Shown here: in pieces, positions 1 to 64,000 of the stretch | How the letters are laid out: every line of letters starts with the position of its first letter | Position numbering within the stretch: position 1 is the stretch's first letter | Origin: an uncultured Acholeplasmatales bacterium | GTDB lineage: Bacteria; Bacillota_I; Bacilli_A; Acholeplasmatales; Anaeroplasmataceae | NCBI GenBank assembly: GCA_944324705.1 | Contig: CALUXI010000006.1 | Coordinates: 1 to 64,000 of the forward strand | DNA: 64,000 bases | Direction of reading: 5' to 3' | Position numbers and translations under genes: made by a program | Notes under the pieces: generated by a model | Seen by the model: only the letters and a program-made list of their open reading frames with translations | The model's database searches: none | Told to the model about the DNA's origin: nothing

Positions 1-104
1 CAATCTTCATCATCTCCGGCACAACCGGATTGATAGCGGTCAAATCCCGGCTTCTGCTGCATGAGCAATTCAAACGCTCGCTGCTTGCCCTCTGTGAAAT
101 ACAT
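1..104 (-). CDS. Small conserved-looking protein of an integrated element, 3' end outside the window
   Basis: A good ribosome binding site (AGGAGGT, read on the minus strand at about 114-120) precedes an ATG at 104. It opens a frame that runs off the window edge after 34 codons, starting MYFTEGKQRAFELLMQQKPG. The frame is GC-richer than the rest of the window and looks like the small accessory proteins carried by conjugative elements of gut Firmicutes. I cannot name the family. It lies at the extreme end of the foreign segment, reading into it. Confidence 0.6.
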   Translation of the reverse strand, partial: MYFTEGKQRAFELLMQQKPGFDRYQSGCAGDDED

Positions 105-185
105 TCCGGCTGTACCTCCTTTCCTGCGGGCATAAAAAAACGCCACAACTTTTTTGAAGCTGCGGTGGCATATCCTACCCACTTA

Positions 186-228
186 AAAACGCCATATCAA
201 GGCTTGTCCAACCTTGCTACGGCGTTTT
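186..228. repeat. Strong nested hairpin near the element end
   Basis: The outer arms AAAACGCC (186-193) and GGCGTTTT (221-228) are perfect complements. An inner CAAGG/CCTTG pair strengthens the stem. A second hairpin with GCCAC/GTGGC arms lies just before it, at about 142-170. They may be a terminator for the small gene's promoter region or recombinase-binding subterminal repeats. Confidence 0.5.
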
Positions 229-319
229 AGGTGTGATTATAGATGTGTTTAATTGTATTTAGATTTTGTGAACCCCTTTATTTATGCGGGCTTCGGGGTG
301 TTGTCCATAAATACATATA

Positions 320-565
320 GCCACTGCTTCATTAGATGCTGAAAATGAGACTATTATTCAAGAAGCTATTTCTAATGCTACAAGAGGAAAAACTGTCCTT
401 GTTATTGCTCATAGAATGCGGACAGTAGAAAATGCTGATAAGATAATAGTTTTAAAAGAAGGTAAAATAATTGAGGAAGGTAAGCCGGAAGAATTAATTA
501 AAAAAGATGGTGAATTTACTAAAATGTTAAATTTCCAAAAAGAATCATTAGACTTTAAAATTTAA
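320..565 (+). pseudogene. 3' remnant of an ABC exporter ATPase domain
   Basis: The frame encodes 81 residues beginning ATASLDAENETIIQ, which is the stretch just after the Walker B motif of an ABC exporter. It continues through the H-loop (VIAHRMRTVENADKI) and the usual tail VLKEGKIIEEGKPEEL to a TAA at 563-565. A stop lies immediately upstream in frame, so the N-terminal transmembrane domain and Walker A are missing at the junction with the foreign segment. The fragment has no start of its own. Confidence 0.85.
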
Positions 566-668
566 TTTGAAAAAATTTATTATCAAGTAAAATAATTAAG
601 TATTTTAATTAGATTACTTTTAAACATAATTTTTTAGTTGTATACTACAAATAAAGGAGATGATTATT

Positions 669-1664
669 TTGAAAAAAATTATTTTAGGATTATTTACATT
701 ATTTATGGCTCTTTCATTGAGTGCTTGTAGTGATAATTCTAATCCAACACCAGGACTAGATGAAGGAAAAACAGAAGAAAAACCTGATGAAGACAAAAAC
801 CCTGATGGTGATGTAACTGAAGAGCCGGATGAAGATGTAGAAGAGTTTGTAATTCAAACTGCAGATAACGGACTTTCTGCTAGCCAAAGTAGTTATAGTT
901 TTGTTACAGCTGAAGAGGGAGATTTATTCCCGCCAGAAGCTTCAATTGTTTTAGAAACTGATGATAGCTGGAATTCATGTACTGGTTTGAATGAACGATA
1001 TACCAAAATTATTGCTGAAGATGAGAATGTTTTACCTGCAAACTCAGTTTCTCTTGAGATAGTTACTAATCAAGATATAGTTGGTTCAAGTGGTAGTAAT
1101 GAAATTGAACAAATTAAAATAGTTTTTGATAGAGATTTAATTCAAGTAGGTGAAAGTAAATTAAAAATTCAAGTTCAGCCATATAATGGTTCATCTACAA
1201 TTGCTAAGTTAACTACAATTTGTTTAGATATTGAAGTAAAAGAGTTTGGTTCAATTATAGTAGATACGTATAATATAGGTTTAAATGTTGATTTAACAGG
1301 TCTTTCAGATATTATAGATGAACTTGGAATTGAACCGTTAAGTATTAATCTTAATTTTTCAGATGATGAAGAAATATATGGTTATTCTGCTGATGATATG
1401 GCGCAAGTAAAAATAGATTCCACAGATTCTATTGTTTCTGTAGAAAACTTCAAATTTGCGGTTGGTCACACTTATAGCGCGTGGATTTATGTTGATTGTG
1501 ATGATGCTTATGATAGAGTTTGGATTGCCCTAGAAGCTAAAACTGAAAGCTCTGATTATGAAGTAAAACCTAATGAAAACAATAGTGAATCTAGCGTCAC
1601 AGTGAATAAAGATAATATTACTATAGATTGTGTATTAGGTGATTATTATCAAATGACACGTTAA
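669..1664 (+). CDS. Predicted surface lipoprotein of unknown function
   Basis: The protein starts with a lipoprotein signal peptide: MKK, a hydrophobic core, and the lipobox LSAC with the lipidated Cys about 20 residues in. An acidic PDEDK/PDED-rich linker follows, then about 270 residues of non-repetitive, beta-looking sequence of no family I recognise. The AAAGGAG site at 653-659 touches an ATG at 660 but is correctly spaced for the TTG at 669, so I chose the TTG. A -10 element TATACT lies at 641-646. It directly follows the broken ABC gene and ends at a bidirectional terminator. Confidence 0.8.
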   Translation: MKKIILGLFTLFMALSLSACSDNSNPTPGLDEGKTEEKPDEDKNPDGDVTEEPDEDVEEFVIQTADNGLSASQSSYSFVTAEEGDLFPPEASIVLETDDSWNSCTGLNERYTKIIAEDENVLPANSVSLEIVTNQDIVGSSGSNEIEQIKIVFDRDLIQVGESKLKIQVQPYNGSSTIAKLTTICLDIEVKEFGSIIVDTYNIGLNVDLTGLSDIIDELGIEPLSINLNFSDDEEIYGYSADDMAQVKIDSTDSIVSVENFKFAVGHTYSAWIYVDCDDAYDRVWIALEAKTESSDYEVKPNENNSESSVTVNKDNITIDCVLGDYYQMTR

Positions 1665-1670
1665 ATAATA

Positions 1671-1694
1671 AAACCCCTCAGAGGGGTTTTTAAC
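1671..1694. terminator. Bidirectional terminator between convergent genes
   Basis: Perfect arms AAACCCCTC and GAGGGGTTT flank a single A and are followed by T-rich sequence. The hairpin serves the lipoprotein gene on the plus strand and the membrane-protein gene on the minus strand. Confidence 0.9.
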
Positions 1695-1699
1695 ATATA

Positions 1700-2581
1700 T
1701 TAATCTATTTTTTTAGGCCGATTATTTGAATCATAATTATCGGCTTTTTTCTTATTAGGATCTATTAATAACATTTTAGCCATAAAATCTTTAAACTTGT
1801 GTTTTGTTATCTCAAGTTCTTCTTTTTTATTTTGATATTTTTCTTTAATAGAATTAGGAACCATTTCTAATAATTTAGCTTTTCCAATTAATAACCTTTG
1901 TTTTTGTTGAGTTCTAAACTCTTCATAATTTTTAATCTCTTTACTATTTTTGATAATCTTAATTAATTTATTAAATACATTTAAAGAAATAACTAAATCT
2001 AAAATGAAAACACCATAGACTATACCTAATATAAAAATGAAGATGAAGTTAATATCATGATAATTAAAGATAAAGTTAAATAATTCTTCAAACATTAAAT
2101 AAAGATAAGGGTTTAAGGCATAATAGTAAATAACACTTACTATAAACCAAATTAAAGAGAATTCTGGGCAAATTATACCTAAAATATTCCCTTTTAAGTT
2201 AGTATAATCCCAAAGTCTTACTTTAAAACCTTTGACAAAGATAAGACCACCAATGAATTCTAGTAAGACTAACGCTATAAACATTATAAATATTGGAATT
2301 AAATCATAAATGGTAGGACCATTAGAGATGGTGTTACCAAATAAATTGCCATTAGGATTATAAAGAGTTAAATTATTTGGTAAAAACCTAATTATTGTAG
2401 CACTTATTATAAACATAGTTACTAAACCAAAACCATAAAGTGGTAGCCAAGGTCCATGCATGAAACCAGGATTTACCCATTTTTTAGCTGAAACAAAGCG
2501 TCTAAATAGAACCTCACTTAGATATCCTAACATACAACCAATTATAAACATAGTTAATAAAATAATAATATATTTACTCAT
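1700..2581 (-). CDS. CmpB-type ABC-transporter-like membrane protein (PF06541 family)
   Basis: This 293-residue protein has about six transmembrane segments. Near the N terminus it carries the characteristic WVNPGFMHGPWLPLYGFG stretch, the hallmark of the putative type IV ABC-transporter permease family. The C-terminal 90 residues are charged, contain a probable coiled coil and should be cytoplasmic. No ATPase gene lies beside it, so transport function is family-based inference only. It stands alone between a terminator and a divergently transcribed acetyltransferase. Confidence 0.75.
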   Translation of the reverse strand: MSKYIIILLTMFIIGCMLGYLSEVLFRRFVSAKKWVNPGFMHGPWLPLYGFGLVTMFIISATIIRFLPNNLTLYNPNGNLFGNTISNGPTIYDLIPIFIMFIALVLLEFIGGLIFVKGFKVRLWDYTNLKGNILGIICPEFSLIWFIVSVIYYYALNPYLYLMFEELFNFIFNYHDINFIFIFILGIVYGVFILDLVISLNVFNKLIKIIKNSKEIKNYEEFRTQQKQRLLIGKAKLLEMVPNSIKEKYQNKKEELEITKHKFKDFMAKMLLIDPNKKKADNYDSNNRPKKID

Positions 2582-2671
2582 AAAATCACCACATTAATTA
2601 TATCACAGATGACATAACATTTAAAAATTATTTAATTTATTATATAATAAAAAATGTGTGAGGTATTTTTT

Positions 2672-3283
2672 ATGACAGAAAAAGAAAGAATGTTAAGTGG
2701 TGAGCTTTATATTGCTAAAGACAAAGAATTAGGAGAAATGAATCTTAAATCAAGAAGATTACAACATGCTTTTAATAATTCTTTAGATGGCGAAGAAAGG
2801 CAAAAAATACTAAAGGAATTGTTAGGTAAAATGGGGAATAATTGCTACATAGAACCACCTTTAAGAATGGATTATGGTTGTAATACTTATATTGGTGATA
2901 ATTTTTATGCCAATTTTGATTTAATAATATTAGATGTAGCTAAAGTAACGATTGGTAATAATGTTTTTATAGCCCCAAGAGTTAGTATATTTACAGCCGG
3001 ACATCCAATAGCTAAAGAGATAAGAAACAAACAATTAGAATTTGGTAAAGAAATAAAAATTGGCAATGATGTTTGGATTGGTGGTAACACTGTAATTAAT
3101 CCTGGGGTTACTATTGGTAATAATGTTGTAATTGGATCAGGTTCTGTAGTAACTAAAAATATTCCTGATAATGTAGTAGCAGCCGGGAATCCGTGTCGAG
3201 TTATTAGAGAAATAACAGAGGCTGATTTAAAATATTGGCAAGCTAAGGCAGACATTTATTATAAGAGCAAGGAAAGTGAGTAG
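2672..3283 (+). CDS. maa: Sugar O-acetyltransferase, maltose acetyltransferase type
   Basis: The protein transfers an acetyl group from acetyl-CoA to a sugar hydroxyl. The N-terminal MTEKERMLSGELYIAKDKEL segment is the Mac domain. The remainder is a left-handed beta-helix of hexapeptide repeats (IGNNVFIAP, IGNDVWIGG, IGNNVVIGSGSVV), with the catalytic His in AGHPI. The 203-residue length fits the family. I chose the ATG at 2672, seven bases after GTGAGGT, instead of the upstream ATG at 2654. The stop nearly touches the next gene, a sirtuin-like protein, so the two are probably one operon. Confidence 0.92.
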   Translation: MTEKERMLSGELYIAKDKELGEMNLKSRRLQHAFNNSLDGEERQKILKELLGKMGNNCYIEPPLRMDYGCNTYIGDNFYANFDLIILDVAKVTIGNNVFIAPRVSIFTAGHPIAKEIRNKQLEFGKEIKIGNDVWIGGNTVINPGVTIGNNVVIGSGSVVTKNIPDNVVAAGNPCRVIREITEADLKYWQAKADIYYKSKESE

Positions 3284-3284
3284 T

Positions 3285-3842
3285 ATGATTATAGCTTTTA
3301 CTGGGGCAGGTATTTCTAAACAAAGTGGTATATCTACTTTTATGGAACAACCAGAAGTGAGAGAGAAGTTGTTTAGAGATTATGCAAATAGCCATCCTTT
3401 AGAATATAATGAAGTAATAAAAGAATTAAAAGCAAGTATGGTTAATGCTTTACCTAATGATGCTCATATAGCTTTAAAAGAATATAATATTCCTATTATT
3501 ACGATGAATATTGATGGACTTCATGAAAAAGCTGGTAGTGACGTCTTATCTTTACATGGGACATTACCTAGTGATGATGAATTAGATAAGGCGTATTTAT
3601 TATACAATAAACCAGTGTTATATGGTGATCCGGCTCCTAATTATGTTAAAGCTTATAAAATTATAGCTAATTTAAATCCAGGTGATGTTTTGTTAGTTAT
3701 TGGTTGTTCTTATCATACAGCTATAGCCTGTGATTTAAGAGATATAGCTAAATCTAGAGGTGCTACAGTTATTGAAATCAATGATGATGCAGCTTCTAAA
3801 GTTAGAAAAGTTTTAGAAGATTTAAATAGACATAATTTTTAA
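3285..3842 (+). CDS. Compact sirtuin-family (Sir2) protein without zinc cysteines
   Basis: Sir2 proteins use NAD+ to remove acyl groups or transfer ADP-ribose. The NAD-binding signature GAGISKQSGI is at residues 6-15. The TMNIDGLHEKAGS segment matches the TQNID-LH-AGS motif, and LSLHGT carries the expected catalytic His. A second Rossmann half ends with LLVIGCSYHTA and VIEIN. At about 185 residues it is far shorter than usual. The four-Cys zinc lobe between the HG motif and the second Rossmann half is absent, so deacetylase activity is doubtful. The ATG at 3285 is spaced better from AAGGAAAG than the GTG at 3276, and it follows the acetyltransferase stop by one base. Confidence 0.85.
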   Translation: MIIAFTGAGISKQSGISTFMEQPEVREKLFRDYANSHPLEYNEVIKELKASMVNALPNDAHIALKEYNIPIITMNIDGLHEKAGSDVLSLHGTLPSDDELDKAYLLYNKPVLYGDPAPNYVKAYKIIANLNPGDVLLVIGCSYHTAIACDLRDIAKSRGATVIEINDDAASKVRKVLEDLNRHNF

Positions 3843-3852
3843 TATTTATATA

Positions 3853-3880
3853 AAAAAGCTCTTAATTTAGAGCTTTTTTG
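3853..3880. terminator. Bidirectional terminator
   Basis: AAAAAAGCTCT and AGAGCTTTTTT form a perfect stem around TAATTT. It separates the sirtuin gene from the convergent membrane-protein locus. Confidence 0.9.
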
Positions 3881-4428
3881 CCATCTATAACACTAAACCT
3901 TACTTTGTCTACTTTAAAAAAGTTAACTAATCCCACCTCAACATTATATTTGTAAGTACTGTAAGATTTTAAGTTTCTTTTTTCCTCTATAGTTTCATAC
4001 AAAATGGTATTGTCATCATCATAAATTGTTATTCTATATTTGACAAATTCAATATCTACTTTAGGAGTAATAGTATAATAAACACTTATTAAAGTTATTT
4101 CATCATTAACTACCTTAAAATTAAAATCACCATTATCTACACTAGTATCTGGCACATAAGTGTTTTCATTATCATTACCATTATTAGAACTAGAATGAGT
4201 TTTAGTAATATTATTAACTATAACTATAATGATGATAGTTATTAAAACAAGTAGAATAATAGCTAAGATAGCACCAGCCGTACTACCAATAACACCAGGT
4301 GCTTTCTTATTAGAAGTTGAACTATCTCTTGATTCATCTTCATCTACATATATATGTTGAGGAGTTTCTGAAACAATTTCTTCTTTCTTTTTGGGAAAAA
4401 TATAGTAACTAACATTAGTATTAAACAA
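3862..4428 (-). CDS. C-terminal part of a frame-split membrane protein
   Basis: The frame shows a short cytoplasmic, charged stretch, one long hydrophobic segment (GAILAIILLVLITIIIIVIV) and an Asn/Ser-rich spacer. A beta-rich domain of roughly 90 residues follows, probably outside the cell. Its only start candidate is a TTG at 4428 without a ribosome binding site. It overlaps the preceding frame by 85 bases, and a -1 shift at CCCAAAA (4395-4389, minus strand) would join the two smoothly. I therefore read it as the second half of one protein, through programmed frameshifting or a one-base indel. No family is recognised. Confidence 0.6.
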   Translation of the reverse strand: MFNTNVSYYIFPKKKEEIVSETPQHIYVDEDESRDSSTSNKKAPGVIGSTAGAILAIILLVLITIIIIVIVNNITKTHSSSNNGNDNENTYVPDTSVDNGDFNFKVVNDEITLISVYYTITPKVDIEFVKYRITIYDDDNTILYETIEEKRNLKSYSTYKYNVEVGLVNFFKVDKVRFSVIDGKKALN

Positions 4429-4718
4429 ATTATTAATGGGGCATAACTAATTTTATCATAATTAGAATTAGTTAATAAGCTTATAATTGTTAAGGCTAAG
4501 TCATCATGTCCTTCTATTAAACCAGTGTAGGTATGTAGTGATGTTTGTATAATTACATAATAACCATTACCTATTTCAAGAGCTTTAATGTTTTTAATTG
4601 TTAAAACATCGAAGCTAATATCATTTACACTTTTACAAAAGCCATAACTAAAAGAGAATAAGCCATAATAGCTTAGAACTATGTATAATAAAACTAAAAA
4701 TATAAGAAATTTAAACAA
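4344..4718 (-). CDS. N-terminal part of a frame-split membrane protein
   Basis: This 124-codon frame begins at a TTG and has an N-terminal transmembrane helix. About 65 residues follow that are probably extracellular, then a second helix (ICLILMLVTIFF) and a basic PKRKKK stretch. The basic stretch lies exactly where the slippery heptamer C CCA AAA occurs in this frame. The frame is open some codons upstream of the TTG, so the true start is uncertain. It lies just downstream of a disrupted small membrane gene. The product has no recognised family. Confidence 0.55.
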   Translation of the reverse strand: MFKFLIFLVLLYIVLSYYGLFSFSYGFCKSVNDISFDVLTIKNIKALEIGNGYYVIIQTSLHTYTGLIEGHDDLALTIISLLTNSNYDKISYAPLIICLILMLVTIFFPKRKKKLFQKLLNIYM

Positions 4719-4740
4719 GATAACGCATAGGTAGGTACCT

Positions 4741-5132
4741 CTATTTAAAAGATTCTAGGTCAATAGGTTCAATTTCTTCATAAGCTGGATCGGTAAACCA
4801 ATTTAACCATAGATTATCAATATTATTTTGGGAAGTTAAAACTTTTGAATTAAATTTAGCTACCTCATCTAATAAAGCAACCCTATCTAAAATTATATCT
4901 TCTCTTTCTAAGTTATAAATTAAGGAATCTCTTTTAGCATTTAGTTCAATGACACTATTTTCTTTTGTAGCATGCATAATCCATGTATTATCATTAAACA
5001 AATACAAACTAATACACTAATACCGCCAAAAAAATAGACAAGTACTTTAAAAGCGAATGTTGCCTCATGTATATATTTATAAGACAATATGGTAGATATA
5101 ATAGCTAATAAAGCAATAAATGCTAAAACAGT
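4741..5132 (-). pseudogene. Disrupted small membrane protein gene
   Basis: One frame (5132 to 4941) encodes two transmembrane helices (FIALLAIISTIL and VLVYFFGGISVLVCICL) but has no usable start codon. The adjacent frame (5007 to 4741) continues with an 80-residue helical, charged tail ending EEIEPIDLESFK. A -1 shift in the overlap would fuse them, so I read this as one decayed or mis-sequenced gene. The 88-codon frame on its own has no convincing ribosome binding site. Confidence 0.5.
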
Positions 5133-5177
5133 TTAAATTAGAAATATTTATAGTAATTAATATTATAAGCAAAATTA

Positions 5178-5214
5178 AAAGGATTAATACCACAACAATA
5201 AAAGTATTAATCCT
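5178..5214 (-). terminator. Terminator of the ABC exporter operon
   Basis: On the minus strand AGGATTAATAC pairs perfectly with GTATTAATCCT across a 13-base loop and is followed by TTTT. It lies directly after the stop of the second exporter subunit. Confidence 0.9.
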
Positions 5215-5225
5215 ATTTTTATTAT

Positions 5226-7049
5226 TTAATTTAATAATTTATTAATAGCATCCTCTTGAAATTGGGTTTTGTATAAATCAAAATAATAACCTTTTTTAAG
5301 TAACAATTCATGGTGTTTACCAGATTCAATTATTTTACCATCTTTCATTACTAATATTAAATCAGCATTGACAACGGTAGATAATCTATGAGCTATCATA
5401 AAACTAGTTCGTCCTTTTAAGGCTATATCAATAGCATTTTGTATTAATGCTTCTGTTTTAGTATCTATAGAAGAAGTAGCTTCATCTAAAATTAGAATTT
5501 TAGGATCTCTAATTAGAGCCCTAGCAAAACTTATTAATTGTTTTTCTCCTAAAGATAATTTAGAGCCACTTTCACCAATAAAGGTATTATATTTATCAGG
5601 TAATTTTTCAATGAATTCATCAGCTTTTACCATTTTGCAAGCATTGATGACTTCCTCCATACTAGCATCTAATTTACCATAGGCAACATTTTCATAAATA
5701 GTACCACTGAATAATTGTGGGGTTTGTAAAACATAACCTAAATTGTCATGTAACCAAGTTATTGAACGTTCTTTGTAATTCTTATTGTCAATTAAGATTT
5801 CCCCAGTTGTTGGTTCATAAAAACGACAAATTAAATTAACAATTGTTGATTTACCACTACCTGTATGACCAACTAAAGCTACATTTTGACCGGCTTTAAT
5901 TTTTAAATTAAAGTTTTCCAAAACTATTTGGCCGGTTTTATATTTAAAATTAACATTTTTAAATTCTACATCGCCAATTAATTCTTCAAAATTCTCTCTC
6001 TTTGGATTAAAGATAGTACCATATTTTTCAATAACTTCAGGAGTATCTTTAATATCAGGATCTTCCTCAATTAAGGCAACAATACGTTCAGCTGAGGCTT
6101 GAGCTTGTTGGAAATCACCTAGAACTCGGGAAATTGAAATTACGGGGTCAAAGAATTTGATTGTATAGTCGATAAATAAATACAATTCAGATACTAATAA
6201 AGTGCCACCCAAGACCATTATACCACCAACATAGAGGGTAGAACCAACGCCAATATAACCTAAAATAAAGATAACAGGTCCGAATAAGGCACTGAAGGCT
6301 GCGGCTCTTAAGGCTGATTTACGATATCTTTTAGCTTTTTGTTCAAACTGATCTTTAACGTCATCCTCAATTACCAAACTTTTAATAGTTTTAGCCCCTA
6401 GAAAACCTTCGTTATAAGCACCAGTAATTTCGGAATTTATTTTTCTTGCTTTTCTATAATATTTAAGAATAATTTTACGCATAATAATAGAAAATAATAG
6501 AAGAAGTGGCAAAATACATAAAATAATGACAGCTAATTTTATATTTTTAATTAACAAGATAACTAATATGCCTAGCATAGTTAAGAAACCCCAAGTAAAA
6601 TCAATAAATCCCCAAGACAAGATAATTGATAATTTTCGGGAGTCTGATGTAACTCTAGCCATAATCCATCCTTGTGGTGTAACATCAAAATAACTAAAAG
6701 GTAGCTCTTGAAGTTTTTTAAAACTTTCCTCTCTTAAACGGTAGGCAACTCTAATTTCTATTTTATTAGCTGCTAAAATGAAGGACCCAACAATAATTCC
6801 ATAAACAATAGCAAAGCAAATGTAAAGAATAATAAAGGAAATCGTATTATCAAAAATTCTTTCTTCGATAAAATGATTTATAGCGTATTGATTTAAAAGT
6901 GGGTAGGTTAAGTCGGCTATAGCTAGTAGTATAACAGAAGTAATTAATATAATAGCATCTATAGGTTTTTCAAAAACTATTTTAATAATTTTAGGCCAAG
7001 GTTTAACTGATTTATCACTATAATCTATTTCTTCATATTCATCGTACAT
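5226..7049 (-). CDS. Heterodimeric ABC exporter subunit with a catalytic Walker B
   Basis: This is a half-transporter of 607 residues, with six N-terminal transmembrane helices (PF00664 type) followed by an ATPase domain. Walker A is GHTGSGKST at about residue 395. The signature motif is LSLGE, a degenerate form of LSGGQ. Walker B plus catalytic Glu is LILDEATSSID, and the H-loop is IAHRLST. The partner subunit directly upstream has the opposite defects, the arrangement of BmrCD/LmrCD-type multidrug exporters. RBS GGAGG precedes the ATG by the normal distance and only three bases separate the genes. The substrate is unknown. Confidence 0.92.
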   Translation of the reverse strand: MYDEYEEIDYSDKSVKPWPKIIKIVFEKPIDAIILITSVILLAIADLTYPLLNQYAINHFIEERIFDNTISFIILYICFAIVYGIIVGSFILAANKIEIRVAYRLREESFKKLQELPFSYFDVTPQGWIMARVTSDSRKLSIILSWGFIDFTWGFLTMLGILVILLIKNIKLAVIILCILPLLLLFSIIMRKIILKYYRKARKINSEITGAYNEGFLGAKTIKSLVIEDDVKDQFEQKAKRYRKSALRAAAFSALFGPVIFILGYIGVGSTLYVGGIMVLGGTLLVSELYLFIDYTIKFFDPVISISRVLGDFQQAQASAERIVALIEEDPDIKDTPEVIEKYGTIFNPKRENFEELIGDVEFKNVNFKYKTGQIVLENFNLKIKAGQNVALVGHTGSGKSTIVNLICRFYEPTTGEILIDNKNYKERSITWLHDNLGYVLQTPQLFSGTIYENVAYGKLDASMEEVINACKMVKADEFIEKLPDKYNTFIGESGSKLSLGEKQLISFARALIRDPKILILDEATSSIDTKTEALIQNAIDIALKGRTSFMIAHRLSTVVNADLILVMKDGKIIESGKHHELLLKKGYYFDLYKTQFQEDAINKLLN

Positions 7050-7052
7050 AAA

Positions 7053-8855
7053 TTAGTCCTCCTTTAATACGGCATTAAATTCTTGTTCAAGATTGCCTTG
7101 TATTTGCCATAGTTCTTGGTATAGTCCTTTTTTCTTGACTAAGTTTTCATGAGTATCAAAATCCTCAATTTGACCATTATTTAAAACCATAATGCGATCA
7201 GCTTCTTTAGCAGTAGTAATTCTATGAGTAATAATTATCATAGTTTTATTACCTTTATTTTTTAAAGCCCTACGGATTAAATAGTCGGTTTTAGTATCTA
7301 AGGCAGATAAGGAATCATCAAAAATTAAAATAGGGGAGTCAGAAACTAACATTCTTGCTATAGCTATTCTTTGTTTTTGACCTCCAGATAAAGTAGTACC
7401 TTTTTCCCCTACAATTGTTTTATAACCTAAATTAAAATGCATAATTTCTTCATCAACTGAAGCTAATTTAGCTGCACTTCTAACTTCATCAATAGTCAAT
7501 TTTTTATTTGTGATAGCAATATTATCATAAATAGTTCTAGTAAATAAGAATGGATCTTGTAAGATCATTTTAACATTTTTTCGCAAGTAATGTTTATCAA
7601 TATCGGTAATTAAAACATCATCTAAATAAATACAACCTTCAGTATAGTCTAAAAATCTAGTTATTAAATTACAAATAGTGGTTTTACCACAACCAGATTT
7701 ACCAACAATAGCTATTGTTTCATTGGCTTTAATTTTAAAATTAATATTTTTCAACAAATCATAATCACTATCAGAATGTTTAAAAGATACATTTTCAAAA
7801 GTTATCTCACCACTTAATTTTGGCTTTACTGAACCATTATTTTGATATTCATCAGACGTTTCTAAAATGTGTTCAATACGGTTAGCTGCTACAATTGCTT
7901 TACCATAATTAGAAATAATTCTTCCAAGTCCTCTAATTGGCCAAATTACCATACCTAATAAGAGAAGACAAGCTGTAATATTAGAAGTAGTAACTACATC
8001 TTTGTAAGCTAAATAAATAGCAACACTAATAGTTAGAGCATATTGAAAGGTAGCTACAAAGTCAGTAAAACCCCAAAAGAAAGGTTCTCTAATATATAAG
8101 TGATATAGTTTATTATAGTAATTATCATTAGCTTTCTTCATTTTTTCAATTTCATATCTTTCATTAGCAAAAGCTTTAACTACTCTAGCCCCGTTAACAT
8201 TTTCTTGAATTACAGTTGTTAAGTCAGCTTCTTTTTCTTCAATCTCTGTATATTTTTTATTGATATAATTAAACCAAATAATAGAAGAAATGCCTAATAA
8301 AGGTAAAGAAATTAAACTAACACCCATTAAAACTAAATTAATTTGTCCGACTTGATAACTACCAATCGCAATTGTTATAAAGATAGATATTAATTCAGGG
8401 AATTGTGAACAAATGAATGAAGAAGCAGTATCAACATCTGAAGTAGATCTTTGAATTAAATCACCTATATCAGAATTATTATGGTAATTATAGCTTAAAT
8501 CAATAGTATGATTATAGATTTTAGTGCGCATATCATAACCGATATATTCGGTTCCTCGGGCTCTTAAATAACCATCTAAAAATCTTAAAGCAGATCTAAA
8601 TAATTGTAGTAGAATCATAGCAATTCCAACAACTAAAATAATAGTTAGTGGTTCTTTAAAAGAATCAAAGAAGTTAATTAAAAAAGCCGGTAAATTAGTA
8701 TTGGTATTCTCATTACCTAAAATAGCAAAAGCATATTCAACAAATAGGGCTATATAAGAATATAGCCACTGTAAGATAAAGTTTAGGATGATTATAAATA
8801 TAATAATAAAAATGTATTTTTTAGACCAACGCCATAAATTAATACTTGATTTCAT
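7053..8855 (-). CDS. Heterodimeric ABC exporter subunit with a degenerate Walker B
   Basis: This 600-residue half-exporter has six transmembrane helices and a C-terminal ATPase. Walker A is GKSGCGKTT at about residue 385 and the signature LSGGQKQR is canonical. Walker B reads LIFDDSLSALD, with Asp where the catalytic Glu should be, so its own ATP site is expected to be inactive. It is the first gene of a two-gene exporter operon and lies downstream of an Lrp-type regulator, though a terminator separates them. An AAAGGA site precedes the start. Confidence 0.92.
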   Translation of the reverse strand: MKSSINLWRWSKKYIFIIIFIIILNFILQWLYSYIALFVEYAFAILGNENTNTNLPAFLINFFDSFKEPLTIILVVGIAMILLQLFRSALRFLDGYLRARGTEYIGYDMRTKIYNHTIDLSYNYHNNSDIGDLIQRSTSDVDTASSFICSQFPELISIFITIAIGSYQVGQINLVLMGVSLISLPLLGISSIIWFNYINKKYTEIEEKEADLTTVIQENVNGARVVKAFANERYEIEKMKKANDNYYNKLYHLYIREPFFWGFTDFVATFQYALTISVAIYLAYKDVVTTSNITACLLLLGMVIWPIRGLGRIISNYGKAIVAANRIEHILETSDEYQNNGSVKPKLSGEITFENVSFKHSDSDYDLLKNINFKIKANETIAIVGKSGCGKTTICNLITRFLDYTEGCIYLDDVLITDIDKHYLRKNVKMILQDPFLFTRTIYDNIAITNKKLTIDEVRSAAKLASVDEEIMHFNLGYKTIVGEKGTTLSGGQKQRIAIARMLVSDSPILIFDDSLSALDTKTDYLIRRALKNKGNKTMIIITHRITTAKEADRIMVLNNGQIEDFDTHENLVKKKGLYQELWQIQGNLEQEFNAVLKED

Positions 8856-8884
8856 ATAATAAATAAGTCCTTTCTAAATTTCGT

Positions 8885-8910
8885 AAAAAAAGAAACCAAT
8901 TAAGGTTTCT
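8885..8910 (-). terminator. Terminator overlapping the end of the Lrp-type gene
   Basis: On the minus strand AGAAACC pairs with GGTTTCT around TTAATT, followed by a run of Ts. The stem includes bases of the regulator's stop codon. Some read-through into the exporter genes is possible. Confidence 0.85.
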
Positions 8911-9382
8911 AAACAGGTATATAATCAGAATTCTTTTCTACATTCATAACAAGAGAACTTTCAACATTGCCAACATTTTCAATTGAAGTTAGTTTGTTGA
9001 TAAGGAAATCACGGTAATCTTCTAAATTCTTAGCTATAATTTTAAGTAAGAATTGTCCACCGCCTGTTATCATATAACATTGTAACACTTGTTCATATTT
9101 TAATACAACATCTAAGAAACCATCAATAGAAGCTTTATTAATATTTTTTAATTCAACGCGTAAAAAAGCAGTTATTTGATAGCCAAGAATTTTTTCATCA
9201 ACAATGGCTATAGTCTTTTTAATAATACCTGAATTAACTAAAGCCTTAACGCGCATTAAACAAGAAGAAGGCGCTAGATTAATTTTAGCTGCTAAAGCTT
9301 TATTAGAAATAGTAGCATCTTCTTGTAATAAATGAATTATTTGTTTGTCATATTCATCTAAATCTAGAATTTCATTATTCAT
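8909..9382 (-). CDS. Lrp/AsnC-family transcriptional regulator
   Basis: The 157-residue product has the family layout: an N-terminal helix-turn-helix (residues about 10-60, with DATISNKALAAKINLAPSSC) and a C-terminal RAM effector domain containing YMITGGGQFLLKI. Such proteins bind DNA as octamers or dimers and sense amino acids. I chose the ATG at 9382, spaced from GAGGTG, over the longer frame beginning at 9433, whose extra residues are atypical. It sits immediately upstream of an ABC exporter operon, a common pairing, so local control is plausible but unproven. Confidence 0.9.
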   Translation of the reverse strand: MNNEILDLDEYDKQIIHLLQEDATISNKALAAKINLAPSSCLMRVKALVNSGIIKKTIAIVDEKILGYQITAFLRVELKNINKASIDGFLDVVLKYEQVLQCYMITGGGQFLLKIIAKNLEDYRDFLINKLTSIENVGNVESSLVMNVEKNSDYIPV

Positions 9383-9459
9383 TATAAACACCTCGTATAT
9401 AAAATTTAGTTTTTGACGTCTATATTCTAGCAAATTTTTTAATTTAATGCAATTTAATT

Positions 9460-10146
9460 TTAAATTTTTAAGAAACTATTAAATTTTGTTTTGTTTGGAG
9501 CTAAACTCTTTAAAAGAGGTATGAAAACATCATCTTTTCTAATAGTTATGATATTAGTTATAGGTAGGTCTTTGTTGATGTATAAAGATAGGATCTCTTT
9601 AATTTTAGGATCTTCAATGCTATTAAAATAATAACAACCAATAATAACATTGGTAAATTGATTTCTTATTACAATTAATCTTTTTTTATTATAACTAATT
9701 AAATCTATAGATAATCTAATTTGTTTGAATTCCTCAAGACTTGTTTCATACTCGGATTTAATAAGATTAGTATAATTTGTCTTAATTAAAATATCTAATT
9801 TATTAAATAAATTATCAATATTGCGATCACTTATTTGAATATTATTATACATTAGAGTATCACAAATTTTTTCTCGTGAATAGCCTAATAATTTATAATA
9901 ATAAATCATAAAACAAATTTTAGAAGAATAATGAATGTTAGGTAAAGCAAATTTAGTAGCAGTTTGAGAAACATAAATATGATCTTGACAACAAGGACAT
10001 ATATAACCTAAATTTTTAATATACATTTTTTTACCCATTGTAAAAGTAATGGTTTTCGCACTAGTTGAATAAATATACTTGAGCTTTTCTCCACATTTAG
10101 GGCACACCAAAAACTCTGGTTTGTAGTTTTTTCTAATGATTTCCAT
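9460..10146 (-). CDS. Zinc-ribbon protein resembling a truncated transposase
   Basis: The 228-residue product has CPKCG (about residue 16) and CPCC (about residue 50), forming a zinc ribbon. A helix-turn-helix-like stretch follows (GYSREKICDTLMYNNIQISD). The last third resembles the start of an RNase H-like transposase core: a strand with an Asp (IRLSIDLIS), then RLIVIRNQFTNVIIGCYYF, then a second region (IITIRKDD). The protein ends where the remaining core and its catalytic Glu would follow. It is the third gene of a tight operon, with one base between genes, which suggests retention as a functional protein. Assignment is by pattern only. Confidence 0.55.
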   Translation of the reverse strand: MEIIRKNYKPEFLVCPKCGEKLKYIYSTSAKTITFTMGKKMYIKNLGYICPCCQDHIYVSQTATKFALPNIHYSSKICFMIYYYKLLGYSREKICDTLMYNNIQISDRNIDNLFNKLDILIKTNYTNLIKSEYETSLEEFKQIRLSIDLISYNKKRLIVIRNQFTNVIIGCYYFNSIEDPKIKEILSLYINKDLPITNIITIRKDDVFIPLLKSLAPNKTKFNSFLKI

Positions 10147-10147
10147 T

Positions 10148-10792
10148 TTACTCTTCCGTTAGTAATAAATATTCTTCTCTCATCTTTTTTACTAAAGGAA
10201 CAAAATCATTAGTAGCCGTAATAGCATTAGGTTCAATTAATGTATAAGTTTCTTTATCTAAATAAAAAGCTTCATAGAAGATATTTTTCCCTTCAAAAGA
10301 AAAATCAGGCAAAGAAGCTAAAGCTTTATCATTATAATCTAAAAATATTTCATGACCAACAAAATGTGTGCATTCTTTTAAAGCGTTATTAGCTTTAGCA
10401 CTAGTGTTTTTATGTTCATCAGGTGTTAAATAGGCCTCAATATTAGTAATGACTATAATTTTATAAGCGGTCTTATTTTCAATATGTAAATAAATATTAC
10501 CATATTTAGTTCTAGTTTCTTTAAATCCTTTTTTAATTAAATTATCTAATAATTTGTCAGGATCATAATTATTAAAAGCTTTTGAAGGGTATTTTTTAGG
10601 TTTTGGTTTATATTTGAAAGTTGCTGAAATTGCTGCTTGTAAAACAAAAGTCATTACTAAAAAATCTATAACAATAAAGACAATTATAACTGTTTTAGCA
10701 GAAACATATAAATTAAGGCAAATTAAACCAATAGCTATTAGTAAAGTAATTCCAAATATTAGCCATAATTTCCATTTTTTCATTTTAATCAT
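10148..10792 (-). CDS. Membrane protein of unknown function
   Basis: Two N-terminal transmembrane helices (LWLIFGITLLIAIGLICL and TVIIVFIVIDFLVMTFVLQ) are followed by a soluble domain of about 145 residues rich in aromatic and charged positions. The ATG at 10792 follows AAGGAGG with nine bases between, so I prefer it to the upstream start at 10813. The soluble domain (GNIYLHI then KIIVITNIEAYL) looks distantly like the protein encoded just upstream. No family is recognised. Confidence 0.75.
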   Translation of the reverse strand: MIKMKKWKLWLIFGITLLIAIGLICLNLYVSAKTVIIVFIVIDFLVMTFVLQAAISATFKYKPKPKKYPSKAFNNYDPDKLLDNLIKKGFKETRTKYGNIYLHIENKTAYKIIVITNIEAYLTPDEHKNTSAKANNALKECTHFVGHEIFLDYNDKALASLPDFSFEGKNIFYEAFYLDKETYTLIEPNAITATNDFVPLVKKMREEYLLLTEE

Positions 10793-10793
10793 A

Positions 10794-11297
10794 TTAATAA
10801 TCCTCCTTATCATGGCATGCTAGGTCAAAAAAGACCATTGTTCTATAATATTTCATCAAGTTATAATCATATTCTGGTAAGACATTATAATAGTCTAATA
10901 CAACCTCGTCACTATTATAAACTAAAATTTGTTGATAACCATTTTTAGTAAGGATAGTATGTTCTCTAGCAAACTCTCTAGTTCTTAGAGTATTTTCCTC
11001 AATTATATAAATGTTCATACTTTTAGTAAGATTTTTTTCTTCATCAGTTAATAAATTATTTTCTTTTAAATATTTGTTTGAAGTAATATCGATACTAAAA
11101 TTATCAAAATTATAGACTATAACAACTTTAAATAAGTAATCCTTATATATTCTTACACTTAAAGAGTAATTAGAGTTATTATAAATATCACGGTATTTAA
11201 TATATGTTAATTGATCTTTAATGTAAGTAATAGGTTTAGAATCTAGGAAATCTATTCTTTTTAGTTGATTTGTATCATTATTTTTTTTAAAAAACAT
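10794..11297 (-). CDS. Soluble protein of unknown function, first gene of a three-gene operon
   Basis: The 167-residue protein has no signal peptide or membrane helix and is rich in Tyr, Asn and acidic residues. The start at 11297 follows GGAGGT. A TATAAT box on the minus strand near 11335 is a plausible promoter element in the shared divergent region. Strand patterns such as YSLSVRIYKDYLFKVVIVYN resemble part of the next gene product, hinting at a related fold. Its stop and the next start are one base apart. No function can be assigned. Confidence 0.7.
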   Translation of the reverse strand: MFFKKNNDTNQLKRIDFLDSKPITYIKDQLTYIKYRDIYNNSNYSLSVRIYKDYLFKVVIVYNFDNFSIDITSNKYLKENNLLTDEEKNLTKSMNIYIIEENTLRTREFAREHTILTKNGYQQILVYNSDEVVLDYYNVLPEYDYNLMKYYRTMVFFDLACHDKEDY

Positions 11298-11383
11298 AAA
11301 GACCTCCAAAAATAAAAAACTTGTCTTTTTATTATAGCATAATTATGTTATAATTGACATAGTTTTGTAAAGGAGGCAATAAA

Positions 11384-12406
11384 ATGATTATTGAACCAAA
11401 AAAAATAAATAAAAATGCTAAGATAACTTTAGTTGCTCCTAGTTTTGGTTGTACAACAGAACCATATAAAACAAGACTAGAGGTAGCTATTAAAATATTT
11501 AAAGACTTAGGTTATGAAGTAGTAGAAGGAGATAACATCTTTTTAGCTGATGGAATAGCTTCATCAAACACACCACAAGAAAGAGCTAGAGAATTTATAC
11601 GCGCTTATGAAAGTGATACTGATATAATTATGTCAGTAGGTGGGGGAGAATTGATGTGTGAAATTTTACCTTATGTTGATTTTAAGAGAATTAAAAGACA
11701 AAAGCCTAAGTGGTTTATAGGATTTTCAGATAATACTAATTTAACCTTTACTTTAACTACAATTTGTAATTTAGTTACTATTTATGGTCCTTGTGCTACT
11801 AAATTTTATTTATATCCTTTTAAATTTGATGTTAAAGATACAATTAATTTATTAGAAGGTAAAAGAACATTTAGAGGTTATCCACGGTGGGAAAAAGAAA
11901 GTTTAGCTAGTGAGGAAAAGCCTTTAACTAAGCTAAATTTAACCGAAAGAAAGATTATTAAGCCATTTAACTATAAAGAACCATTTTATGGCACTATGTT
12001 AGGTGGTTGTTTAGATTGCTTAGTTAATTTATGTGGCACTAAATATGATAACGTATCTAATTTTATTAATAAACATACAGGTATTATTTGGTATTTAGAA
12101 GCTTGTGATTTATCACCTATAGGCATAAGAAGAGCTTTATTTCAATTAAAAGAAGCAGGATGGTTTAGAAAAGTTAAAGGTTTCTTAATTGGTAGACCAT
12201 TATGTGATAATGCTGAATTGTTTGGAGTAGATAAATATACAGCCGTAATTGATGTTTTAGAAAGTTTTAATGTACCTATTTTAATGGATGTTGATTTGGG
12301 TCATTTTGCCCCATCTATGCCTATTAAAAATGGAGCTAAAGCCTTAGTAAGCTATCAAGAAAGCAATATTAAAATTGAATATTTAAAAAAATATAGACCA
12401 TGCTAG
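11384..12406 (+). CDS. S66-family peptidase (LD-carboxypeptidase / MccF type)
   Basis: S66 enzymes cleave the L,D-bond of muropeptides or detoxify microcin-like amidates. The nucleophile Ser lies in IGFSDNT, the catalytic Glu in WYLEACDLSP and the catalytic His in LGHFAPSMP. The 340-residue length and the spacing of this triad fit the MccF-like branch better than the short LdcA branch. It is expected in the cytoplasm, since no signal peptide is seen. The ATG follows AAAGGAGG. It is divergent from the preceding operon, with TATAAT at about 11349-11354, and reads straight into tRNA-Leu. Confidence 0.9.
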   Translation: MIIEPKKINKNAKITLVAPSFGCTTEPYKTRLEVAIKIFKDLGYEVVEGDNIFLADGIASSNTPQERAREFIRAYESDTDIIMSVGGGELMCEILPYVDFKRIKRQKPKWFIGFSDNTNLTFTLTTICNLVTIYGPCATKFYLYPFKFDVKDTINLLEGKRTFRGYPRWEKESLASEEKPLTKLNLTERKIIKPFNYKEPFYGTMLGGCLDCLVNLCGTKYDNVSNFINKHTGIIWYLEACDLSPIGIRRALFQLKEAGWFRKVKGFLIGRPLCDNAELFGVDKYTAVIDVLESFNVPILMDVDLGHFAPSMPIKNGAKALVSYQESNIKIEYLKKYRPC

Positions 12407-12416
12407 TCTATATTAT

Positions 12417-12500
12417 GTAGGTATGGCGGAATTGGTAGACGCGCTGTCTTCAGACGGCAGTGATTTCATCATGTGAGTTCAAATCTCGCTACCTACACCA
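12417..12500 (+). tRNA. tRNA-Leu (anticodon CAG)
   Basis: Acceptor arms GTAGGTA and TACCTAC pair perfectly, and the gene encodes its own ACCA end. The anticodon stem CTGTC/GGCAG encloses the loop TTCAGAC, giving CAG. A long variable arm, as in class II tRNAs, and the GTTCAAATC T-loop region are present. Confidence 0.93.
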
Positions 12501-12512
12501 TAAGAAAAGCAT

Positions 12513-12545
12513 AGGTTTGATACGAAAAGTGTCAGACCTTTTTTC
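12513..12545 (+). terminator. Terminator after tRNA-Leu
   Basis: AGGTTTGATAC pairs with GTGTCAGACCT, allowing two G-U pairs, around a GAAAA loop and is followed by six Ts. Confidence 0.85.
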
Positions 12546-12588
12546 TTTACATAAAGGGAAATTTGCCCTATCTGCCAAGTTATAAGTT

Positions 12589-12633
12589 AGCCTTGTAGAT
12601 GTGCCACTAGGTGCTTTTGCAGGGCTTTTTTAT
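12589..12633 (+). terminator. Second terminator-like hairpin in the islet
   Basis: AGCCTTGTA pairs with TGCAGGGCT through G-U-tolerant pairing, followed by TTTTTT. Its presence after an already terminated tRNA suggests it belonged to a gene now lost. Confidence 0.6.
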
Positions 12634-12645
12634 TTTTGGGATATA

Positions 12646-12700
12646 ACTACGGAACGAAAGCCTTATCAACGGAACAAAAGGTAGTACTACGGAACGATTG
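12646..12700 (+). repeat. Three direct repeats with an exact 20-bp period
   Basis: GGAACGAAAG (12651), GGAACAAAAG (12671) and GGAACGATTG (12691) are each preceded by a version of CTAC or CAAC. They repeat every 20 bases, two turns of the helix. Such spacing suggests a protein lining up on one face of the DNA, as in iterons or recombination sites. The repeats lie between tRNA-Leu and an accessory gene. From the second terminator to 12893 I see no other gene. Confidence 0.75.
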
Positions 12701-12893
12701 ATAGTTTTTATATAATCTCATTTCAGTTTCGACAATAATCCTCAATTTGCTTGCGTTTTTCTCAAAAAAGTGCCATAATTTTTAATGTAATTTAATAATT
12801 TGCAAGGAATGAGATATGAACATTGACTATCCTGCAACTATAATCAAATTGATAGCAAGTGGTTATTTTAATTGATAAAAGGAGATAAAAGCA

Positions 12894-13493
12894 ATGATAA
12901 AAACACCAAGTGATTTTAATAAAATATCTAAAATTGAAGAAAGCGATAGGCAATCATTACTTTTATCATTGATATGTCCGTGTGGAAAACAAGATTTCTC
13001 AATATTAATAAATACAAATAATCCAAATTTATCTAAAAAACAAGAACTGTTTGATTCTTTAATAAAAAAATACGGAGGATATAGCCGTTGTTATATATTT
13101 TCTGACAATAACTGTAGAGTATATATAAATTATAAAGGAATACGTGGATTATTTACGAAACCTAAGTTAATTGATTCTAACATAATACCTACTGAAACAA
13201 AAATTGTAAAAGCAAAATGTTTACATTGTGGTAAAGAGTTTTTACTTTATGATAATAGAAAACATGGAGTTGTTAAACTTGAAAGGAAACTTGATTATTC
13301 TAATTTTACATATAAAGAAATTACAATTAATAAAAAAGTGAAAATTAAATTAGAGTATGACATTACTATGAATCAATATGAACAAAAATATTTATTTTCA
13401 AATAAAAATCCATATGAAGAGTGTTTTTCATATATAAAAATATTTTATGTTCAAGATAATAAAGAAATAATTATTTTTGAAGATGAAATGTAG
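12894..13493 (+). CDS. Accessory protein with two zinc-knuckle CxCG motifs, function unknown
   Basis: This 199-residue protein carries CPCG at about residue 29 and CLHCG at about residue 110, each a possible half of a zinc site. It has no signal peptide or membrane helix. A good AAAGGAG site precedes the ATG. It sits alone in an islet between tRNA-Leu and pheA and is followed by a broken reading frame, which points to horizontal gain. I recognise no family. Confidence 0.75.
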   Translation: MIKTPSDFNKISKIEESDRQSLLLSLICPCGKQDFSILINTNNPNLSKKQELFDSLIKKYGGYSRCYIFSDNNCRVYINYKGIRGLFTKPKLIDSNIIPTETKIVKAKCLHCGKEFLLYDNRKHGVVKLERKLDYSNFTYKEITINKKVKIKLEYDITMNQYEQKYLFSNKNPYEECFSYIKIFYVQDNKEIIIFEDEM

Positions 13494-13511
13494 AAATATT
13501 AATAATTTTAA

Positions 13512-13619
13512 CTAGAAGTATATGGATTTGCTCTTTATAATCTTGGTTGGGCAATTGGTGCAGCAGTTTCTGATGATTATGAAAAGATTGCTAAGTATAG
13601 AAAATATAAATTATACTAG
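13512..13619 (+). pseudogene. C-terminal fragment of an unidentified protein
   Basis: A 36-codon open stretch without a start reads YGFALYNLGWAIGAAVSDDY and ends KYRKYKLY before a TAG at 13617. The Gly/Ala helix followed by a charged tail looks like a genuine protein C terminus that has lost its upstream part. It supports the islet being a rearranged, partly decayed insertion. Confidence 0.4.
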
Positions 13620-13629
13620 GGTATAATTG

Positions 13630-13665
13630 CAGACTGTTGACAAAGTCATAATTGTCAGCAGTCTG
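13630..13665. repeat. 14-bp inverted repeat
   Basis: CAGACTGTTGACAA (13630-13643) and TTGTCAGCAGTCTG (13652-13665) pair with a single mismatch across an eight-base loop. There is no T-run on either side, so it is either a processed-RNA or recombination signal or a remnant of a mobile-element end. Confidence 0.6.
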
Positions 13666-13688
13666 AAACTCTCAAAATTTGAGAGTTT
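13666..13688. repeat. 23-bp palindrome at the end of pheA
   Basis: AAACTCTC and GAGAGTTT flank AAAATTT and overlap the pheA stop codon. It may act as the 3' hairpin of the pheA transcript, though no clear T-tail follows on the minus strand. Confidence 0.6.
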
Positions 13689-14670
13689 AGTAATTACCAA
13701 TTATTCTAAAGTTTATAGTATCTTGCTTTATTTTAGTTAAAGCTCTTAAAACATTTAAGTCATTAATATTACCTAAAAAATCAAGATAGAAGAAGTATTC
13801 AAAAGGTTTATTTTTAATAGGTCTTGATTCTATACGAGTCAAATTTAAATTATAATCTTTGATATCTTTTAATATTTGATATAAATTACCTATTTCATGT
13901 TTTAAATTAAAGATTATACTTATTTGTTTAGCATCACCTAAGACCTCTAAATCTCTACTTACTACAATAAATCTAGTAGTATTAGTGTTTACTTCATTAA
14001 TGTTTGTAGCTAATACATCTAAGTCATATAATTTTGCACAAGCTAGAGAACTAATTGAACCAATGTTTTTATTATTTAGTTCTTTAATATATTTAGCACT
14101 AGTGGCAGTATTTGAATAAACTTCACTTTTAATATTGTGATCGTCTAAAAATTTTTTAGATTGTAATAAGGCTTGAGGATGAGAAAATACACACTTTATA
14201 TCTTCTAGTTTAGAGCCTTTAATGCCCAATAAGTTTTGGGTGACTTTTAAATTTATATCTTTAATTATATAACAATTATATTCTCTTAATAAATCATAGT
14301 TATCATTAATAGAACCAGTTAGACTATTTTCCAAAGGTAAAATACCATAGTTTATTTCTTTGTTTTTTAAAGCATTAAAAACATCTTTAAATGTTTCATA
14401 ATTATGATACAAAGCATTAGGGAATAAAGCCTTAGAAGCTTCATCGGCGAAAGCCCCTTCAACTCCCATATAGCCTACAATTTCCTCTTTTTTAGGGTTA
14501 GATTTAATTTCTAAAGGTTTTGTATTATAGTCGTTTTTATATTCTTCAATAATATCCTTAACATTATCATTAAATTGTTTTAGGTAATTAAAAGTATCTA
14601 AATTAAGATTTAAATCAGTTAATATTTCTTTAAAATTATCACTTAATTTATCTAGTTTAGTCATTACCAT
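13687..14670 (-). CDS. pheA: Prephenate dehydratase
   Basis: The enzyme converts prephenate to phenylpyruvate in phenylalanine synthesis. After a variable 60-residue N-terminal region the PDT domain begins with VGYMGVEGAFADEA. It contains LPLENSLTGSI and the catalytic NTTRF motif. A C-terminal ACT regulatory domain follows, with the ESRP motif in RIESRPIKN that binds phenylalanine. The N-terminal extension is helical but too short for me to call a chorismate mutase domain. Its start overlaps the end of the DAHP synthase gene, and both lie under a Phe T-box. Confidence 0.93.
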   Translation of the reverse strand: MVMTKLDKLSDNFKEILTDLNLNLDTFNYLKQFNDNVKDIIEEYKNDYNTKPLEIKSNPKKEEIVGYMGVEGAFADEASKALFPNALYHNYETFKDVFNALKNKEINYGILPLENSLTGSINDNYDLLREYNCYIIKDINLKVTQNLLGIKGSKLEDIKCVFSHPQALLQSKKFLDDHNIKSEVYSNTATSAKYIKELNNKNIGSISSLACAKLYDLDVLATNINEVNTNTTRFIVVSRDLEVLGDAKQISIIFNLKHEIGNLYQILKDIKDYNLNLTRIESRPIKNKPFEYFFYLDFLGNINDLNVLRALTKIKQDTINFRIIGNY

Positions 14671-15676
14671 CAGCCATTACTTTAACTAATTTTTTAATAT
14701 CTTTCATTAATGAATCATATTTATCAGGTCTTAAAGATTGTGGTCCATCAGATAAAGCTTTTTCAGGATCATTATGAACTTCAATCATTAAACCATCAGC
14801 TCCGGCAACTATACTAGCCTTAGACATTGCAGGAACTAACCACCATTTACCACCAGCATGACTAGGATCAATAATGATAGGTAAATGAGTTAATTTTTTA
14901 ATTACAGGAATAGCCTGTAAGTCTAATGTATTACGGGTATATGTTTCATAAGTTCTAATTCCTCTTTCACAAAGAATAACATTTTTATTACCATTAGCCA
15001 TAATATATTCAGCTGCCATAATCCATTCTTCATAAGTAGAAGCTAGACCTCTTTTTAATAAAACAGGTTTTTTAACTTCTTGACCTACTTTCTTTAATAA
15101 AGCATAGTTTTGCATATTGCGAGTACCAATTTGTACTAAATCAACTTTCTCATTAAATAATGGAATATAAGAGGCATCCATTAATTCTGTACAAATAGGT
15201 AAGCCGGTTTCTTTTTTAGCTTCAAGTAGTAAATCGATAGCTTCAGTACCCATACCTTGGAAACTATAAGGAGAAGTACGAGGTTTAAATGCTCCACCTC
15301 TTAAAATATTGGCTCCACTGGCTTTAACACTTTTAGCAACTTCAATAATTTGTTCCTTACTTTCAACAGAACAAGGTCCAGCAATAAAAGCTAAATTGCC
15401 ACCGCCAACTAAGACATCACCAACTTGAATTATGCTGTCATTAGGGTGAAATTGACGATTTGCTAGTTTATATGGTTCACTTACACGCATAACATGATCA
15501 ACCGCCTCATCAACCTCATACATTTTAGGATCAATTAATGTAGTGTCACCAATAATCCCAATAATAGTTTGTTCAGTTCCAACTACGACACTAGTTTTTA
15601 GACCTTTACTTTCAATATCTTTAGTTAATCTTTTTACATCATCTTTTGTTGCAGTTTGTTTTAATATTACAATCAT
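14657..15676 (-). CDS. aroF: 3-deoxy-7-phosphoheptulonate (DAHP) synthase
   Basis: The enzyme joins phosphoenolpyruvate and erythrose 4-phosphate at the entry to the shikimate pathway. The first 85 residues form a ferredoxin-like regulatory domain (MIVILKQTATKDDVKRL). The TIM-barrel follows, with AGPCSVES, GGAFKPRTSPYSFQG, LLKRGL and the metal-binding DPSHAGGK. I chose the ATG at 15676, after AAAGGGAG; the longer frame from 15712 extends into the leader. Because the T-box and pheA flank it, its output is expected to rise when charged tRNA-Phe is scarce. Confidence 0.94.
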   Translation of the reverse strand: MIVILKQTATKDDVKRLTKDIESKGLKTSVVVGTEQTIIGIIGDTTLIDPKMYEVDEAVDHVMRVSEPYKLANRQFHPNDSIIQVGDVLVGGGNLAFIAGPCSVESKEQIIEVAKSVKASGANILRGGAFKPRTSPYSFQGMGTEAIDLLLEAKKETGLPICTELMDASYIPLFNEKVDLVQIGTRNMQNYALLKKVGQEVKKPVLLKRGLASTYEEWIMAAEYIMANGNKNVILCERGIRTYETYTRNTLDLQAIPVIKKLTHLPIIIDPSHAGGKWWLVPAMSKASIVAGADGLMIEVHNDPEKALSDGPQSLRPDKYDSLMKDIKKLVKVMADGND

Positions 15677-15699
15677 TTTTAATACTCCCTTTCTAAATA

Positions 15700-15940
15700 A
15701 AAAGTCCCTCAATCCATTAAAGGACGAGGGAACGTGTTACCACCTTTATTCATTTATAAGTCACCTTATAAATCTCAACAAGTAAAATACTTAATGCTGT
15801 AACGGGCTAACCCGGAATAACCTACTATAAATTCAGCTTTCCACTTCCAGATGAACTAGTTATTTTTAATAGTCTCTTTTTCACCAAATTAAGAGCTCTC
15901 TAGGCAATTAAATCATAACATTTTTCTTTTCCTTGTGTTT
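15700..15940 (-). promoter_or_regulatory. T-box leader with a Phe (UUU) specifier, plus its promoter
   Basis: On the minus strand TTGACA (15975-15970) and TATCAT (15952-15947) with 17-bp spacing start a leader that begins near AGAGAGC. A stem whose lower helix ACTAT/ATAGT (15873-15869, 15828-15824) borders GAA-TTT-A places UUU as the specifier codon, meaning phenylalanine. The T-box core AAGGTGGTAACACG is at 15746-15733. Its TGGT bulge suits a tRNA with discriminator A. A terminator with TCCCTC/GAGGGA arms (15731-15704) and a T-run follows just before the aroF ribosome binding site. Uncharged tRNA-Phe should prevent termination. Confidence 0.92.
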
Positions 15941-16192
15941 AGTAATATGATATTAGAAATTGATTATTTTGTCAATTAATATTTTAATATAATGACAAAT
16001 TAGTTTTAGTTTGTTATTTAAATTTATATTTTTTACAATTTCTTTACAACTATTTTACAAGATTATGATAGATTCAATTATATTCTTATCTTAGAATATA
16101 ACTAAGATTTAGTAATTAAATTATTCTTAATAAAAACTTATTATCATAATTATTTGCTAGATGTTAATGAAACAGTTTATATGGGGGATAGT

Positions 16193-16534
16193 ATGTTAAA
16201 TAATTTTAAAAAGAAGATTTATAAAAAAATACCATTAATTATAACTATATTTCTAATAATAATCTATTGTTTATTATTTTGGCTATATATTACTTCTTAT
16301 AAAAATATTCATATTGCGATAATAATATTATTATTTATATTTGCTGTAATAGGGACTATATTGCTTTGTTTTCCTTTTAAAGTAGGACTAATATTAAATA
16401 TAATTGATACTATGCTTTATAGAAGAGGTTCTTTAGATGATGCTGAAAATGAACCTAGTAACTTTGCGATTTGGGGTTATAGAATTATTGGTTTAATTTT
16501 TATTATCTTATATTTTACGCCATTAATTTATTAG
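16193..16534 (+). CDS. Small membrane protein of unknown function
   Basis: This 113-residue protein has three or four transmembrane helices and a conserved-looking cytoplasmic loop (YRRGSLDDAENEPSN) before the last one. The ATG at 16193 is preceded by GGGGGAT, so I prefer it to the longer frame beginning at 16154. It stands alone, and no family is recognised. Confidence 0.6.
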   Translation: MLNNFKKKIYKKIPLIITIFLIIIYCLLFWLYITSYKNIHIAIIILLFIFAVIGTILLCFPFKVGLILNIIDTMLYRRGSLDDAENEPSNFAIWGYRIIGLIFIILYFTPLIY

Positions 16535-16616
16535 TTAGAGAATCTAGAATTATACTTACATTATTCAAGACTAAGAGTGATTATTAATTTCTAAATTTTT
16601 TGGCTGTAATATTATT

Positions 16617-16667
16617 ATAAAAGAAAAACTCGGTTTTAAGAAAATAGAGAATTTACTAAAAACCGAG
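16617..16667 (-). terminator. Terminator after the HTH/membrane operon
   Basis: On the minus strand CTCGGTTTT and AAAACCGAG form a nine-base stem with a 21-base loop, followed by TTTTTCTTTT. Confidence 0.75.
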
Positions 16668-16683
16668 ATTGGTGATATTTATA

Positions 16684-17121
16684 TTAATATTTTTTACGAT
16701 AATAAAGATAACATATTCCATAAATTAAAAGAATTAAAATACATTCAATACTTAAAAGAAAGAAGAAGTGTGGTTGTTTATAATAACCAGCTACTATCAT
16801 AAATAAAGCATTTAAGAATAAGATAGTTTTAATAACTAAATTATAAGATTTTGTTTTAATAAAAGCATTTCTTTCATCATTATATTTAGTATATAATTTG
16901 ATTCTCCATTTTTCACTACCTATTATTAAAGAATAAATAGCTATTTTAAATATAATAGCAGCCTCTAAAATACCAAAAACCAAATATCTTAATACTAATA
17001 ATTCATAATTAAATTGTTCTTTTAAAATTGCCTCTAAAGAAGATACAATAATAACTGGCAATAAAGTAGCAAGACAAGCTAATACTAATTTAATTTTAGT
17101 TGCTTTTAGAAAATTTTCCAT
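16684..17121 (-). CDS. Four-helix membrane protein paired with an HTH regulator
   Basis: Four transmembrane helices span the 145 residues. The central loop KYNDERNAFIKTKSYNL matches the DERN-x-I-x-x-KS pattern typical of small membrane proteins encoded beside Xre-type regulators. The start follows GAGGAGG and overlaps the upstream regulator's stop. The pair probably forms a sensor or self-regulated unit, but the signal is unknown. Confidence 0.75.
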   Translation of the reverse strand: MENFLKATKIKLVLACLATLLPVIIVSSLEAILKEQFNYELLVLRYLVFGILEAAIIFKIAIYSLIIGSEKWRIKLYTKYNDERNAFIKTKSYNLVIKTILFLNALFMIVAGYYKQPHFFFLLSIECILILLIYGICYLYYRKKY

Positions 17122-17327
17122 TATTCATTTTCCTCCTCTAAGATAAATAGATCTTCAACATGTATATTAAATATTTTAGCCATTTTTAGGGCCAAAGGTA
17201 AAGAAGCGATATATCGCCCAGATTCAATAGATATGATTGTTTGCCTCGTAACACCTAAAGCATTAGCTAAAGCTTCTTGGGTCATTTTAACCTTTTTACG
17301 ATAATAATAAACTTTATTTAATAACAT
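17121..17327 (-). CDS. Short Xre-family helix-turn-helix regulator
   Basis: Nearly the whole 68-residue protein is one HTH_3 domain: MTQEALANALGVTRQTIISI followed by ESGRY and SLPLALKMAKIF. Proteins of this size bind operators as dimers and often repress their own operon. It starts six bases after the upstream peptidase stop and its stop overlaps the membrane-protein start, so all three genes can be co-transcribed. Confidence 0.9.
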   Translation of the reverse strand: MLLNKVYYYRKKVKMTQEALANALGVTRQTIISIESGRYIASLPLALKMAKIFNIHVEDLFILEEENE

Positions 17328-17332
17328 TTTAT

Positions 17333-19015
17333 CTACATCTTTTCTATAATAGGAATTAAGTTGTTAATAACAGCATGTATTGTCTCCTTTTTAAAAGGAT
17401 TGTTAAGTCCTGCTGCTTTTAATAGTTCTAAAAATGGTAGAGTGCCACCTAAACTACATAATTTTAAATAATTATGCCAAGCTTTATTGTGATCTTCTAA
17501 ATCTAATAAATAAAACTCTAAAGCACAAATACTAGCTAAAGCATAGTCGATATAATATAATGGATTAATAAATATGTGGCTTTGTTTATACCAAAATGTA
17601 CCACTAGCAGTAAATTTACATTCGCCATAATCTTTCCATGGAAGGTAAATCTTCTCTAATTTTTGCCAAGTATTTTTAATTTCGGTAGCATTCATAGTAG
17701 GATTTTCATAAACTAAACTTTGAAAATGATCAACTAAACAAGAATAAGGTAAGAATGTAATCATCTCACTCATATGAATTTGTTTATATTTATTAGTATC
17801 TTCTTTAAAAAAAGATTCTAAATAAGGATAACTAAAGAACTCCATAGCAGTAGAATGAATTTCAGCTGTTTCATAGGTTGGGCAAATCATATCTGGATTA
17901 TTAATAAACTTAGAAGCGTAGTAATATTGGAAAGCATGACCAGCTTCATGAGTTAATACATTTACATCATCAGCAGTTTTATTGAAGTTAGCAAAAATAA
18001 ATGGTGCTTTATAAAGAGGTAAATCAGAACAATATCCGCCAGACATTTTACCAGGTTTAGTTTCTAAATCCATCAAGTCATTGTCAATCATAAAATTAAA
18101 AAATTCATTTGTTTCTTTAGATAGTAGATGATACATTTCTTTAGCTTTTTGAACAAGCTCTGAAGTATCCCCTTTAGGAGTAGGATTACCATCTAAAAAA
18201 TTTAAACTTAAATCATAATGTTTAGGATTAGCTATATTAATACGTTTGGCTTGTTTTTCAATTAATTTATTAGCAATAGGGACTACATACTCTAAAATAT
18301 TTTTTCTAAATTCATTAACTTTATTTAAATCATAATCAGTTCTACCAAGTCTTAAATAACCTAGTTCATTATAATTGTTAAAACCTAAAGTTTTAGCGAT
18401 TTTATCTCTAACTTTTACTAATTCTAAATAAATATTAATTATTTTTTCATCGTTTTTTGCCATAAAATTATCAACTTTTATCGCAGCATTTTTTCTTATC
18501 TCTCTATCTAAATTTTGGCTATATTTAGCCATTTGACTGAGATTATTGATTTTGCCATCGAATTCAATTTCAGCCCCGGCAATCAATTTGTCATATTCAT
18601 CTTGTAATTTAGATTCAAGAATAAGTAAATCAATAATTTTTTGATCAAATATTTTATTTTTAATATTTAATTTTAAGAAGTAAAAAGAACCATAAATGTT
18701 TTCTAATTCACTTTTAAGTTTATGATTTAATAAAGCTTTATTAAAATTATTAGTAACTTCTTCAATTAAAGGATTGATTTCATTTAAATAATTATTTTCT
18801 TCATCATAAAATTTATCATTAGTATTAATAGTATATCTAATCATAGCTAAACTAGCTAATGTTATAACTTTAATATAATTATCTTCATATTCTTTAATTA
18901 ATTTTTTAATAGAAGTAAGGTTTGTTTCTTCGTTTATTTTTTTTATTAAATCATTTTGTTCATTTTGATATTCGGATATATCAATTCTTTTATATGGTAT
19001 ATCGTTAAAACGCAT
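17333..19015 (-). CDS. M3-family oligoendopeptidase (PepF type)
   Basis: The 560-residue protein is a cytosolic metallopeptidase that trims oligopeptides. The zinc motif HEAGH lies in NVLTHEAGHAFQYYYAS at about residue 355, with the third ligand Glu expected in YETAEIHSTAMEF. Length and the C-terminal helices fit the M3B group. RBS AGGAGG precedes the ATG. It follows a DegV gene closely and is itself followed by the regulator/membrane pair. Confidence 0.93.
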   Translation of the reverse strand: MRFNDIPYKRIDISEYQNEQNDLIKKINEETNLTSIKKLIKEYEDNYIKVITLASLAMIRYTINTNDKFYDEENNYLNEINPLIEEVTNNFNKALLNHKLKSELENIYGSFYFLKLNIKNKIFDQKIIDLLILESKLQDEYDKLIAGAEIEFDGKINNLSQMAKYSQNLDREIRKNAAIKVDNFMAKNDEKIINIYLELVKVRDKIAKTLGFNNYNELGYLRLGRTDYDLNKVNEFRKNILEYVVPIANKLIEKQAKRINIANPKHYDLSLNFLDGNPTPKGDTSELVQKAKEMYHLLSKETNEFFNFMIDNDLMDLETKPGKMSGGYCSDLPLYKAPFIFANFNKTADDVNVLTHEAGHAFQYYYASKFINNPDMICPTYETAEIHSTAMEFFSYPYLESFFKEDTNKYKQIHMSEMITFLPYSCLVDHFQSLVYENPTMNATEIKNTWQKLEKIYLPWKDYGECKFTASGTFWYKQSHIFINPLYYIDYALASICALEFYLLDLEDHNKAWHNYLKLCSLGGTLPFLELLKAAGLNNPFKKETIHAVINNLIPIIEKM

Positions 19016-19026
19016 TAAAATACCTC

Positions 19027-19878
19027 CTATTTTGTAACATATAAAATTCCAATTGTGCCTTTACCACAATGTGAACTAATAACGCAACCAGCACAAGTTG
19101 TATAGATGTTGATTTTTTTAGGTAAGAAGGTTTTAAGTTCGTTAACTAAATAATTGGCATCTTCATAATTAAGGGAGTGAGTTACAAAGATATTTTCACA
19201 TTCTAAATTATTTAAATCATTCTTAACCATGTTTAATAAAACATTTAAAGCATTAATCATTTTGCCACGTGGTTTAGGACCAACATTCATCTTTCCATCT
19301 CTAACCTCAATAATTGGTTTAATTTTAAACACTTTACCAATTAAATTAGTTAGACCATTACAACGTCCGCCTTTATATAGATAATCAAGGGTAGGAATAA
19401 CAAATTGACTTTTAACTTTAGTTCTATAAATATTAAGATCATCAGTAATTTCTTGAAGTGATTTACCTTCATCCCTTAACTTAGCTATTCTTAATAAGTT
19501 AAGACCTATACCAGTAGATAAATTCATAGAATCAATTACACTAATCTTTTCTGGGTCAACCTCTTCACTAGCAAGTCTTGCATTATTATAGGTAGATGAC
19601 ATAGCTTTAGATATACCTGTATATATTATTTCATAGCCCTCATCAACATATTTGTTAAAGACATCTAAGAAAGTTTGAAACGAAATAGCCGCTGTCTTTG
19701 GTAACATATTATATTCTTCAACTTTTTGATATAAAGATGTAGTATCAATATTTTGGCCATCTAAAAAAGAATCTTCACCAAAATTTACATAAAGAGGGAG
19801 AACTAAAATATCTAATTTAGTTATTAATTCCTTTGTTAAATCACAAGTTGAATCTGTAATAATTTTAATTTTTGCCAT
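19027..19878 (-). CDS. DegV-family fatty-acid-binding protein
   Basis: DegV proteins (FakB type) hand fatty acids to a kinase for phospholipid synthesis. The hallmark ITDSTCDLT is at residues 5-13. The middle holds YTGISKAMSSTY and the C-terminal lobe contains TLDYLYKGGR. The length of 283 residues is typical. The ATG at 19878 follows GAGGTG, so the longer frame to 19911 is not used. It precedes the peptidase gene by 11 bases. Confidence 0.92.
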   Translation of the reverse strand: MAKIKIITDSTCDLTKELITKLDILVLPLYVNFGEDSFLDGQNIDTTSLYQKVEEYNMLPKTAAISFQTFLDVFNKYVDEGYEIIYTGISKAMSSTYNNARLASEEVDPEKISVIDSMNLSTGIGLNLLRIAKLRDEGKSLQEITDDLNIYRTKVKSQFVIPTLDYLYKGGRCNGLTNLIGKVFKIKPIIEVRDGKMNVGPKPRGKMINALNVLLNMVKNDLNNLECENIFVTHSLNYEDANYLVNELKTFLPKKINIYTTCAGCVISSHCGKGTIGILYVTK

Positions 19879-20043
19879 AATTAACACCTCATTTTTTATA
19901 TAATTATACAATGATAAAAGACTTTAATAAAGACAAAAAAACATAAATATTATATAATAAAACAAAGGTGTGATTAAAATGAGCATATAGTATTAATTTA
20001 CATAGATATTAAAAAATATAGACGGAGTAAAGGAGTGACTAAA

Positions 20044-21369
20044 ATGCCTAGAGCTATCTTAGTAGGAGTTAATATTAAAGGTGAGTTTTTTGATCTTGAT
20101 TATTCTTTACATGAACTTAAAGCTCTTGCCGAAACTCTAGATTATGAAATAGTTTATAATGTGAGACAAAATAAAGATAAAATAGATCCAGCTACTTTTA
20201 TAGGTAAAGGTAAAGTAGAAGAATTAAGTGTTTTAATAAAAGAATATGAAGCAGATGTTATAATATTTGATGATGTTTTATCACCTGCTCAAAATAGAAA
20301 TTTAGAAGAAATTTTAAAGATAAAAGTTATAGATAGGACTTATTTAATTTTAGAAATATTTAAAATGCGTGCTAAAACAAAAGAAGCTAAATATGAAATA
20401 GATTTAGCTAGATATCGTTATATGTTATCAAGACTTGGTTTAATGCATGAAGGGGACTCAAGAACCGGGGGAACTAGTGGCAGCTTAAGTAATAAAGGTA
20501 GTGGGGAAACTACACAAGAATTAGATAGAAGACGTTTAGAAAATGAAATAATTAAATTAGAAGCTAATTTAAGAGAAATTAAGAAAAGAAAAATTAATCA
20601 AATTGAAAGAAGAAAGAAAAATAGTATTCCTATTGTTTCTTTGGTTGGTTATACTAATGCTGGTAAAAGTTCAACAATGAATTCTTTAATAAATTATTTA
20701 GGAGAAGATAAAAATAAAGAAGTATTAGCTAAAGATTGTTTATTTGCTACTTTAGATACTTATTCGAGAGCTTTAAGCTATAATAATTTAAATTTTATTT
20801 TAACTGACACAATTGGTTTTATCTCTAAATTACCTACAACATTAGTTTATTCATTTTATTTTACTTTAGAAGAAGTAAAAAATTCAGATTTAATAGTATA
20901 TATTGTGGATATATCAAGTCCCTATGCATTACAAGAATTTGAAATAACTTATAAAGTATTAGAACAAATAGGAGCTAGTGATATACCTTTTGTAATAGCA
21001 TTTACTAAAATTGATAAACTTGAAAATTCCCAAACTAATTTACCACCTCAAATATTAGGTTATATTAGTCAAAACTTAAGTAAAGAAATAAGCTATAAAG
21101 AATATAGATTTACTTTTATTAATAATAAAAATGGAGCTGGCATTAATAATTTAGTAGAAGCTATATTCAAAGAATTAAGTAGTACATTTATGCACTTATT
21201 TTTAAATGTCCCTTATAGTGATGGTAAAACAATAAATATGATTGAGGAACATGCTCAAATAATGACTAAAACTTATTTGAATGATTTTATACATTATGAA
21301 ATCTTAACCGATGAGAAATATTATCCTAATTATTTACAATATGAAGAAAACAATCAAATTGTAAGTTAA
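20044..21369 (+). CDS. hflX: Ribosome-associated GTPase HflX
   Basis: HflX binds the 50S subunit and rescues or splits stalled ribosomes. The N-terminal domain (residues 1-190) ends in a Gly-rich loop (GTSGSLSNKGSGE) and a coiled helix. The G domain has GYTNAGKSS (G1), DTIGF (G3) and TKID (G4). RBS AAAGGAG touches a GTG at 20035 but fits the ATG at 20044. A TATAAT box lies near 19957. A strong terminator follows the stop directly. Confidence 0.94.
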   Translation: MPRAILVGVNIKGEFFDLDYSLHELKALAETLDYEIVYNVRQNKDKIDPATFIGKGKVEELSVLIKEYEADVIIFDDVLSPAQNRNLEEILKIKVIDRTYLILEIFKMRAKTKEAKYEIDLARYRYMLSRLGLMHEGDSRTGGTSGSLSNKGSGETTQELDRRRLENEIIKLEANLREIKKRKINQIERRKKNSIPIVSLVGYTNAGKSSTMNSLINYLGEDKNKEVLAKDCLFATLDTYSRALSYNNLNFILTDTIGFISKLPTTLVYSFYFTLEEVKNSDLIVYIVDISSPYALQEFEITYKVLEQIGASDIPFVIAFTKIDKLENSQTNLPPQILGYISQNLSKEISYKEYRFTFINNKNGAGINNLVEAIFKELSSTFMHLFLNVPYSDGKTINMIEEHAQIMTKTYLNDFIHYEILTDEKYYPNYLQYEENNQIVS

Positions 21370-21396
21370 CCCTACTTCCTTGTAGGGTTTTCTTTT
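21368..21396 (+). terminator. Terminator of hflX
   Basis: AACCCTAC pairs with GTAGGGTT around TTCCTT and is followed by TTTCTTTT. Confidence 0.9.
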
Positions 21397-21446
21397 ATAT
21401 GTTATAATTCTATTGTAAAAACGTTTTCATAAATAGAGGAAATGTT

Positions 21447-22134
21447 ATGATGAGAAAAACAATACTAGCTTTATTTATTGTCTTTTTACTTAGTAGTTGC
21501 AATATGTTTTAATTAAATAAAAGAGAATTAAAAAAGTAAAAGAATTTGTAACTAATCTAGAAGAACTTGATGATTTCTTTGTTATTATGTCAGGAAATAT
21601 TTTGTTAATCAGGATGGGTTTTATGTTTATGATGAAAATGATTCTTATTATCTAGATTTTGGTATCTTTTCATATACAAGAAAAGATTATCGTAATTATA
21701 AATTTAGATATGATTGTAATAATAAAGTTTTATATGAGGGTGATACTATTTTTAAAGAAGATTTAACATTAAATGATAAGGTCGAGTTTTATAATTACAT
21801 TAATGATAATTATTTAAAAGAAGAAGTATTACTTAACTTTAATCAAGTTATACCATTAATCAAAGATATTTATTTAAATACAGATAATATGCATTATACT
21901 AATATTGCATATATTAAAACAGAAATTAAAGGTGAACTATTAAATTCTTATCCTGATATTATAAATTATTTTACGAAGATTAATAGTGATTTTGTCTTTA
22001 ATGAAGAAGATATTTACCAAGTAGCTATTGGTGTAGATATTGATTATACTAAGTTATATCCTACTTTTATTTTTGGTAAAGATAATAATAATTATATAAG
22101 TTTTGATGGTGTCTTTGATTTTATTACTAAATAA
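21447..22134 (+). pseudogene. Frameshifted lipoprotein gene
   Basis: A ribosome binding site (GAGGA) and ATG start a lipoprotein signal peptide, MMRKTILALFIVFLLSSCN, that stops four codons after the lipobox. The sequence then continues in a second frame (KKVKEFVTNLEELDDFF). From about 21600 it runs in a third frame, open to TAA at 22134 (GFYVYDENDSYYLDFGIF and on). At least two frame changes are needed to restore one protein of about 225 residues. An 81-codon piece from 21889 has no ribosome binding site of its own. Confidence 0.75.
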
Positions 22135-22152
22135 TGGCTTAATAATAAGATA

Positions 22153-22187
22153 AAAAAGAGGTCTTGAATTAATTTTCAAGACCTTTT
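22153..22187. terminator. Bidirectional terminator
   Basis: AGGTCTTGAA and TTCAAGACCT form a perfect ten-base stem around TTAATT with A- and T-runs on the two sides. Confidence 0.92.
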
Positions 22188-24048
22188 AATCAAGCTCTAA
22201 AGCTCCAGTATAAAGTTTATAATAAATACCTTTTTTAGCTAATAATTCTTCGTGAGTTCCGCGTTCAATAATAACACCATGATCTAAAACCATAATTGCA
22301 TTAGAATTTTTAATAGTAGATAGTCTATGAGCTATCATAAAGACAGTTCTACCTTCCATTAATTTATCCATACCTTTTTCAACTAAGGCTTCAGTTCTAG
22401 TATCAATTGAAGAAGTAGCTTCATCTAAGATTAAAACTGGAGTATCAGCTATCATAGCTCTAGCAATAGATAAAAGTTGTCTTTGTCCTTGTGATAGATT
22501 AGCTCCATCACCAGTTATGTAGGTATTGTAACCATCTGGGAGTCTTCTAATAAAACTATCAGCATTAGCAAGTTTAGCTGCCGCAATTACTTCATCATCA
22601 GTAGCATCTAATTTGCCATATTTAATATTATCTTTGATGGTTCCAGTAAATAGATGAGTATCTTGTAAAACTATACCAAGAGAACGCCGTAAATCTTGTT
22701 TTTTGATATCTTTTACATCAATTCCATCATAAGTGATAGAACCACTATTAATTTCATAGAAACGATTAATTAAATTAGTTATAGTAGTTTTACCAGCCCC
22801 AGTTGAACCAACAAAGGCTATTTTTTGACCTGGTTTTGCATATAAAGATAAGTCGTTTAAGATTAACTTATTTTCGTAATAACCAAAATCAACATTGTAA
22901 AATCTAACATCACCTTTTAATTTTTCTAAACTGTCATCAGATTTTTTCCATGCCCAAGTATTAGTTTTTTCGTTAACTTCAATTAATTTGTTATCAGCTT
23001 CTTTAACATTTACAAGGGTTACAGTACCATCATCTATTTCAGGTGTCTCATCAATTAAATGGAATATTCTTTCAGCCCCAGCTAAACCACCTAAAAGTAA
23101 ATTAGATTGTTGAGTGAACTGATTAATTGGCATTGTTGCTTGTCTTACATATACAAGATAAGTAGAAATACTTCCTAAAGTAAATGTTACACCTAAAACT
23201 GGATTTAAAGCAAGTAGTGCCCCAATTATAGCTACTACAGCATAATTAATGTAAGAAACACTAACAACAAATGGTATCATGGAAAAAGAATATCTTAAAG
23301 CTTCTTCACCAACTTTTTGTAGATATTTATCTTGTTCAATAAATTGCTTAATATTTTCTTCTTCATGATTAAATACCATAACAACTTTTTGCCCAGATAA
23401 ACTTTCTTCAACAAAACCATTTAGTTGAGCCATAGCTTCTTGTTGTTTTTCAAAGTTTTTCTTAGCTCTTTTACTAGCATATAAAACATAGATGAAAATA
23501 ATAATATAAAATATTGTACATAAAATAGAAAGTAACCAGTTAAGAATAAAGATTAAAACAAATAAACCGGCTATTTGAATGAAATTAGAGATAAGCATTG
23601 CGAAAGCATTATTCATAGAATCAGCTAACATATCAATGTCATTAGTATAATTTGACATTATTTGACCATGAGTTTGATGATCAAAGAAAGATAATGGTAA
23701 AGTTTCCATTTTACTAAACATATCTCGTCTTAATTCAAATATAACTTTTTGAGCTAAATAAACCATTATTTGGGTATAGCCTAAGGTTGCTAAAGCTCCA
23801 CATAGATAAATACAGGCTTCTAGTAGAATTCCTTGCCAAAGGTTTTTAAAATTATCACTTTCAGGATTAGCAAATTCATCGATAATTGGTTTAAACATAT
23901 AAGTACCAAGTAAATTAGCTAAAGCACTAATAGTGACTAATATGGCTACAATGAATAATAATATTTTATGTCTACCTAAATAATGAAGAAATTGTTTAGC
24001 AGTTCTTTTTAAATTTTTAGGTCTTTTACTTCCTAGAATCGGCGGCAT
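22186..24048 (-). CDS. Heterodimeric ABC exporter subunit with a catalytic Walker B
   Basis: This 620-residue half-exporter has six transmembrane helices, Walker A GSTGAGKTT at about residue 410, signature LSQGQ and Walker B LILDEATSSID with the catalytic Glu. Between the two domains it has an extra 30-residue charged linker. The first 23 bases overlap the upstream subunit. With that subunit's degenerate Walker B, the pair fits the YheHI/LmrCD type exporting drugs, lipids or peptides. Its terminator directly follows the stop. Confidence 0.93.
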   Translation of the reverse strand: MPPILGSKRPKNLKRTAKQFLHYLGRHKILLFIVAILVTISALANLLGTYMFKPIIDEFANPESDNFKNLWQGILLEACIYLCGALATLGYTQIMVYLAQKVIFELRRDMFSKMETLPLSFFDHQTHGQIMSNYTNDIDMLADSMNNAFAMLISNFIQIAGLFVLIFILNWLLSILCTIFYIIIFIYVLYASKRAKKNFEKQQEAMAQLNGFVEESLSGQKVVMVFNHEEENIKQFIEQDKYLQKVGEEALRYSFSMIPFVVSVSYINYAVVAIIGALLALNPVLGVTFTLGSISTYLVYVRQATMPINQFTQQSNLLLGGLAGAERIFHLIDETPEIDDGTVTLVNVKEADNKLIEVNEKTNTWAWKKSDDSLEKLKGDVRFYNVDFGYYENKLILNDLSLYAKPGQKIAFVGSTGAGKTTITNLINRFYEINSGSITYDGIDVKDIKKQDLRRSLGIVLQDTHLFTGTIKDNIKYGKLDATDDEVIAAAKLANADSFIRRLPDGYNTYITGDGANLSQGQRQLLSIARAMIADTPVLILDEATSSIDTRTEALVEKGMDKLMEGRTVFMIAHRLSTIKNSNAIMVLDHGVIIERGTHEELLAKKGIYYKLYTGALELD

Positions 24049-25774
24049 TTACTACACCCCCTAACTGCGTATTATATAATTCTTGATAAATATTATTTCG
24101 GGCCAATAATTCTTCATGATTACCAATGTCGGTAATAGTTCCGTTATCAAGGATTATAATCATGTCAGCACCCATAACAGAAGTAATACGTTGGGCAATA
24201 ATGATATTAGTCAGCCCTTTTAAATTTCTAATATTGGTTAGAATTTTTCTTTCAGTTTCCATATCACAGGCTGAGGTTGAATCATCAAAAATTATAATTT
24301 TTGGTTTTTTAAGTAAGGCTCTAGCAATACATAATCTTTGTTTTTGTCCGCCAGATACATTGACACCACCTTGACCCAAATCATAATCTAGTCCGCCAGG
24401 TAATCTATCAATAAATTCGTCAGCACAAGCCATTTTTAAGGCTTCATATAAAGTTTTATCGTCAGCAGTTTTGTCACCCCATTTAAGGTTTTCTCTAATT
24501 GTGCCACTAAATAAAACATTATTTTGTAAAGCAATAGAAATATTGTCTCTTAAACTTTTTAAATCATAGTCTTTAACATTTTTATTATCGATTAAAACTT
24601 CACCTTTAGTTACATCATATAATCTCAATATTAAAGAAACAAGAGTAGATTTAGCACTACCAGTTCCACCTAAAATACCAACACTAGTACCACCAGGAAT
24701 ATGAACATTAATTCCTGATAAAACATATTCCATACTATTTTCTCTATATTTAAAAGAAACATCATTAAAATCTATCGTTCCATCCTTAATTTCTTTTAAA
24801 CCATTAGGATTTTCAGGAATGGTAGGAACTTCCTTAAATATTTGACATAATCTTTCAGAAGAAGCAAAAGATCTATTAACAAGTAAGAAGATATTAGAAA
24901 ACATCATTAAAGAATTTAATACTTGTAAGATATAAGAAAGCAAAGCTGTTAGAGTTCCAATTTGTAATGTATCATTATGAACCGCCACTGAACCTAAATA
25001 TAGAATACAAGTAGTAACAGCATACATTACAAGCTGAAATGAAGGTTGATTTAGTTGAGCCACTCTAAAAGTAAACTTAGTAACATCCATTACCTTTTTA
25101 TTGGCTTTATTAAATTTTTCTTTTTCAAATTCCTCTCTAACATAACTTTTAACAGTTCTAATGGCATTTATATTTTCTCTAACTACTAGGTTAACATTAT
25201 CTACACTTTTTTGTAAAACACTATATTTAGGAGCAGTTTTACGAACAATAAGGAATAAAATTATTGCCAAAACAGGAACACCGCAAAGGAATACCCAAGC
25301 GATACTAGGTGCCATAACAAAAGATAAACCAACTCCCATAAGCAGCATAATAGGGGCACGACAAATTGGTCTAATACCACCAGCTAAAGTGTTTTGCATA
25401 ATCTGTACATCATTAGTAACTCTAGTTATTAGAGATGCAGATTCAAAATGGTCAATATTAGAAAAAGAATAAGTTTGGATTTTTTTAAATGTTTCTAATC
25501 TTAATTTATAACTAAAATTAGTCACTAATCTAGCATTAGATCTAGCATAAAAATGGCCAGTTATAAGGCTTATTAAGGCACAGCCTATAATTAAAGAACC
25601 ACTTATCCAAATTTGATTCATATTTGATTCTTCAATACCAATATCGATGATATCACGCATTAAAAAGGGTATTATAAGTTCAAATATAGTTTCAACTATT
25701 ACTAATATTAGAGTAATAATTAAGTCTTTTTTATAATATTTGAGATAACTTAATATATATTTTAAATCATTCAT
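24026..25774 (-). CDS. Heterodimeric ABC exporter subunit with a degenerate Walker B
   Basis: The 582-residue protein has six transmembrane helices and an ATPase domain. Walker A is GGTGSAKST, where Ala replaces the usual Gly. The signature is VSGGQKQR, and Walker B is IIFDDSTSACD with Asp replacing the catalytic Glu. The composite site with its partner should carry the ATPase activity. It begins nine bases after an aminotransferase gene, and its own ribosome binding site is weak, suggesting coupled translation. Confidence 0.92.
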   Translation of the reverse strand: MNDLKYILSYLKYYKKDLIITLILVIVETIFELIIPFLMRDIIDIGIEESNMNQIWISGSLIIGCALISLITGHFYARSNARLVTNFSYKLRLETFKKIQTYSFSNIDHFESASLITRVTNDVQIMQNTLAGGIRPICRAPIMLLMGVGLSFVMAPSIAWVFLCGVPVLAIILFLIVRKTAPKYSVLQKSVDNVNLVVRENINAIRTVKSYVREEFEKEKFNKANKKVMDVTKFTFRVAQLNQPSFQLVMYAVTTCILYLGSVAVHNDTLQIGTLTALLSYILQVLNSLMMFSNIFLLVNRSFASSERLCQIFKEVPTIPENPNGLKEIKDGTIDFNDVSFKYRENSMEYVLSGINVHIPGGTSVGILGGTGSAKSTLVSLILRLYDVTKGEVLIDNKNVKDYDLKSLRDNISIALQNNVLFSGTIRENLKWGDKTADDKTLYEALKMACADEFIDRLPGGLDYDLGQGGVNVSGGQKQRLCIARALLKKPKIIIFDDSTSACDMETERKILTNIRNLKGLTNIIIAQRITSVMGADMIIILDNGTITDIGNHEELLARNNIYQELYNTQLGGVVNAADSRK

Positions 25775-25783
25775 AATAAAAGG

Positions 25784-27031
25784 CTATCTAGAGACAGCGT
25801 CTATAGCCTCCTTAATGATTTTAGGTAGTATTTTGCAATGTTCTTCATTAATAGAACAAATAGCTACCCTCATACCATAATCTAAAGGAACAATATGGAC
25901 TCCTTTTTTGACTAAATATTCATAAACAGCGTTAGGGTTTTTACATTCAAAAGTAACGAAGAATCCACATTTGAAAGGTAAAGTTTTTAAACCAACTTCT
26001 CTTGCTGAAGAAATGAAGGCAGCGCTCCTTCGTCTAATGAAATTAGTTACCTCAGTCAATTCTTTTTCAAAAGGTTTTAAATATTTTTCTTCACCTAAAA
26101 TTTTAGCTATTAAATACATACCATAAGTAGTAGACATAGAATATTTAGCTCTAGCACTAAATTGACAAGCATTAGTAAAGTCTTCAATATTTTCTTTGTT
26201 TTTATTTAAACCAATCATAGCTCCAATTCTTAGACCATATAAACCTAATGTTTTAGAACCTGAGAAAGCAAAAATTGTTAAAACATTTTCATTGAATAAT
26301 CTAAAGTTATAAATAGTTTCTCTAGTATAATCTTTACCTTCTTTATCATAATCAATATAAGCCATATCATATAATAAAATAAAAGGATGTTCTTTAGTCG
26401 CGGCTTCATTGATTATATTAATTAAATCTAACCATTCTTCGTGAGTTAGACCATAGCCAGTAGGATTTTGACATGGATCATTAATAACAAAAAGAATTCT
26501 TTTTTGAGTTTTTTGTAATTCTTGGATTTGTTTTTTAACATCTTCTAAATTAAATGTTCCTTTGTCATTAAACATTTTATAGGTTTGATAACCTAAAAAA
26601 TTTTCATAGCCAATTTGGATATAGTTAGTCCACATATAATTAGGTAATAAAACTTTTTCATTTTGATTTAAATAATTAGAAAAGACATTACTTATAGCCC
26701 CACTACCACCAGGTGTAGCAACAATAGATAAATGTTCATGTTCTAAAAAATAAGGTAAGTGTTTATCAAATACCCATTTTAAAACTGCATCACAAAAGGG
26801 TTTAACTCCAATTGTATTCGTATAAGGAAACTTTTCTTCATCTTTTAAAATCTTATCAACTTCACTTACACTTTTAAAAGTATAGAATTTTTCATTCTCA
26901 TCATATAACATCCCGATAGTAGCATTAATAACACTAGGATCTTTAGATTTAGCTTCCTTAGCTACTTGAGACATAGTAATAATATTAGAACGTTCTTTTT
27001 TATCTTCTGAATGTTCAACTAAAATACGCAT
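25784..27031 (-). CDS. Class I pyridoxal-phosphate aminotransferase
   Basis: Fold-type I features are present: substrate-side TIGMLYDENE, the NDPCQNPTGYGL motif with the PLP-contacting Asn, YDMAYIDY with the PLP-ring Asp, and SGSKTLGLYGLRIG with the Schiff-base Lys. The 415-residue length fits aspartate/aromatic aminotransferases, and a role in aromatic amino-acid synthesis is possible given aroF-pheA elsewhere in the window. The ATG at 27031 follows AGGAGG. It is the first gene of an operon with the ABC exporter. Confidence 0.88.
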   Translation of the reverse strand: MRILVEHSEDKKERSNIITMSQVAKEAKSKDPSVINATIGMLYDENEKFYTFKSVSEVDKILKDEEKFPYTNTIGVKPFCDAVLKWVFDKHLPYFLEHEHLSIVATPGGSGAISNVFSNYLNQNEKVLLPNYMWTNYIQIGYENFLGYQTYKMFNDKGTFNLEDVKKQIQELQKTQKRILFVINDPCQNPTGYGLTHEEWLDLINIINEAATKEHPFILLYDMAYIDYDKEGKDYTRETIYNFRLFNENVLTIFAFSGSKTLGLYGLRIGAMIGLNKNKENIEDFTNACQFSARAKYSMSTTYGMYLIAKILGEEKYLKPFEKELTEVTNFIRRRSAAFISSAREVGLKTLPFKCGFFVTFECKNPNAVYEYLVKKGVHIVPLDYGMRVAICSINEEHCKILPKIIKEAIDAVSR

Positions 27032-27189
27032 AAACAATACCTCCTATAAAATGATAATAAATTATAGCACAATTTATTTAAAAAAGTATTAAAACATTAT
27101 TATTTTGTGTAAACTTTACCAAAAAAAATTTATTTGCCTTTCTATTTAATAGCCTTTGTGATATAATTTTTCAGAATGGAGTGAAATAA

Positions 27190-28680
27190 ATGCAAAATAT
27201 ATCTGAACAAGAAAAAATTAGACGTGAAAAGTTAGAATATTTAAAAGAAAAAGGAATAGCTCCTTTTGGTCAAAAATATGTAAGAACTGATAATGCTAAA
27301 ACAGTAGTAGAAAAATATGATAAATATACAAAAGAAGAACTTGAAGAAAAACATTTTGAAGTAAGTATAGCCGGAAGAATGATTGCTAAAAGACGTCAAG
27401 GAAAAATAGGCTTTATCAATATTCAAGATAAATTTGGTAATACACAATGTTATATTGCAAAAGATATGATTGGTGAAGAAAATTATGATGTTTTCATTAA
27501 ATCTGATATCGGTGATATTTTAGGTATTAAAGGTTATGTAATGCGCACAAATACAAACCAACTAACTGTTAAATGTACAGAATTTACACATTTGACTAAA
27601 GCTTTAAGACCATTACCTGAAAAATTCCATGGCTTACAAGATGTTGAAGAAGCAAGACGTCGTCGTTATGTTGATTTAATTGTTAATGAAGAAAGTCGCA
27701 AAGTAGCTTTTATGCGCCCTAGAATAATTAGAGCTGTTCAACATTTTTTTGATGGTCAAGGATTTGTTGAAGTTGAAACCCCAGTTTTACAACCAATTTT
27801 AGGTGGGGCAGCAGCTAGACCATTTGTTACTCATCATAATGCTTTAGATATGGAATTTTATTTAAGAATAGCAACTGAATTACCTTTAAAGAGATTAATT
27901 GTAGGTGGCATGGAAGCAGTTTATGAAATCGGTAGATTATTTAGAAATGAAGGCGTAGATGCTAAACATAATCCAGAATTTACAACTGTTGAAGCTTATC
28001 TTGCGTATGCTGATATGTATGATATGATGGATTTAATTGAAAATTTCTTTAAAGAAGTAACTACTGAAGTACTAGGAACAACAACTTTAGAATTTGATGG
28101 TCATACTTATGATTTATCTAAATTTAGACGTGTTCATATGGTTGATGCTATTAAAGATAAAACAGGTGTTGATTTCTGGCAACCTATGAGTTTTGAAGAT
28201 GCAAGTAAAATTGCTAAAGAACATGGTGTAGAAGTTCCTAATCATTTTACAGGAGTAGGTCATATTATTAATGCCTTTTTTGAAAAATATTGTGAAGACG
28301 ATATGGTTGAACCAACTTTAGTTTATGGCCATCCAGTCGAGATTTCTCCACTTGCTAAAAGAAATGATAAAGATCCACGTTTTACAGATCGTTTTGAATG
28401 CTATATTGGTGGTACAGAATATGCTAATGCCTTTAGTGAATTAAATGATCCAATTGATCAATTAGGTCGTTTCACTGAACAATTAGAAGAAAGAAAATTA
28501 GGTAATGACGAAGCTTGTGAAATAGATACTGATTTCGTTGAAGCTTTAGAATATGGTATGCCTCCTACAGGTGGTATTGGAATTGGTATTGATAGATTAG
28601 TAATGCTTTTAACAGGTAAAACTAATATTCGTGATATTATATTATTCCCACATAATAGACAAAGAGGTAAGAAAGACTAA
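27190..28680 (+). CDS. lysS: Lysyl-tRNA synthetase, class II
   Basis: The enzyme charges tRNA-Lys. The N-terminal OB fold (residues 50-150, containing [11 protein letters not shown]) precedes the class II core. Motif 2 is at [15 protein letters not shown] and motif 3 at [14 protein letters not shown]. The 496-residue length is typical. A TATAAT box at about 27160 and a GGAGTG ribosome binding site precede the ATG. The stop overlaps the next start by one base, so the synthetase heads a four-gene operon. Confidence 0.96.
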
Positions 28681-29303
28681 TGGATATATTTACCGATTAT
28701 GCTAATTGGAAAATAGAAAAATATGATTTAATAACAACTTTAAAAGAAGTCGATAGTGCTATTATTAAAAGATATTTGAATGTTTTATTAGTTTTAGATT
28801 ATTTATATGAAATTGTTGTTGATAAAAAAAGAAAATTATCTAATGATGAAGAAGTTATTTTTAATACAGGTTTTGAATATTTAGATAATAATTTTATAAC
28901 AATTGAAGAATTGCTAAAAAACAATTTCAATAATAATTTTAAAGAAATGGAAAGTTGTGCTAAAACAATTAATCTTTATTTATATACTTTAGATTTTGAA
29001 GATGAATTGTTAAATTTAGTGCCAGAAACAGATGTTACTTTAATGCCTGATCTAAAAAAACTAGAAGATTTTGAAGACGAGGTTAGTACATATTTGAATA
29101 ATAAAACAAATGTTGATGACGCTATGTTTGTTAAACTAGATGAAATAACTGAAAATATCTTTTATAGACGTGGTTTAGAAATAAATCCTATGGATAGTAT
29201 TTTCTATCAAATTGCTGAAACTTATGATTTAATAAAAGAAGAAACGGATGTATTTAATGACTACATTAATAAAAGGATAAAAAATGATAAGGAAGGCAAA
29301 TAA
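28680..29303 (+). CDS. Helical cytosolic protein of unknown function
   Basis: This 207-residue acidic protein is almost entirely alpha-helical by composition, without a membrane helix, signal peptide or recognised motif. Its ATG overlaps the lysS stop (TAATG) and its 3' end overlaps the following acetyltransferase by 20 bases. The tight packing argues that it is expressed together with lysS. I do not recognise a family. Confidence 0.7.
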   Translation: MDIFTDYANWKIEKYDLITTLKEVDSAIIKRYLNVLLVLDYLYEIVVDKKRKLSNDEEVIFNTGFEYLDNNFITIEELLKNNFNNNFKEMESCAKTINLYLYTLDFEDELLNLVPETDVTLMPDLKKLEDFEDEVSTYLNNKTNVDDAMFVKLDEITENIFYRRGLEINPMDSIFYQIAETYDLIKEETDVFNDYINKRIKNDKEGK

Positions 29304-29796
29304 AACAGATATTGATTCTATTTTAGAAATAGTTTTAGATGCTAGAAAACTTATTTCTAAGCTTGGTTTTAAACAATGGACAAAAGAAAGTAATTACCCT
29401 AATTATGACACTTTTTTAAATGATATTAAAAATGATGAATTATATGTATATGTTATTAATGATCAAGTTGAAGCAGTTATGGCTTTAGTTAAAGAACATA
29501 ATTATGATTATGATAATATTGAAGGTAAATGGCTTAGTAACGCCAAATATTATACAATTCATCGCTTGGCAGTTAAGGAAGTTGCCAGAGGTAAGGGTTT
29601 AGCTTATTCTTTAATAGATTATGCTAAAAATATATGTTTAAAAGATAAAGTTAATTTAAGAATAGATACTCATTTAAAAAATATTCCTATGCAAAATTTA
29701 ATTAATAAATCTGGTTTTAAATATACTGGTATTATTAAACTTAAAGATGAATTGATTGAACCTGAAAGAAAGGCCTATGAATTGGTGCTAGTATGA
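29284..29796 (+). CDS. GNAT-family N-acetyltransferase
   Basis: GNAT enzymes move an acetyl group from acetyl-CoA to an amine. The acetyl-CoA loop is AVKEVARGKGLAYSLIDYA at about residues 96-114. The C-terminal strand pair MQNLINKSGFKYTG is typical. The substrate cannot be read from the sequence. It overlaps both neighbours and ends in an ATGA overlap with the glycosyltransferase gene. Confidence 0.88.
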   Translation: MIRKANKTDIDSILEIVLDARKLISKLGFKQWTKESNYPNYDTFLNDIKNDELYVYVINDQVEAVMALVKEHNYDYDNIEGKWLSNAKYYTIHRLAVKEVARGKGLAYSLIDYAKNICLKDKVNLRIDTHLKNIPMQNLINKSGFKYTGIIKLKDELIEPERKAYELVLV

Positions 29797-30815
29797 AAGT
29801 CTTATTATATTCTGAGAATCAAAAAACTTTTAAAAAAAGTGGTATAGGTCATGCCTTACTACAACAAAAAGAAGCCTTAGAACAAAATGGGATTGAAGTT
29901 ACATTTAATCCTAAAGATAGTTATGATATTTGTCACATTAATACTTTATTAGGTAAAAGTTATCGGTTTTTAAAAAAATTAAAGAAAAAACATATTCCTT
30001 ATGTTGTTCATGGTCATTCTACAAAAGAAGATTTTTTGAATTCATTTAAATTTTCTAACACCTTATTGGCTCCATGGTTTAATCGTAATATTTTAAGAAT
30101 GTATAATAATACTAAATACATCATTACTCCGACTACATATTCTAAAAAGTTAATCAGTAATTATGGTGTTAAAGCTAAAATATATGCTATTAGTAATGGT
30201 ATTAATTTAGCTAAATATATTGAACAAAATAAATATAATGAAGAAGAAGAAAATGCATTTTATAAGTTTTTAAACATTGATAAGAATGATAAATTTATTA
30301 TTGGTATGGGATTTTACTTCGTTAGAAAAGGTTTAATCGATTTTATTGAAGTTGCAAGGCATTTTCCTAATATTAAATTTATTTGGTTTGGCAAACGTTA
30401 TCCTTTAATAACTTCAAGACCAATTATGAAAGCTATAAAAAATAAACCTGATAATGTTATATTACCAGGTTATGTTGGTATGAATTATAAAAAAATAGCT
30501 TTTGCTAAAAGTAGTTTATTTTTCTTTCCTTCTTATGAAGAAACAGAGGGTATTGTTACATTAGAGGCCTTAGCTAGTAAGTTACCTTTACTAGTTAGAG
30601 ATATAGGGGTTTATGATGGTTGGTTAAAGAAAGATTATAATTGCCATATGGGAACTAATAATGATGATTTTATTGCTGAAATTAATAATATATTAAACAA
30701 TTCACAAACTGAAATTGTTAATAATGGTTATAAAGTAGTAGAAACAAGAGATTTAAAAATAATTGGTCAAAAATTAAAAGAAGTATATGAAGAAGTAATA
30801 AGAGAAAATAAATAA
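29793..30815 (+). CDS. GT4-family glycosyltransferase, glycolipid-synthase-like
   Basis: The 340-residue protein has the two Rossmann domains of GT-B enzymes. The donor-binding site is in FPSYEETEGIVTLEALASKLP with the E-x7-E pattern. The N terminus holds KSGIGHALLQQKEAL and the acceptor side VVHGHSTKEDF. Overall it resembles the diacylglycerol glucosyltransferases of Streptococcus and Acholeplasma, so a membrane glycolipid role is a reasonable inference. It is the last gene of the lysS operon and precedes a terminator. Confidence 0.85.
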   Translation: MKVLLYSENQKTFKKSGIGHALLQQKEALEQNGIEVTFNPKDSYDICHINTLLGKSYRFLKKLKKKHIPYVVHGHSTKEDFLNSFKFSNTLLAPWFNRNILRMYNNTKYIITPTTYSKKLISNYGVKAKIYAISNGINLAKYIEQNKYNEEEENAFYKFLNIDKNDKFIIGMGFYFVRKGLIDFIEVARHFPNIKFIWFGKRYPLITSRPIMKAIKNKPDNVILPGYVGMNYKKIAFAKSSLFFFPSYEETEGIVTLEALASKLPLLVRDIGVYDGWLKKDYNCHMGTNNDDFIAEINNILNNSQTEIVNNGYKVVETRDLKIIGQKLKEVYEEVIRENK

Positions 30816-30821
30816 TAAAAT

Positions 30822-30862
30822 AAGGATTAACACTATTTGATGATATGATGTTAATCCTTTTA
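30822..30862 (+). terminator. Terminator of the lysS operon
   Basis: AAGGATTAAC pairs with GTTAATCCTT across a long AT-rich loop and is followed by TTTT. Confidence 0.85.
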
Positions 30863-30878
30863 ATTTACTTTTATAACC

Positions 30879-31166
30879 TTAATCTTCACTATTAATTTTT
30901 ATAGCAGACGAACTAGTTGCTAAAACAAAAGAACCACCAGCACTAGCATAAGCTAAAATTATAAATAGATATCCTAATGTATCAATTCCAATATAAGCTA
31001 ATATAATACAAGCATAACCTAATAAATTGCCAATAAAAGCAAATAATGCCTCTTTAGTTTTCCTTGTTTTTAATTCTCCAATAACACAAAAGGTTATAAA
31101 AGCAGATACAAAAGGGGCTAATATTAAGGCAACAGCAAGAAAGATACCACCTATTTGCTCACTCAT
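30879..31166 (-). CDS. Small three-helix membrane protein
   Basis: Three hydrophobic helices fill 95 residues, with a basic cytoplasmic loop (GELKTRKTKE) between the first two. A CGGAGG site inside the upstream gene and an ATGA overlap show translational coupling. It is the last gene of a three-gene secreted/membrane unit. No family is recognised; its size and topology would suit an immunity or accessory protein, but nothing proves that. Confidence 0.65.
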   Translation of the reverse strand: MSEQIGGIFLAVALILAPFVSAFITFCVIGELKTRKTKEALFAFIGNLLGYACIILAYIGIDTLGYLFIILAYASAGGSFVLATSSSAIKINSED

Positions 31167-31432
31167 ATTGTTTCCTCCGTATCAATTATTCTTCTAGATG
31201 CTATAGTTAATGTAGTAAAATAGCAGAAAATTATTGATATTATATAATAAGCTATCATTCCATTTAAATAAATTCCAATTGAACAACTAGCAAATCCAAT
31301 AAATAAAGCTATAGCAATTATACCATAAAGTCTTAAGGGTTTTTGGATAATAACAATTAAGCCTATTAAATTTAGTGCTATAGGAAGTATCAAAAAACAA
31401 AATATAGAACTTACCTCATTAAATAATATCAT
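31163..31432 (-). CDS. Small membrane protein, middle gene of the same operon
   Basis: The 89-residue product has three transmembrane helices (IFCFLILPIALNLIGLIVI and two more) and a short charged tail. The ATG is 11 bases after the preceding stop with a weak AGGTGAA site, and the stop overlaps the next ATG. No family is recognised. Confidence 0.65.
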   Translation of the reverse strand: MILFNEVSSIFCFLILPIALNLIGLIVIIQKPLRLYGIIAIALFIGFASCSIGIYLNGMIAYYIISIIFCYFTTLTIASRRIIDTEETI

Positions 31433-31442
31433 AGTCGTTCAC

Positions 31443-32369
31443 CTACAATTCAAATTTAAAATCAGTAGGGAATTCAACGGAACGTTTTGTATGTTTTATA
31501 GACCAAGTTAGGCCAACTCCGTAAGAACCACCTTTATCTGATATAGCTAGTGATGAAGATAACGCAAGGGCAACTTCAGCATGATCATAGCTTGCTATGG
31601 AATTAAAATATGTTCCGTCATCTTCTATATAATGGCCATTAAATTCATAGTGAGCTTTGTAGTTATAAATAGATGTTGAAATTGAACTTTCAGGCAATTT
31701 TAAGAGACAAGCAGAACCATACCAATTTCCATCAATGACATTTTGCATGCTAGAAGAACTAACACTTTCTTTAATGTTTTTTGCAGTGGTTCCTTTTGTC
31801 ACTAAATCATATGAATACCAACCTTGTCTAGAATCATTAATTACGGTCATATTCATACTAATTGCTCCTAAAGAATCAGTGTATCTAAAAAAAGGTGTTA
31901 TTAACCACTCCGCATCAATGCTAAATTTGTACTCTCTATCACCAAGATAAGCAACAGTGTAAGTAATTTTCATGTAATTATCTTCAAAATCATTTGTAGA
32001 ACTATTGCTTGAACCAGCCCATCCTTCACCCCAGTAGGTTTCGGTTATAATAACACTGTTTGTACTAGTATCATAATCATCTTTAGGGTAATTAAAACTT
32101 TGAGAGAATGAATAGATATATTTCGCCCGTTTGTATTCTTCAAGAGAATTAATACTTAATTCTTTTATAAAGTCATCACTCATTCCTAATTCACGTAACA
32201 AGTATTTAGAATCAACAGTTGTGTTTTCTAGATTATCAACCTTTTTAACACTATATGTATTAGTTTCAACAATGGTGCTTATCTCAATACAATTTGTGGG
32301 TTTATAATTAAAACTTACAAGTGTAAAAAGAATAAGAGATAAAAAAATTATAATAAGATATTTTTTCAT
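31443..32369 (-). CDS. Secreted protein of unknown function, first gene of a three-gene operon
   Basis: A signal peptide (MKKYLIIIFLSLILFTLVSF) leads a 308-residue exported protein rich in Tyr, Ser and aromatic strands, probably beta-structured. Near its end it carries YGVGLTWSIKHTKRS. A stretch YKAHYEFNGHYIE is loosely similar to YEAIYQFNHGSFY in the secreted protein at 42148, but not enough to claim homology. It lacks its own ribosome binding site. Translation seems to depend on a seven-codon leader ORF whose TGA overlaps this ATG. Two small membrane proteins follow. Confidence 0.7.
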   Translation of the reverse strand: MKKYLIIIFLSLILFTLVSFNYKPTNCIEISTIVETNTYSVKKVDNLENTTVDSKYLLRELGMSDDFIKELSINSLEEYKRAKYIYSFSQSFNYPKDDYDTSTNSVIITETYWGEGWAGSSNSSTNDFEDNYMKITYTVAYLGDREYKFSIDAEWLITPFFRYTDSLGAISMNMTVINDSRQGWYSYDLVTKGTTAKNIKESVSSSSMQNVIDGNWYGSACLLKLPESSISTSIYNYKAHYEFNGHYIEDDGTYFNSIASYDHAEVALALSSSLAISDKGGSYGVGLTWSIKHTKRSVEFPTDFKFEL

Positions 32370-32389
32370 AACATTTTTTTGTTAGTCAT
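32366..32389 (-). CDS. Seven-codon leader ORF coupled to the secreted protein
   Basis: A strong GGAGG (32407-32403) is followed after 13 bases by ATG and six more codons (MTNKKML), then TGA. That TGA shares bases with the ATG of the secreted-protein gene. Frame inspection shows a stop just upstream in the long gene's own frame, so the long gene cannot begin earlier. Reinitiation after this mini-ORF is the simplest way to translate it. Confidence 0.5.
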   Translation of the reverse strand: MTNKKML

Positions 32390-32407
32390 AGAGACTAATT
32401 TTCCTCC

Positions 32408-32654
32408 TTTTTGTATGTGATGTACATTGTATTTACAATTGTATAATAGTCCCTTTCGCCTATAATGTCAATAATTAGTATAAATTTAGTATAATTTTAA
32501 GGTTTTTATAGTTTTTCTTAAAAAATACAATAAACTTCGAAAACAATATAAATTGTAAATTGGTTTCAAAGTTATATTCAAATTCATAAATATTGGCCTT
32601 AAATAGAAGAAACATTAATGAATAGAGCTACATTTGATTTTCTAATAAGGAAGT
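32408..32654. other. Intergenic region
   Basis: This AT-rich stretch carries the promoter side of the secreted-protein operon on the minus strand. I see no gene or conserved RNA in it. Confidence 0.5.
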
Positions 32655-32686
32655 TAAAAAGAAAAAGACAAGGATAACCCTGTCTT
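32655..32686 (-). terminator. Terminator of the aldolase/isomerase operon
   Basis: On the minus strand AAGACAGGG pairs with CCTTGTCTT around a short loop and is followed by TTTCTTTTT. Confidence 0.8.
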
Positions 32687-33323
32687 ATAGATTTAATAAT
32701 TTTTTGCAATATTCCTTAATAGGTCCTTCTTTAGCATCTTTAAAGAAGTTATTTTTGAAAGAATCACGATCGATTGTTTCTTTTAAAAAGTTTTGATCGA
32801 TATTTTTTAAGATATATAGCATATCTGTGTGAGTAACTTCTTTTACAGAGTCTAAAATTTTCTTATTTGTTTGTTCAGGAATGGCTCTTTCTTTTGGATA
32901 GCCTTGACCTTTAGGACCATTGAATAGTTTTTCAAAACAATATTCTAAATTTAATTCAGCACCCCAACCAAATCCTTTAGCAAATGGGAAGGCAACAGCA
33001 TTACCATCGTTGATTTGATTAAACATATAAGCATCAGAAGGATCAACAATGTGTCCACATAATACTTTAGGGAAAGAGTTTAAAGCAAGCATAGCACCTT
33101 CACCAGTACCACAACCAGTAACTACAAAGTCACAGGCTTCAGCATTAATTAAAATAGCAGCAAGTAAACCGTTTTGAACATAAGTTAGTGGTTTATCTTC
33201 AGCTCCAAACATACCATAATTTTTGACAGTATGACCATATTTTTCAGCCACATTTTGTAAAGTTGTGAAGATTAATTCATTTTTACTAGCTTGAGAATTT
33301 TCGTTTATTAATACAATACGCAT
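32685..33323 (-). CDS. RpiB/LacAB-family sugar-phosphate isomerase
   Basis: The family interconverts aldose and ketose phosphates such as ribose 5-phosphate and ribulose 5-phosphate. The diagnostic stretch TGCGTGEGAMLALN is at about residue 70, with the catalytic Cys. At 212 residues it is longer than RpiB (about 150), with a C-terminal extension, so its substrate may not be ribose phosphate. It starts three bases after the aldolase gene, with which it forms an operon. Confidence 0.85.
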   Translation of the reverse strand: MRIVLINENSQASKNELIFTTLQNVAEKYGHTVKNYGMFGAEDKPLTYVQNGLLAAILINAEACDFVVTGCGTGEGAMLALNSFPKVLCGHIVDPSDAYMFNQINDGNAVAFPFAKGFGWGAELNLEYCFEKLFNGPKGQGYPKERAIPEQTNKKILDSVKEVTHTDMLYILKNIDQNFLKETIDRDSFKNNFFKDAKEGPIKEYCKKLLNL

Positions 33324-33326
33324 TGA

Positions 33327-34196
33327 TTATTCTGCCTTTCCAACTGAACCAAATACAGTCATTTTTTGTTTAACTAATTCTTTAATAGCTTCAGTACCAG
33401 GAGCAAGTAATTTACGAGGATCAAATCCTTTTTTAACTTGATCTTTACCTTCTTCAATATACTTTCTAGTAGCAGCAGCAAAAGCTAATTGACATTCAGT
33501 GTTAACATTAATTTTGCATACACCTAAGCTAATAGCTTCTTTGATCATATCTTCAGGGATACCAGTTCCACCATGAAGAACAAGAGGCATACCAGGACAT
33601 TTTTCTTTAATTTGTTCTAATACATCAAAATTTAAGCCTGGCCAGTTTTCAGGATAAACACCATGAATGTTACCAATACCAGCAGCTAGCATATCGATAC
33701 CTAAACTAGCAATTTTTTTACATTCTTCTGGATCAGCGAATTCACCCATACCAACTACACCATCTTCTTCGCCACCAATTGAACCAACTTCAGCTTCAAC
33801 AGAAGCATTATATTTTTTAGCTAATTCAACGATTTCAACAGTTTTTTCTACATTTTCTTCAAATGGATAATGAGAACCATCGAACATAACAGAAGTATAA
33901 CCAGCAGCTAAAGCGGCCTTTGCACCTTCATAAGTACCATGGTCTAAATGTAAGGCAACAGGAACTGTAATGTTTAAAGTTTCAACCATTGCTTTTACCA
34001 TACTAGCTACTACCTTATAGCCAGTCATGTATTTATTAGCACCTTCAGATACACCTAACATAACTGGTGATTTTGTTTCTTCGGCAGCTAATAAAATAGC
34101 TTTTGTCCATTCTAAATTATTGATATTGAAAGCCCCTACTGCATAGTGACCTTCTTTTGCTTTTTGTACCATTTCTTTTGCATTAACAAGTGGCAT
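33327..34196 (-). CDS. fba: Class II fructose-bisphosphate aldolase
   Basis: The zinc enzyme splits fructose 1,6-bisphosphate in glycolysis. Zinc and catalytic residues appear in ALHLDHGTYE, in the EAEVGSIGGEEDG loop, in GNIHGVY and in LVLHGGTGIPE. The C-terminal phosphate loop INVNTECQ is present. The ATG at 34196 follows GGAGG and starts MPLVNAKEMV, the normal N terminus. The isomerase gene follows it closely. Confidence 0.95.
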   Translation of the reverse strand: MPLVNAKEMVQKAKEGHYAVGAFNINNLEWTKAILLAAEETKSPVMLGVSEGANKYMTGYKVVASMVKAMVETLNITVPVALHLDHGTYEGAKAALAAGYTSVMFDGSHYPFEENVEKTVEIVELAKKYNASVEAEVGSIGGEEDGVVGMGEFADPEECKKIASLGIDMLAAGIGNIHGVYPENWPGLNFDVLEQIKEKCPGMPLVLHGGTGIPEDMIKEAISLGVCKINVNTECQLAFAAATRKYIEEGKDQVKKGFDPRKLLAPGTEAIKELVKQKMTVFGSVGKAE

Positions 34197-34505
34197 ATTT
34201 AATTCCTCCATTAATTTGAATTTCCACTTTCTTATTATAACTTAAACCGCTATTATTTTCAACTTATAGACTTTAAAAATAGTGAGATGTTGATCGTAAA
34301 AGTAAATTATACAGGTGTTTAAATAAAAATATTAAGCTATAAATATGTTGGTAGTTTATTTTGTTTTACAGAAATTATGCTTTATATATGACATAATTTC
34401 GATGAGTATTATAACAACTTATCAATAATAGATATGAGATTTATATATTGTTATATTTGTATTTATAAAACTAAATTCTTTATGTCAATAAATATGAGCG
34501 TAAGT
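34197..34505. other. Intergenic region upstream of fba
   Basis: About 310 bases of AT-rich DNA must contain the fba promoter on the minus strand. I see no ORF with a ribosome binding site and no recognisable riboswitch. Confidence 0.5.
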
Positions 34506-36232
<1,727 letters not shown>

Positions 36233-36267
36233 TTAAAAATGAGTTCTTAAAGCAAGTCTAAAATTAA

Positions 36268-37083
36268 TTAAACTAATTTTGGTAAAGTTGGGAATAATTT
36301 GTGGTATTCATCATAAATATCATCAAAATCATGCATTTTAAAGAAACTATGAACTTTAGAAACTTCCCATTGTTTAATATTATATATTTTAAAGAAAGGT
36401 AAATATCTAATTCCTTTATTAAAATGTTTAATTACTGTATCTGGTTTTATTTTTCTTTGCTCATTATAGCGCATTGGCATATAAACTCTAGCTTTTGATA
36501 ATTTATAGAGTGCTGTTTGATCACTAAAGAATAATTTTTCAGTTTTCAATAATTTTATAGCTTCATTAAATAAATTAGTTTCATTTACTTTTTTCATATT
36601 GATATATAAGACACCAGAATTAAAATAATCGCGATGCAACCAAAATTTACCCATATAATCTAGGCAAACTCCAATTTCAGCATTGGAAATATCAATTTTA
36701 TTAAATTCTTCAAGTGACATAGTACACATAGTATCAGCATCTAAATAAATTAGTTTGTCACAATTAATATACCTTTGTAAAAATAATCTAGTCAATGATG
36801 CCGGACTATAGGCAGGGTTTTTATTAGGACTATCAGCAAATTCTTTAACGAATTCATCGGCTATATCATAATAAGAGAGTAGACTTTGGGGACTTTTTTG
36901 TTTTACAACTTTACAAAGTAAATCAAAATTTTCTTTTGATATTTTTTTACTAGGGTGCCAAGGAACTTCAATTGTCATAATATGAATGTGTACAGGTGAT
37001 TTAGTATATTTCAAAATGCTCAGGACATTTAGGCAAATACCAGTAAATATTTTGTTATCCCCGGTCAGTAGAACATGTATCAT
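36268..37083 (-). CDS. GT8-family glycosyltransferase
   Basis: The 271-residue protein has the GT-A layout of family 8. KLIYLDADTMC carries the metal-binding DxD, and FNSGVLYINMKKV and KVHSFFKMHDF supply later conserved positions. Family members transfer glucose or galactose to cell-surface acceptors. It starts within the end of the upstream flippase-like gene (29-base overlap), which suggests a joint envelope glycolipid or polymer role. The acceptor is unknown. Confidence 0.87.
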   Translation of the reverse strand: MIHVLLTGDNKIFTGICLNVLSILKYTKSPVHIHIMTIEVPWHPSKKISKENFDLLCKVVKQKSPQSLLSYYDIADEFVKEFADSPNKNPAYSPASLTRLFLQRYINCDKLIYLDADTMCTMSLEEFNKIDISNAEIGVCLDYMGKFWLHRDYFNSGVLYINMKKVNETNLFNEAIKLLKTEKLFFSDQTALYKLSKARVYMPMRYNEQRKIKPDTVIKHFNKGIRYLPFFKIYNIKQWEVSKVHSFFKMHDFDDIYDEYHKLFPTLPKLV

Positions 37084-38206
37084 TTTTATTTAGCTCCTTT
37101 TTATTATCATATTTAACTTTTAATTCAAATATGATATATGAAATAGCACTAATTAACATTAAAAAATAATAAGTAATACCACGCCAAATAACCATTCCAG
37201 CTGAACCAATAGCACTAGTTACACCAGCAAAAGTAGTAAATATGAAAGTAAAGGCAATTTCAATACCACCAGTACCACCTGGAGTAGGTACCCAAACCAT
37301 AGTAGTTATAGCAAAGGCAGTAGCAAGCATAATTATTGGTAAAGTTTCTAATGCAAGATCTACACCTAATGATTTTAGAATAAAGAAAGGAATAGCATAA
37401 TAGAAGAATAAAGAAATTCCGCGTATTAAAATAGCAAGAAAGAAATACCATTTGTTAGAAAATATTTCTTTAGATGCTGTTTGAGCGTTTTCACAATATT
37501 TATCAAAGATAGGAACTAATTTAGTTAAGAATTTACCAATAAATTTAATCTTACATAAAGCAAGTAAAACTTTTTTAAAAAAATCACGAATAAATTTACA
37601 AGTAGCCATTAAAATCATAAAGACTAAGGTAAAGAAATTCATAGCAAATCCTAATCCAACCATCCAAATAGTAGAGGCGTTAAAATTACTTGCAAATGTA
37701 CTATAATAAAATAAAGCTGCAATAGCAAATATATTAGTTGCGATCATATATGCAACAAAGTTTGTTAAAATTAAACCTGTAGAATCGGCAGCACTTACTT
37801 TTCTTTTAGTAAATAAATAAACCTGAATAGGTTGTCCGCCAGTAGAAAAAGGAGTAATACCATTAAAGAAGTGTTCAGTATAGCCTATTAGATATGAATC
37901 TATAAAATGGTTTTGCATATTTTTTTTAGCTCTACTTATTAAACATAAGGATAAAGGCCAAATAATTGTATATATTAAAAGACATAGTATGGCTATCCCA
38001 ATGAATTTAAGATTAGCATTTTGCATAACTTTTATGACTTCTCCCATATCTTCAAAACTAAACAGAAGAGTAAATGTTACAGCTGATAGTAATAAAACTA
38101 CTAAAATCCAAGAAATTATTTTTTTCTTATTTATGGGTTTATTTTCTGGTTTTTTATTGTTTGATTCTATATTGATGTCAGTTAATTGTTCTTCATTGTC
38201 AAGCAT
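37055..38206 (-). CDS. YbhN/MprF-type flippase-like membrane protein (PF03706)
   Basis: About eight transmembrane helices follow a 45-residue charged cytoplasmic N terminus. The family pattern appears in YTEHFFNGITPFSTGGQPIQ and PTPGGTGGIEIAF, shared with the flippase half of lysyl-phosphatidylglycerol synthases. There is no synthase domain. Pairing with a glycosyltransferase suggests lipid translocation or glycolipid synthesis. I chose the ATG at 38206 after GGAGG, because the longer frame would begin inside the tRNA. Confidence 0.88.
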   Translation of the reverse strand: MLDNEEQLTDINIESNNKKPENKPINKKKIISWILVVLLLSAVTFTLLFSFEDMGEVIKVMQNANLKFIGIAILCLLIYTIIWPLSLCLISRAKKNMQNHFIDSYLIGYTEHFFNGITPFSTGGQPIQVYLFTKRKVSAADSTGLILTNFVAYMIATNIFAIAALFYYSTFASNFNASTIWMVGLGFAMNFFTLVFMILMATCKFIRDFFKKVLLALCKIKFIGKFLTKLVPIFDKYCENAQTASKEIFSNKWYFFLAILIRGISLFFYYAIPFFILKSLGVDLALETLPIIMLATAFAITTMVWVPTPGGTGGIEIAFTFIFTTFAGVTSAIGSAGMVIWRGITYYFLMLISAISYIIFELKVKYDNKKELNKNDTCSTDRG

Positions 38207-38230
38207 GCTTAACCTCCATATACAAAAAAA

Positions 38231-38304
38231 TGGTGCCCCAACCAAGAATCGAACTTGGATTTAAGCATTACCATTGCTTCGTTTTACCATTAAACTAAAA
38301 GGGC
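38231..38304 (-). tRNA. tRNA with anticodon GGT (Thr) and an unusual acceptor stem
   Basis: The anticodon stem AAGCA/TGCTT encloses ATGGTAA, giving GGT. The D-arm GTTT/AAAC with GG in its loop and the T-arm CCAAG/CTTGG with TTCGATT are regular, and CCA is encoded. The acceptor pairs well for five positions (GCCCT with GGGGC, one G-U) but the two base pairs next to the D-arm are U-U. It lies 25 bases before the flippase gene start on the same strand. It may be functional or degenerating. Confidence 0.75.
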
Positions 38305-38448
38305 GCATAAAGATTATAACATAAATGTTTTATTTTGCAATTGAAATAAAAATAAGAGAAAACTATTTGTAATATTTTTTATAAATAAACAAAATTAATT
38401 ATTTGTTATAAAAATAAACAAAATATGGTTTTAAATGCCTTAATGATG

Positions 38449-38477
38449 TTGAAAAAGAAGTCTAAGAGTTTTATAAT
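38449..38477 (+). promoter_or_regulatory. Promoter of the pyruvate:ferredoxin oxidoreductase gene
   Basis: TTGAAA (38449-38454) and TATAAT (38472-38477) are separated by 17 bases, a near-consensus vegetative promoter. Just upstream, ATAAACAAAAT is repeated at about 38387 and 38413, which may be an activator site or simple AT repetition. Confidence 0.75.
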
Positions 38478-38508
38478 AATATAGAAATCTCATATCAAGG
38501 AGGAAATT

Positions 38509-41500
38509 ATGAGTCAAGATAAAAAAAGAATGGCAGTCGATGGTAATTATGCTGCTGCATATGCTGCCTACGCTTTTACAGAGGTAGCTGGTATCTACCC
38601 TATTACTCCGTCATCACCTATGGCAGAGTATACTGATGAATGGGCTGCTCAAGGTAAGAAAAATTTATTTGGTATGCCTGTTAAAATCGTTGAAATGCAA
38701 TCTGAGGGAGGTGCCGCTGGTACAGTTCATGGTTCATTACAAGCTGGTGCTTTAACTACTACATATACTGCATCTCAAGGTTTATTATTAAAAATTCCTA
38801 ATATGTACAAGATAGCTGGTGAATGTTTACCAGGTGTAATTCATGTTTCTGCTCGTGCTTTAGCTGCACAATCTTTATCAATTTTTGGTGATCACCAAGA
38901 TGTTATGGCTTGCCGTCAAACTGGTTTTGCAATGTTATGTTCATCTTCAGTTCAAGAAGTAATGGATTTAGCAGGTGTTGCACACTTATCTGCAATTAAG
39001 GCAAGTATTCCATTCTTACATTTCTTTGATGGTTTTAGAACTTCTCATGAAGTTAATACTATTGAAGCTATTGATTACTCAGTATTTGATAAGTTATTAG
39101 ATAAAGAAGCAGTTGCTAATTTTAGACATAATGCATTAAATCCTGCATTCCCTAAAACTCGTGGTACTGCTCAAAATGATGATGTTTATTTCCAAACAAG
39201 ACAATTACAAGCTTTACAATATGCTAAAGTTCCTGCAATTGTTAAAGATTATATGGAAAAAATTAGTGAAGCAACAGGTCGTCATTATGCTCCTTATGTA
39301 TATTATGGTGCTAAAGATGCCACAGATGTAATTGTTGCTATGGGTTCAGTAACTCAAACAGCTCAAGAAGTAGTTGATTATTTAACAGCTAAAGGTGAAA
39401 AAGTTGGTTTAATGATTGTTCATTTATACCGTCCATTTGCTAAAGAATACTTCTTAGAAGCTATGCCAAAAACAGTTAAGAGAATCGCTGTTTTAGATAG
39501 AACAATTGAACAAGGTTCTGTTGGCGAACCATTATACTTAGATGTACGTTCATTATATTATGGTGTAAAAAATGCTCCATTAATTATTGGTGGTATTTAT
39601 GGTTTATCAAGTAAAGATACTACACCAGATATGGTTTATGCTGTTTATAAGAATTTAGCAAGCAAAGATCCTAAGAATCAATTCACATTAGGTATTAATG
39701 ATGATTTAGGTCATACATCTCTTGATTATTCTGAACATATTGATACAGCTGATAAAGATACAACTGAATTATTATTCTTCGGTTTAGGTTCTGATGGTAC
39801 TGTTGGTGCATGTAAGAATATTTCTAAAATTGTTGGTGACTATACTGATTTATATGCTCAATCATATGCAGCATATGACTCTAAGAAATCAGGTGGTTCT
39901 ACTCGTTTACATTTAAGATTCGGTAAGAACCCAATTAGATCTACATATTTAGTAAACAACCCTCACTTTGTATCATGTTCATTAGATGCATACTTAAAGA
40001 AATTTGATATGATTGTTGGTTTACGTGAAGGTGGAACATTCTTATTAAATACTGTAACAGATAAAGATCATATTGAAGAATTATTACCTAATTCATATAA
40101 GAAGATTTTAGCTGAAAGACATGCTAAATTATATATCATTAATGCTTATCAAGCTGCTCGTGAATGTGGTTTCCGTCCAGGTTTAGGTGTTAATACAGTT
40201 ATGCAATCTGCATTCTTCAAATTAAATCAAAATGTAATGCCTTATGATGAAGCATGTGTTCATATGAAAGAATTTGCTACTAAGACATACATGAAGAAAG
40301 GTGAAGATGTAGTTAAACAAAATCATTTAGCTATCGATTTAGGTGGTTCACGTTTAGTTGAAGTAGAAGTTAAACCTGAATGGGCTAAATTACCTGTTGA
40401 TAAGGCTGAAAAAGCTGACAATTCTAAACCTAAATTTGTTAGAGAAATTGCTGAAGTTATTGATTCAATTAAAGGTGATTCATTACCAGTATCAGTATTC
40501 AAAGATTACTTAGATGGCCATATGCCTCAAGGTACTGCAGCTTATGAAAAACGTGGTGTAGCTACAGACGTACCAGCATGGAACCCAGCTGCATGTATTC
40601 AATGTAATCAATGTGCATTTGCATGTCCTCATGCTTGTATTCGTCCATTCTTATTAGATGAAAAAGAAGTTGCTGCTGCTCCAAGTAATGCTCAATTATT
40701 AGATGCTACAGGATTTAAAGGTTATAAATATGCAATCTCAGTTTCAGTACTTGATTGTACAGGTTGTGGTGTATGTTTAACAGTTTGTCCTGGTAAACCA
40801 CAAAAGAATGCTGATGGTACTGTTACTAAAGTTAAAGCTTTAACTAGTCATCCAATTGCTGCTGCTCGTGAAAATGGTGAAGTTGAATTAGCTGATTATT
40901 ACTATAATCATGTAACTTATAAATCAGAAGTTGCAGGTACTAAGAATGCTAAGAATGTTCAATTCTCTAAACCATTATTTGAATTCAGTGGTGCTTGTGG
41001 TGGTTGCGGTGAAACTCCATATGTTAAAGCAGTATCACAATTATTTGGTAATAGAATGATGGTAGCTAATGCTACAGGTTGTTCATCAATTTATTCTGGT
41101 TCATATCCATCAAGTCCATATACAACAGACGCAAATGGTCGTGGTCCAGCTTGGGCTAACTCATTATTTGAAGATAATGCTGAATTTGGTTTCGGTATGG
41201 AAGTTGCTTATACAACAATGCGTGATCGTTTACAAACAATTATGGTAAACCATTATGCTGATATGCCAGCTGAATTAAAAGCATTATGTGAAGATTGGGT
41301 TGCTCACAGAGAAGAAGGTTCATATACTTTAGAAATCGCTCCTAAATTAGAAGCTGAATTAAATAAAGTAGATGCTCCTTATGCTAAAGAAATTTTAGAT
41401 TTAAAACAATACTTTGTTAAATCATCTCAATGGATTATTGGTGGTGATGGTTGGGCTTATGATATCGGTTATGGAGGCTTAGACCATGTAATCGCTAATA

Positions 41501-42087
41501 ACCAAGATGTTAATATCTTAGTATTAGATACAGAAGTTTATTCAAATACTGGTGGTCAAGCATCTAAATCAAGTCGTTTTGGTGCTATTGCTAAATTCGC
41601 TGCTGCTGGTAAACCAACTAAGAAGAAAGACTTAGCTTCAATTGCTATGAGTTATGGTCATGTATATGTTGCTCAAATTTGTCATGGTTATAACCAAAAT
41701 CAAGTAATTAAAGCTTTACAAGAAGCTGAAGCTTATCATGGTCCTTCAATTGTAATTGCTTATGCTCCATGTATTGCTCATAATATTAAGAAAGGTTTAT
41801 ATATGAGTCAAAACGAAGCTAAATTAGCTACAGAATGTGGTTATTGGCCAACATTCAGATATAATCCTGATTTAGCTAAAGAAGGTAAGAATCCATTCAC
41901 ATTAGATTCTAAAGAACCAGATTGGGATAAATATGAAGCATTCCTATTAAATGAAGGTCGTTATGCTCAATTAACTAAGATTAATCCAGATCATGCTAAA
42001 GAATTATTAGAATGCAATAAAGAAGATGCAATGCGTCGTTATGCAAGATATAAGAAAATGGCAGAAGATCCACATTATGAAGGTTAA
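38509..42087 (+). CDS. nifJ: Pyruvate:ferredoxin (flavodoxin) oxidoreductase
   Basis: This single-chain homodimer-type enzyme converts pyruvate and CoA to acetyl-CoA, CO2 and reduced ferredoxin. The N-terminal domain has GIYPITPSSPMAEY. A ferredoxin-like insert at about residues 690-765 has two 4Fe-4S motifs, CIQCNQCAFACPHAC and CTGCGVCLTVCPGKP. The thiamine diphosphate region has SGACGGCGETPY, GGDGWAYDIGYGG and SNTGGQASKSS. The 1192-residue length is typical. Codon choice is more uniform than in its neighbours, with abundant GCT, GGT, TTA and CGT, a sign of high expression. It indicates anaerobic pyruvate metabolism. Confidence 0.97.
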   Translation: MSQDKKRMAVDGNYAAAYAAYAFTEVAGIYPITPSSPMAEYTDEWAAQGKKNLFGMPVKIVEMQSEGGAAGTVHGSLQAGALTTTYTASQGLLLKIPNMYKIAGECLPGVIHVSARALAAQSLSIFGDHQDVMACRQTGFAMLCSSSVQEVMDLAGVAHLSAIKASIPFLHFFDGFRTSHEVNTIEAIDYSVFDKLLDKEAVANFRHNALNPAFPKTRGTAQNDDVYFQTRQLQALQYAKVPAIVKDYMEKISEATGRHYAPYVYYGAKDATDVIVAMGSVTQTAQEVVDYLTAKGEKVGLMIVHLYRPFAKEYFLEAMPKTVKRIAVLDRTIEQGSVGEPLYLDVRSLYYGVKNAPLIIGGIYGLSSKDTTPDMVYAVYKNLASKDPKNQFTLGINDDLGHTSLDYSEHIDTADKDTTELLFFGLGSDGTVGACKNISKIVGDYTDLYAQSYAAYDSKKSGGSTRLHLRFGKNPIRSTYLVNNPHFVSCSLDAYLKKFDMIVGLREGGTFLLNTVTDKDHIEELLPNSYKKILAERHAKLYIINAYQAARECGFRPGLGVNTVMQSAFFKLNQNVMPYDEACVHMKEFATKTYMKKGEDVVKQNHLAIDLGGSRLVEVEVKPEWAKLPVDKAEKADNSKPKFVREIAEVIDSIKGDSLPVSVFKDYLDGHMPQGTAAYEKRGVATDVPAWNPAACIQCNQCAFACPHACIRPFLLDEKEVAAAPSNAQLLDATGFKGYKYAISVSVLDCTGCGVCLTVCPGKPQKNADGTVTKVKALTSHPIAAARENGEVELADYYYNHVTYKSEVAGTKNAKNVQFSKPLFEFSGACGGCGETPYVKAVSQLFGNRMMVANATGCSSIYSGSYPSSPYTTDANGRGPAWANSLFEDNAEFGFGMEVAYTTMRDRLQTIMVNHYADMPAELKALCEDWVAHREEGSYTLEIAPKLEAELNKVDAPYAKEILDLKQYFVKSSQWIIGGDGWAYDIGYGGLDHVIANNQDVNILVLDTEVYSNTGGQASKSSRFGAIAKFAAAGKPTKKKDLASIAMSYGHVYVAQICHGYNQNQVIKALQEAEAYHGPSIVIAYAPCIAHNIKKGLYMSQNEAKLATECGYWPTFRYNPDLAKEGKNPFTLDSKEPDWDKYEAFLLNEGRYAQLTKINPDHAKELLECNKEDAMRRYARYKKMAEDPHYEG

Positions 42088-42100
42088 TTAAATAAATATT

Positions 42101-42130
42101 TGAGGGTCTTCTAGACCCTCATTTTATTTT
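42101..42130 (+). terminator. Terminator of the oxidoreductase gene
   Basis: TGAGGGTCT pairs perfectly with AGACCCTCA around TCT and is followed by TTTTATTTTTT. Confidence 0.93.
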
Positions 42131-42147
42131 TTAAAGGAGAAAATAAA

Positions 42148-42909
42148 ATGTTAAAGAAAATATCTATTTCATTAATTATATTATTCACGGCCATTATTGT
42201 TTTTATTGCACCAAAAGTTGAAGCAGCAGATGATTATGCAGAATTTAGGGCTACGGCTGCTGCATTAGGATTCAGTGTAAGTAATGATTATTATCCTTAT
42301 CGTATGTTAAACGATACATTTAATGTTCAAGAAAGGACCTATACAATTAAGGATAAATTACAATATTATACAAGAGTTGATGATGTATTATTAAAAAACA
42401 AAGATGCAAACATTTATGCATTAATCTATAGAGTCCTTGTTTCACCTCACAATGGTCGTGATTGGGGATTTATAGGTATAGGTTCATATGGTGGGGAATG
42501 GCTCAACCATCAAGTAAAAGTTTATGCTCAACTACCAGAAGGTTGTACAATGATTCAATATGTTCCGAAAAATGAAGAAAGTTCTTCTGGTGGAACATTT
42601 AGTGTGGGCTTATCTCCAAGTGGACCATCTATATCTTACACTATGAGTTTTAATAGTTCCGATTTAAGTGTATATTCTAATTCAAATTCTGCTACAGATT
42701 ATTATGAAGCTATTTATCAATTTAACCATGGTTCTTTTTATGATTTAGCAAGTAGCTATGTAAGAGGTGAAGTATTCTATTATGGTGCGGTATTATTTAC
42801 GTGCGATTATAGTCCAAATCCTCAAATAACACATGAAATTCAATATTATGATGCTTGTGCTAATAATATTGATACTTTAGAAATATATGGGAATTATGGT
42901 ATTGTATAG
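42148..42909 (+). CDS. Secreted protein of unknown function encoded with an ABC transporter
   Basis: A Sec signal peptide (MLKKISISLIILFTAIIVFI, cleavage probably after KVEA) leads 230 residues rich in Tyr and Ser. It includes a Gly/Ser-rich strand GGTFSVGLSPSGPSISYTMS and two late Cys residues. No catalytic motif or known fold is visible. RBS AAAGGAG precedes the start. It is followed after two bases by a fused ATPase-permease, so the transporter may export, sense or protect against this protein. Toxin/immunity or peptide-sensing roles are possible but unproven. Confidence 0.7.
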   Translation: MLKKISISLIILFTAIIVFIAPKVEAADDYAEFRATAAALGFSVSNDYYPYRMLNDTFNVQERTYTIKDKLQYYTRVDDVLLKNKDANIYALIYRVLVSPHNGRDWGFIGIGSYGGEWLNHQVKVYAQLPEGCTMIQYVPKNEESSSGGTFSVGLSPSGPSISYTMSFNSSDLSVYSNSNSATDYYEAIYQFNHGSFYDLASSYVRGEVFYYGAVLFTCDYSPNPQITHEIQYYDACANNIDTLEIYGNYGIV

Positions 42910-42911
42910 TT

Positions 42912-45068
42912 ATGATTGAATTAAAAAATATAAATAAAAGTTTTGGGGAAAATATAATATTTAAAGATGTAAATTATATATTTAAAGATAGGGGATTATA
43001 TTTAATATTAGGTCCTTCTGGTTCTGGTAAAACGACACTATTAAATCTTATTTCTAATATTGAAAAAACAGACATTGGTGATATTTGTATTGATTTAAAA
43101 AGTGTAAAAGTAATTAATGATATATTTTCTAATACGCTATCTTATGTAACCCAAAATAATAATTTAGTTAGTGGACTTACTGTTAAAGAAAATATTAATT
43201 TAATAAGTGAAGTAGATGAAAACTTATTAGAAAAAGTTAAATTAAAACATTTATTAAATACTAAAGTTGACAATTTATCTAATGGAGAAAGACAAAGATT
43301 GGTTTTAATAATGGCTTATTTAAAAGATAATCCAATTATTTTAATAGATGAACCTACAGCCGCATTAGATAAAGAAAATGCTCATATAATTAGCAACTTA
43401 ATTAAATCTATTTCTAAAAATAAATTAGTAATAGTAACAAGTCATAATGAAGATTTATTTAAACAAATATGTGATTATTTATTAATAATTAAAGATAATA
43501 AATTAATAGAAGAAAAAACTAATAATGAAACTAATAATATTGATGATCTATTAGATATTAATAATAAAGTTAAAAATAATTTTAATATTAAATATTCTTT
43601 AAATGTATTAAAAAGAAATATTTTTAAATTTAGTATATTTACTTTATTAATTACATTATTTACCTTACTATTATTTATCGTTGTTAATATTAAGTTTTTT
43701 TCTTTAACAACCCCAACCATTAATTATTTAAAAGATAAGAATTATGACTATTTGCCAATAGCTAGATATATAGATAATGATGGTAAAGAAGTAGAAATAA
43801 ATTATGGTTCTATGTTATATGATGATTATCTTGATAGTGTTTGGTATATAGACATTAATATAAATAATTTACCTACTAGGATATATTTAAATAACAATAA
43901 AGTTAATTATCTAACCGATTTTGCTTATAATAATTTAAGTAAAAGTATAATAGATGGGAATGTTACTTTAAATTTAAGTATTAAATCTAATAACTTTCAA
44001 GTAAAATTTAAACCAGATACAATTATTAAAGTAGATGGTAAATTAGAAGATTATTTAAATAAAGTAGAATTGTCTAGTTTAGATAGGGATAATCTTTTAG
44101 GTAGATATAATTATATTAATTTAGATAGAGAATTATTTGTCAACAGTTTATATGAAACTTATAATTTATATATTCCTTTAGTTGAAAAGAAAAATTTAGA
44201 TAGTCAAATATTTTTAACAATTCATTATTGTATTTATAATAATGAGCCTTTAATTGCTGGGGAAAAAGAAGAATATATGGCTTCAGATCAAGTAATTATT
44301 TCTAAAGCTTTATATGATTATTTATTTGATGAACCATTTGAAAAAAATATGATTTATGATTTTAGAATACCAGAGCGTAAGACTAATCCAATATATCAAG
44401 AAATACCAGATTTGAGTTATTCTCCTTTTGATCATGGTATGAGAATTATTGGTATTGTTGATAGTAATGAATACGAAGTATATTGTGATTACTTTACTTT
44501 AAATAGTATTGCTAGTCAATACTCATTTTATATGGTTTCTGGTTATGCTATTTCAAATAATATTGATAATATTAAAAAGATATATGAGTTAGGAGATTAT
44601 ATTAATTATAATAATATGATGTCGTTAAAGACGGTTAATAATATATTAGCTAGTGATGATGTTAAATTTATTGACAATACTGTTTTAATCATAAGTATAT
44701 TAGCTAGTATAGCTTTAATTATGTTATTTATATCTTTAATGATTAAAAGTGAGAGAAGGAATTTAGTGACTCTTAAAGTGTTTGGCTTTAAAACAAAGAA
44801 TATAATTAGAAATTATGTATCTATATTTTTATTTTCATTGTTAATAAGTTTAATATTAACATTAATAATTGATATTTTTATAACAAATATGATAAATTCA
44901 ATGTTGATTAAAATTGTTTCTGACATAGGGGTAACATATTTTAATATTAATTATTTAGCTAATATTGGCTTTTATTTAATAATTGTAATTACAATTTCTA
45001 TTATTACTTGTTTATATCTTAATTATATTATTAAAAGAAAAGCTTCTTATATTATAAAAAATAATTAA
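42912..45068 (+). CDS. ABC transporter, ATPase fused to a FtsX/MacB-type permease
   Basis: Residues 1-205 form an ATPase domain with Walker A GPSGSGKTT, signature LSNGERQR and Walker B ILIDEPTAALD. A first transmembrane helix follows near residue 240, then about 330 residues predicted outside the cell, then three C-terminal helices. This is the MacB or bacteriocin-resistance (BceB-like) type layout, which moves force across the membrane and does not form a channel. It starts two bases after the secreted-protein stop without a clear ribosome binding site, so translation is probably coupled. Confidence 0.88.
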   Translation: MIELKNINKSFGENIIFKDVNYIFKDRGLYLILGPSGSGKTTLLNLISNIEKTDIGDICIDLKSVKVINDIFSNTLSYVTQNNNLVSGLTVKENINLISEVDENLLEKVKLKHLLNTKVDNLSNGERQRLVLIMAYLKDNPIILIDEPTAALDKENAHIISNLIKSISKNKLVIVTSHNEDLFKQICDYLLIIKDNKLIEEKTNNETNNIDDLLDINNKVKNNFNIKYSLNVLKRNIFKFSIFTLLITLFTLLLFIVVNIKFFSLTTPTINYLKDKNYDYLPIARYIDNDGKEVEINYGSMLYDDYLDSVWYIDININNLPTRIYLNNNKVNYLTDFAYNNLSKSIIDGNVTLNLSIKSNNFQVKFKPDTIIKVDGKLEDYLNKVELSSLDRDNLLGRYNYINLDRELFVNSLYETYNLYIPLVEKKNLDSQIFLTIHYCIYNNEPLIAGEKEEYMASDQVIISKALYDYLFDEPFEKNMIYDFRIPERKTNPIYQEIPDLSYSPFDHGMRIIGIVDSNEYEVYCDYFTLNSIASQYSFYMVSGYAISNNIDNIKKIYELGDYINYNNMMSLKTVNNILASDDVKFIDNTVLIISILASIALIMLFISLMIKSERRNLVTLKVFGFKTKNIIRNYVSIFLFSLLISLILTLIIDIFITNMINSMLIKIVSDIGVTYFNINYLANIGFYLIIVITISIITCLYLNYIIKRKASYIIKNN

Positions 45069-45080
45069 TTATTTATTTAA

Positions 45081-45108
45081 AAAGGTGGTTTTAAACCACC
45101 TTATTTTA
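45081..45108 (+). terminator. Terminator of the secreted-protein/ABC unit
   Basis: AAGGTGG and CCACCTT pair around TTTTAAA and are followed by ATTTTAT. A TATAAT box for the next operon appears directly after it. Confidence 0.85.
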
Positions 45109-45131
45109 TATAATATTAGAGAGGTGAAAAC

Positions 45132-46139
45132 ATGTTAATTAAATATGAAATATTAAAAGAAACATTAGAAAAAATATTATTAAGTAGAAATGTTTTAAAA
45201 GAGGATGCTAAAAGTTTAGCGGAGATATTTGCTAATAACAGTTTAGATGGTGTTTATTCTCACGGAGCTAATAGATTTCCTCGTCTAATTGAATATATGG
45301 ATAAAGGTGAAGTAAATCCTACAACTAAGCCAAATATTGAGCTTGAAATTGGTTCACTTTGCAAAATGAATGGCAACCTTGGAATTGGACCTTTAAATGC
45401 TAAAATAGCAATGGATAAGGCCTGTGATTTAGCTAAAGTTCATGGGATTGGCCTTGTTATGTTAGGTAATACAAATCATTGGATGCGTGGTGGAACTTAT
45501 GGTCTTGAGGCTGCAAATAAAGGTATGATTGGTATCTGTTTTTCTAATACAACAGCTAATATGCCAGTTTGGGGTGGAATGGACCCGAAATTAGGAAATA
45601 ATCCATTAGTTATTAGTGTACCTAGATCTAATGGTAAACATGTTGTTTGTGATATGGCAATTAGTCAATATTCATATGGTAAAGTTGAGCAAACTCGTCT
45701 TTTGGGTAAACAATTACCATACCCAGGTGGTTTTGATTCTAATGGCAATTTAACTTGTGATCCAACAGAGCTTGAAAAAACAAAAAGATTTTTACCAATA
45801 GGTTATTGGAAAGGTTCTGGCTTATCTTTAGTTTTAGATATGATGGCTACTATACTAACTGGTGGTAATAGTGTAGCTGATATTACTAAATTAGGTGATG
45901 AAGTTGGTTTATCACAGATATTTATTGCTATTGACCCAAGTAAAGTTAATAGTAGTGACAAAACAAATAACTTTGTTGAAAAGATAATAGCGGATATCAA
46001 ATCATCAATTCCAGTTAAGGAAAATGGTGAAGTTTATTACCCGGGTGAATTAAGTGCTAAAACAAGAGAAGAAAATTTAGAGAAAGGGATTCCTGTAGTT
46101 GACGAAGTATGGGCAAAGATTCAATCTTTAATCAAATAG
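45132..46139 (+). CDS. dlgD: 2,3-diketo-L-gulonate reductase
   Basis: This NAD(P)H-dependent enzyme of the Ldh2/MDH2 family (not a Rossmann dehydrogenase) reduces diketogulonate in ascorbate and sugar-acid catabolism. Stretches GVYSHGANRFPRLIEYMDKG, GLVMLGNTNHWMRGGTYG and RFLPIGYWKGSGLSLVLDMM closely match what I recall of E. coli YiaK/DlgD. The protein has 335 residues against 332 in E. coli. It heads an operon with a HAD phosphatase, an AAA ATPase, xylA and xylB, all pentose-related except the ATPase. Confidence 0.9.
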   Translation: MLIKYEILKETLEKILLSRNVLKEDAKSLAEIFANNSLDGVYSHGANRFPRLIEYMDKGEVNPTTKPNIELEIGSLCKMNGNLGIGPLNAKIAMDKACDLAKVHGIGLVMLGNTNHWMRGGTYGLEAANKGMIGICFSNTTANMPVWGGMDPKLGNNPLVISVPRSNGKHVVCDMAISQYSYGKVEQTRLLGKQLPYPGGFDSNGNLTCDPTELEKTKRFLPIGYWKGSGLSLVLDMMATILTGGNSVADITKLGDEVGLSQIFIAIDPSKVNSSDKTNNFVEKIIADIKSSIPVKENGEVYYPGELSAKTREENLEKGIPVVDEVWAKIQSLIK

Positions 46140-46762
46140 ATTTAATTATTTTTGATATGGATGGTCTCATGTTTGATACTGAGGTCTTAGCAGAAAAAAT
46201 TTGGGCTAAAATTTTAGCTAGTCATAGTTTAGTGTTTAATAAAGAGTTTTTAGATAGCATTAAAGGTAGAAATATTGCTGATTCTAAAGTTTTATTTGAA
46301 AAATATTATGATACGAATATTTCTTTTTTAGATTTAAAAGAAGAAAGAAATGAAATGCTAGAGTATGAATTAAGACATAATGGGGTTCCAATAAAAAAAG
46401 GACTTATTGAAGCTTTGAATTATTTAAAATCATTAAATAAAAAAATAGCTTTAGCATCATCAAGTTCAAAACAACTAATATTAGATAATTTAAAAGATAC
46501 TAATTTAACAGCCTATTTTGACTATATAGTTAGCGGTGAGGATTTTAAACAATCTAAACCAAACCCAGAAATATTTTTAAATTGTAGTAAACACTTTAAT
46601 TTGCAACCTGAAAGATGTTTAGTATTAGAAGATAGCAAATCAGGTATTGAGGCAGCAATAAATGCTAATATGCAGGCAGTATGGGTTCCAGACTTAGTAA
46701 GGTTTGATATTCCAAGTAAGGTTATTAAAATTAAAGATTTAACTGAAGTTTTAACGTTATGA
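46109..46762 (+). CDS. HAD-family sugar phosphatase / phosphoglucomutase-like
   Basis: HAD motif I is FDMDGLMFDTE with the nucleophile and acid Asp residues. Motif II is the Ser of ALASSSS, and motif III/IV is SKPNPEIF with VLEDSKSG. The 217 residues and the four-helix cap fit subfamily IA (beta-phosphoglucomutase and small phosphatases). Its ATG lies inside the last codons of dlgD, and its stop overlaps the ATPase start. The substrate is probably a sugar phosphate, given the operon. Confidence 0.9.
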   Translation: MGKDSIFNQIDLIIFDMDGLMFDTEVLAEKIWAKILASHSLVFNKEFLDSIKGRNIADSKVLFEKYYDTNISFLDLKEERNEMLEYELRHNGVPIKKGLIEALNYLKSLNKKIALASSSSKQLILDNLKDTNLTAYFDYIVSGEDFKQSKPNPEIFLNCSKHFNLQPERCLVLEDSKSGIEAAINANMQAVWVPDLVRFDIPSKVIKIKDLTEVLTL

Positions 46763-47670
46763 TTTATTTAAAATATTTTAAGTTTCCTTCAACATTAGAA
46801 ATAGATAAGTACATAGCTCATGTAAATTATACTTTATATCCTTGGAATATTTTCTTTAACAATTTATTTACGGAAATGAGTTTTACTGACCTTACTATTT
46901 TATATGGTAATAATGGTAGTGGTAAAACAACAGTTTTAAATATTGTTGCATCTAAACTTAAGGCTAAGTTTTTTAATGAACTAACTGATGATAGCTTTTA
47001 TGATGAAAAAAGTAATCTATATCATCCCTTTTGTGACTTTGTTAAAAAATGTGAGTATAGTTTTAGTTATAATGACAATGGTAATTTAAGAAAACCAAAA
47101 AATATTATTTTAATTACTAGTAATGATATATTTAAGATTATTAGAGAAAGAGATGAATCTAATAATCAGCGAGTTAAAGAATATGAGTTTTATAAAGCTA
47201 AAAGAAGAGAAATTTTATCTAGAGGTAATCCTTTTAAAACTTCTGCTGATTATGAAACTCTAAAAGAATATCTAGAGATAAAAAAGATTACTCAAAACAA
47301 ATACTTAGAAAGAAATGTTAGGCCTAAAAAGACTGTCTTGTCAAATGGCCAAGAAGCATTAAGTATTTATGATGATTTGATTGAAGAAGATTCAATCTAT
47401 TTATTAGATGAACCAGAAAATTGTCTTTCTAGTAAATATCAATTAGAATTAGTTGAATTAATTAAGAAGGCTAGTAGATATTACGGGTGCCAATTTATAA
47501 TTTCTACCCATTCACCTTTAATATTAGGTATGGATAAAATATTAGGTATGGATAAAACTAGGGTTTATAATTTAGATGAAAGTCCAGTTAATATTAGTAA
47601 TTGGTATGAGTTAGAAAACGTTAAAGTTTATTATGAATTTTTCAGAAAAAATAAAGATAAGTTTAAATAA
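46759..47670 (+). CDS. Stand-alone AAA-type ATPase in a sugar operon
   Basis: The 303-residue protein has Walker A LYGNNGSGKTT at about residue 56. A helical insert follows, then LSNGQEAL as an ABC-like signature, Walker B YLLDEPENCLS and the switch His in ISTHSPLILG. This is the SMC/Rad50-like AAA_15/AAA_21 layout without a partner nuclease nearby. Directly after the switch, an exact 18-base tandem duplication encodes ILGMDK twice. The ATGA overlap with the HAD gene and closeness to xylA indicate co-expression; the role is unknown. Confidence 0.8.
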   Translation: MIYLKYFKFPSTLEIDKYIAHVNYTLYPWNIFFNNLFTEMSFTDLTILYGNNGSGKTTVLNIVASKLKAKFFNELTDDSFYDEKSNLYHPFCDFVKKCEYSFSYNDNGNLRKPKNIILITSNDIFKIIRERDESNNQRVKEYEFYKAKRREILSRGNPFKTSADYETLKEYLEIKKITQNKYLERNVRPKKTVLSNGQEALSIYDDLIEEDSIYLLDEPENCLSSKYQLELVELIKKASRYYGCQFIISTHSPLILGMDKILGMDKTRVYNLDESPVNISNWYELENVKVYYEFFRKNKDKFK

Positions 47671-47682
47671 GAGGAGTAGAAA

Positions 47683-48996
47683 ATGATTTTTAAAAATATA
47701 CCAGAAATTAAATATGAAGGACCTAAAAGTAAGAATCCATTAGCTTTTAAGTTTTATGATTCAGATAAGATAGTATTAGGCAAAAAAATGAGTGAACATT
47801 TAGAGTTTGCTTTAAGTTGGTGGCATACATTAGGAGCTAATGGTGTTGATATGTTTGGTCAAGGAACAGCAGACAAATCATTAGGCAAAGAATTAAATAC
47901 TATGGAACACGCTAAAGCCAAAGTTGATGCTGGTTTTGAATTTATGCAAAAACTAGGAATTAAATATTTTTGTTTCCATGATGTTGATTTAGTGCCAGAA
48001 GATGCTGATATTAATGTAACTAATCAAAGATTAGATGAAATATCAGATTATATTTTAGAAAAAATGCAAGGAACAGATATTAAATGCTTATGGGGAACAG
48101 CTAATATGTTTTCTAATCCCCGTTTTATGAATGGTGCTGGTTCAACTAATGATGTTGAAGTTTATGCCTTTGCTGCTGCTCAAATAAAAAAAGCCTTAGA
48201 TATTACAGTTAAATTAGGTGGACGTGGTTATGTTTTCTGGGGTGGTAGAGAAGGTTATGAAACTTTACTTAACACTGATGTTAAATTTGAACTTGATAAT
48301 ATCGCTAGATTAATGCACATGGCAGTTGATTATGGCCGTAAGATTGGCTTTAAGGATTTTTATATCGAACCAAAACCAAAAGAACCAATGAAACACCAAT
48401 ATGATTATGATGCCGCTACCGCTATTGGCTTTTTAAAACAATATGGTCTAGATAAAGATTTTAAATTAAATATCGAAGCTAATCACGCTACTTTAGCTGG
48501 TCATACTTTTGAACATGATTTAAGAATAGCAAGTATTAATGGAATGTTAGGTTCAATTGATGCAAACCAAGGTGATCCGCATTTGGGTTGGGATACAGAT
48601 GAATTCCCATTTGATGTTTATAGTGCTACATATTGTATGTTAGAAGTTTTAAAAAATGGTGGTCTAACTGGTGGCTTCAATTTTGATGCTAAAACTAGAA
48701 GACCTTCTAATACTTGGGAAGATACATTTGAAGCTTATATTTTAGGTATGGATACTTTTGCCTTAGGTTTATTAAATGCTGAAAAGATAATTAAAGATGG
48801 TAGAATAGAAGAATTTATAAAACAAAAATATGCTTCATTTAATTCTACAACTGTAGGTAAAAAAGTTTTAAATAATGAAATTAATTTAGAAGAATTAGCT
48901 AGTTATGCTGCAAATAAAAAATATTGTGATAAACCATGTTCTGGAAAACAAGAATATCTAGAGAGCATTATTAATCAAATTTTATTTGGTAATTAA
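47683..48996 (+). CDS. xylA: Xylose isomerase
   Basis: The enzyme converts D-xylose to D-xylulose. The catalytic His lies in [13 protein letters not shown]. Metal ligands are in [34 protein letters not shown] and [17 protein letters not shown]. The length of 437 is typical of the class II type. RBS GAGGAG precedes the ATG. The xylulokinase gene follows at once. Confidence 0.97.
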
Positions 48997-48997
48997 T

Positions 48998-50425
48998 ATG
49001 TATTTAGGACTAGATTTAGGAACTAGCGCTTTAAAAGCTTTAATTAGTAATGATTTAGGTAATGTTGTTGCTTCAGCTAGTGCTAGTTATGATATTTCAT
49101 ATGTAGATAATAATGGTACAGAACAAAATCCAAGCGTATGGCTTGATGCCTTAGATGAAGTATTAAGAGAATTAAAAGGATATTTAGGAGAAGTTAAGGC
49201 CTTAGCTATTTCTGGGCAAATGCATGGTTTAGTTATCTTAGACAAAGAAGATAAAGTAATTAGACCTTGTATTTTATGGAATGATAATAGAACTATAGAA
49301 GAAAATGATGAATTAAATCAAAATAAGGAAAAAATTTATAACTTAACTAATAATATTAGTTATGCTGGTTTTACTTTACCTAAATTAAAATGGTTAGCAA
49401 AACATGAAAAAGACAATTTTAATAAGATCAGTAAAATAATGTTACCTAAGGATTATTTAGTTTATTATTTGACAGGTAAGTTTGTGTCAGATTATACAGA
49501 CATGGCAGGTTCTTTATTATTAGATGTAAAAAATAGATGTTACAGTAAAGAGATGCTTGAAATAGCTAATATTAAAATTAATCAATTGCCAAGGCTTCTA
49601 GAAAGTTATGAAGTTGTGGGGATAGTTAAAGATGACATAGCCCTAAAATATGCCTTTAATAAGACAAAAATTATTGCTGGTGGTGCTGACAATGCTTTGG
49701 CTGCTCTTGGCACAAATACTTTAGAAGAAGGAACATGTAATATTAGTTTAGGGACTAGTGGTACTATATTAATACCTGTTAAAGAAGCTAAGCAATTAAG
49801 TAGTTATGGTCTTCATGTTTTTTCACATATTCAAGGTACATATATAATGGGCTGTATCTTAAGTGCGGCTAGTTGTAGAAAGTGGTTTTTAGAAGATGTT
49901 TTAAAAACTACTAACTATTTAGAAAATGAAACGGAAATGTTGCACGCAGATGCTAAGGAGCTTTATTTTTTACCATATCTTCAGGGAGAGCGTAGTCCAC
50001 ATAATGACCCTTTAGCTAAGGGTGCATTTATCGGATTGAGTGCTACGACTTCTAGAGGTGATATGTCTAAGGCTATTCTTGAAGGAGTTAGTTTTGCTTT
50101 AAGAGATTGTTTAGAAATCGTTAGACAAGAAGGAATAGGGATAAATAATTTAACTGTTTGTGGTGGTGGTTCTAAATCAAAACTATGGTGTCAAATTTTA
50201 GCAGATGTTTTTAATTTGGAAGTAAAAACTTTAGTTAATGAACAAGGACCAGCCTATGGGGCAATTATTTTAGCTATGATTGGTGATAAAAAAATAACTT
50301 TTGCAGGTGTTAAAACTTTAGTTAAATATGGTGATGTTTATAAACCTCAAAATATTAACTATTATAATATTAAATATCAGTATTATAAAAAATTATATCC
50401 AACTTTAAAAAAGATATTTTCTTAA
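48998..50425 (+). CDS. xylB: Xylulokinase
   Basis: This FGGY-family kinase phosphorylates D-xylulose. The N terminus MYLGLDLGTSALKALI is the phosphate-binding strand. SGQMHGLV and LWNDNRT contact the sugar and GGADNALAALG holds the catalytic Asp. The ATP-side CGGGSKSKLWCQILAD is near the C terminus. I chose the ATG at 48998, directly after the xylA stop, since the extra residues of the longer frame lack a ribosome binding site. Confidence 0.95.
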   Translation: MYLGLDLGTSALKALISNDLGNVVASASASYDISYVDNNGTEQNPSVWLDALDEVLRELKGYLGEVKALAISGQMHGLVILDKEDKVIRPCILWNDNRTIEENDELNQNKEKIYNLTNNISYAGFTLPKLKWLAKHEKDNFNKISKIMLPKDYLVYYLTGKFVSDYTDMAGSLLLDVKNRCYSKEMLEIANIKINQLPRLLESYEVVGIVKDDIALKYAFNKTKIIAGGADNALAALGTNTLEEGTCNISLGTSGTILIPVKEAKQLSSYGLHVFSHIQGTYIMGCILSAASCRKWFLEDVLKTTNYLENETEMLHADAKELYFLPYLQGERSPHNDPLAKGAFIGLSATTSRGDMSKAILEGVSFALRDCLEIVRQEGIGINNLTVCGGGSKSKLWCQILADVFNLEVKTLVNEQGPAYGAIILAMIGDKKITFAGVKTLVKYGDVYKPQNINYYNIKYQYYKKLYPTLKKIFS

Positions 50426-50432
50426 AAAATAC

Positions 50433-50575
50433 TTGCAAAAATATTTTAATTTGTTAGAATTAGTTGGTAATGAGGGAGTAGTATGCCTTTTAGGTGATTG
50501 GTCTACATAATGGTTAACCAGGCTCAATCTTAAAATACGAGACTTATGCTTTTTTAAGCATAGGTCTTTTTTTAA
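50433..50575 (+). promoter_or_regulatory. Mn2+ (yybP-ykoY) riboswitch with promoter and terminator
   Basis: TTGCAA (50433-50438) and TAGAAT (50455-50460), 16 bases apart, start the leader. The aptamer begins GAGGGAGTAG, and its second conserved loop TACGAGAC lies about 65 bases on. Those two loops form the Mn2+ site in this riboswitch class. The 3' strand then runs into AGACTTATGC/GCATAGGTCT and a T-run, an expression-platform terminator. The gene controlled is the manganese exporter mntP, so high Mn2+ should turn it on. Confidence 0.87.
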
Positions 50576-50591
50576 TGTTTAGGAGGAAAAT

Positions 50592-51164
50592 ATGAATTTT
50601 AATTTTTATTTAAAAAGTATATTATTTGGTTGTGGCTTAGCTGCTGATGCATGTGCGGTTTCGATGGCTAATGGGCTTGAAGAAAATAAAATGCGAAAAA
50701 GAAAAATGCTTTTAATAGCTTTTATGTTTGGCTTTTTCCAAGCTGGTATGCCACTTATAGGTTATTTTGTAGGCCATTCCTTTATAAAATATATTGAAGC
50801 ATATATTCCATGGATTGCATTAATATTATTAAGCATATTAGGTATTAAAATGATAAGAGATGGCTTAAAGAAAAAGGATGAACAAGAAGAAATAAAAACA
50901 TTGACATTTAAGACTATATTTATTCAGGCTATTGCTACATCTATTGATGCATTATCTGTCGGACTTACTTTTTCTAATTACAGTAATTTAGAAGCAATTA
51001 TTTGTTGTTTAATTATAGCTATAGTAACTTTCATCTTATGTTTGATTTGCATTTTTATTGGTAAAAAGTTTGGCACTAAATTTGAAAACAAGGCTGTTAT
51101 TTTTGGTGGTATTATTTTAATATTTATTGGTTTAGAAATATTTATTTCTAGTTTTATAGGTTAA
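50592..51164 (+). CDS. mntP: Manganese efflux protein MntP
   Basis: The 190-residue protein has six transmembrane helices in two repeats of three. Each repeat carries an acidic motif: LAADACAVSMANG in the first and ATSIDALSVG in the second, which bind the metal. It exports Mn2+ to prevent toxicity. RBS AGGAGG precedes the ATG. The Mn riboswitch immediately upstream independently supports the assignment. Confidence 0.93.
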   Translation: MNFNFYLKSILFGCGLAADACAVSMANGLEENKMRKRKMLLIAFMFGFFQAGMPLIGYFVGHSFIKYIEAYIPWIALILLSILGIKMIRDGLKKKDEQEEIKTLTFKTIFIQAIATSIDALSVGLTFSNYSNLEAIICCLIIAIVTFILCLICIFIGKKFGTKFENKAVIFGGIILIFIGLEIFISSFIG

Positions 51165-51205
51165 GAAATTGTGTTAAAATAATCATATATTTAGGAGAGA
51201 TATTT

Positions 51206-52462
51206 ATGGACAAACAAGCTTTATTTACAAAATTATTAAAAAGTGAATTAATAGTGGCAATGGGATGCACAGAACCTATTGCTATTAGTTTAGCAGCAGC
51301 TAAATTAAAAGAAGTTTTAGGTATAAATCCAACTCATGTTGATGCTTATATTTGTGGAAATATTATAAAAAATGCTAAAAGCGTTACAGTGCCTAATACT
51401 AATGGTTTAAAAGGTATTGAAGCCGCTATTGTAGCCGGTTTAGTAGCAGGAAACCCTAGTTTAGAGCTTGAAATATTAAGCAAATTAAATGAAAGTAATA
51501 TTGAAGAAATAAATGAACTTTTAGCTAAGAAAATTGTAAATGTTAAATTAGCTACCTCTTGTAAAACTTTATATATAAGATTAGTGGGTAAATATTTAGA
51601 TGATGAAGTAGAAGTAATCTTAGAAGATTTTCACAATAATATTACTCATGTCAGAAAAAACAAGCAAAATATTATTGATAAAGCTTTAACTTTAGAACAA
51701 AAACAAAAAGAATATGAAGAATTAAATGTGTCTGATATCCTAGATTTTGCGAGTAATTGTGATTTAACGGATTTAAAAGACACATTAAAAAGACAATTAG
51801 ATTATAATTATGCAATAGCGATTGAGGGTTTATCTGGTAAATATGGTGCCTCAATAGGTAAAATATTATTAGAATCTAGTCATTCTATAAGAGAAAAAGC
51901 TAAAGCCTATGCCGCCGCGGCCTCAGATGCTAGAATGGCAGGTTGTGATATGCCAGTTGTAATAATTTCTGGTAGTGGTAATCAAGGTATTACGACTTCA
52001 GTCCCTTTAGTTGTTTATGCTAAAGAATATAATATACCAGAAGATAAATTATTAAGATCTTTAATTGTTAGTGATTTAATAGCTTTAGAAGAGAAAAAAG
52101 ATATCGGTAGACTTTCAGCTTTCTGCGGGGCTATAAGTGCCGGAGCAGCCGCAGTTGCTGGAATCATGTATATGTTAGGTAATGGTAAAGAAGCCGTATG
52201 TCACACAATTGTTAATGCCTTGGCTATTAGTTCAGGAATTATTTGTGATGGGGCTAAATCTTCTTGTGCTGCTAAGATTTCTTTAGCTTTAGAAGCAGGT
52301 TTTATTGGTGGAGATATGTATTTAAAACACAAGGAATTTAAAGCTGGGGAAGGTATTGTTACTAAGGGCGTTGATAACACTATTAAAAATGTAGGCAGAC
52401 TCGCAAGTAAAGGTATGAAAGAAACGGATGTTGAAATATTAAATATTATGTTAGAAGATTAA
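51206..52462 (+). CDS. cyuA: L-cysteine desulfidase-family protein (CyuA / UPF0597)
   Basis: The family breaks L-cysteine to pyruvate, ammonia and sulfide using a 4Fe-4S cluster and is related to the serine dehydratase alpha chain. Cys positions fitting the cluster are in VAMGCTEPIA, SAFCGAISAG and CDGAKSSCAAK, and SGSGNQGITTSVP is the Gly-rich substrate loop. The length of 418 is typical. RBS AGGAGAG precedes the ATG. No cysteine transporter lies next to it. Confidence 0.88.
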   Translation: MDKQALFTKLLKSELIVAMGCTEPIAISLAAAKLKEVLGINPTHVDAYICGNIIKNAKSVTVPNTNGLKGIEAAIVAGLVAGNPSLELEILSKLNESNIEEINELLAKKIVNVKLATSCKTLYIRLVGKYLDDEVEVILEDFHNNITHVRKNKQNIIDKALTLEQKQKEYEELNVSDILDFASNCDLTDLKDTLKRQLDYNYAIAIEGLSGKYGASIGKILLESSHSIREKAKAYAAAASDARMAGCDMPVVIISGSGNQGITTSVPLVVYAKEYNIPEDKLLRSLIVSDLIALEEKKDIGRLSAFCGAISAGAAAVAGIMYMLGNGKEAVCHTIVNALAISSGIICDGAKSSCAAKISLALEAGFIGGDMYLKHKEFKAGEGIVTKGVDNTIKNVGRLASKGMKETDVEILNIMLED

Positions 52463-52490
52463 AAAATCCCTCGATTGAGGGATTATTTTT
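52463..52490. terminator. Bidirectional terminator
   Basis: AATCCCTC and GAGGGATT flank GATT with A- and T-runs on either side, serving cyuA and the convergent tpx. Confidence 0.93.
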
Positions 52491-52969
52491 TATAAATTTT
52501 TTAAACATTCATCATAATCAGGTTCATTAGTAACTTCTTTAACGTATTCAATATAAGTTACCTTGTTATTTTCATCTACAACAATAACACTTCTTGTAAG
52601 TAAACCCAATTCTTCAATATAGGTACCAGTTACTTTACTAAAACTATGGTTTTTGTAATCAGATAAAGTAGATACATTATTTACGCCTTTAGCTCCACAC
52701 CATCTACTTTGAGCAAATGGTAAATCCATACTAATTGCATAAACATTATAATCTAATTTACCCATCTTGTTATTAAATGTCCTAACTTCTAAATCACATA
52801 CAGGAGTGTCTAAAGAAGGAACTGTTAAAAATACTTTTTTACCAGGTAAGTCTTTTAAACTAACTTCGTTAAGATTATTATCTACAACTTTGAAATCTTC
52901 TAAACAGTCACCAATATTTAAAGTTTTACCAATTAATGTTATTTTATTGCCTTGAAATGTAATGTTCAT
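52490..52969 (-). CDS. tpx: Thiol peroxidase
   Basis: This atypical two-Cys peroxiredoxin detoxifies hydroperoxides in the cytosol. The peroxidatic Cys is in SLDTPVCDLEVRTFN and the resolving Cys in QSRWCGAKG, with family positions around VGKTL and GLLTRSVIVVD. The 159 residues begin MNITFQGNKI at the ATG after GGAGG; the longer frame to 52987 is not needed. It points to exposure to oxidants despite anaerobic metabolism. Confidence 0.93.
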   Translation of the reverse strand: MNITFQGNKITLIGKTLNIGDCLEDFKVVDNNLNEVSLKDLPGKKVFLTVPSLDTPVCDLEVRTFNNKMGKLDYNVYAISMDLPFAQSRWCGAKGVNNVSTLSDYKNHSFSKVTGTYIEELGLLTRSVIVVDENNKVTYIEYVKEVTNEPDYDECLKNL

Positions 52970-53027
52970 AATATAAAAAACCTCCAAACTAACTATATAA
53001 TAGCATAAGTTTAGAGGTTATGTAAAA

Positions 53028-53519
53028 TTATTTGCTTTCTTTATTTTTTAAAGAATCTCTAATTTCTCTTAATAATAAAACTTCTTCACTAGGTTTTGGT
53101 TCAGGTGCCGGAGCTTTTTGTTCTTCTTCCTTTCTTAATAGAGCTTTACGTTTCTTGTTTAAAGTTGTGAAAACCTTTAAAATTATAAATAAAATTAAAG
53201 CAATTAAGAAGAAATTAATAACAGCATTAATTAAGATTCCCCAATTGATAACATTAACTACATCAGCATCATAAGTAGTTCCCCAATAAGAAATTGTATT
53301 AACAGTAGCTTCAGTTACAGCAGCTTTTTTAGGATTTAAAACAGTTACTAAACCATCTAAACCAGCAGGAACGGCCATTGTAACTATAGGCATTAAGATG
53401 TTATTTACTATAGCATTTACAATAGCTGTAAAAGCAGTAGCAACTACAACACCGACAGCCATATCAATAACATTACCTCTAGTTATAAACTTTTTAAATT
53501 CTTGCCAAAAATTTTTCAT
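53028..53519 (-). CDS. mscL: Large-conductance mechanosensitive channel
   Basis: The N-terminal FKKFITRGNVIDMAVGVVVATA is the amphipathic helix and pore-lining first helix. A periplasmic-type loop, a second helix (LINAVINFFLIALILFIILK) and a charged cytoplasmic bundle ending LLREIRDSLKNK follow. It opens under membrane tension to relieve osmotic downshock. The 163-residue length is slightly above average because of a longer outer loop. Confidence 0.94.
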   Translation of the reverse strand: MKNFWQEFKKFITRGNVIDMAVGVVVATAFTAIVNAIVNNILMPIVTMAVPAGLDGLVTVLNPKKAAVTEATVNTISYWGTTYDADVVNVINWGILINAVINFFLIALILFIILKVFTTLNKKRKALLRKEEEQKAPAPEPKPSEEVLLLREIRDSLKNKESK

Positions 53520-53587
53520 TTGTGTTTCCCCACTTTCTAATATCTTAGGCAGTAATAATACTATATTTTAATAGCTATTTCAACACT

Positions 53588-54478
53588 TTAATGAATTAAG
53601 CTATTATAAATGGTAATTATTTCATCTAGTATATAAGTATATTCAAAATTTTTAGGAAATATAATATTTATTTGTCTAGACATATTGAAATTAGCTATTG
53701 GCCTAACTTGTAAACTATTATGTTTAATTTCGTGATAACAAGCACTTTTAGGCAGAATAGAAATACCTCTATTATGGGCTACTAAATCTTTTATAGTTGC
53801 AATATTATCTAATTCTAAAATAATATTTAAATCATTTAAAGACAAGTTAGCATTACTTAGATTAGTTTCAAATAAAGTAGTAGTTTGACTATTTGGTAAA
53901 CGCAATATTAAATTTTCATTTTTTAAATCATTAATATTAATGATTGTATTTTTAGATAAAGGATTATCATTAGACATAACTACAACTAAACTATCAGTAT
54001 CTAAAAGTAAGGAATTATATTTTTTAGAAGGTATAACACCTTCAACAATAGCTAAGTCAATTTCATAAGATTGTAACTTATCATAAAGATTTTTTATAGT
54101 ATTAGAAATAATTTTTATTCTAGTACCTTTATTTTTAGCACAATAAGTGGCTAAAACATCAGCTATCACATTAGATTCAGAAGTATGAGAAACACCAATA
54201 ATTAAACTTTTCTTATGTTTCTTTTCATCATCTATTTTCATTTCTAATTCTTTGTATAAAGAAGCTATTCTTTTAGCATATTTGACTAAAACTTGGCCTT
54301 CTTCCGTAAGTTTTAACTCTTTATTAGCTTTATTGAAGATTTTAATATTGTATTCTTCCTCTAATGCTTTGATGTGTTGACTAGCAGCAGGTTGGGTTAA
54401 ACCTAGTTCGTTAGCCGCATTTGTAAAGTTTTTAACTTCACAAATTTTTAATAAAGTTGTAAATTTTTGATCAAGCAT
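53588..54478 (-). CDS. LysR-family transcriptional regulator
   Basis: The N-terminal winged helix (MLDQKFTTLLKICEVKNFTN then AANELGLTQPAASQHIKALE) is a textbook LysR DNA-binding domain. The remainder is the two-lobed co-inducer-binding domain. The ATG at 54478 follows GAGGT. It is divergent from the cation/proton antiporter gene, the usual arrangement for a LysR regulator and its target. The 120-base gap holds both promoters. Confidence 0.93.
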   Translation of the reverse strand: MLDQKFTTLLKICEVKNFTNAANELGLTQPAASQHIKALEEEYNIKIFNKANKELKLTEEGQVLVKYAKRIASLYKELEMKIDDEKKHKKSLIIGVSHTSESNVIADVLATYCAKNKGTRIKIISNTIKNLYDKLQSYEIDLAIVEGVIPSKKYNSLLLDTDSLVVVMSNDNPLSKNTIININDLKNENLILRLPNSQTTTLFETNLSNANLSLNDLNIILELDNIATIKDLVAHNRGISILPKSACYHEIKHNSLQVRPIANFNMSRQINIIFPKNFEYTYILDEIITIYNSLIH

Positions 54479-54598
54479 AATATACCTCATTATAAATTTT
54501 TCTTATGGAATAATAAAAAATCATTAGTTTATTTTATTTTTATAGTTGTTATAATGATAGCACGATAAGTAATAATTGTAAAGAAATGAGGACAAATT

Positions 54599-55900
54599 AT
54601 GAATTTATATAAATTATATGAAAATAAAGGTGGTTCAACAATTTTAATTGCTTTAGCAATAATATTTCTAGCCGGCTTTTTATTATCGAGAATAACAAAA
54701 TTATTAAAATTACCTAATGTTACAGCATATATTTTAGCTGGGGTTTTAATAGGACCCTGTGTTTTGGATTTAATACCACATAATGTAATTGATAATATGA
54801 GTTTTTTAAGTGATTTAGCTCTAGGTTTTATAGCTTTTGGCGTAGGTAGGTTTTTTAAAAAAGAAGTATTAAAGAAAACGGGAATGAAGGTTATTTTTAT
54901 TACTCTATGTGAAGCGTTATTAGCCGGAAGTTTAGTAACAGTAGTTTCTTATTTCTTATTTCCTAATTTAGGGTTTAATTTTGCAATACTTTTAGGAGCT
55001 ATAGCTACAGCAACAGCTCCCGCATCAACAATGATGACCATTAATCAATATAAAGCTAAAGGAGAATTTGTCAATACATTATTGCAAGTTGTAGCTTTAG
55101 ATGATGTTGTATGTCTGCTTGTCTATAGTGTAGCTACAGCTATTGTTAGCAGCAATACCAGTGGTTATATTGAAATTTTAAGTATTATCTTACCAATTCT
55201 TTATAATTTTTGTTTTATGATTGTTGGCTTTATAACTGGTTTATTATTGCCTAGTTTAATGAAAGGAAGAAGTAAAAATTCTCAATTAATTGTAGTCGTT
55301 GGTTTAATTTGCGTTATAGCCGGAAGTGCTAGTTTATTTGATATTTCTCCGCTTCTTTCATGTATGATTTTTGGAGCTGCCTATATTAATAAAACGGATG
55401 ATGAAAAAATTTTTGCTGAAGTTGATGCGTTTAGCCCTCCTATTATGTTACCATTTTTTGTAATGTCTGGTATGAATATGGATATTTCGGCGTTTAAAAC
55501 AATTGGTTTAGTTGGTATAGTTTATTTTATGGTTAGATTAATTGGTAAGTATTTTGGAACTTATTTAAGTGCTAAGGCAACTCATAGTTCTAAAGAAATT
55601 AAAAAATATTTAGGCTTTGCTTTAGCTCCTCAAGCTGGGGTGGCAATTGGTTTAGCTTTTTTAGGTGAAAGAATGCTACCGCCGGAAATAGGTAATACTT
55701 TTTTAACAGTAATATTATGTTCATCTGTATTGTATGAATTAATGGGTCCAATACTTGCAAAATATGCTTTATTTAAGAGCAAATCTATTAATTTGAATTT
55801 AAATATGAAAGAAGAAGTCCCTAACATTATAGTTAATGAAAAAGAAATAACTACTTCAAGAAAAAATTTAGAAATAATAAATAAAGAAGTGAGGAAATAG
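54599..55900 (+). CDS. CPA2-family cation/proton antiporter
   Basis: About twelve transmembrane helices span 433 residues. Family landmarks are RITKLLKLPNVTAYILAGVL near the start and the paired-acid region QVVALDDVVCLLVY that carries the transported ion. There is no C-terminal nucleotide-binding (TrkA-N) domain, unlike KefB/KefC. It probably exchanges Na+ or K+ for H+. RBS GAGGACA precedes the ATG, and a small hypothetical gene follows after two bases. Confidence 0.88.
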   Translation: MNLYKLYENKGGSTILIALAIIFLAGFLLSRITKLLKLPNVTAYILAGVLIGPCVLDLIPHNVIDNMSFLSDLALGFIAFGVGRFFKKEVLKKTGMKVIFITLCEALLAGSLVTVVSYFLFPNLGFNFAILLGAIATATAPASTMMTINQYKAKGEFVNTLLQVVALDDVVCLLVYSVATAIVSSNTSGYIEILSIILPILYNFCFMIVGFITGLLLPSLMKGRSKNSQLIVVVGLICVIAGSASLFDISPLLSCMIFGAAYINKTDDEKIFAEVDAFSPPIMLPFFVMSGMNMDISAFKTIGLVGIVYFMVRLIGKYFGTYLSAKATHSSKEIKKYLGFALAPQAGVAIGLAFLGERMLPPEIGNTFLTVILCSSVLYELMGPILAKYALFKSKSINLNLNMKEEVPNIIVNEKEITTSRKNLEIINKEVRK

Positions 55901-55902
55901 CA

Positions 55903-56226
55903 ATGTTTTATGTTTTTGATAATACTAAAATTATTGGAAAATTTGAACTTAGAATAAGGGAAAAAATTATAGAAATTAAACCTAGATTACAGGTTGATAG
56001 AATGCTTTTTCGTAAAAATATGAACTATACTAAATATAGGATAGTTCAAATGAAATACTATTTTGTTTATGATGGTTCTTTTCACTTTTATCAAGAAAAA
56101 ATGGAGCCATTTTGTAATAAAAATTTTAATGAAGAAAGTTTTAAGGGAAAACTTTTACGTGAAATTGATTTATATTTAGAAAATAATGATTTAGATAAAG
56201 AAGATATTAAGATTATTATAAAATAA
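55903..56226 (+). CDS. Small soluble protein of unknown function downstream of the antiporter
   Basis: The 107-residue basic protein has several aromatic strands (KMNYT-type and YYFVYDGSFHFYQEK segments) and a charged C-terminal helix. A GAGGAAA site lies in the end of the antiporter gene. It could be a regulatory or accessory subunit of the antiporter, but only the operon position supports that. Confidence 0.65.
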   Translation: MFYVFDNTKIIGKFELRIREKIIEIKPRLQVDRMLFRKNMNYTKYRIVQMKYYFVYDGSFHFYQEKMEPFCNKNFNEESFKGKLLREIDLYLENNDLDKEDIKIIIK

Positions 56227-56621
56227 TTAAAGCTGTTTTAATGATTGAATGCTAGTTATCATCAATGATAACGTCTTTTAATCTATATAATCTACTGCAA
56301 ACATTTATGATATTTAAATAAGAAGATTATATCCTCTTTATTTTCTATATTCTTAATAAATTCATTAAAGTTCTTTTTTACTAACATTTAAAATAAATGA
56401 GTTTCTTACTAAGATTAGTCAATAAACCTATTATGTAGTTGCTAACAGCAGAATTTACATTTACAATTAATCTATTTAGCAGTGACAATAAAAAAAATTT
56501 ACAAAAGGTAGAATTAATGATATACTACAATTGCAATGTACATTTGACACGTTATTTTTAGTACTTATATACTAAAAAATGATTAAGCCAAAATTTTTAA
56601 AATGTTGGCTGTAAATATTAC
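56227..56621. other. Gene-free AT-rich stretch
   Basis: Nearly 400 bases carry no frame with a ribosome binding site. I see a small hairpin (TTATCAT/ATGATAA near 56258-56273) and a possible element boundary hairpin AGCCAA/TTGGCT (56585-56610) beside the transposase remnant. The rest is featureless. Confidence 0.5.
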
Positions 56622-57015
56622 CTAAAAAAATTTTTTAACTTTTTTACCTAATTCTGAGTTTTTGTAGTATTTCTTATCTAACCCTAAACTAAATGTTTCA
56701 TTTAAAGCTGTACATACTTGTTGAAGCTGTATAACATGATTCATAAAATAAATTATCTCTATTAGATACAGTCATATTTTTTAATGTTGAAAGTATTTCA
56801 TTAATTGTAAAATGATATCCTTTTTCTTCTAATAAATTTTCTAATAATCTATAAATTAATAAAGCAGTATAAGATATCATAAAATGAGCTGTAATTCTAT
56901 TATCTAATCTATGATAAATAGGTCTTGTTTCAAAGTTGTTTTTTAATATTTTAAAATAATTTTTAATTTTATATCTTTGTGAGTTTATTTCGAGTATATT
57001 TTTAATATCATCATC
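56622..57015 (-). pseudogene. C-terminal remnant of an IS1634/IS4-type transposase
   Basis: Reading from 57015 the frame gives NSQRYKIKNYFKILKNNFET, then RPIYHRLDNRITAHFMISYT and ALLIYRLLEN, typical of the end of these DDE transposases. Near 56720 the frame must change. The other frame completes the tail LNETFSLGLDKKYYKNSELG and stops at 56622. The N-terminal two thirds are missing, and a 60-codon piece starting at 56880 is not an independent gene. Confidence 0.8.
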
Positions 57016-57166
57016 TTATCTTGTAAAATGTAGTGTATGCAATGAAGTGATTGGAACGGAAGTGCATAAATTCGTGTTTAATATTAAATTAGATACTAAT
57101 GTTTGTTCACGTTGTGGTTACATAGGTTCTAAAATGGAGGAGATAATACATGGCAGAAAAATTTAG
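57016..57166 (+). pseudogene. C-terminal fragment of a zinc-ribbon protein
   Basis: Immediately after the transposase remnant, on the other strand, a start-less frame reads KCSVCNEVIGTEVHKFVFN and later CSRCGYIGSKMEEIIHGRKI before a TAG at 57164-57166. The two CxxC pairs form a zinc ribbon. The 5' part seems to have been lost at the insertion junction. Its end overlaps the start of the next gene, so the two were probably one operon. Confidence 0.6.
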
Positions 57167-58217
57167 TGATTTGATTAATAGAGTTAAGAAAAAACTATTT
57201 ATTAATCGTTATTTAAAAATATTTAATGTTTCAGATAATTGTAATAAAGAAACATATGAAAAGATATATGAATTAAATGATAATAATTTGATTATTAAAA
57301 GTATTATGGATATTAAAGTAAAAAGTTATAATTATTATTTAAAGGAATTTATATTAAGTTTTACTTTTCTTATTTATAATATTTTAAGTGTTACTTTTTT
57401 TAATAAAATATTGTTTGGAACATCTATTTTTAATTATTTTTTAGTATTAGTTTTGTTTATATTATTACCTTTAATATTTTTAACTAAAGAAGTAATAGAT
57501 AAGAAAATAGATTTTAATATTATAGTAGTATGTATTATTATGGTAATTATAAATACTGTTAATTTATTAATAGTTGGTAATAAATTTCAAGAATTAAATG
57601 CAAGTTTAAAAGAAACTTATATATATGATATTTATATTTATCCTTTTAATATTAACTATTATTTAAAAGGTGATTTAGTTGGCAAAGCTATTAATTTTAA
57701 TTTTATTTTTAGTATATTAATTTTTATTTTTAATATATATTTATTGATAATAGGTAAAAAGAAAAATTATGAATTAAAACGTTATAATAATACATATTCA
57801 TATACTTTATTTATTAGTATTTTATTAACATTAATAAGTATTTTAGATATATTATTTAATTATAAATCTTTAATAATAGTTTTATTAACTATTGTAATTA
57901 TATATGATCTTATTAGTTTTAGAAGAAGAAATTTAGTTGATTTATTTATTATATTTTGTGCATTAGGAATGTTATTTTATTTATTTGTTAGATATTTAAA
58001 TGTTTTAGGTGGAGCAGGGTATCATTTAGAATATAAAAATATATTTTTGTTTGTAGTAGAAGAAACATGTTATGATCATGAAGGAATTCTAATTTATAGT
58101 CGTTATACTTGTGATTTTTCTATTTTATTTTCTTTTTTAAGTTTTGTTATTAGTTTACCAATATATATTTATAAAAGAGGACAAATTAAAGAAATAAGAA
58201 GAACTTTTATAAATTAA
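57150..58217 (+). CDS. Polytopic membrane protein of unknown function
   Basis: An N-terminal cytoplasmic domain of about 65 residues (AEKFSDLINRVKKKLFINRY) is followed by roughly nine hydrophobic segments over 355 residues. Near the C terminus a short outward loop contains two Cys residues (EETCYDHEG and RYTCDFS) that could form a disulfide. RBS GGAGGAG lies in the preceding zinc-ribbon fragment. I recognise no family. Its former partner, the zinc-ribbon protein, appears broken. Confidence 0.65.
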   Translation: MAEKFSDLINRVKKKLFINRYLKIFNVSDNCNKETYEKIYELNDNNLIIKSIMDIKVKSYNYYLKEFILSFTFLIYNILSVTFFNKILFGTSIFNYFLVLVLFILLPLIFLTKEVIDKKIDFNIIVVCIIMVIINTVNLLIVGNKFQELNASLKETYIYDIYIYPFNINYYLKGDLVGKAINFNFIFSILIFIFNIYLLIIGKKKNYELKRYNNTYSYTLFISILLTLISILDILFNYKSLIIVLLTIVIIYDLISFRRRNLVDLFIIFCALGMLFYLFVRYLNVLGGAGYHLEYKNIFLFVVEETCYDHEGILIYSRYTCDFSILFSFLSFVISLPIYIYKRGQIKEIRRTFIN

Positions 58218-58238
58218 AAATATCATTATAAATTTTAT

Positions 58239-58347
58239 TTGCAAATGTATTAGTTTTGTGATATATTTTATGAGCAATAAGAAAGACAGTTCGTGACCAT
58301 CCTGTCTATAAATAAAACTAGGGAAATAGCGCCTAGTGCGCTTTTTT
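58239..58347 (+). promoter_or_regulatory. preQ1-I-like riboswitch with promoter and terminator
   Basis: TTGCAA (58239-58244) and TATATT (58262-58267) with 17-base spacing form a promoter. The leader then folds GACAG/CTGTC (58285-58289, 58302-58306) with a 12-base loop and is followed by TATAAATAAAACTAGGG. That matches the small preQ1 class I design of one hairpin plus an A-rich tail ending in a Gly-type pairing segment. GCGC/GCGC and six Ts (58329-58347) form a terminator. The gene controlled is a queuosine-precursor transporter, which fits. Confidence 0.65.
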
Positions 58348-58377
58348 CTTTTTGTATGGTACAGAAAGAGGTACAAA

Positions 58378-59127
58378 ATGAAAAGAATAAAAAATGAAAT
58401 TATTGAATTTAAATTATTATTAAAAGAAGTTCCTACTATTTTAATAATAGGGTTTATTGCGGCTATTATAGTAATGAATATATTAGCTAATAAGAGTATT
58501 AACCTTGGAGTTTCTTGGTTAGCTTTAGATTGTGGTATCATAGTTTCTTGGGTTACATTTTTAATAATGGATGTCGTAGTTAAACATTTTGGTCCGAAGG
58601 CAGCTACAGAAATTTCTATTTTAGCTATTGTTTGTAGTTTAGTTATATCATTAATCTTTTATTTAGCTAGTTTAATTCCTGGAACTTGGGGTGAATCTTA
58701 TGTTAGTGGTAGTGAAGATATTATTAATGGAGCTTTAAATAATACAATTGGTTCAACTTGGTATGTTATATTAGGTAGTGCTACAGCGTTTATTGTTTCT
58801 TCTATTGTTAATAACTTCTCTAATTATGGAATAGGTTTATTATTTAAGAAGAATCCTAATTCTAAATTGGCATATTTTTCACGTTCTTATATATCTACAT
58901 GTCTTGGTCAATTCGTTGATAATTTGACATTTGCTTTAATAGTTAGTCATTTTTTCTTTGGTTGGTCAATGTTACAATGTATAACTTGTTCATTAACGGG
59001 TATGGTAGTAGAATTATTATGTGAAGCAATATTTTCTTATTTTGGTTATAAAATAACTAAACGTTGGGAAAAGGAAAATATTGGTTTAGCTTATTTTGGT
59101 TTTAAAAATAATTTAAGGAGTAGTTAA
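58378..59127 (+). CDS. Queuosine precursor transporter (YhhQ/VUT family)
   Basis: About six transmembrane helices span 249 residues. The family pattern shows as GVSWLALDCGIIVSWVTFLI near the start. Conserved residues in the second half are SRSYISTCLGQFVDNLTFA and GYKITKRW. VUT proteins import preQ0, preQ1 or queuine for tRNA modification. The ATG at 58378 follows AGAGGT; the longer frame to 58336 would overlap the terminator. The preQ1-like leader supports the assignment. Confidence 0.88.
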   Translation: MKRIKNEIIEFKLLLKEVPTILIIGFIAAIIVMNILANKSINLGVSWLALDCGIIVSWVTFLIMDVVVKHFGPKAATEISILAIVCSLVISLIFYLASLIPGTWGESYVSGSEDIINGALNNTIGSTWYVILGSATAFIVSSIVNNFSNYGIGLLFKKNPNSKLAYFSRSYISTCLGQFVDNLTFALIVSHFFFGWSMLQCITCSLTGMVVELLCEAIFSYFGYKITKRWEKENIGLAYFGFKNNLRSS

Positions 59128-59775
59128 ATGAAAGTATTAATTACAGGAACTAGTCAAGGAATAGGTAAGGCTATAGCTTTGAAGTTCTTAGAAAACAATC
59201 ATGAAGTTATTGGTTTTGATATTTTACCTAGTTCAATTGAAAATAAGAATTATAAACATTATCTAATTGATATCTTTAAAGATGAATTAATTGATTTAGG
59301 AGAAATTAATATTTTAATTAATAATGCTGGTGTTCAAAATAGCTCGGATGACATTGATATTAATCTTAAAGGAACTATTAGAATAACAGAAAAATATGGC
59401 TTTAATAAAGGAATTAAAAGTGTTTTATTCATTGCCTCATCTAGTGCGCACAACGGGGCTGAATTTCCACTTTATGCTGCTAGTAAAGGTGGTATTTTAG
59501 CCTATATGAAAAATGTAGCTATGCGTCTAGCCCCATATAAAGCTACATCTAATAGTTTATCTCCAGGTGGGGTAATAACTGAATTAAATCAACACATTTT
59601 AGATGATCCTAAATTATGGCAAGCTGTCTTAAATGAAACTATTTTGGACAAATGGGCTAACGTTGAAGAAATAGCCGAATGGGCGTATTTTGTAACGGTA
59701 GTTAATAAATCAATGACAGCAGAAGATATCTTAATTGATAATGGGGAAATGGCTAAATTTAATTTTGTTTGGTAA
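59128..59775 (+). CDS. Short-chain dehydrogenase/reductase
   Basis: The NAD(P)-binding motif TGTSQGIGKAIA is at residues 7-18, NNAGVQN in the middle, the catalytic Ser in ASSSAHNG and YAASKGG supplies the Tyr and Lys. The 215-residue length is on the short side because loops before the Ser are trimmed. The ATG comes right after the transporter stop with GGAG upstream, so both are co-transcribed. The substrate is not evident; a role in oxidised precursor reduction is only a guess. Confidence 0.87.
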   Translation: MKVLITGTSQGIGKAIALKFLENNHEVIGFDILPSSIENKNYKHYLIDIFKDELIDLGEINILINNAGVQNSSDDIDINLKGTIRITEKYGFNKGIKSVLFIASSSAHNGAEFPLYAASKGGILAYMKNVAMRLAPYKATSNSLSPGGVITELNQHILDDPKLWQAVLNETILDKWANVEEIAEWAYFVTVVNKSMTAEDILIDNGEMAKFNFVW

Positions 59776-59782
59776 AAAATAA

Positions 59783-59817
59783 TACCTCCTATTATATTTA
59801 CAAGGAGGTTTTTTTTA
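59783..59817 (+). terminator. Terminator after the SDR gene
   Basis: ACCTCCT and AGGAGGT pair across a 12-base loop, followed by eight Ts. Confidence 0.88.
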
Positions 59818-61028
59818 ATTTCAGAAGGTAATAACAAGCAGGTCATTCTTTTAGTCAATAAAGGTAAAGAAGGGTGGAACTGTAGGTCATTGTTTTCTGT
59901 TGCTTTATTTAGGTCACCTAAATCGAAAGTATTTGTTCTTCAATCAACTATGAGGTGTTTGAGAAGTATTACAGAAATTCAGCAAACGGCTAGAGCTTAT
60001 TTGTCAAAAGATAATTATAATATTTTAGATGAAGAGTTGGAGAAAAACTTTAATCTTAATATCAACACTGTAACAACTGCTGGTGGTGTACCTAAAAAAG
60101 AATACCATATTAAAATTGTTGAACCAGTTATCAATATAAGTTTATCTGAGATTAAGAAAAATTATACAATCAAAAAAAGTAGTAATGATTTGGAAAAATT
60201 TAACTTAAGCTTAGATAAAATGGATATATCAAAATATAATCTACTAAAACGATTAAAGAAGGTTTAGACGAAAGAAGAATTGCTAGAGTCGAAAGATTCG
60301 TTAGCGAAGGAATATTAAGTATTCTAAATACAAAATAATTTATGAAGTCACTAGATATTTTAAACGAGTATGGTAATGTATTGGATATTGAAGAATTATT
60401 AGAAAATTCTGGTCAATTTGATGAAATAGAAGAGTTAATTTCTAACTATAATGATATATTGTACGATGTTTTGATACCTGCAATATTTAATTATTTATAT
60501 AAAATAGAAGAAAAAGTAAAAACTGTTAAAAAAGAAGTTCCTTTAATTAAATACCCTAGTGGTTATGATTACTTTGTCTCTAGAAGTGCTGATAATTTAA
60601 CTATTCAAAAGGATGAAAATATAATTAAAAAGTATTCTGCTAAGAGTTTTCACACTGATAGATATTGTTTTGATTCTAAGCCAGAAGAACAACTCTTTAT
60701 GGATTTGATAGCTGACCAGAATGTAGAAAAAATATATTTTACAGGTATGTTTACAGGTAAAGAAAATGGTTTATCTGTGCAATATATTGACCCAGAATCT
60801 AATTTTATTAGAACGTATTATCCAGACTTTTTAGTCTACTATAAAAATGTAATGATTGAAGTTATTGAAGTTAAAGGTGATAATATGATTGACGATAAAG
60901 AAGTTAAAGCTAAGGGTGTAGCAATGGCTGAAGCTACTCATTATAGTGATAAAATGGAATATAAATTAGTTAAGTCGAGTGAAATTATGCACAAAAATTA
61001 CCGTGAATGTGATAAAAAAACAAGATAA
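59818..61028 (+). pseudogene. C-terminal remnant of a type III restriction enzyme Res subunit
   Basis: From 59818 a start-less frame reads KEGWNCRSLFSVALFRSPKS then FVLQSTMRCLRSITEIQQTA, the end of a Res-type helicase. It stops at 60267. The neighbouring frame continues TIKEGLDERRIARVERFVSE and stops at 60338. From 60342 a third segment carries the nuclease domain with KPEEQLF, YYPDFLVYYKN and IEVIEVKGD, a PD-(D/E)xK site. A helicase N terminus and a methylase gene are absent. The 228-codon last part might still be made but lacks a ribosome binding site. Confidence 0.85.
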
Positions 61029-61030
61029 AT

Positions 61031-61059
61031 AAGCCTGGTGTTTTTCGCCAGGCTTTTTG
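61031..61059 (+). terminator. Terminator after the restriction-enzyme remnant
   Basis: AAGCCTGG and CCAGGCTT form a perfect eight-base stem and are followed by TTTTT. Confidence 0.9.
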
Positions 61060-61214
61060 ATGCTTTAATCTCTAGAAGGAAATATATAAAATAAAACATA
61101 ACTATTTAAAATTTATGAATAAAAATAAATTTTGTTTCCTTATAAAAAAACCAAAATGAATTGCTTTGTTATCAAAAAATATGTATAATAGTAGGTAGAA
61201 AGGTAGTGATTATT

Positions 61215-61463
61215 ATGTTAATAAGTGATAACAAATTAGTATCTATCACAGAAATTAATCGTAATTTTTCTAAGATTGCTAAAAGTACTAAAGAATCTAA
61301 TGAACCTATTATTATCATGAAAAATAATAAACCAGATATGGTTTTAATTGATTATGAATTATTTAAAAAGATGGTTAGCCTATATAATAAAGAAAATGCT
61401 ATTAAAACTGCTAATGATATAATGGATGAGTATGTAGATGTATTTAAGGAACTAGCTAAATGA
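61215..61463 (+). CDS. Phd/YefM-family antitoxin
   Basis: The 82-residue protein has the family N terminus (LVSITEINRNFSKIAKST, DNA-binding) and PIIIMKNNKPDMVLIDYELF, with an acidic C-terminal helix that would bind the toxin. The ATG at 61215 follows AAAGGTAG. Its TGA overlaps the ATG of the Doc-like toxin remnant, the usual antitoxin-toxin order. With its toxin deleted, it is now probably a solitary antitoxin. Confidence 0.88.
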   Translation: MLISDNKLVSITEINRNFSKIAKSTKESNEPIIIMKNNKPDMVLIDYELFKKMVSLYNKENAIKTANDIMDEYVDVFKELAK

Positions 61464-61771
61464 TATTTATTAATAAGGACTTAATATTATTAGAAGTATG
61501 AAAAGTTTTTTTGATAGAGAAGATTTATCATATAGACTTAGATAAAATAGTTAGAATGTCTTATTCGTTAGTAATGAATCATCCATTCATAGATGGCAAT
61601 AAGAGAATTGGTTTTTTTGTTTTAGTATATCTTTTAAGACAAATAAATTTAAAACTATCTTTAGATAATGATTCAATTATAAATTTATTTTTAAGTTTAG
61701 CAGCAAGCCAAATATCTTATGATGACTTTAAGAATAATATAATGAGTAATGTTGTATACACTACGTTGTAA
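61460..61771 (+). pseudogene. Internally deleted Doc/Fic-type toxin
   Basis: An ATG overlapping the antitoxin stop starts MIFINKDLILLEV, then a TGA interrupts. The same frame resumes with KIVRMSYSLVMNHPFIDGNK, which holds the Fic/Doc active motif HPFIDGNKR, and runs to a TAA at 61769. About 30 residues expected between the start and the Fic motif are missing. The remaining 86-codon piece has no ribosome binding site, so I score the toxin as inactivated. Confidence 0.8.
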
Positions 61772-61802
61772 TATTGTTATAAAGAAAAACCAGCTTTTTT
61801 AT

Positions 61803-61860
61803 AGTGAACCCCATAAGTTGGACTAGTAGAAAATACTAGAAACACAGGAGGGGAATTTTT
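61803..61860 (+). mobile_element. Possible IS3-type insertion sequence end
   Basis: TGAACCCCATAAGTTGGACT resembles the terminal inverted repeat of IS3/IS150-type elements, and a GGAGG-bearing leader follows as in such elements. No transposase frame follows; only a 24-codon frame with no start (VGFDSLNFIQNSRKADVLKK) is seen. I take it as a relic end. Confidence 0.45.
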
Positions 61861-61957
61861 AATAGTTGGATTTGATAGCTTAAATTTTATTCAAAATAGT
61901 CGAAAAGCTGATGTTTTAAAGAAACGTCTAAAATAAGAAGCTATTTAACTATAATTT

Positions 61958-61994
61958 AGTTGTAAAAGTTAATACTTTTAAATCGCAACTTTTT
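61958..61994 (+). terminator. Two-part hairpin with a T-run
   Basis: AGTTG/CAACT encloses TAAAAGT/ACTTTTA and is followed by TTTTC. It could end the transcript of the toxin-antitoxin remnant or of a small RNA. Confidence 0.6.
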
Positions 61995-62021
61995 CTATTT
62001 GTGACTTATTAATATATAACT

Positions 62022-62110
62022 TTATAGATTAAGACTTGAGATTTATTTTTGTTTTTATTTCCTTTCCTCACTTTTAATTTCTCCTTATGTGCTTAAGCCT
62101 TAATTTATAA
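62022..62110 (+). promoter_or_regulatory. Long structured leader of a small-peptide gene
   Basis: A 19-base arm at 62022-62040 pairs with 62092-62110 with one mismatch and two G-U pairs. Its loop is pyrimidine-rich and includes CTCACTTTT, which could pair with the ribosome binding region GGAAGTGAAAA (62120-62130). Such a fold could hide the ribosome binding site of the peptide gene at 62132, as in mRNAs of type I toxins. Confidence 0.5.
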
Positions 62111-62131
62111 ACATTGTATGGAAGTGAAAAC

Positions 62132-62242
62132 ATGAATCTATGGCTTTTACATATACCAGTAGCAGCTTTTTTAGGTGCATTAATGGGTAGCATTACTAAT
62201 AAAATATATAATAAAAAAGTAGAGGTTAAAAAAGTCCTCTAA
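62132..62242 (+). CDS. 36-residue membrane peptide, type I toxin-like
   Basis: The frame begins MNLWLLHIPVAAFLGALMGS and ends with a basic tail (NKIYNKKVEVKKVL). It gives one hydrophobic helix followed by positive charges, the layout of many type I toxins and small membrane peptides. GGAAGTG precedes the ATG, a long folded leader lies upstream and a terminator downstream. That argues for a real gene. No named family is recognised and no antisense RNA is proven. Confidence 0.55.
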   Translation: MNLWLLHIPVAAFLGALMGSITNKIYNKKVEVKKVL

Positions 62243-62258
62243 TAATTAATTAATTAAT

Positions 62259-62299
62259 AAGTTAAGGTTTGTTATTTCAGCATCGAATCTTAACTTTTT
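62259..62299 (+). terminator. Terminator after the small-peptide gene
   Basis: AAGTTAAGGTT pairs with AATCTTAACTT (one G-T pair) across a 16-base loop, followed by TTTTT. Confidence 0.75.
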
Positions 62300-62345
62300 G
62301 TTGAATTAATTGGTTAAAAGGAATATATTGGAAATCCAATATAGT

Positions 62346-62372
62346 AAAAAACCAGCTTTTAGGACTGGTTTT
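62346..62372 (-). terminator. Terminator of tRNA-Arg
   Basis: On the minus strand AAAACCAG pairs with CTGGTTTT around TCCTAAAAG and is followed by more Ts. Confidence 0.85.
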
Positions 62373-62384
62373 AGTATCTTATTA

Positions 62385-62459
62385 TGGCATCCCCTGCTAG
62401 AATCGAACTAGCGACTAGACCTTAGGAGGGTCTCGTTATATCCACTTAACTAAGAGGAC
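62385..62459 (-). tRNA. tRNA-Arg (anticodon CCT)
   Basis: Acceptor arms GTCCTCT and AGGGGAT pair with G-U pairs at the ends, discriminator G and encoded CCA follow. The anticodon stem AGACC/GGTCT encloses CTCCTAA, giving CCT for AGG codons. The T-arm GCTAG/CTAGC with TTCGATT is regular. Confidence 0.92.
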
Positions 62460-62500
62460 AAGCACATAAATTATAATACATTAAGTTAAAAATTACAATT

Positions 62501-63421
62501 TTAAATTATTTCTAATAATAAATTGGCTAACATTGTTATTAAAGGTAAAGAAACTATAGAAAATAGTGTTGATTGACAAACTGCTAAAATGCCATCTTCG
62601 GTATTTAAATTATTTTTTTGAGAAAATATTACAACATTACAGCCGGCTGGGGCACTTGAGGCAATTATTATTGTTAATAAAACAGTTTTATCAACTGGAA
62701 ATAACAAGAATAAAAACATAGTAATTAAAGGCACTATAAATAATCTAATTAAAGAGAATAAGTAAATTTTAGGTTTAATAAAAATATTTTTTAATGGTGT
62801 TTGCGCTAAATAAATGCCCATTACAATCATAGCTAGTGGTGTATTTAAAGCTTGGATGCCATCGATAGGGGTAGTTATTATTTCTGGTAAATTAAAGTTA
62901 CAAAAATATAAAATAATACCAAGTATTAAAGCAATTAAGGCAGGACTTAATAAAATGTTTTTTATTTTTATAATAGATTTATTTTTAGTTAATATATATT
63001 GACCATAAGTAAATTGTAAAACCGCCATTAAAGCATTCATACCTGTAATATAAATTACAGCATTATCACCAAGTACAGCAGATATTAAAGGGATTCCCAT
63101 AAACCCACAATTAGAGAATGCAGTAGCGAAGTTAAGAGCCCCATTTTTAGTTTTATATACAATAAAACCAACTAAAATAGCTATTAGTAATGATAGAGCT
63201 CCTAAAGCAAATGACCATAACATATTAATTGTTGTCTCATCTGTTCTAGGTATTAAGAAAGCTTTAACTACAACTATGGGTATAACTATATATACTAAAA
63301 TATTACCAATAGCTTTAGAACCAGCATCATTTATTAGTTTTGTCTTATACAACACAAATCCTATTATCATATAAATAAGCATTATTGCACATTGCATTAA
63401 AACAACTAATGAAAGTTCCAC
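62501..63421 (-). CDS. AEC-family transporter
   Basis: The protein of about 306 residues has ten hydrophobic helices in two repeats, typical of auxin-efflux-carrier-type transporters for malate or other small acids. Motifs include GNILVYIVIPIVVVKAF, FSNCGFMGIPL and ASSAPAGCNVVIFSQ. There is no ATG start. GTG at 63430 overlaps the AGGTGA ribosome binding site, so the GTG at 63421 is better spaced and I chose it. The gene stands alone after tRNA-Arg. Confidence 0.88.
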   Translation of the reverse strand: MELSLVVLMQCAIMLIYMIIGFVLYKTKLINDAGSKAIGNILVYIVIPIVVVKAFLIPRTDETTINMLWSFALGALSLLIAILVGFIVYKTKNGALNFATAFSNCGFMGIPLISAVLGDNAVIYITGMNALMAVLQFTYGQYILTKNKSIIKIKNILLSPALIALILGIILYFCNFNLPEIITTPIDGIQALNTPLAMIVMGIYLAQTPLKNIFIKPKIYLFSLIRLFIVPLITMFLFLLFPVDKTVLLTIIIASSAPAGCNVVIFSQKNNLNTEDGILAVCQSTLFSIVSLPLITMLANLLLEII

Positions 63422-63472
63422 ATTAATCACCTAAAGTATTTTATCACTTGGTGATTTTTATAACAACAAATT

Positions 63473-64000
63473 TTATAAAAGAATAGTCATATAAACAGGT
63501 AAATAAATAATATTATTGCGAACATTAAGATTAGATGTATGAATGACATAAGCTTGATGTAGCTCATTGTTATATTTATTTATATATTTATTCAATGATG
63601 TTAATGTGTAATTTTTACCTGATTTAACTTCGATTATATCTATATTATGTCGGGTTGTTATTTTAGACTTAGGTATTAAAAAATCAATCTCCATTTTTTT
63701 ACTTGTATCAATATTAGAAGGATTAGAATAAAAATATAATTTATGCCCATTAGCTGTTAACATTTGTGAAACCATATTTTCTAAAAACATACCATTATTA
63801 AATTCTAATTTATCAAATAATATTTTTGTATATAGTTCCTCTTTATTAATAGTATTGATATCAAAAGTATGGCTTAAAAGAAGACCAGTATCCCCCATAT
63901 AACATTTCAAAGCAGTTCGCTTAGTGTTCATTTTAAAGCCTAAATTTGGTTCACAAGTATTATAACAAATATTAACTATCATAGCATCGTTAAGCCATAA
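63473..64000 (-). CDS. DUF4143-type ATPase, C-terminal part, 5' end outside the window
   Basis: The frame is open to the window edge and carries the C-terminal DUF4143 nuclease-like domain. WLNDAMIVNICYNTCEP is at the start, then MGDTGLLLSHTF and NNGMFLENMVSQMLTANGHK. MEIDFLIPKSK and IDIIEVKSGKNYTLTSL hold the D...ExK pattern. The tail YLPVYM is typical. The N-terminal P-loop ATPase should lie beyond 64000. The ATG at 63982 is internal, not the start. Confidence 0.87.
   Translation of the reverse strand, partial: LWLNDAMIVNICYNTCEPNLGFKMNTKRTALKCYMGDTGLLLSHTFDINTINKEELYTKILFDKLEFNNGMFLENMVSQMLTANGHKLYFYSNPSNIDTSKKMEIDFLIPKSKITTRHNIDIIEVKSGKNYTLTSLNKYINKYNNELHQAYVIHTSNLNVRNNIIYLPVYMTILL

What the first reader, a model, noticed from the sequence alone, without database searches (positions are those of the whole stretch)
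62022..62299. Candidate type I toxin-like peptide with a ribosome-site-hiding leader
A 36-residue peptide with one helix and a basic tail has a 19-bp leader stem, a loop able to pair with its ribosome binding region, and its own terminator. This is the typical build of type I toxins, yet the peptide matches none I know.
Basis: partly seen in the sequence, partly recalled or inferred. Interest (0 to 1): 0.55.

Follow-up and report, generated by a model that had tools for sequence, protein, structure and literature searches.

The report
Possible membrane-peptide toxin gene, antitoxin unfound
A tiny gene in an uncultured AT-rich bacterium codes for a one-helix membrane peptide behind a leader that can hide its ribosome-binding site; it is built like known bacterial self-poison genes and is damaged in two of its four known copies, but neither toxicity nor an antitoxin RNA has been shown.

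Summary
The observation largely holds. A 36-residue, one-helix peptide (62132-62242) has a Shine-Dalgarno (SD) site, a leader stem pairing at 18 of 19 positions, a pyrimidine-rich loop that can pair with the SD, and a terminator hairpin. The stem alone is only mildly unusual in such AT-rich DNA.

Relatives were found in 4 of 8 genomes of the genus (own genome included); wider searches gave no convincing relative. Two copies are complete in leader and ORF. One carries a multicopy repeat inserted in its leader. One is frameshifted and lacks the stem. In the second complete copy the stem improves to 19 of 19, but SD-loop pairing is no better than composition predicts and the terminator is eroded.

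It may be part of a second RNA, but minus-strand promoter matches are not above chance.

The tested sequence features of the Fst/Ldr toxins are not met, and no Pfam family matches. Best reading: a genus-restricted candidate type I toxin-like gene, likely regulated by a leader that hides the SD. The antitoxin and the toxicity remain inferred.

The parts
61913..62027 (.). Highly conserved upstream block: hairpins and the likely toxin promoter; possible 3' part of a minus-strand antisense RNA
   Evidence: 6 substitutions in 115 compared positions between window and G007, one gap column. As a + strand RNA, 61890-62003 folds at z -2.11, 5 of 200 shuffles as good; a slightly different cut is less striking in the window, -15.0 against -12.8 sd 2.7. 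Its role is inferred.
62015..62030 (+). Likely -10 region of the toxin promoter (TATAAC 62015-62020, or TAGATT 62025-62030)
   Evidence: Read from sequence; the scored match GTGACT-18-TAGATT has 5.9 in the window and 3.2 in G007, not in the list. If TAGATT is the true box, transcription would start inside the stem. Weak.
62022..62040 (+). 5' arm of leader stem
   Evidence: 18 of 19 positions pair in window, 19 of 19 in G007
62041..62091 (+). Pyrimidine-rich loop with several anti-SD tracts
   Evidence: 62050-62062 pairs with SD and start in the fold; duplex -16.7 kcal/mol, 15 of 1000 shuffled loops reach it
62092..62110 (+). 3' arm of leader stem; its reverse complement resembles the toxin's own start region
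   Evidence: 62092-62107 unchanged in G007 (0 of 16); mirrored sequence shown
62107..62130 (-). Candidate antisense promoter TTTTCA-17-TAAATT on the minus strand (-35 starts 62130, -10 starts 62107)
   Evidence: Present at the same place in window and G007, score 5.1 in both; not in the stricter list, whose total is at chance level
62120..62127 (+). Shine-Dalgarno GGAAGTGA
   Evidence: GGAGGTGA in G007, GAGGTGA in G002
62132..62242 (+). ORF, 36 residues, one membrane helix and a basic tail
62259..62299 (+). Terminator hairpin (62259-62296) with T run to 62299
   Evidence: 13 paired positions; kept in G002, eroded in G007

Best explanation
A stand-alone gene for a small single-pass membrane peptide, most likely a type I toxin. 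Its mRNA begins with a stem that protects the 5' end and presents a pyrimidine-rich loop; the loop pairs with the SD and start codon, so that the new transcript is silent or slow to be translated, and an antisense RNA deals with what escapes. I think the antisense RNA most likely starts near 62100 on the minus strand and runs through the leader into the conserved upstream block. When released, the peptide would insert its helix in the cell's own membrane, tail inside. Shown: ORF, conservation, stem, disabled copies. Inferred: transcription, pairing in the cell, antisense RNA, toxicity.
For: Peptide with SD found in G007 at 74% and G002 at 76% identity, always without an obvious partner ORF. 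Stem kept and perfected in G007 although the loop changed by 6 gap columns and 6 substitutions. SD pairing probability 1.00 in the window, 15 of 1000 shuffles as strong, second strongest of 84 SD-ATG sites of the window. G002 copy disrupted by a repeat present 11 times in that genome; G006 copy frameshifted and without the stem. One predicted helix. All four copies lie near type II toxin-antitoxin genes or their remains (Pfam-tested for window, G007 and G002). Upstream block better conserved than the ORF, as expected of an RNA gene. SD-masking leaders are a general feature of type I toxin mRNAs (PMC11295053, read nearly whole).
Against: No antisense promoter or RNA is above chance; the proposed antisense RNA does not fold better than shuffles (z -0.31). 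SD-loop pairing in G007 is at chance (411 of 1000). No double-sided compensatory change in the stem: both changes are on the 5' arm. dN/dS 0.50, 0.49 and 0.37 on very short alignments. Only four sequences, two of them damaged.
Confidence: 0.5

Rival explanations
1. A small membrane peptide gene that is not a toxin (for example a stress or membrane-regulatory peptide), with a structured leader that tunes translation or senses temperature or ions; no antitoxin exists.
For: No antisense RNA found; weak constraint on the peptide; the leader can hide the SD on its own.
Against: Patchy presence, 4 of 8 genomes in the genus, and disabled copies are less expected of a useful housekeeping peptide; no Rfam riboswitch or thermometer at gathering score, and only chance-level matches at E up to 10.
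Confidence: 0.27
2. A degenerate or selfish passenger: the remains of a small mobile element or prophage gene, drifting, in which stem and SD pairing are by-products of AT-rich sequence.
For: Stem class only mildly enriched; two of four copies damaged; terminator eroded in G007; an insertion-sequence-like remnant lies just upstream (61800-61850, judged by eye).
Against: Window and G007 keep SD, ORF, stem and a 115-bp upstream block at 95% while the ends of the shared segment diverge; no match in 50,697 phage or 72,556 plasmid records or with three patterns in viral contigs.
Confidence: 0.18
3. A divergent Fst/Ldr-family type I toxin with a convergent antisense RNA sharing the terminator and direct repeats.
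For: Similar size, proline within the helix, charged tail, 5' helix; in G007 a 12-nt direct repeat links leader and terminator (2 of 300 shuffles reach it).
Against: No PF13955 match at E up to 10; no W between helix and tail, no P/D/S/TxxxG spacing; the direct repeat is absent in the window (175 of 300 shuffles reach the best one); sequence past the terminator is not conserved.
Confidence: 0.05

Closest known systems
TimP/TimR (Salmonella)
   Same: 38-residue small membrane peptide; SD masked in a structured 5' UTR; an antitoxin sRNA encoded on the upstream side; pseudoknot in the leader (PMC11295053).
   Different: There the sRNA is divergently transcribed and the pseudoknot activates translation; here no sRNA is shown and the drawn pseudoknot would hide the SD. 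No sequence comparison with TimP was made.
AapA/IsoA (Helicobacter)
   Same: Several anti-SD tracts able to hide the SD; antisense RNA overlapping the toxin gene in that family (PMC6733600, passages).
   Different: There a 5'-3' long-distance pairing and 3' trimming control translation; here a 3' anti-SD is only hinted at by the G007 fold.
Fst/par pAD1 and the Fst/Ldr family
   Same: About 33-residue one-helix peptide with charged tail; 5' stabilising helix and SD-hiding stem-loop in the mRNA (PMC7472228, passages and its section 2).
   Different: Family motif, tryptophan and model match absent; convergent antisense RNA and, in the window, direct repeats not found.
TxpA/BsrG-type holin-like toxins (Pfam Hol_Tox PF16935; the link to TxpA/BsrG is recalled)
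   Same: Short membrane peptide in low-GC bacteria.
   Different: No match to the model; the model finds nothing in 55 genomes of this family.

Membership tests
Type I toxin-antitoxin system | Small hydrophobic membrane peptide | tested here: met
   36 residues, KD 1.84 over 19 residues, one helix
Type I toxin-antitoxin system | SD masked by mRNA structure | tested here: inconclusive
   Strong in window (15 of 1000), chance level in G007 (411 of 1000)
Type I toxin-antitoxin system | Antisense RNA antitoxin | tested here: inconclusive
   6 promoter-like sites against 6.4 expected; two minus-strand candidates at the same place in window and G007; no unusual complementarity of the upstream + strand RNA to the mRNA (84 and 144 of 300 shuffles)
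Type I toxin-antitoxin system | Overexpression is toxic and the RNA relieves it | not testable with these tools
   Needs an experiment
Fst/Ldr family | Match to Pfam Fst_toxin PF13955 | tested here: not met
   No Pfam match at E up to 10 for the 3 peptides; 0 of 55 family genomes. The model is short and rang in only 1 of 14 control genomes, below its cut-off, so the negative is weak.
Fst/Ldr family | P/D/S/TxxxG(C) in the helix and W between helix and tail | tested here: not met
   P9 and G15 are six apart in the window, G19 has G15 four before; Y26 where W is expected (criteria)
Fst/Ldr family | Direct repeats shared by toxin and antitoxin RNA (par loci) | tested here: inconclusive
   12-nt repeat in G007 (2 of 300), none in the window (175 of 300)
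Fst/Ldr family | Convergent promoters and bidirectional terminator (par loci) | tested here: inconclusive
   Sequence past the terminator not conserved; weak unconserved minus-strand matches only
Hol_Tox PF16935 | Match to the Pfam model | tested here: not met
   No match at E up to 10; 0 of 55 family genomes, control rang in 3 of 14
TimP/TimR | Sequence kinship to TimP and a divergent sRNA pairing with the mRNA | not tested
   No TimP sequence was compared; upstream + strand RNA shows no special pairing

The most novel reading that the evidence does not exclude
A new, genus-restricted type I family with mirror-image starts: the leader's inverted repeat also copies the toxin's start region (TTTATA, one base, ATTAAG) onto the minus strand, so that sense and antisense RNAs start face to face about 75 bp apart with nearly the same 5' sequence, and the antisense RNA runs into the conserved upstream block.
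Probability: 0.12. Interest if true: 0.6.

Novelty: new member of a known kind. Interest (0 to 1): 0.36.

Why it matters
If confirmed it would add a type I toxin family in a lineage where Fst_toxin and Hol_Tox models find nothing in 55 genomes, and a compact leader in which a stem and an SD-hiding loop can be tested one base at a time. The four copies, two complete and two disabled by different events, also give a small natural record of how bacteria shed such genes.

Tried and rejected
Profile matches outside the genus: order search, 160 genomes, 31 with E up to 0.1; the best outside the genus (G157, 4e-4) lies in a 111-residue open frame within what looks by eye like a longer gene on the other strand. 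The other weak rows were not looked at one by one. Class sample, 395 genomes: 3 matches at E up to 0.005, of which G495 (0.0049) was not followed; phylum sample, 392 genomes: 4 matches, three weak ones (G503, G552, G553) not followed.

DNA matches outside the four copies: in the genus search 6 of 8 genomes match at E up to 0.01, but those of G003 and G004 are short, 20-49 bases, and were dropped; in the family search 33 of 55 match, the best outside the genus 42 bases. I read the sequence around four of these hits (L018, L019, L030, L031) and saw no peptide gene of this kind; the others were dropped by length and E-value.

Upstream RNA as a trans antitoxin: complementarity to the mRNA at chance. 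Convergent antisense past the terminator: 240 of 300 (window) and 33 of 300 (G007) shuffles reach the observed pairing. A minus-strand ORF in the leader: seen by eye in the window, not kept in G007.

Paper searches were by topic; none can search a peptide, so absence from print is not claimed. Other papers in those lists were seen as listings only.

Full report
What is there. The window's ORF 62132-62242 codes for a 36-residue peptide with a good SD. AlphaFold2 predicts one helix. Hydropathy and a +4 tail fit a single-pass membrane peptide. The leader stem pairs at 18 of 19 positions, and the loop's UGUUUUUAUUUCC pairs with GGAAGUGAAAACA over the SD and the A of the start codon. A hairpin with a short T run follows.

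How far chance explains it. Comparable stems occur 16 times in the window and 2-11 times in each of 10 shuffles. The fold of 62020-62310 has z -1.38. SD-loop pairing is stronger than in all but 15 of 1000 shuffled loops, and ranks second among 84 SD-ATG sites on both strands of the window. So each part alone is modest; conservation is the stronger evidence.

Relatives. A protein search over 60 relatives matched 11 genomes at E up to 1; G007 (9e-11) and G002 (7e-8) are clear, G006 (0.008) is a fragment, and the other rows were dropped as weak. DNA and profile searches agree: 4 of 8 genomes of the genus, own genome included. The pattern search of genome contigs found only the G002 and G007 contigs (L073, L074), both titled 'uncultured bacterium'. 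Nothing was found in phages, plasmids or viral contigs.

What the copies say. G007: complete, stem 19 of 19 with one G-U, both changes on the 5' arm improving pairing; terminator eroded. G002: the first 95 bases of the contig, which replace the 5' part of the leader, occur 11 times in that genome (9 whole, 2 of 92 bases; several at contig ends) and in no other of the 8 genomes, so a mobile repeat has landed in the leader; the frame also runs on to 50 residues into the terminator. G006: frameshifted, leader stem gone. dN/dS is 0.50, 0.49 and 0.37 for the three pairs of readable copies on 84-96 nt: mild constraint at most.

The overlooked part. Between window and G007, 61913-61995 has 5 substitutions in 83 and 61996-62027 has 1 in 32, against 22 in 108 in the ORF and 11 in 54 in the 3' part. 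A promoter needs only the last ~40 bp, so the rest probably does something. Two tests failed to say what: it has no special complementarity to the mRNA as a + strand RNA, and as part of a minus-strand RNA from 62103 to 61890 it does not fold better than shuffles (z -0.31). As a + strand RNA, 61890-62003 folds somewhat better than chance (z -2.11), but less so with other ends.

Where an antitoxin could be. Two minus-strand promoter-like matches are at the same place in both complete copies: TTTTCA-17-TAAATT (62130/62107; 5.1 in both) and TAGATT-16-TACAAT or TATAAT (62140/62118; 4.2 and 5.7). Both would start an RNA near 62100-62110. The minus-strand sequence there mirrors the toxin's own start: TTTATA, one base, ATTAAG on both strands. 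This is suggestive, but overall promoter matches in the region equal the shuffled expectation (6 against 6.4), and the toxin's own promoter is not clear either: one scored box would start transcription inside the stem.

Comparison. SD masking in the primary transcript is described as a remarkable general feature of type I toxin mRNAs (PMC11295053); AapA3 uses successive anti-SD hairpins (PMC6733600, passages); the tisB leader pseudoknot is known to me here from the listing and PMC11295053. The Fst/Ldr criteria (PMC7472228, passages and one section) are not met. It works like these, if it works as I think; it is a member of none on the evidence here.

Verdict. A real, conserved small gene, most likely a type I toxin-like gene of a narrow family; interest moderate because the decisive partner, the antitoxin RNA, is not demonstrated.

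Noticed in passing
window 61215-61463 and 61511-61771: A Phd/YefM antitoxin gene (PF02604) is followed by a shortened Fic/Doc frame (profile positions 61-93 only), whereas G002 has a fuller Doc of 129 residues and G006 a 129-residue frame of like sequence: the type II module upstream looks broken.
   Followed up: partly
window 63473-64000 (-), L003 5-1228, L073 1776-3026: DUF4143 proteins lie near three of the four copies by Pfam. The family is common in this genome: 11 matches, a lower bound, since the window's own copy scores 41.6 bits but is not among them.
   Followed up: partly
L073 1-95: A repeat present 11 times in G002 and in no other of 8 genus genomes; several copies sit at contig ends, so it breaks that assembly.
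   Followed up: partly
window 61800-61850: Sequence resembling the end of an IS3/IS150-like insertion element (label recalled, not tested) just upstream of the conserved block.
   Followed up: no
window 62388-62459 (-): A tRNA gene (Rfam RF00005) follows the peptide gene on the opposite strand.
   Followed up: no
window 60342-61028: Frame with weak DUF1064 and TnsA-like endonuclease matches.
   Followed up: no
L003 (G007) leader and terminator: 12-nt direct repeat TTAAGGTTTGTT shared by leader and terminator arm in G007, diverged in the window.
   Followed up: partly
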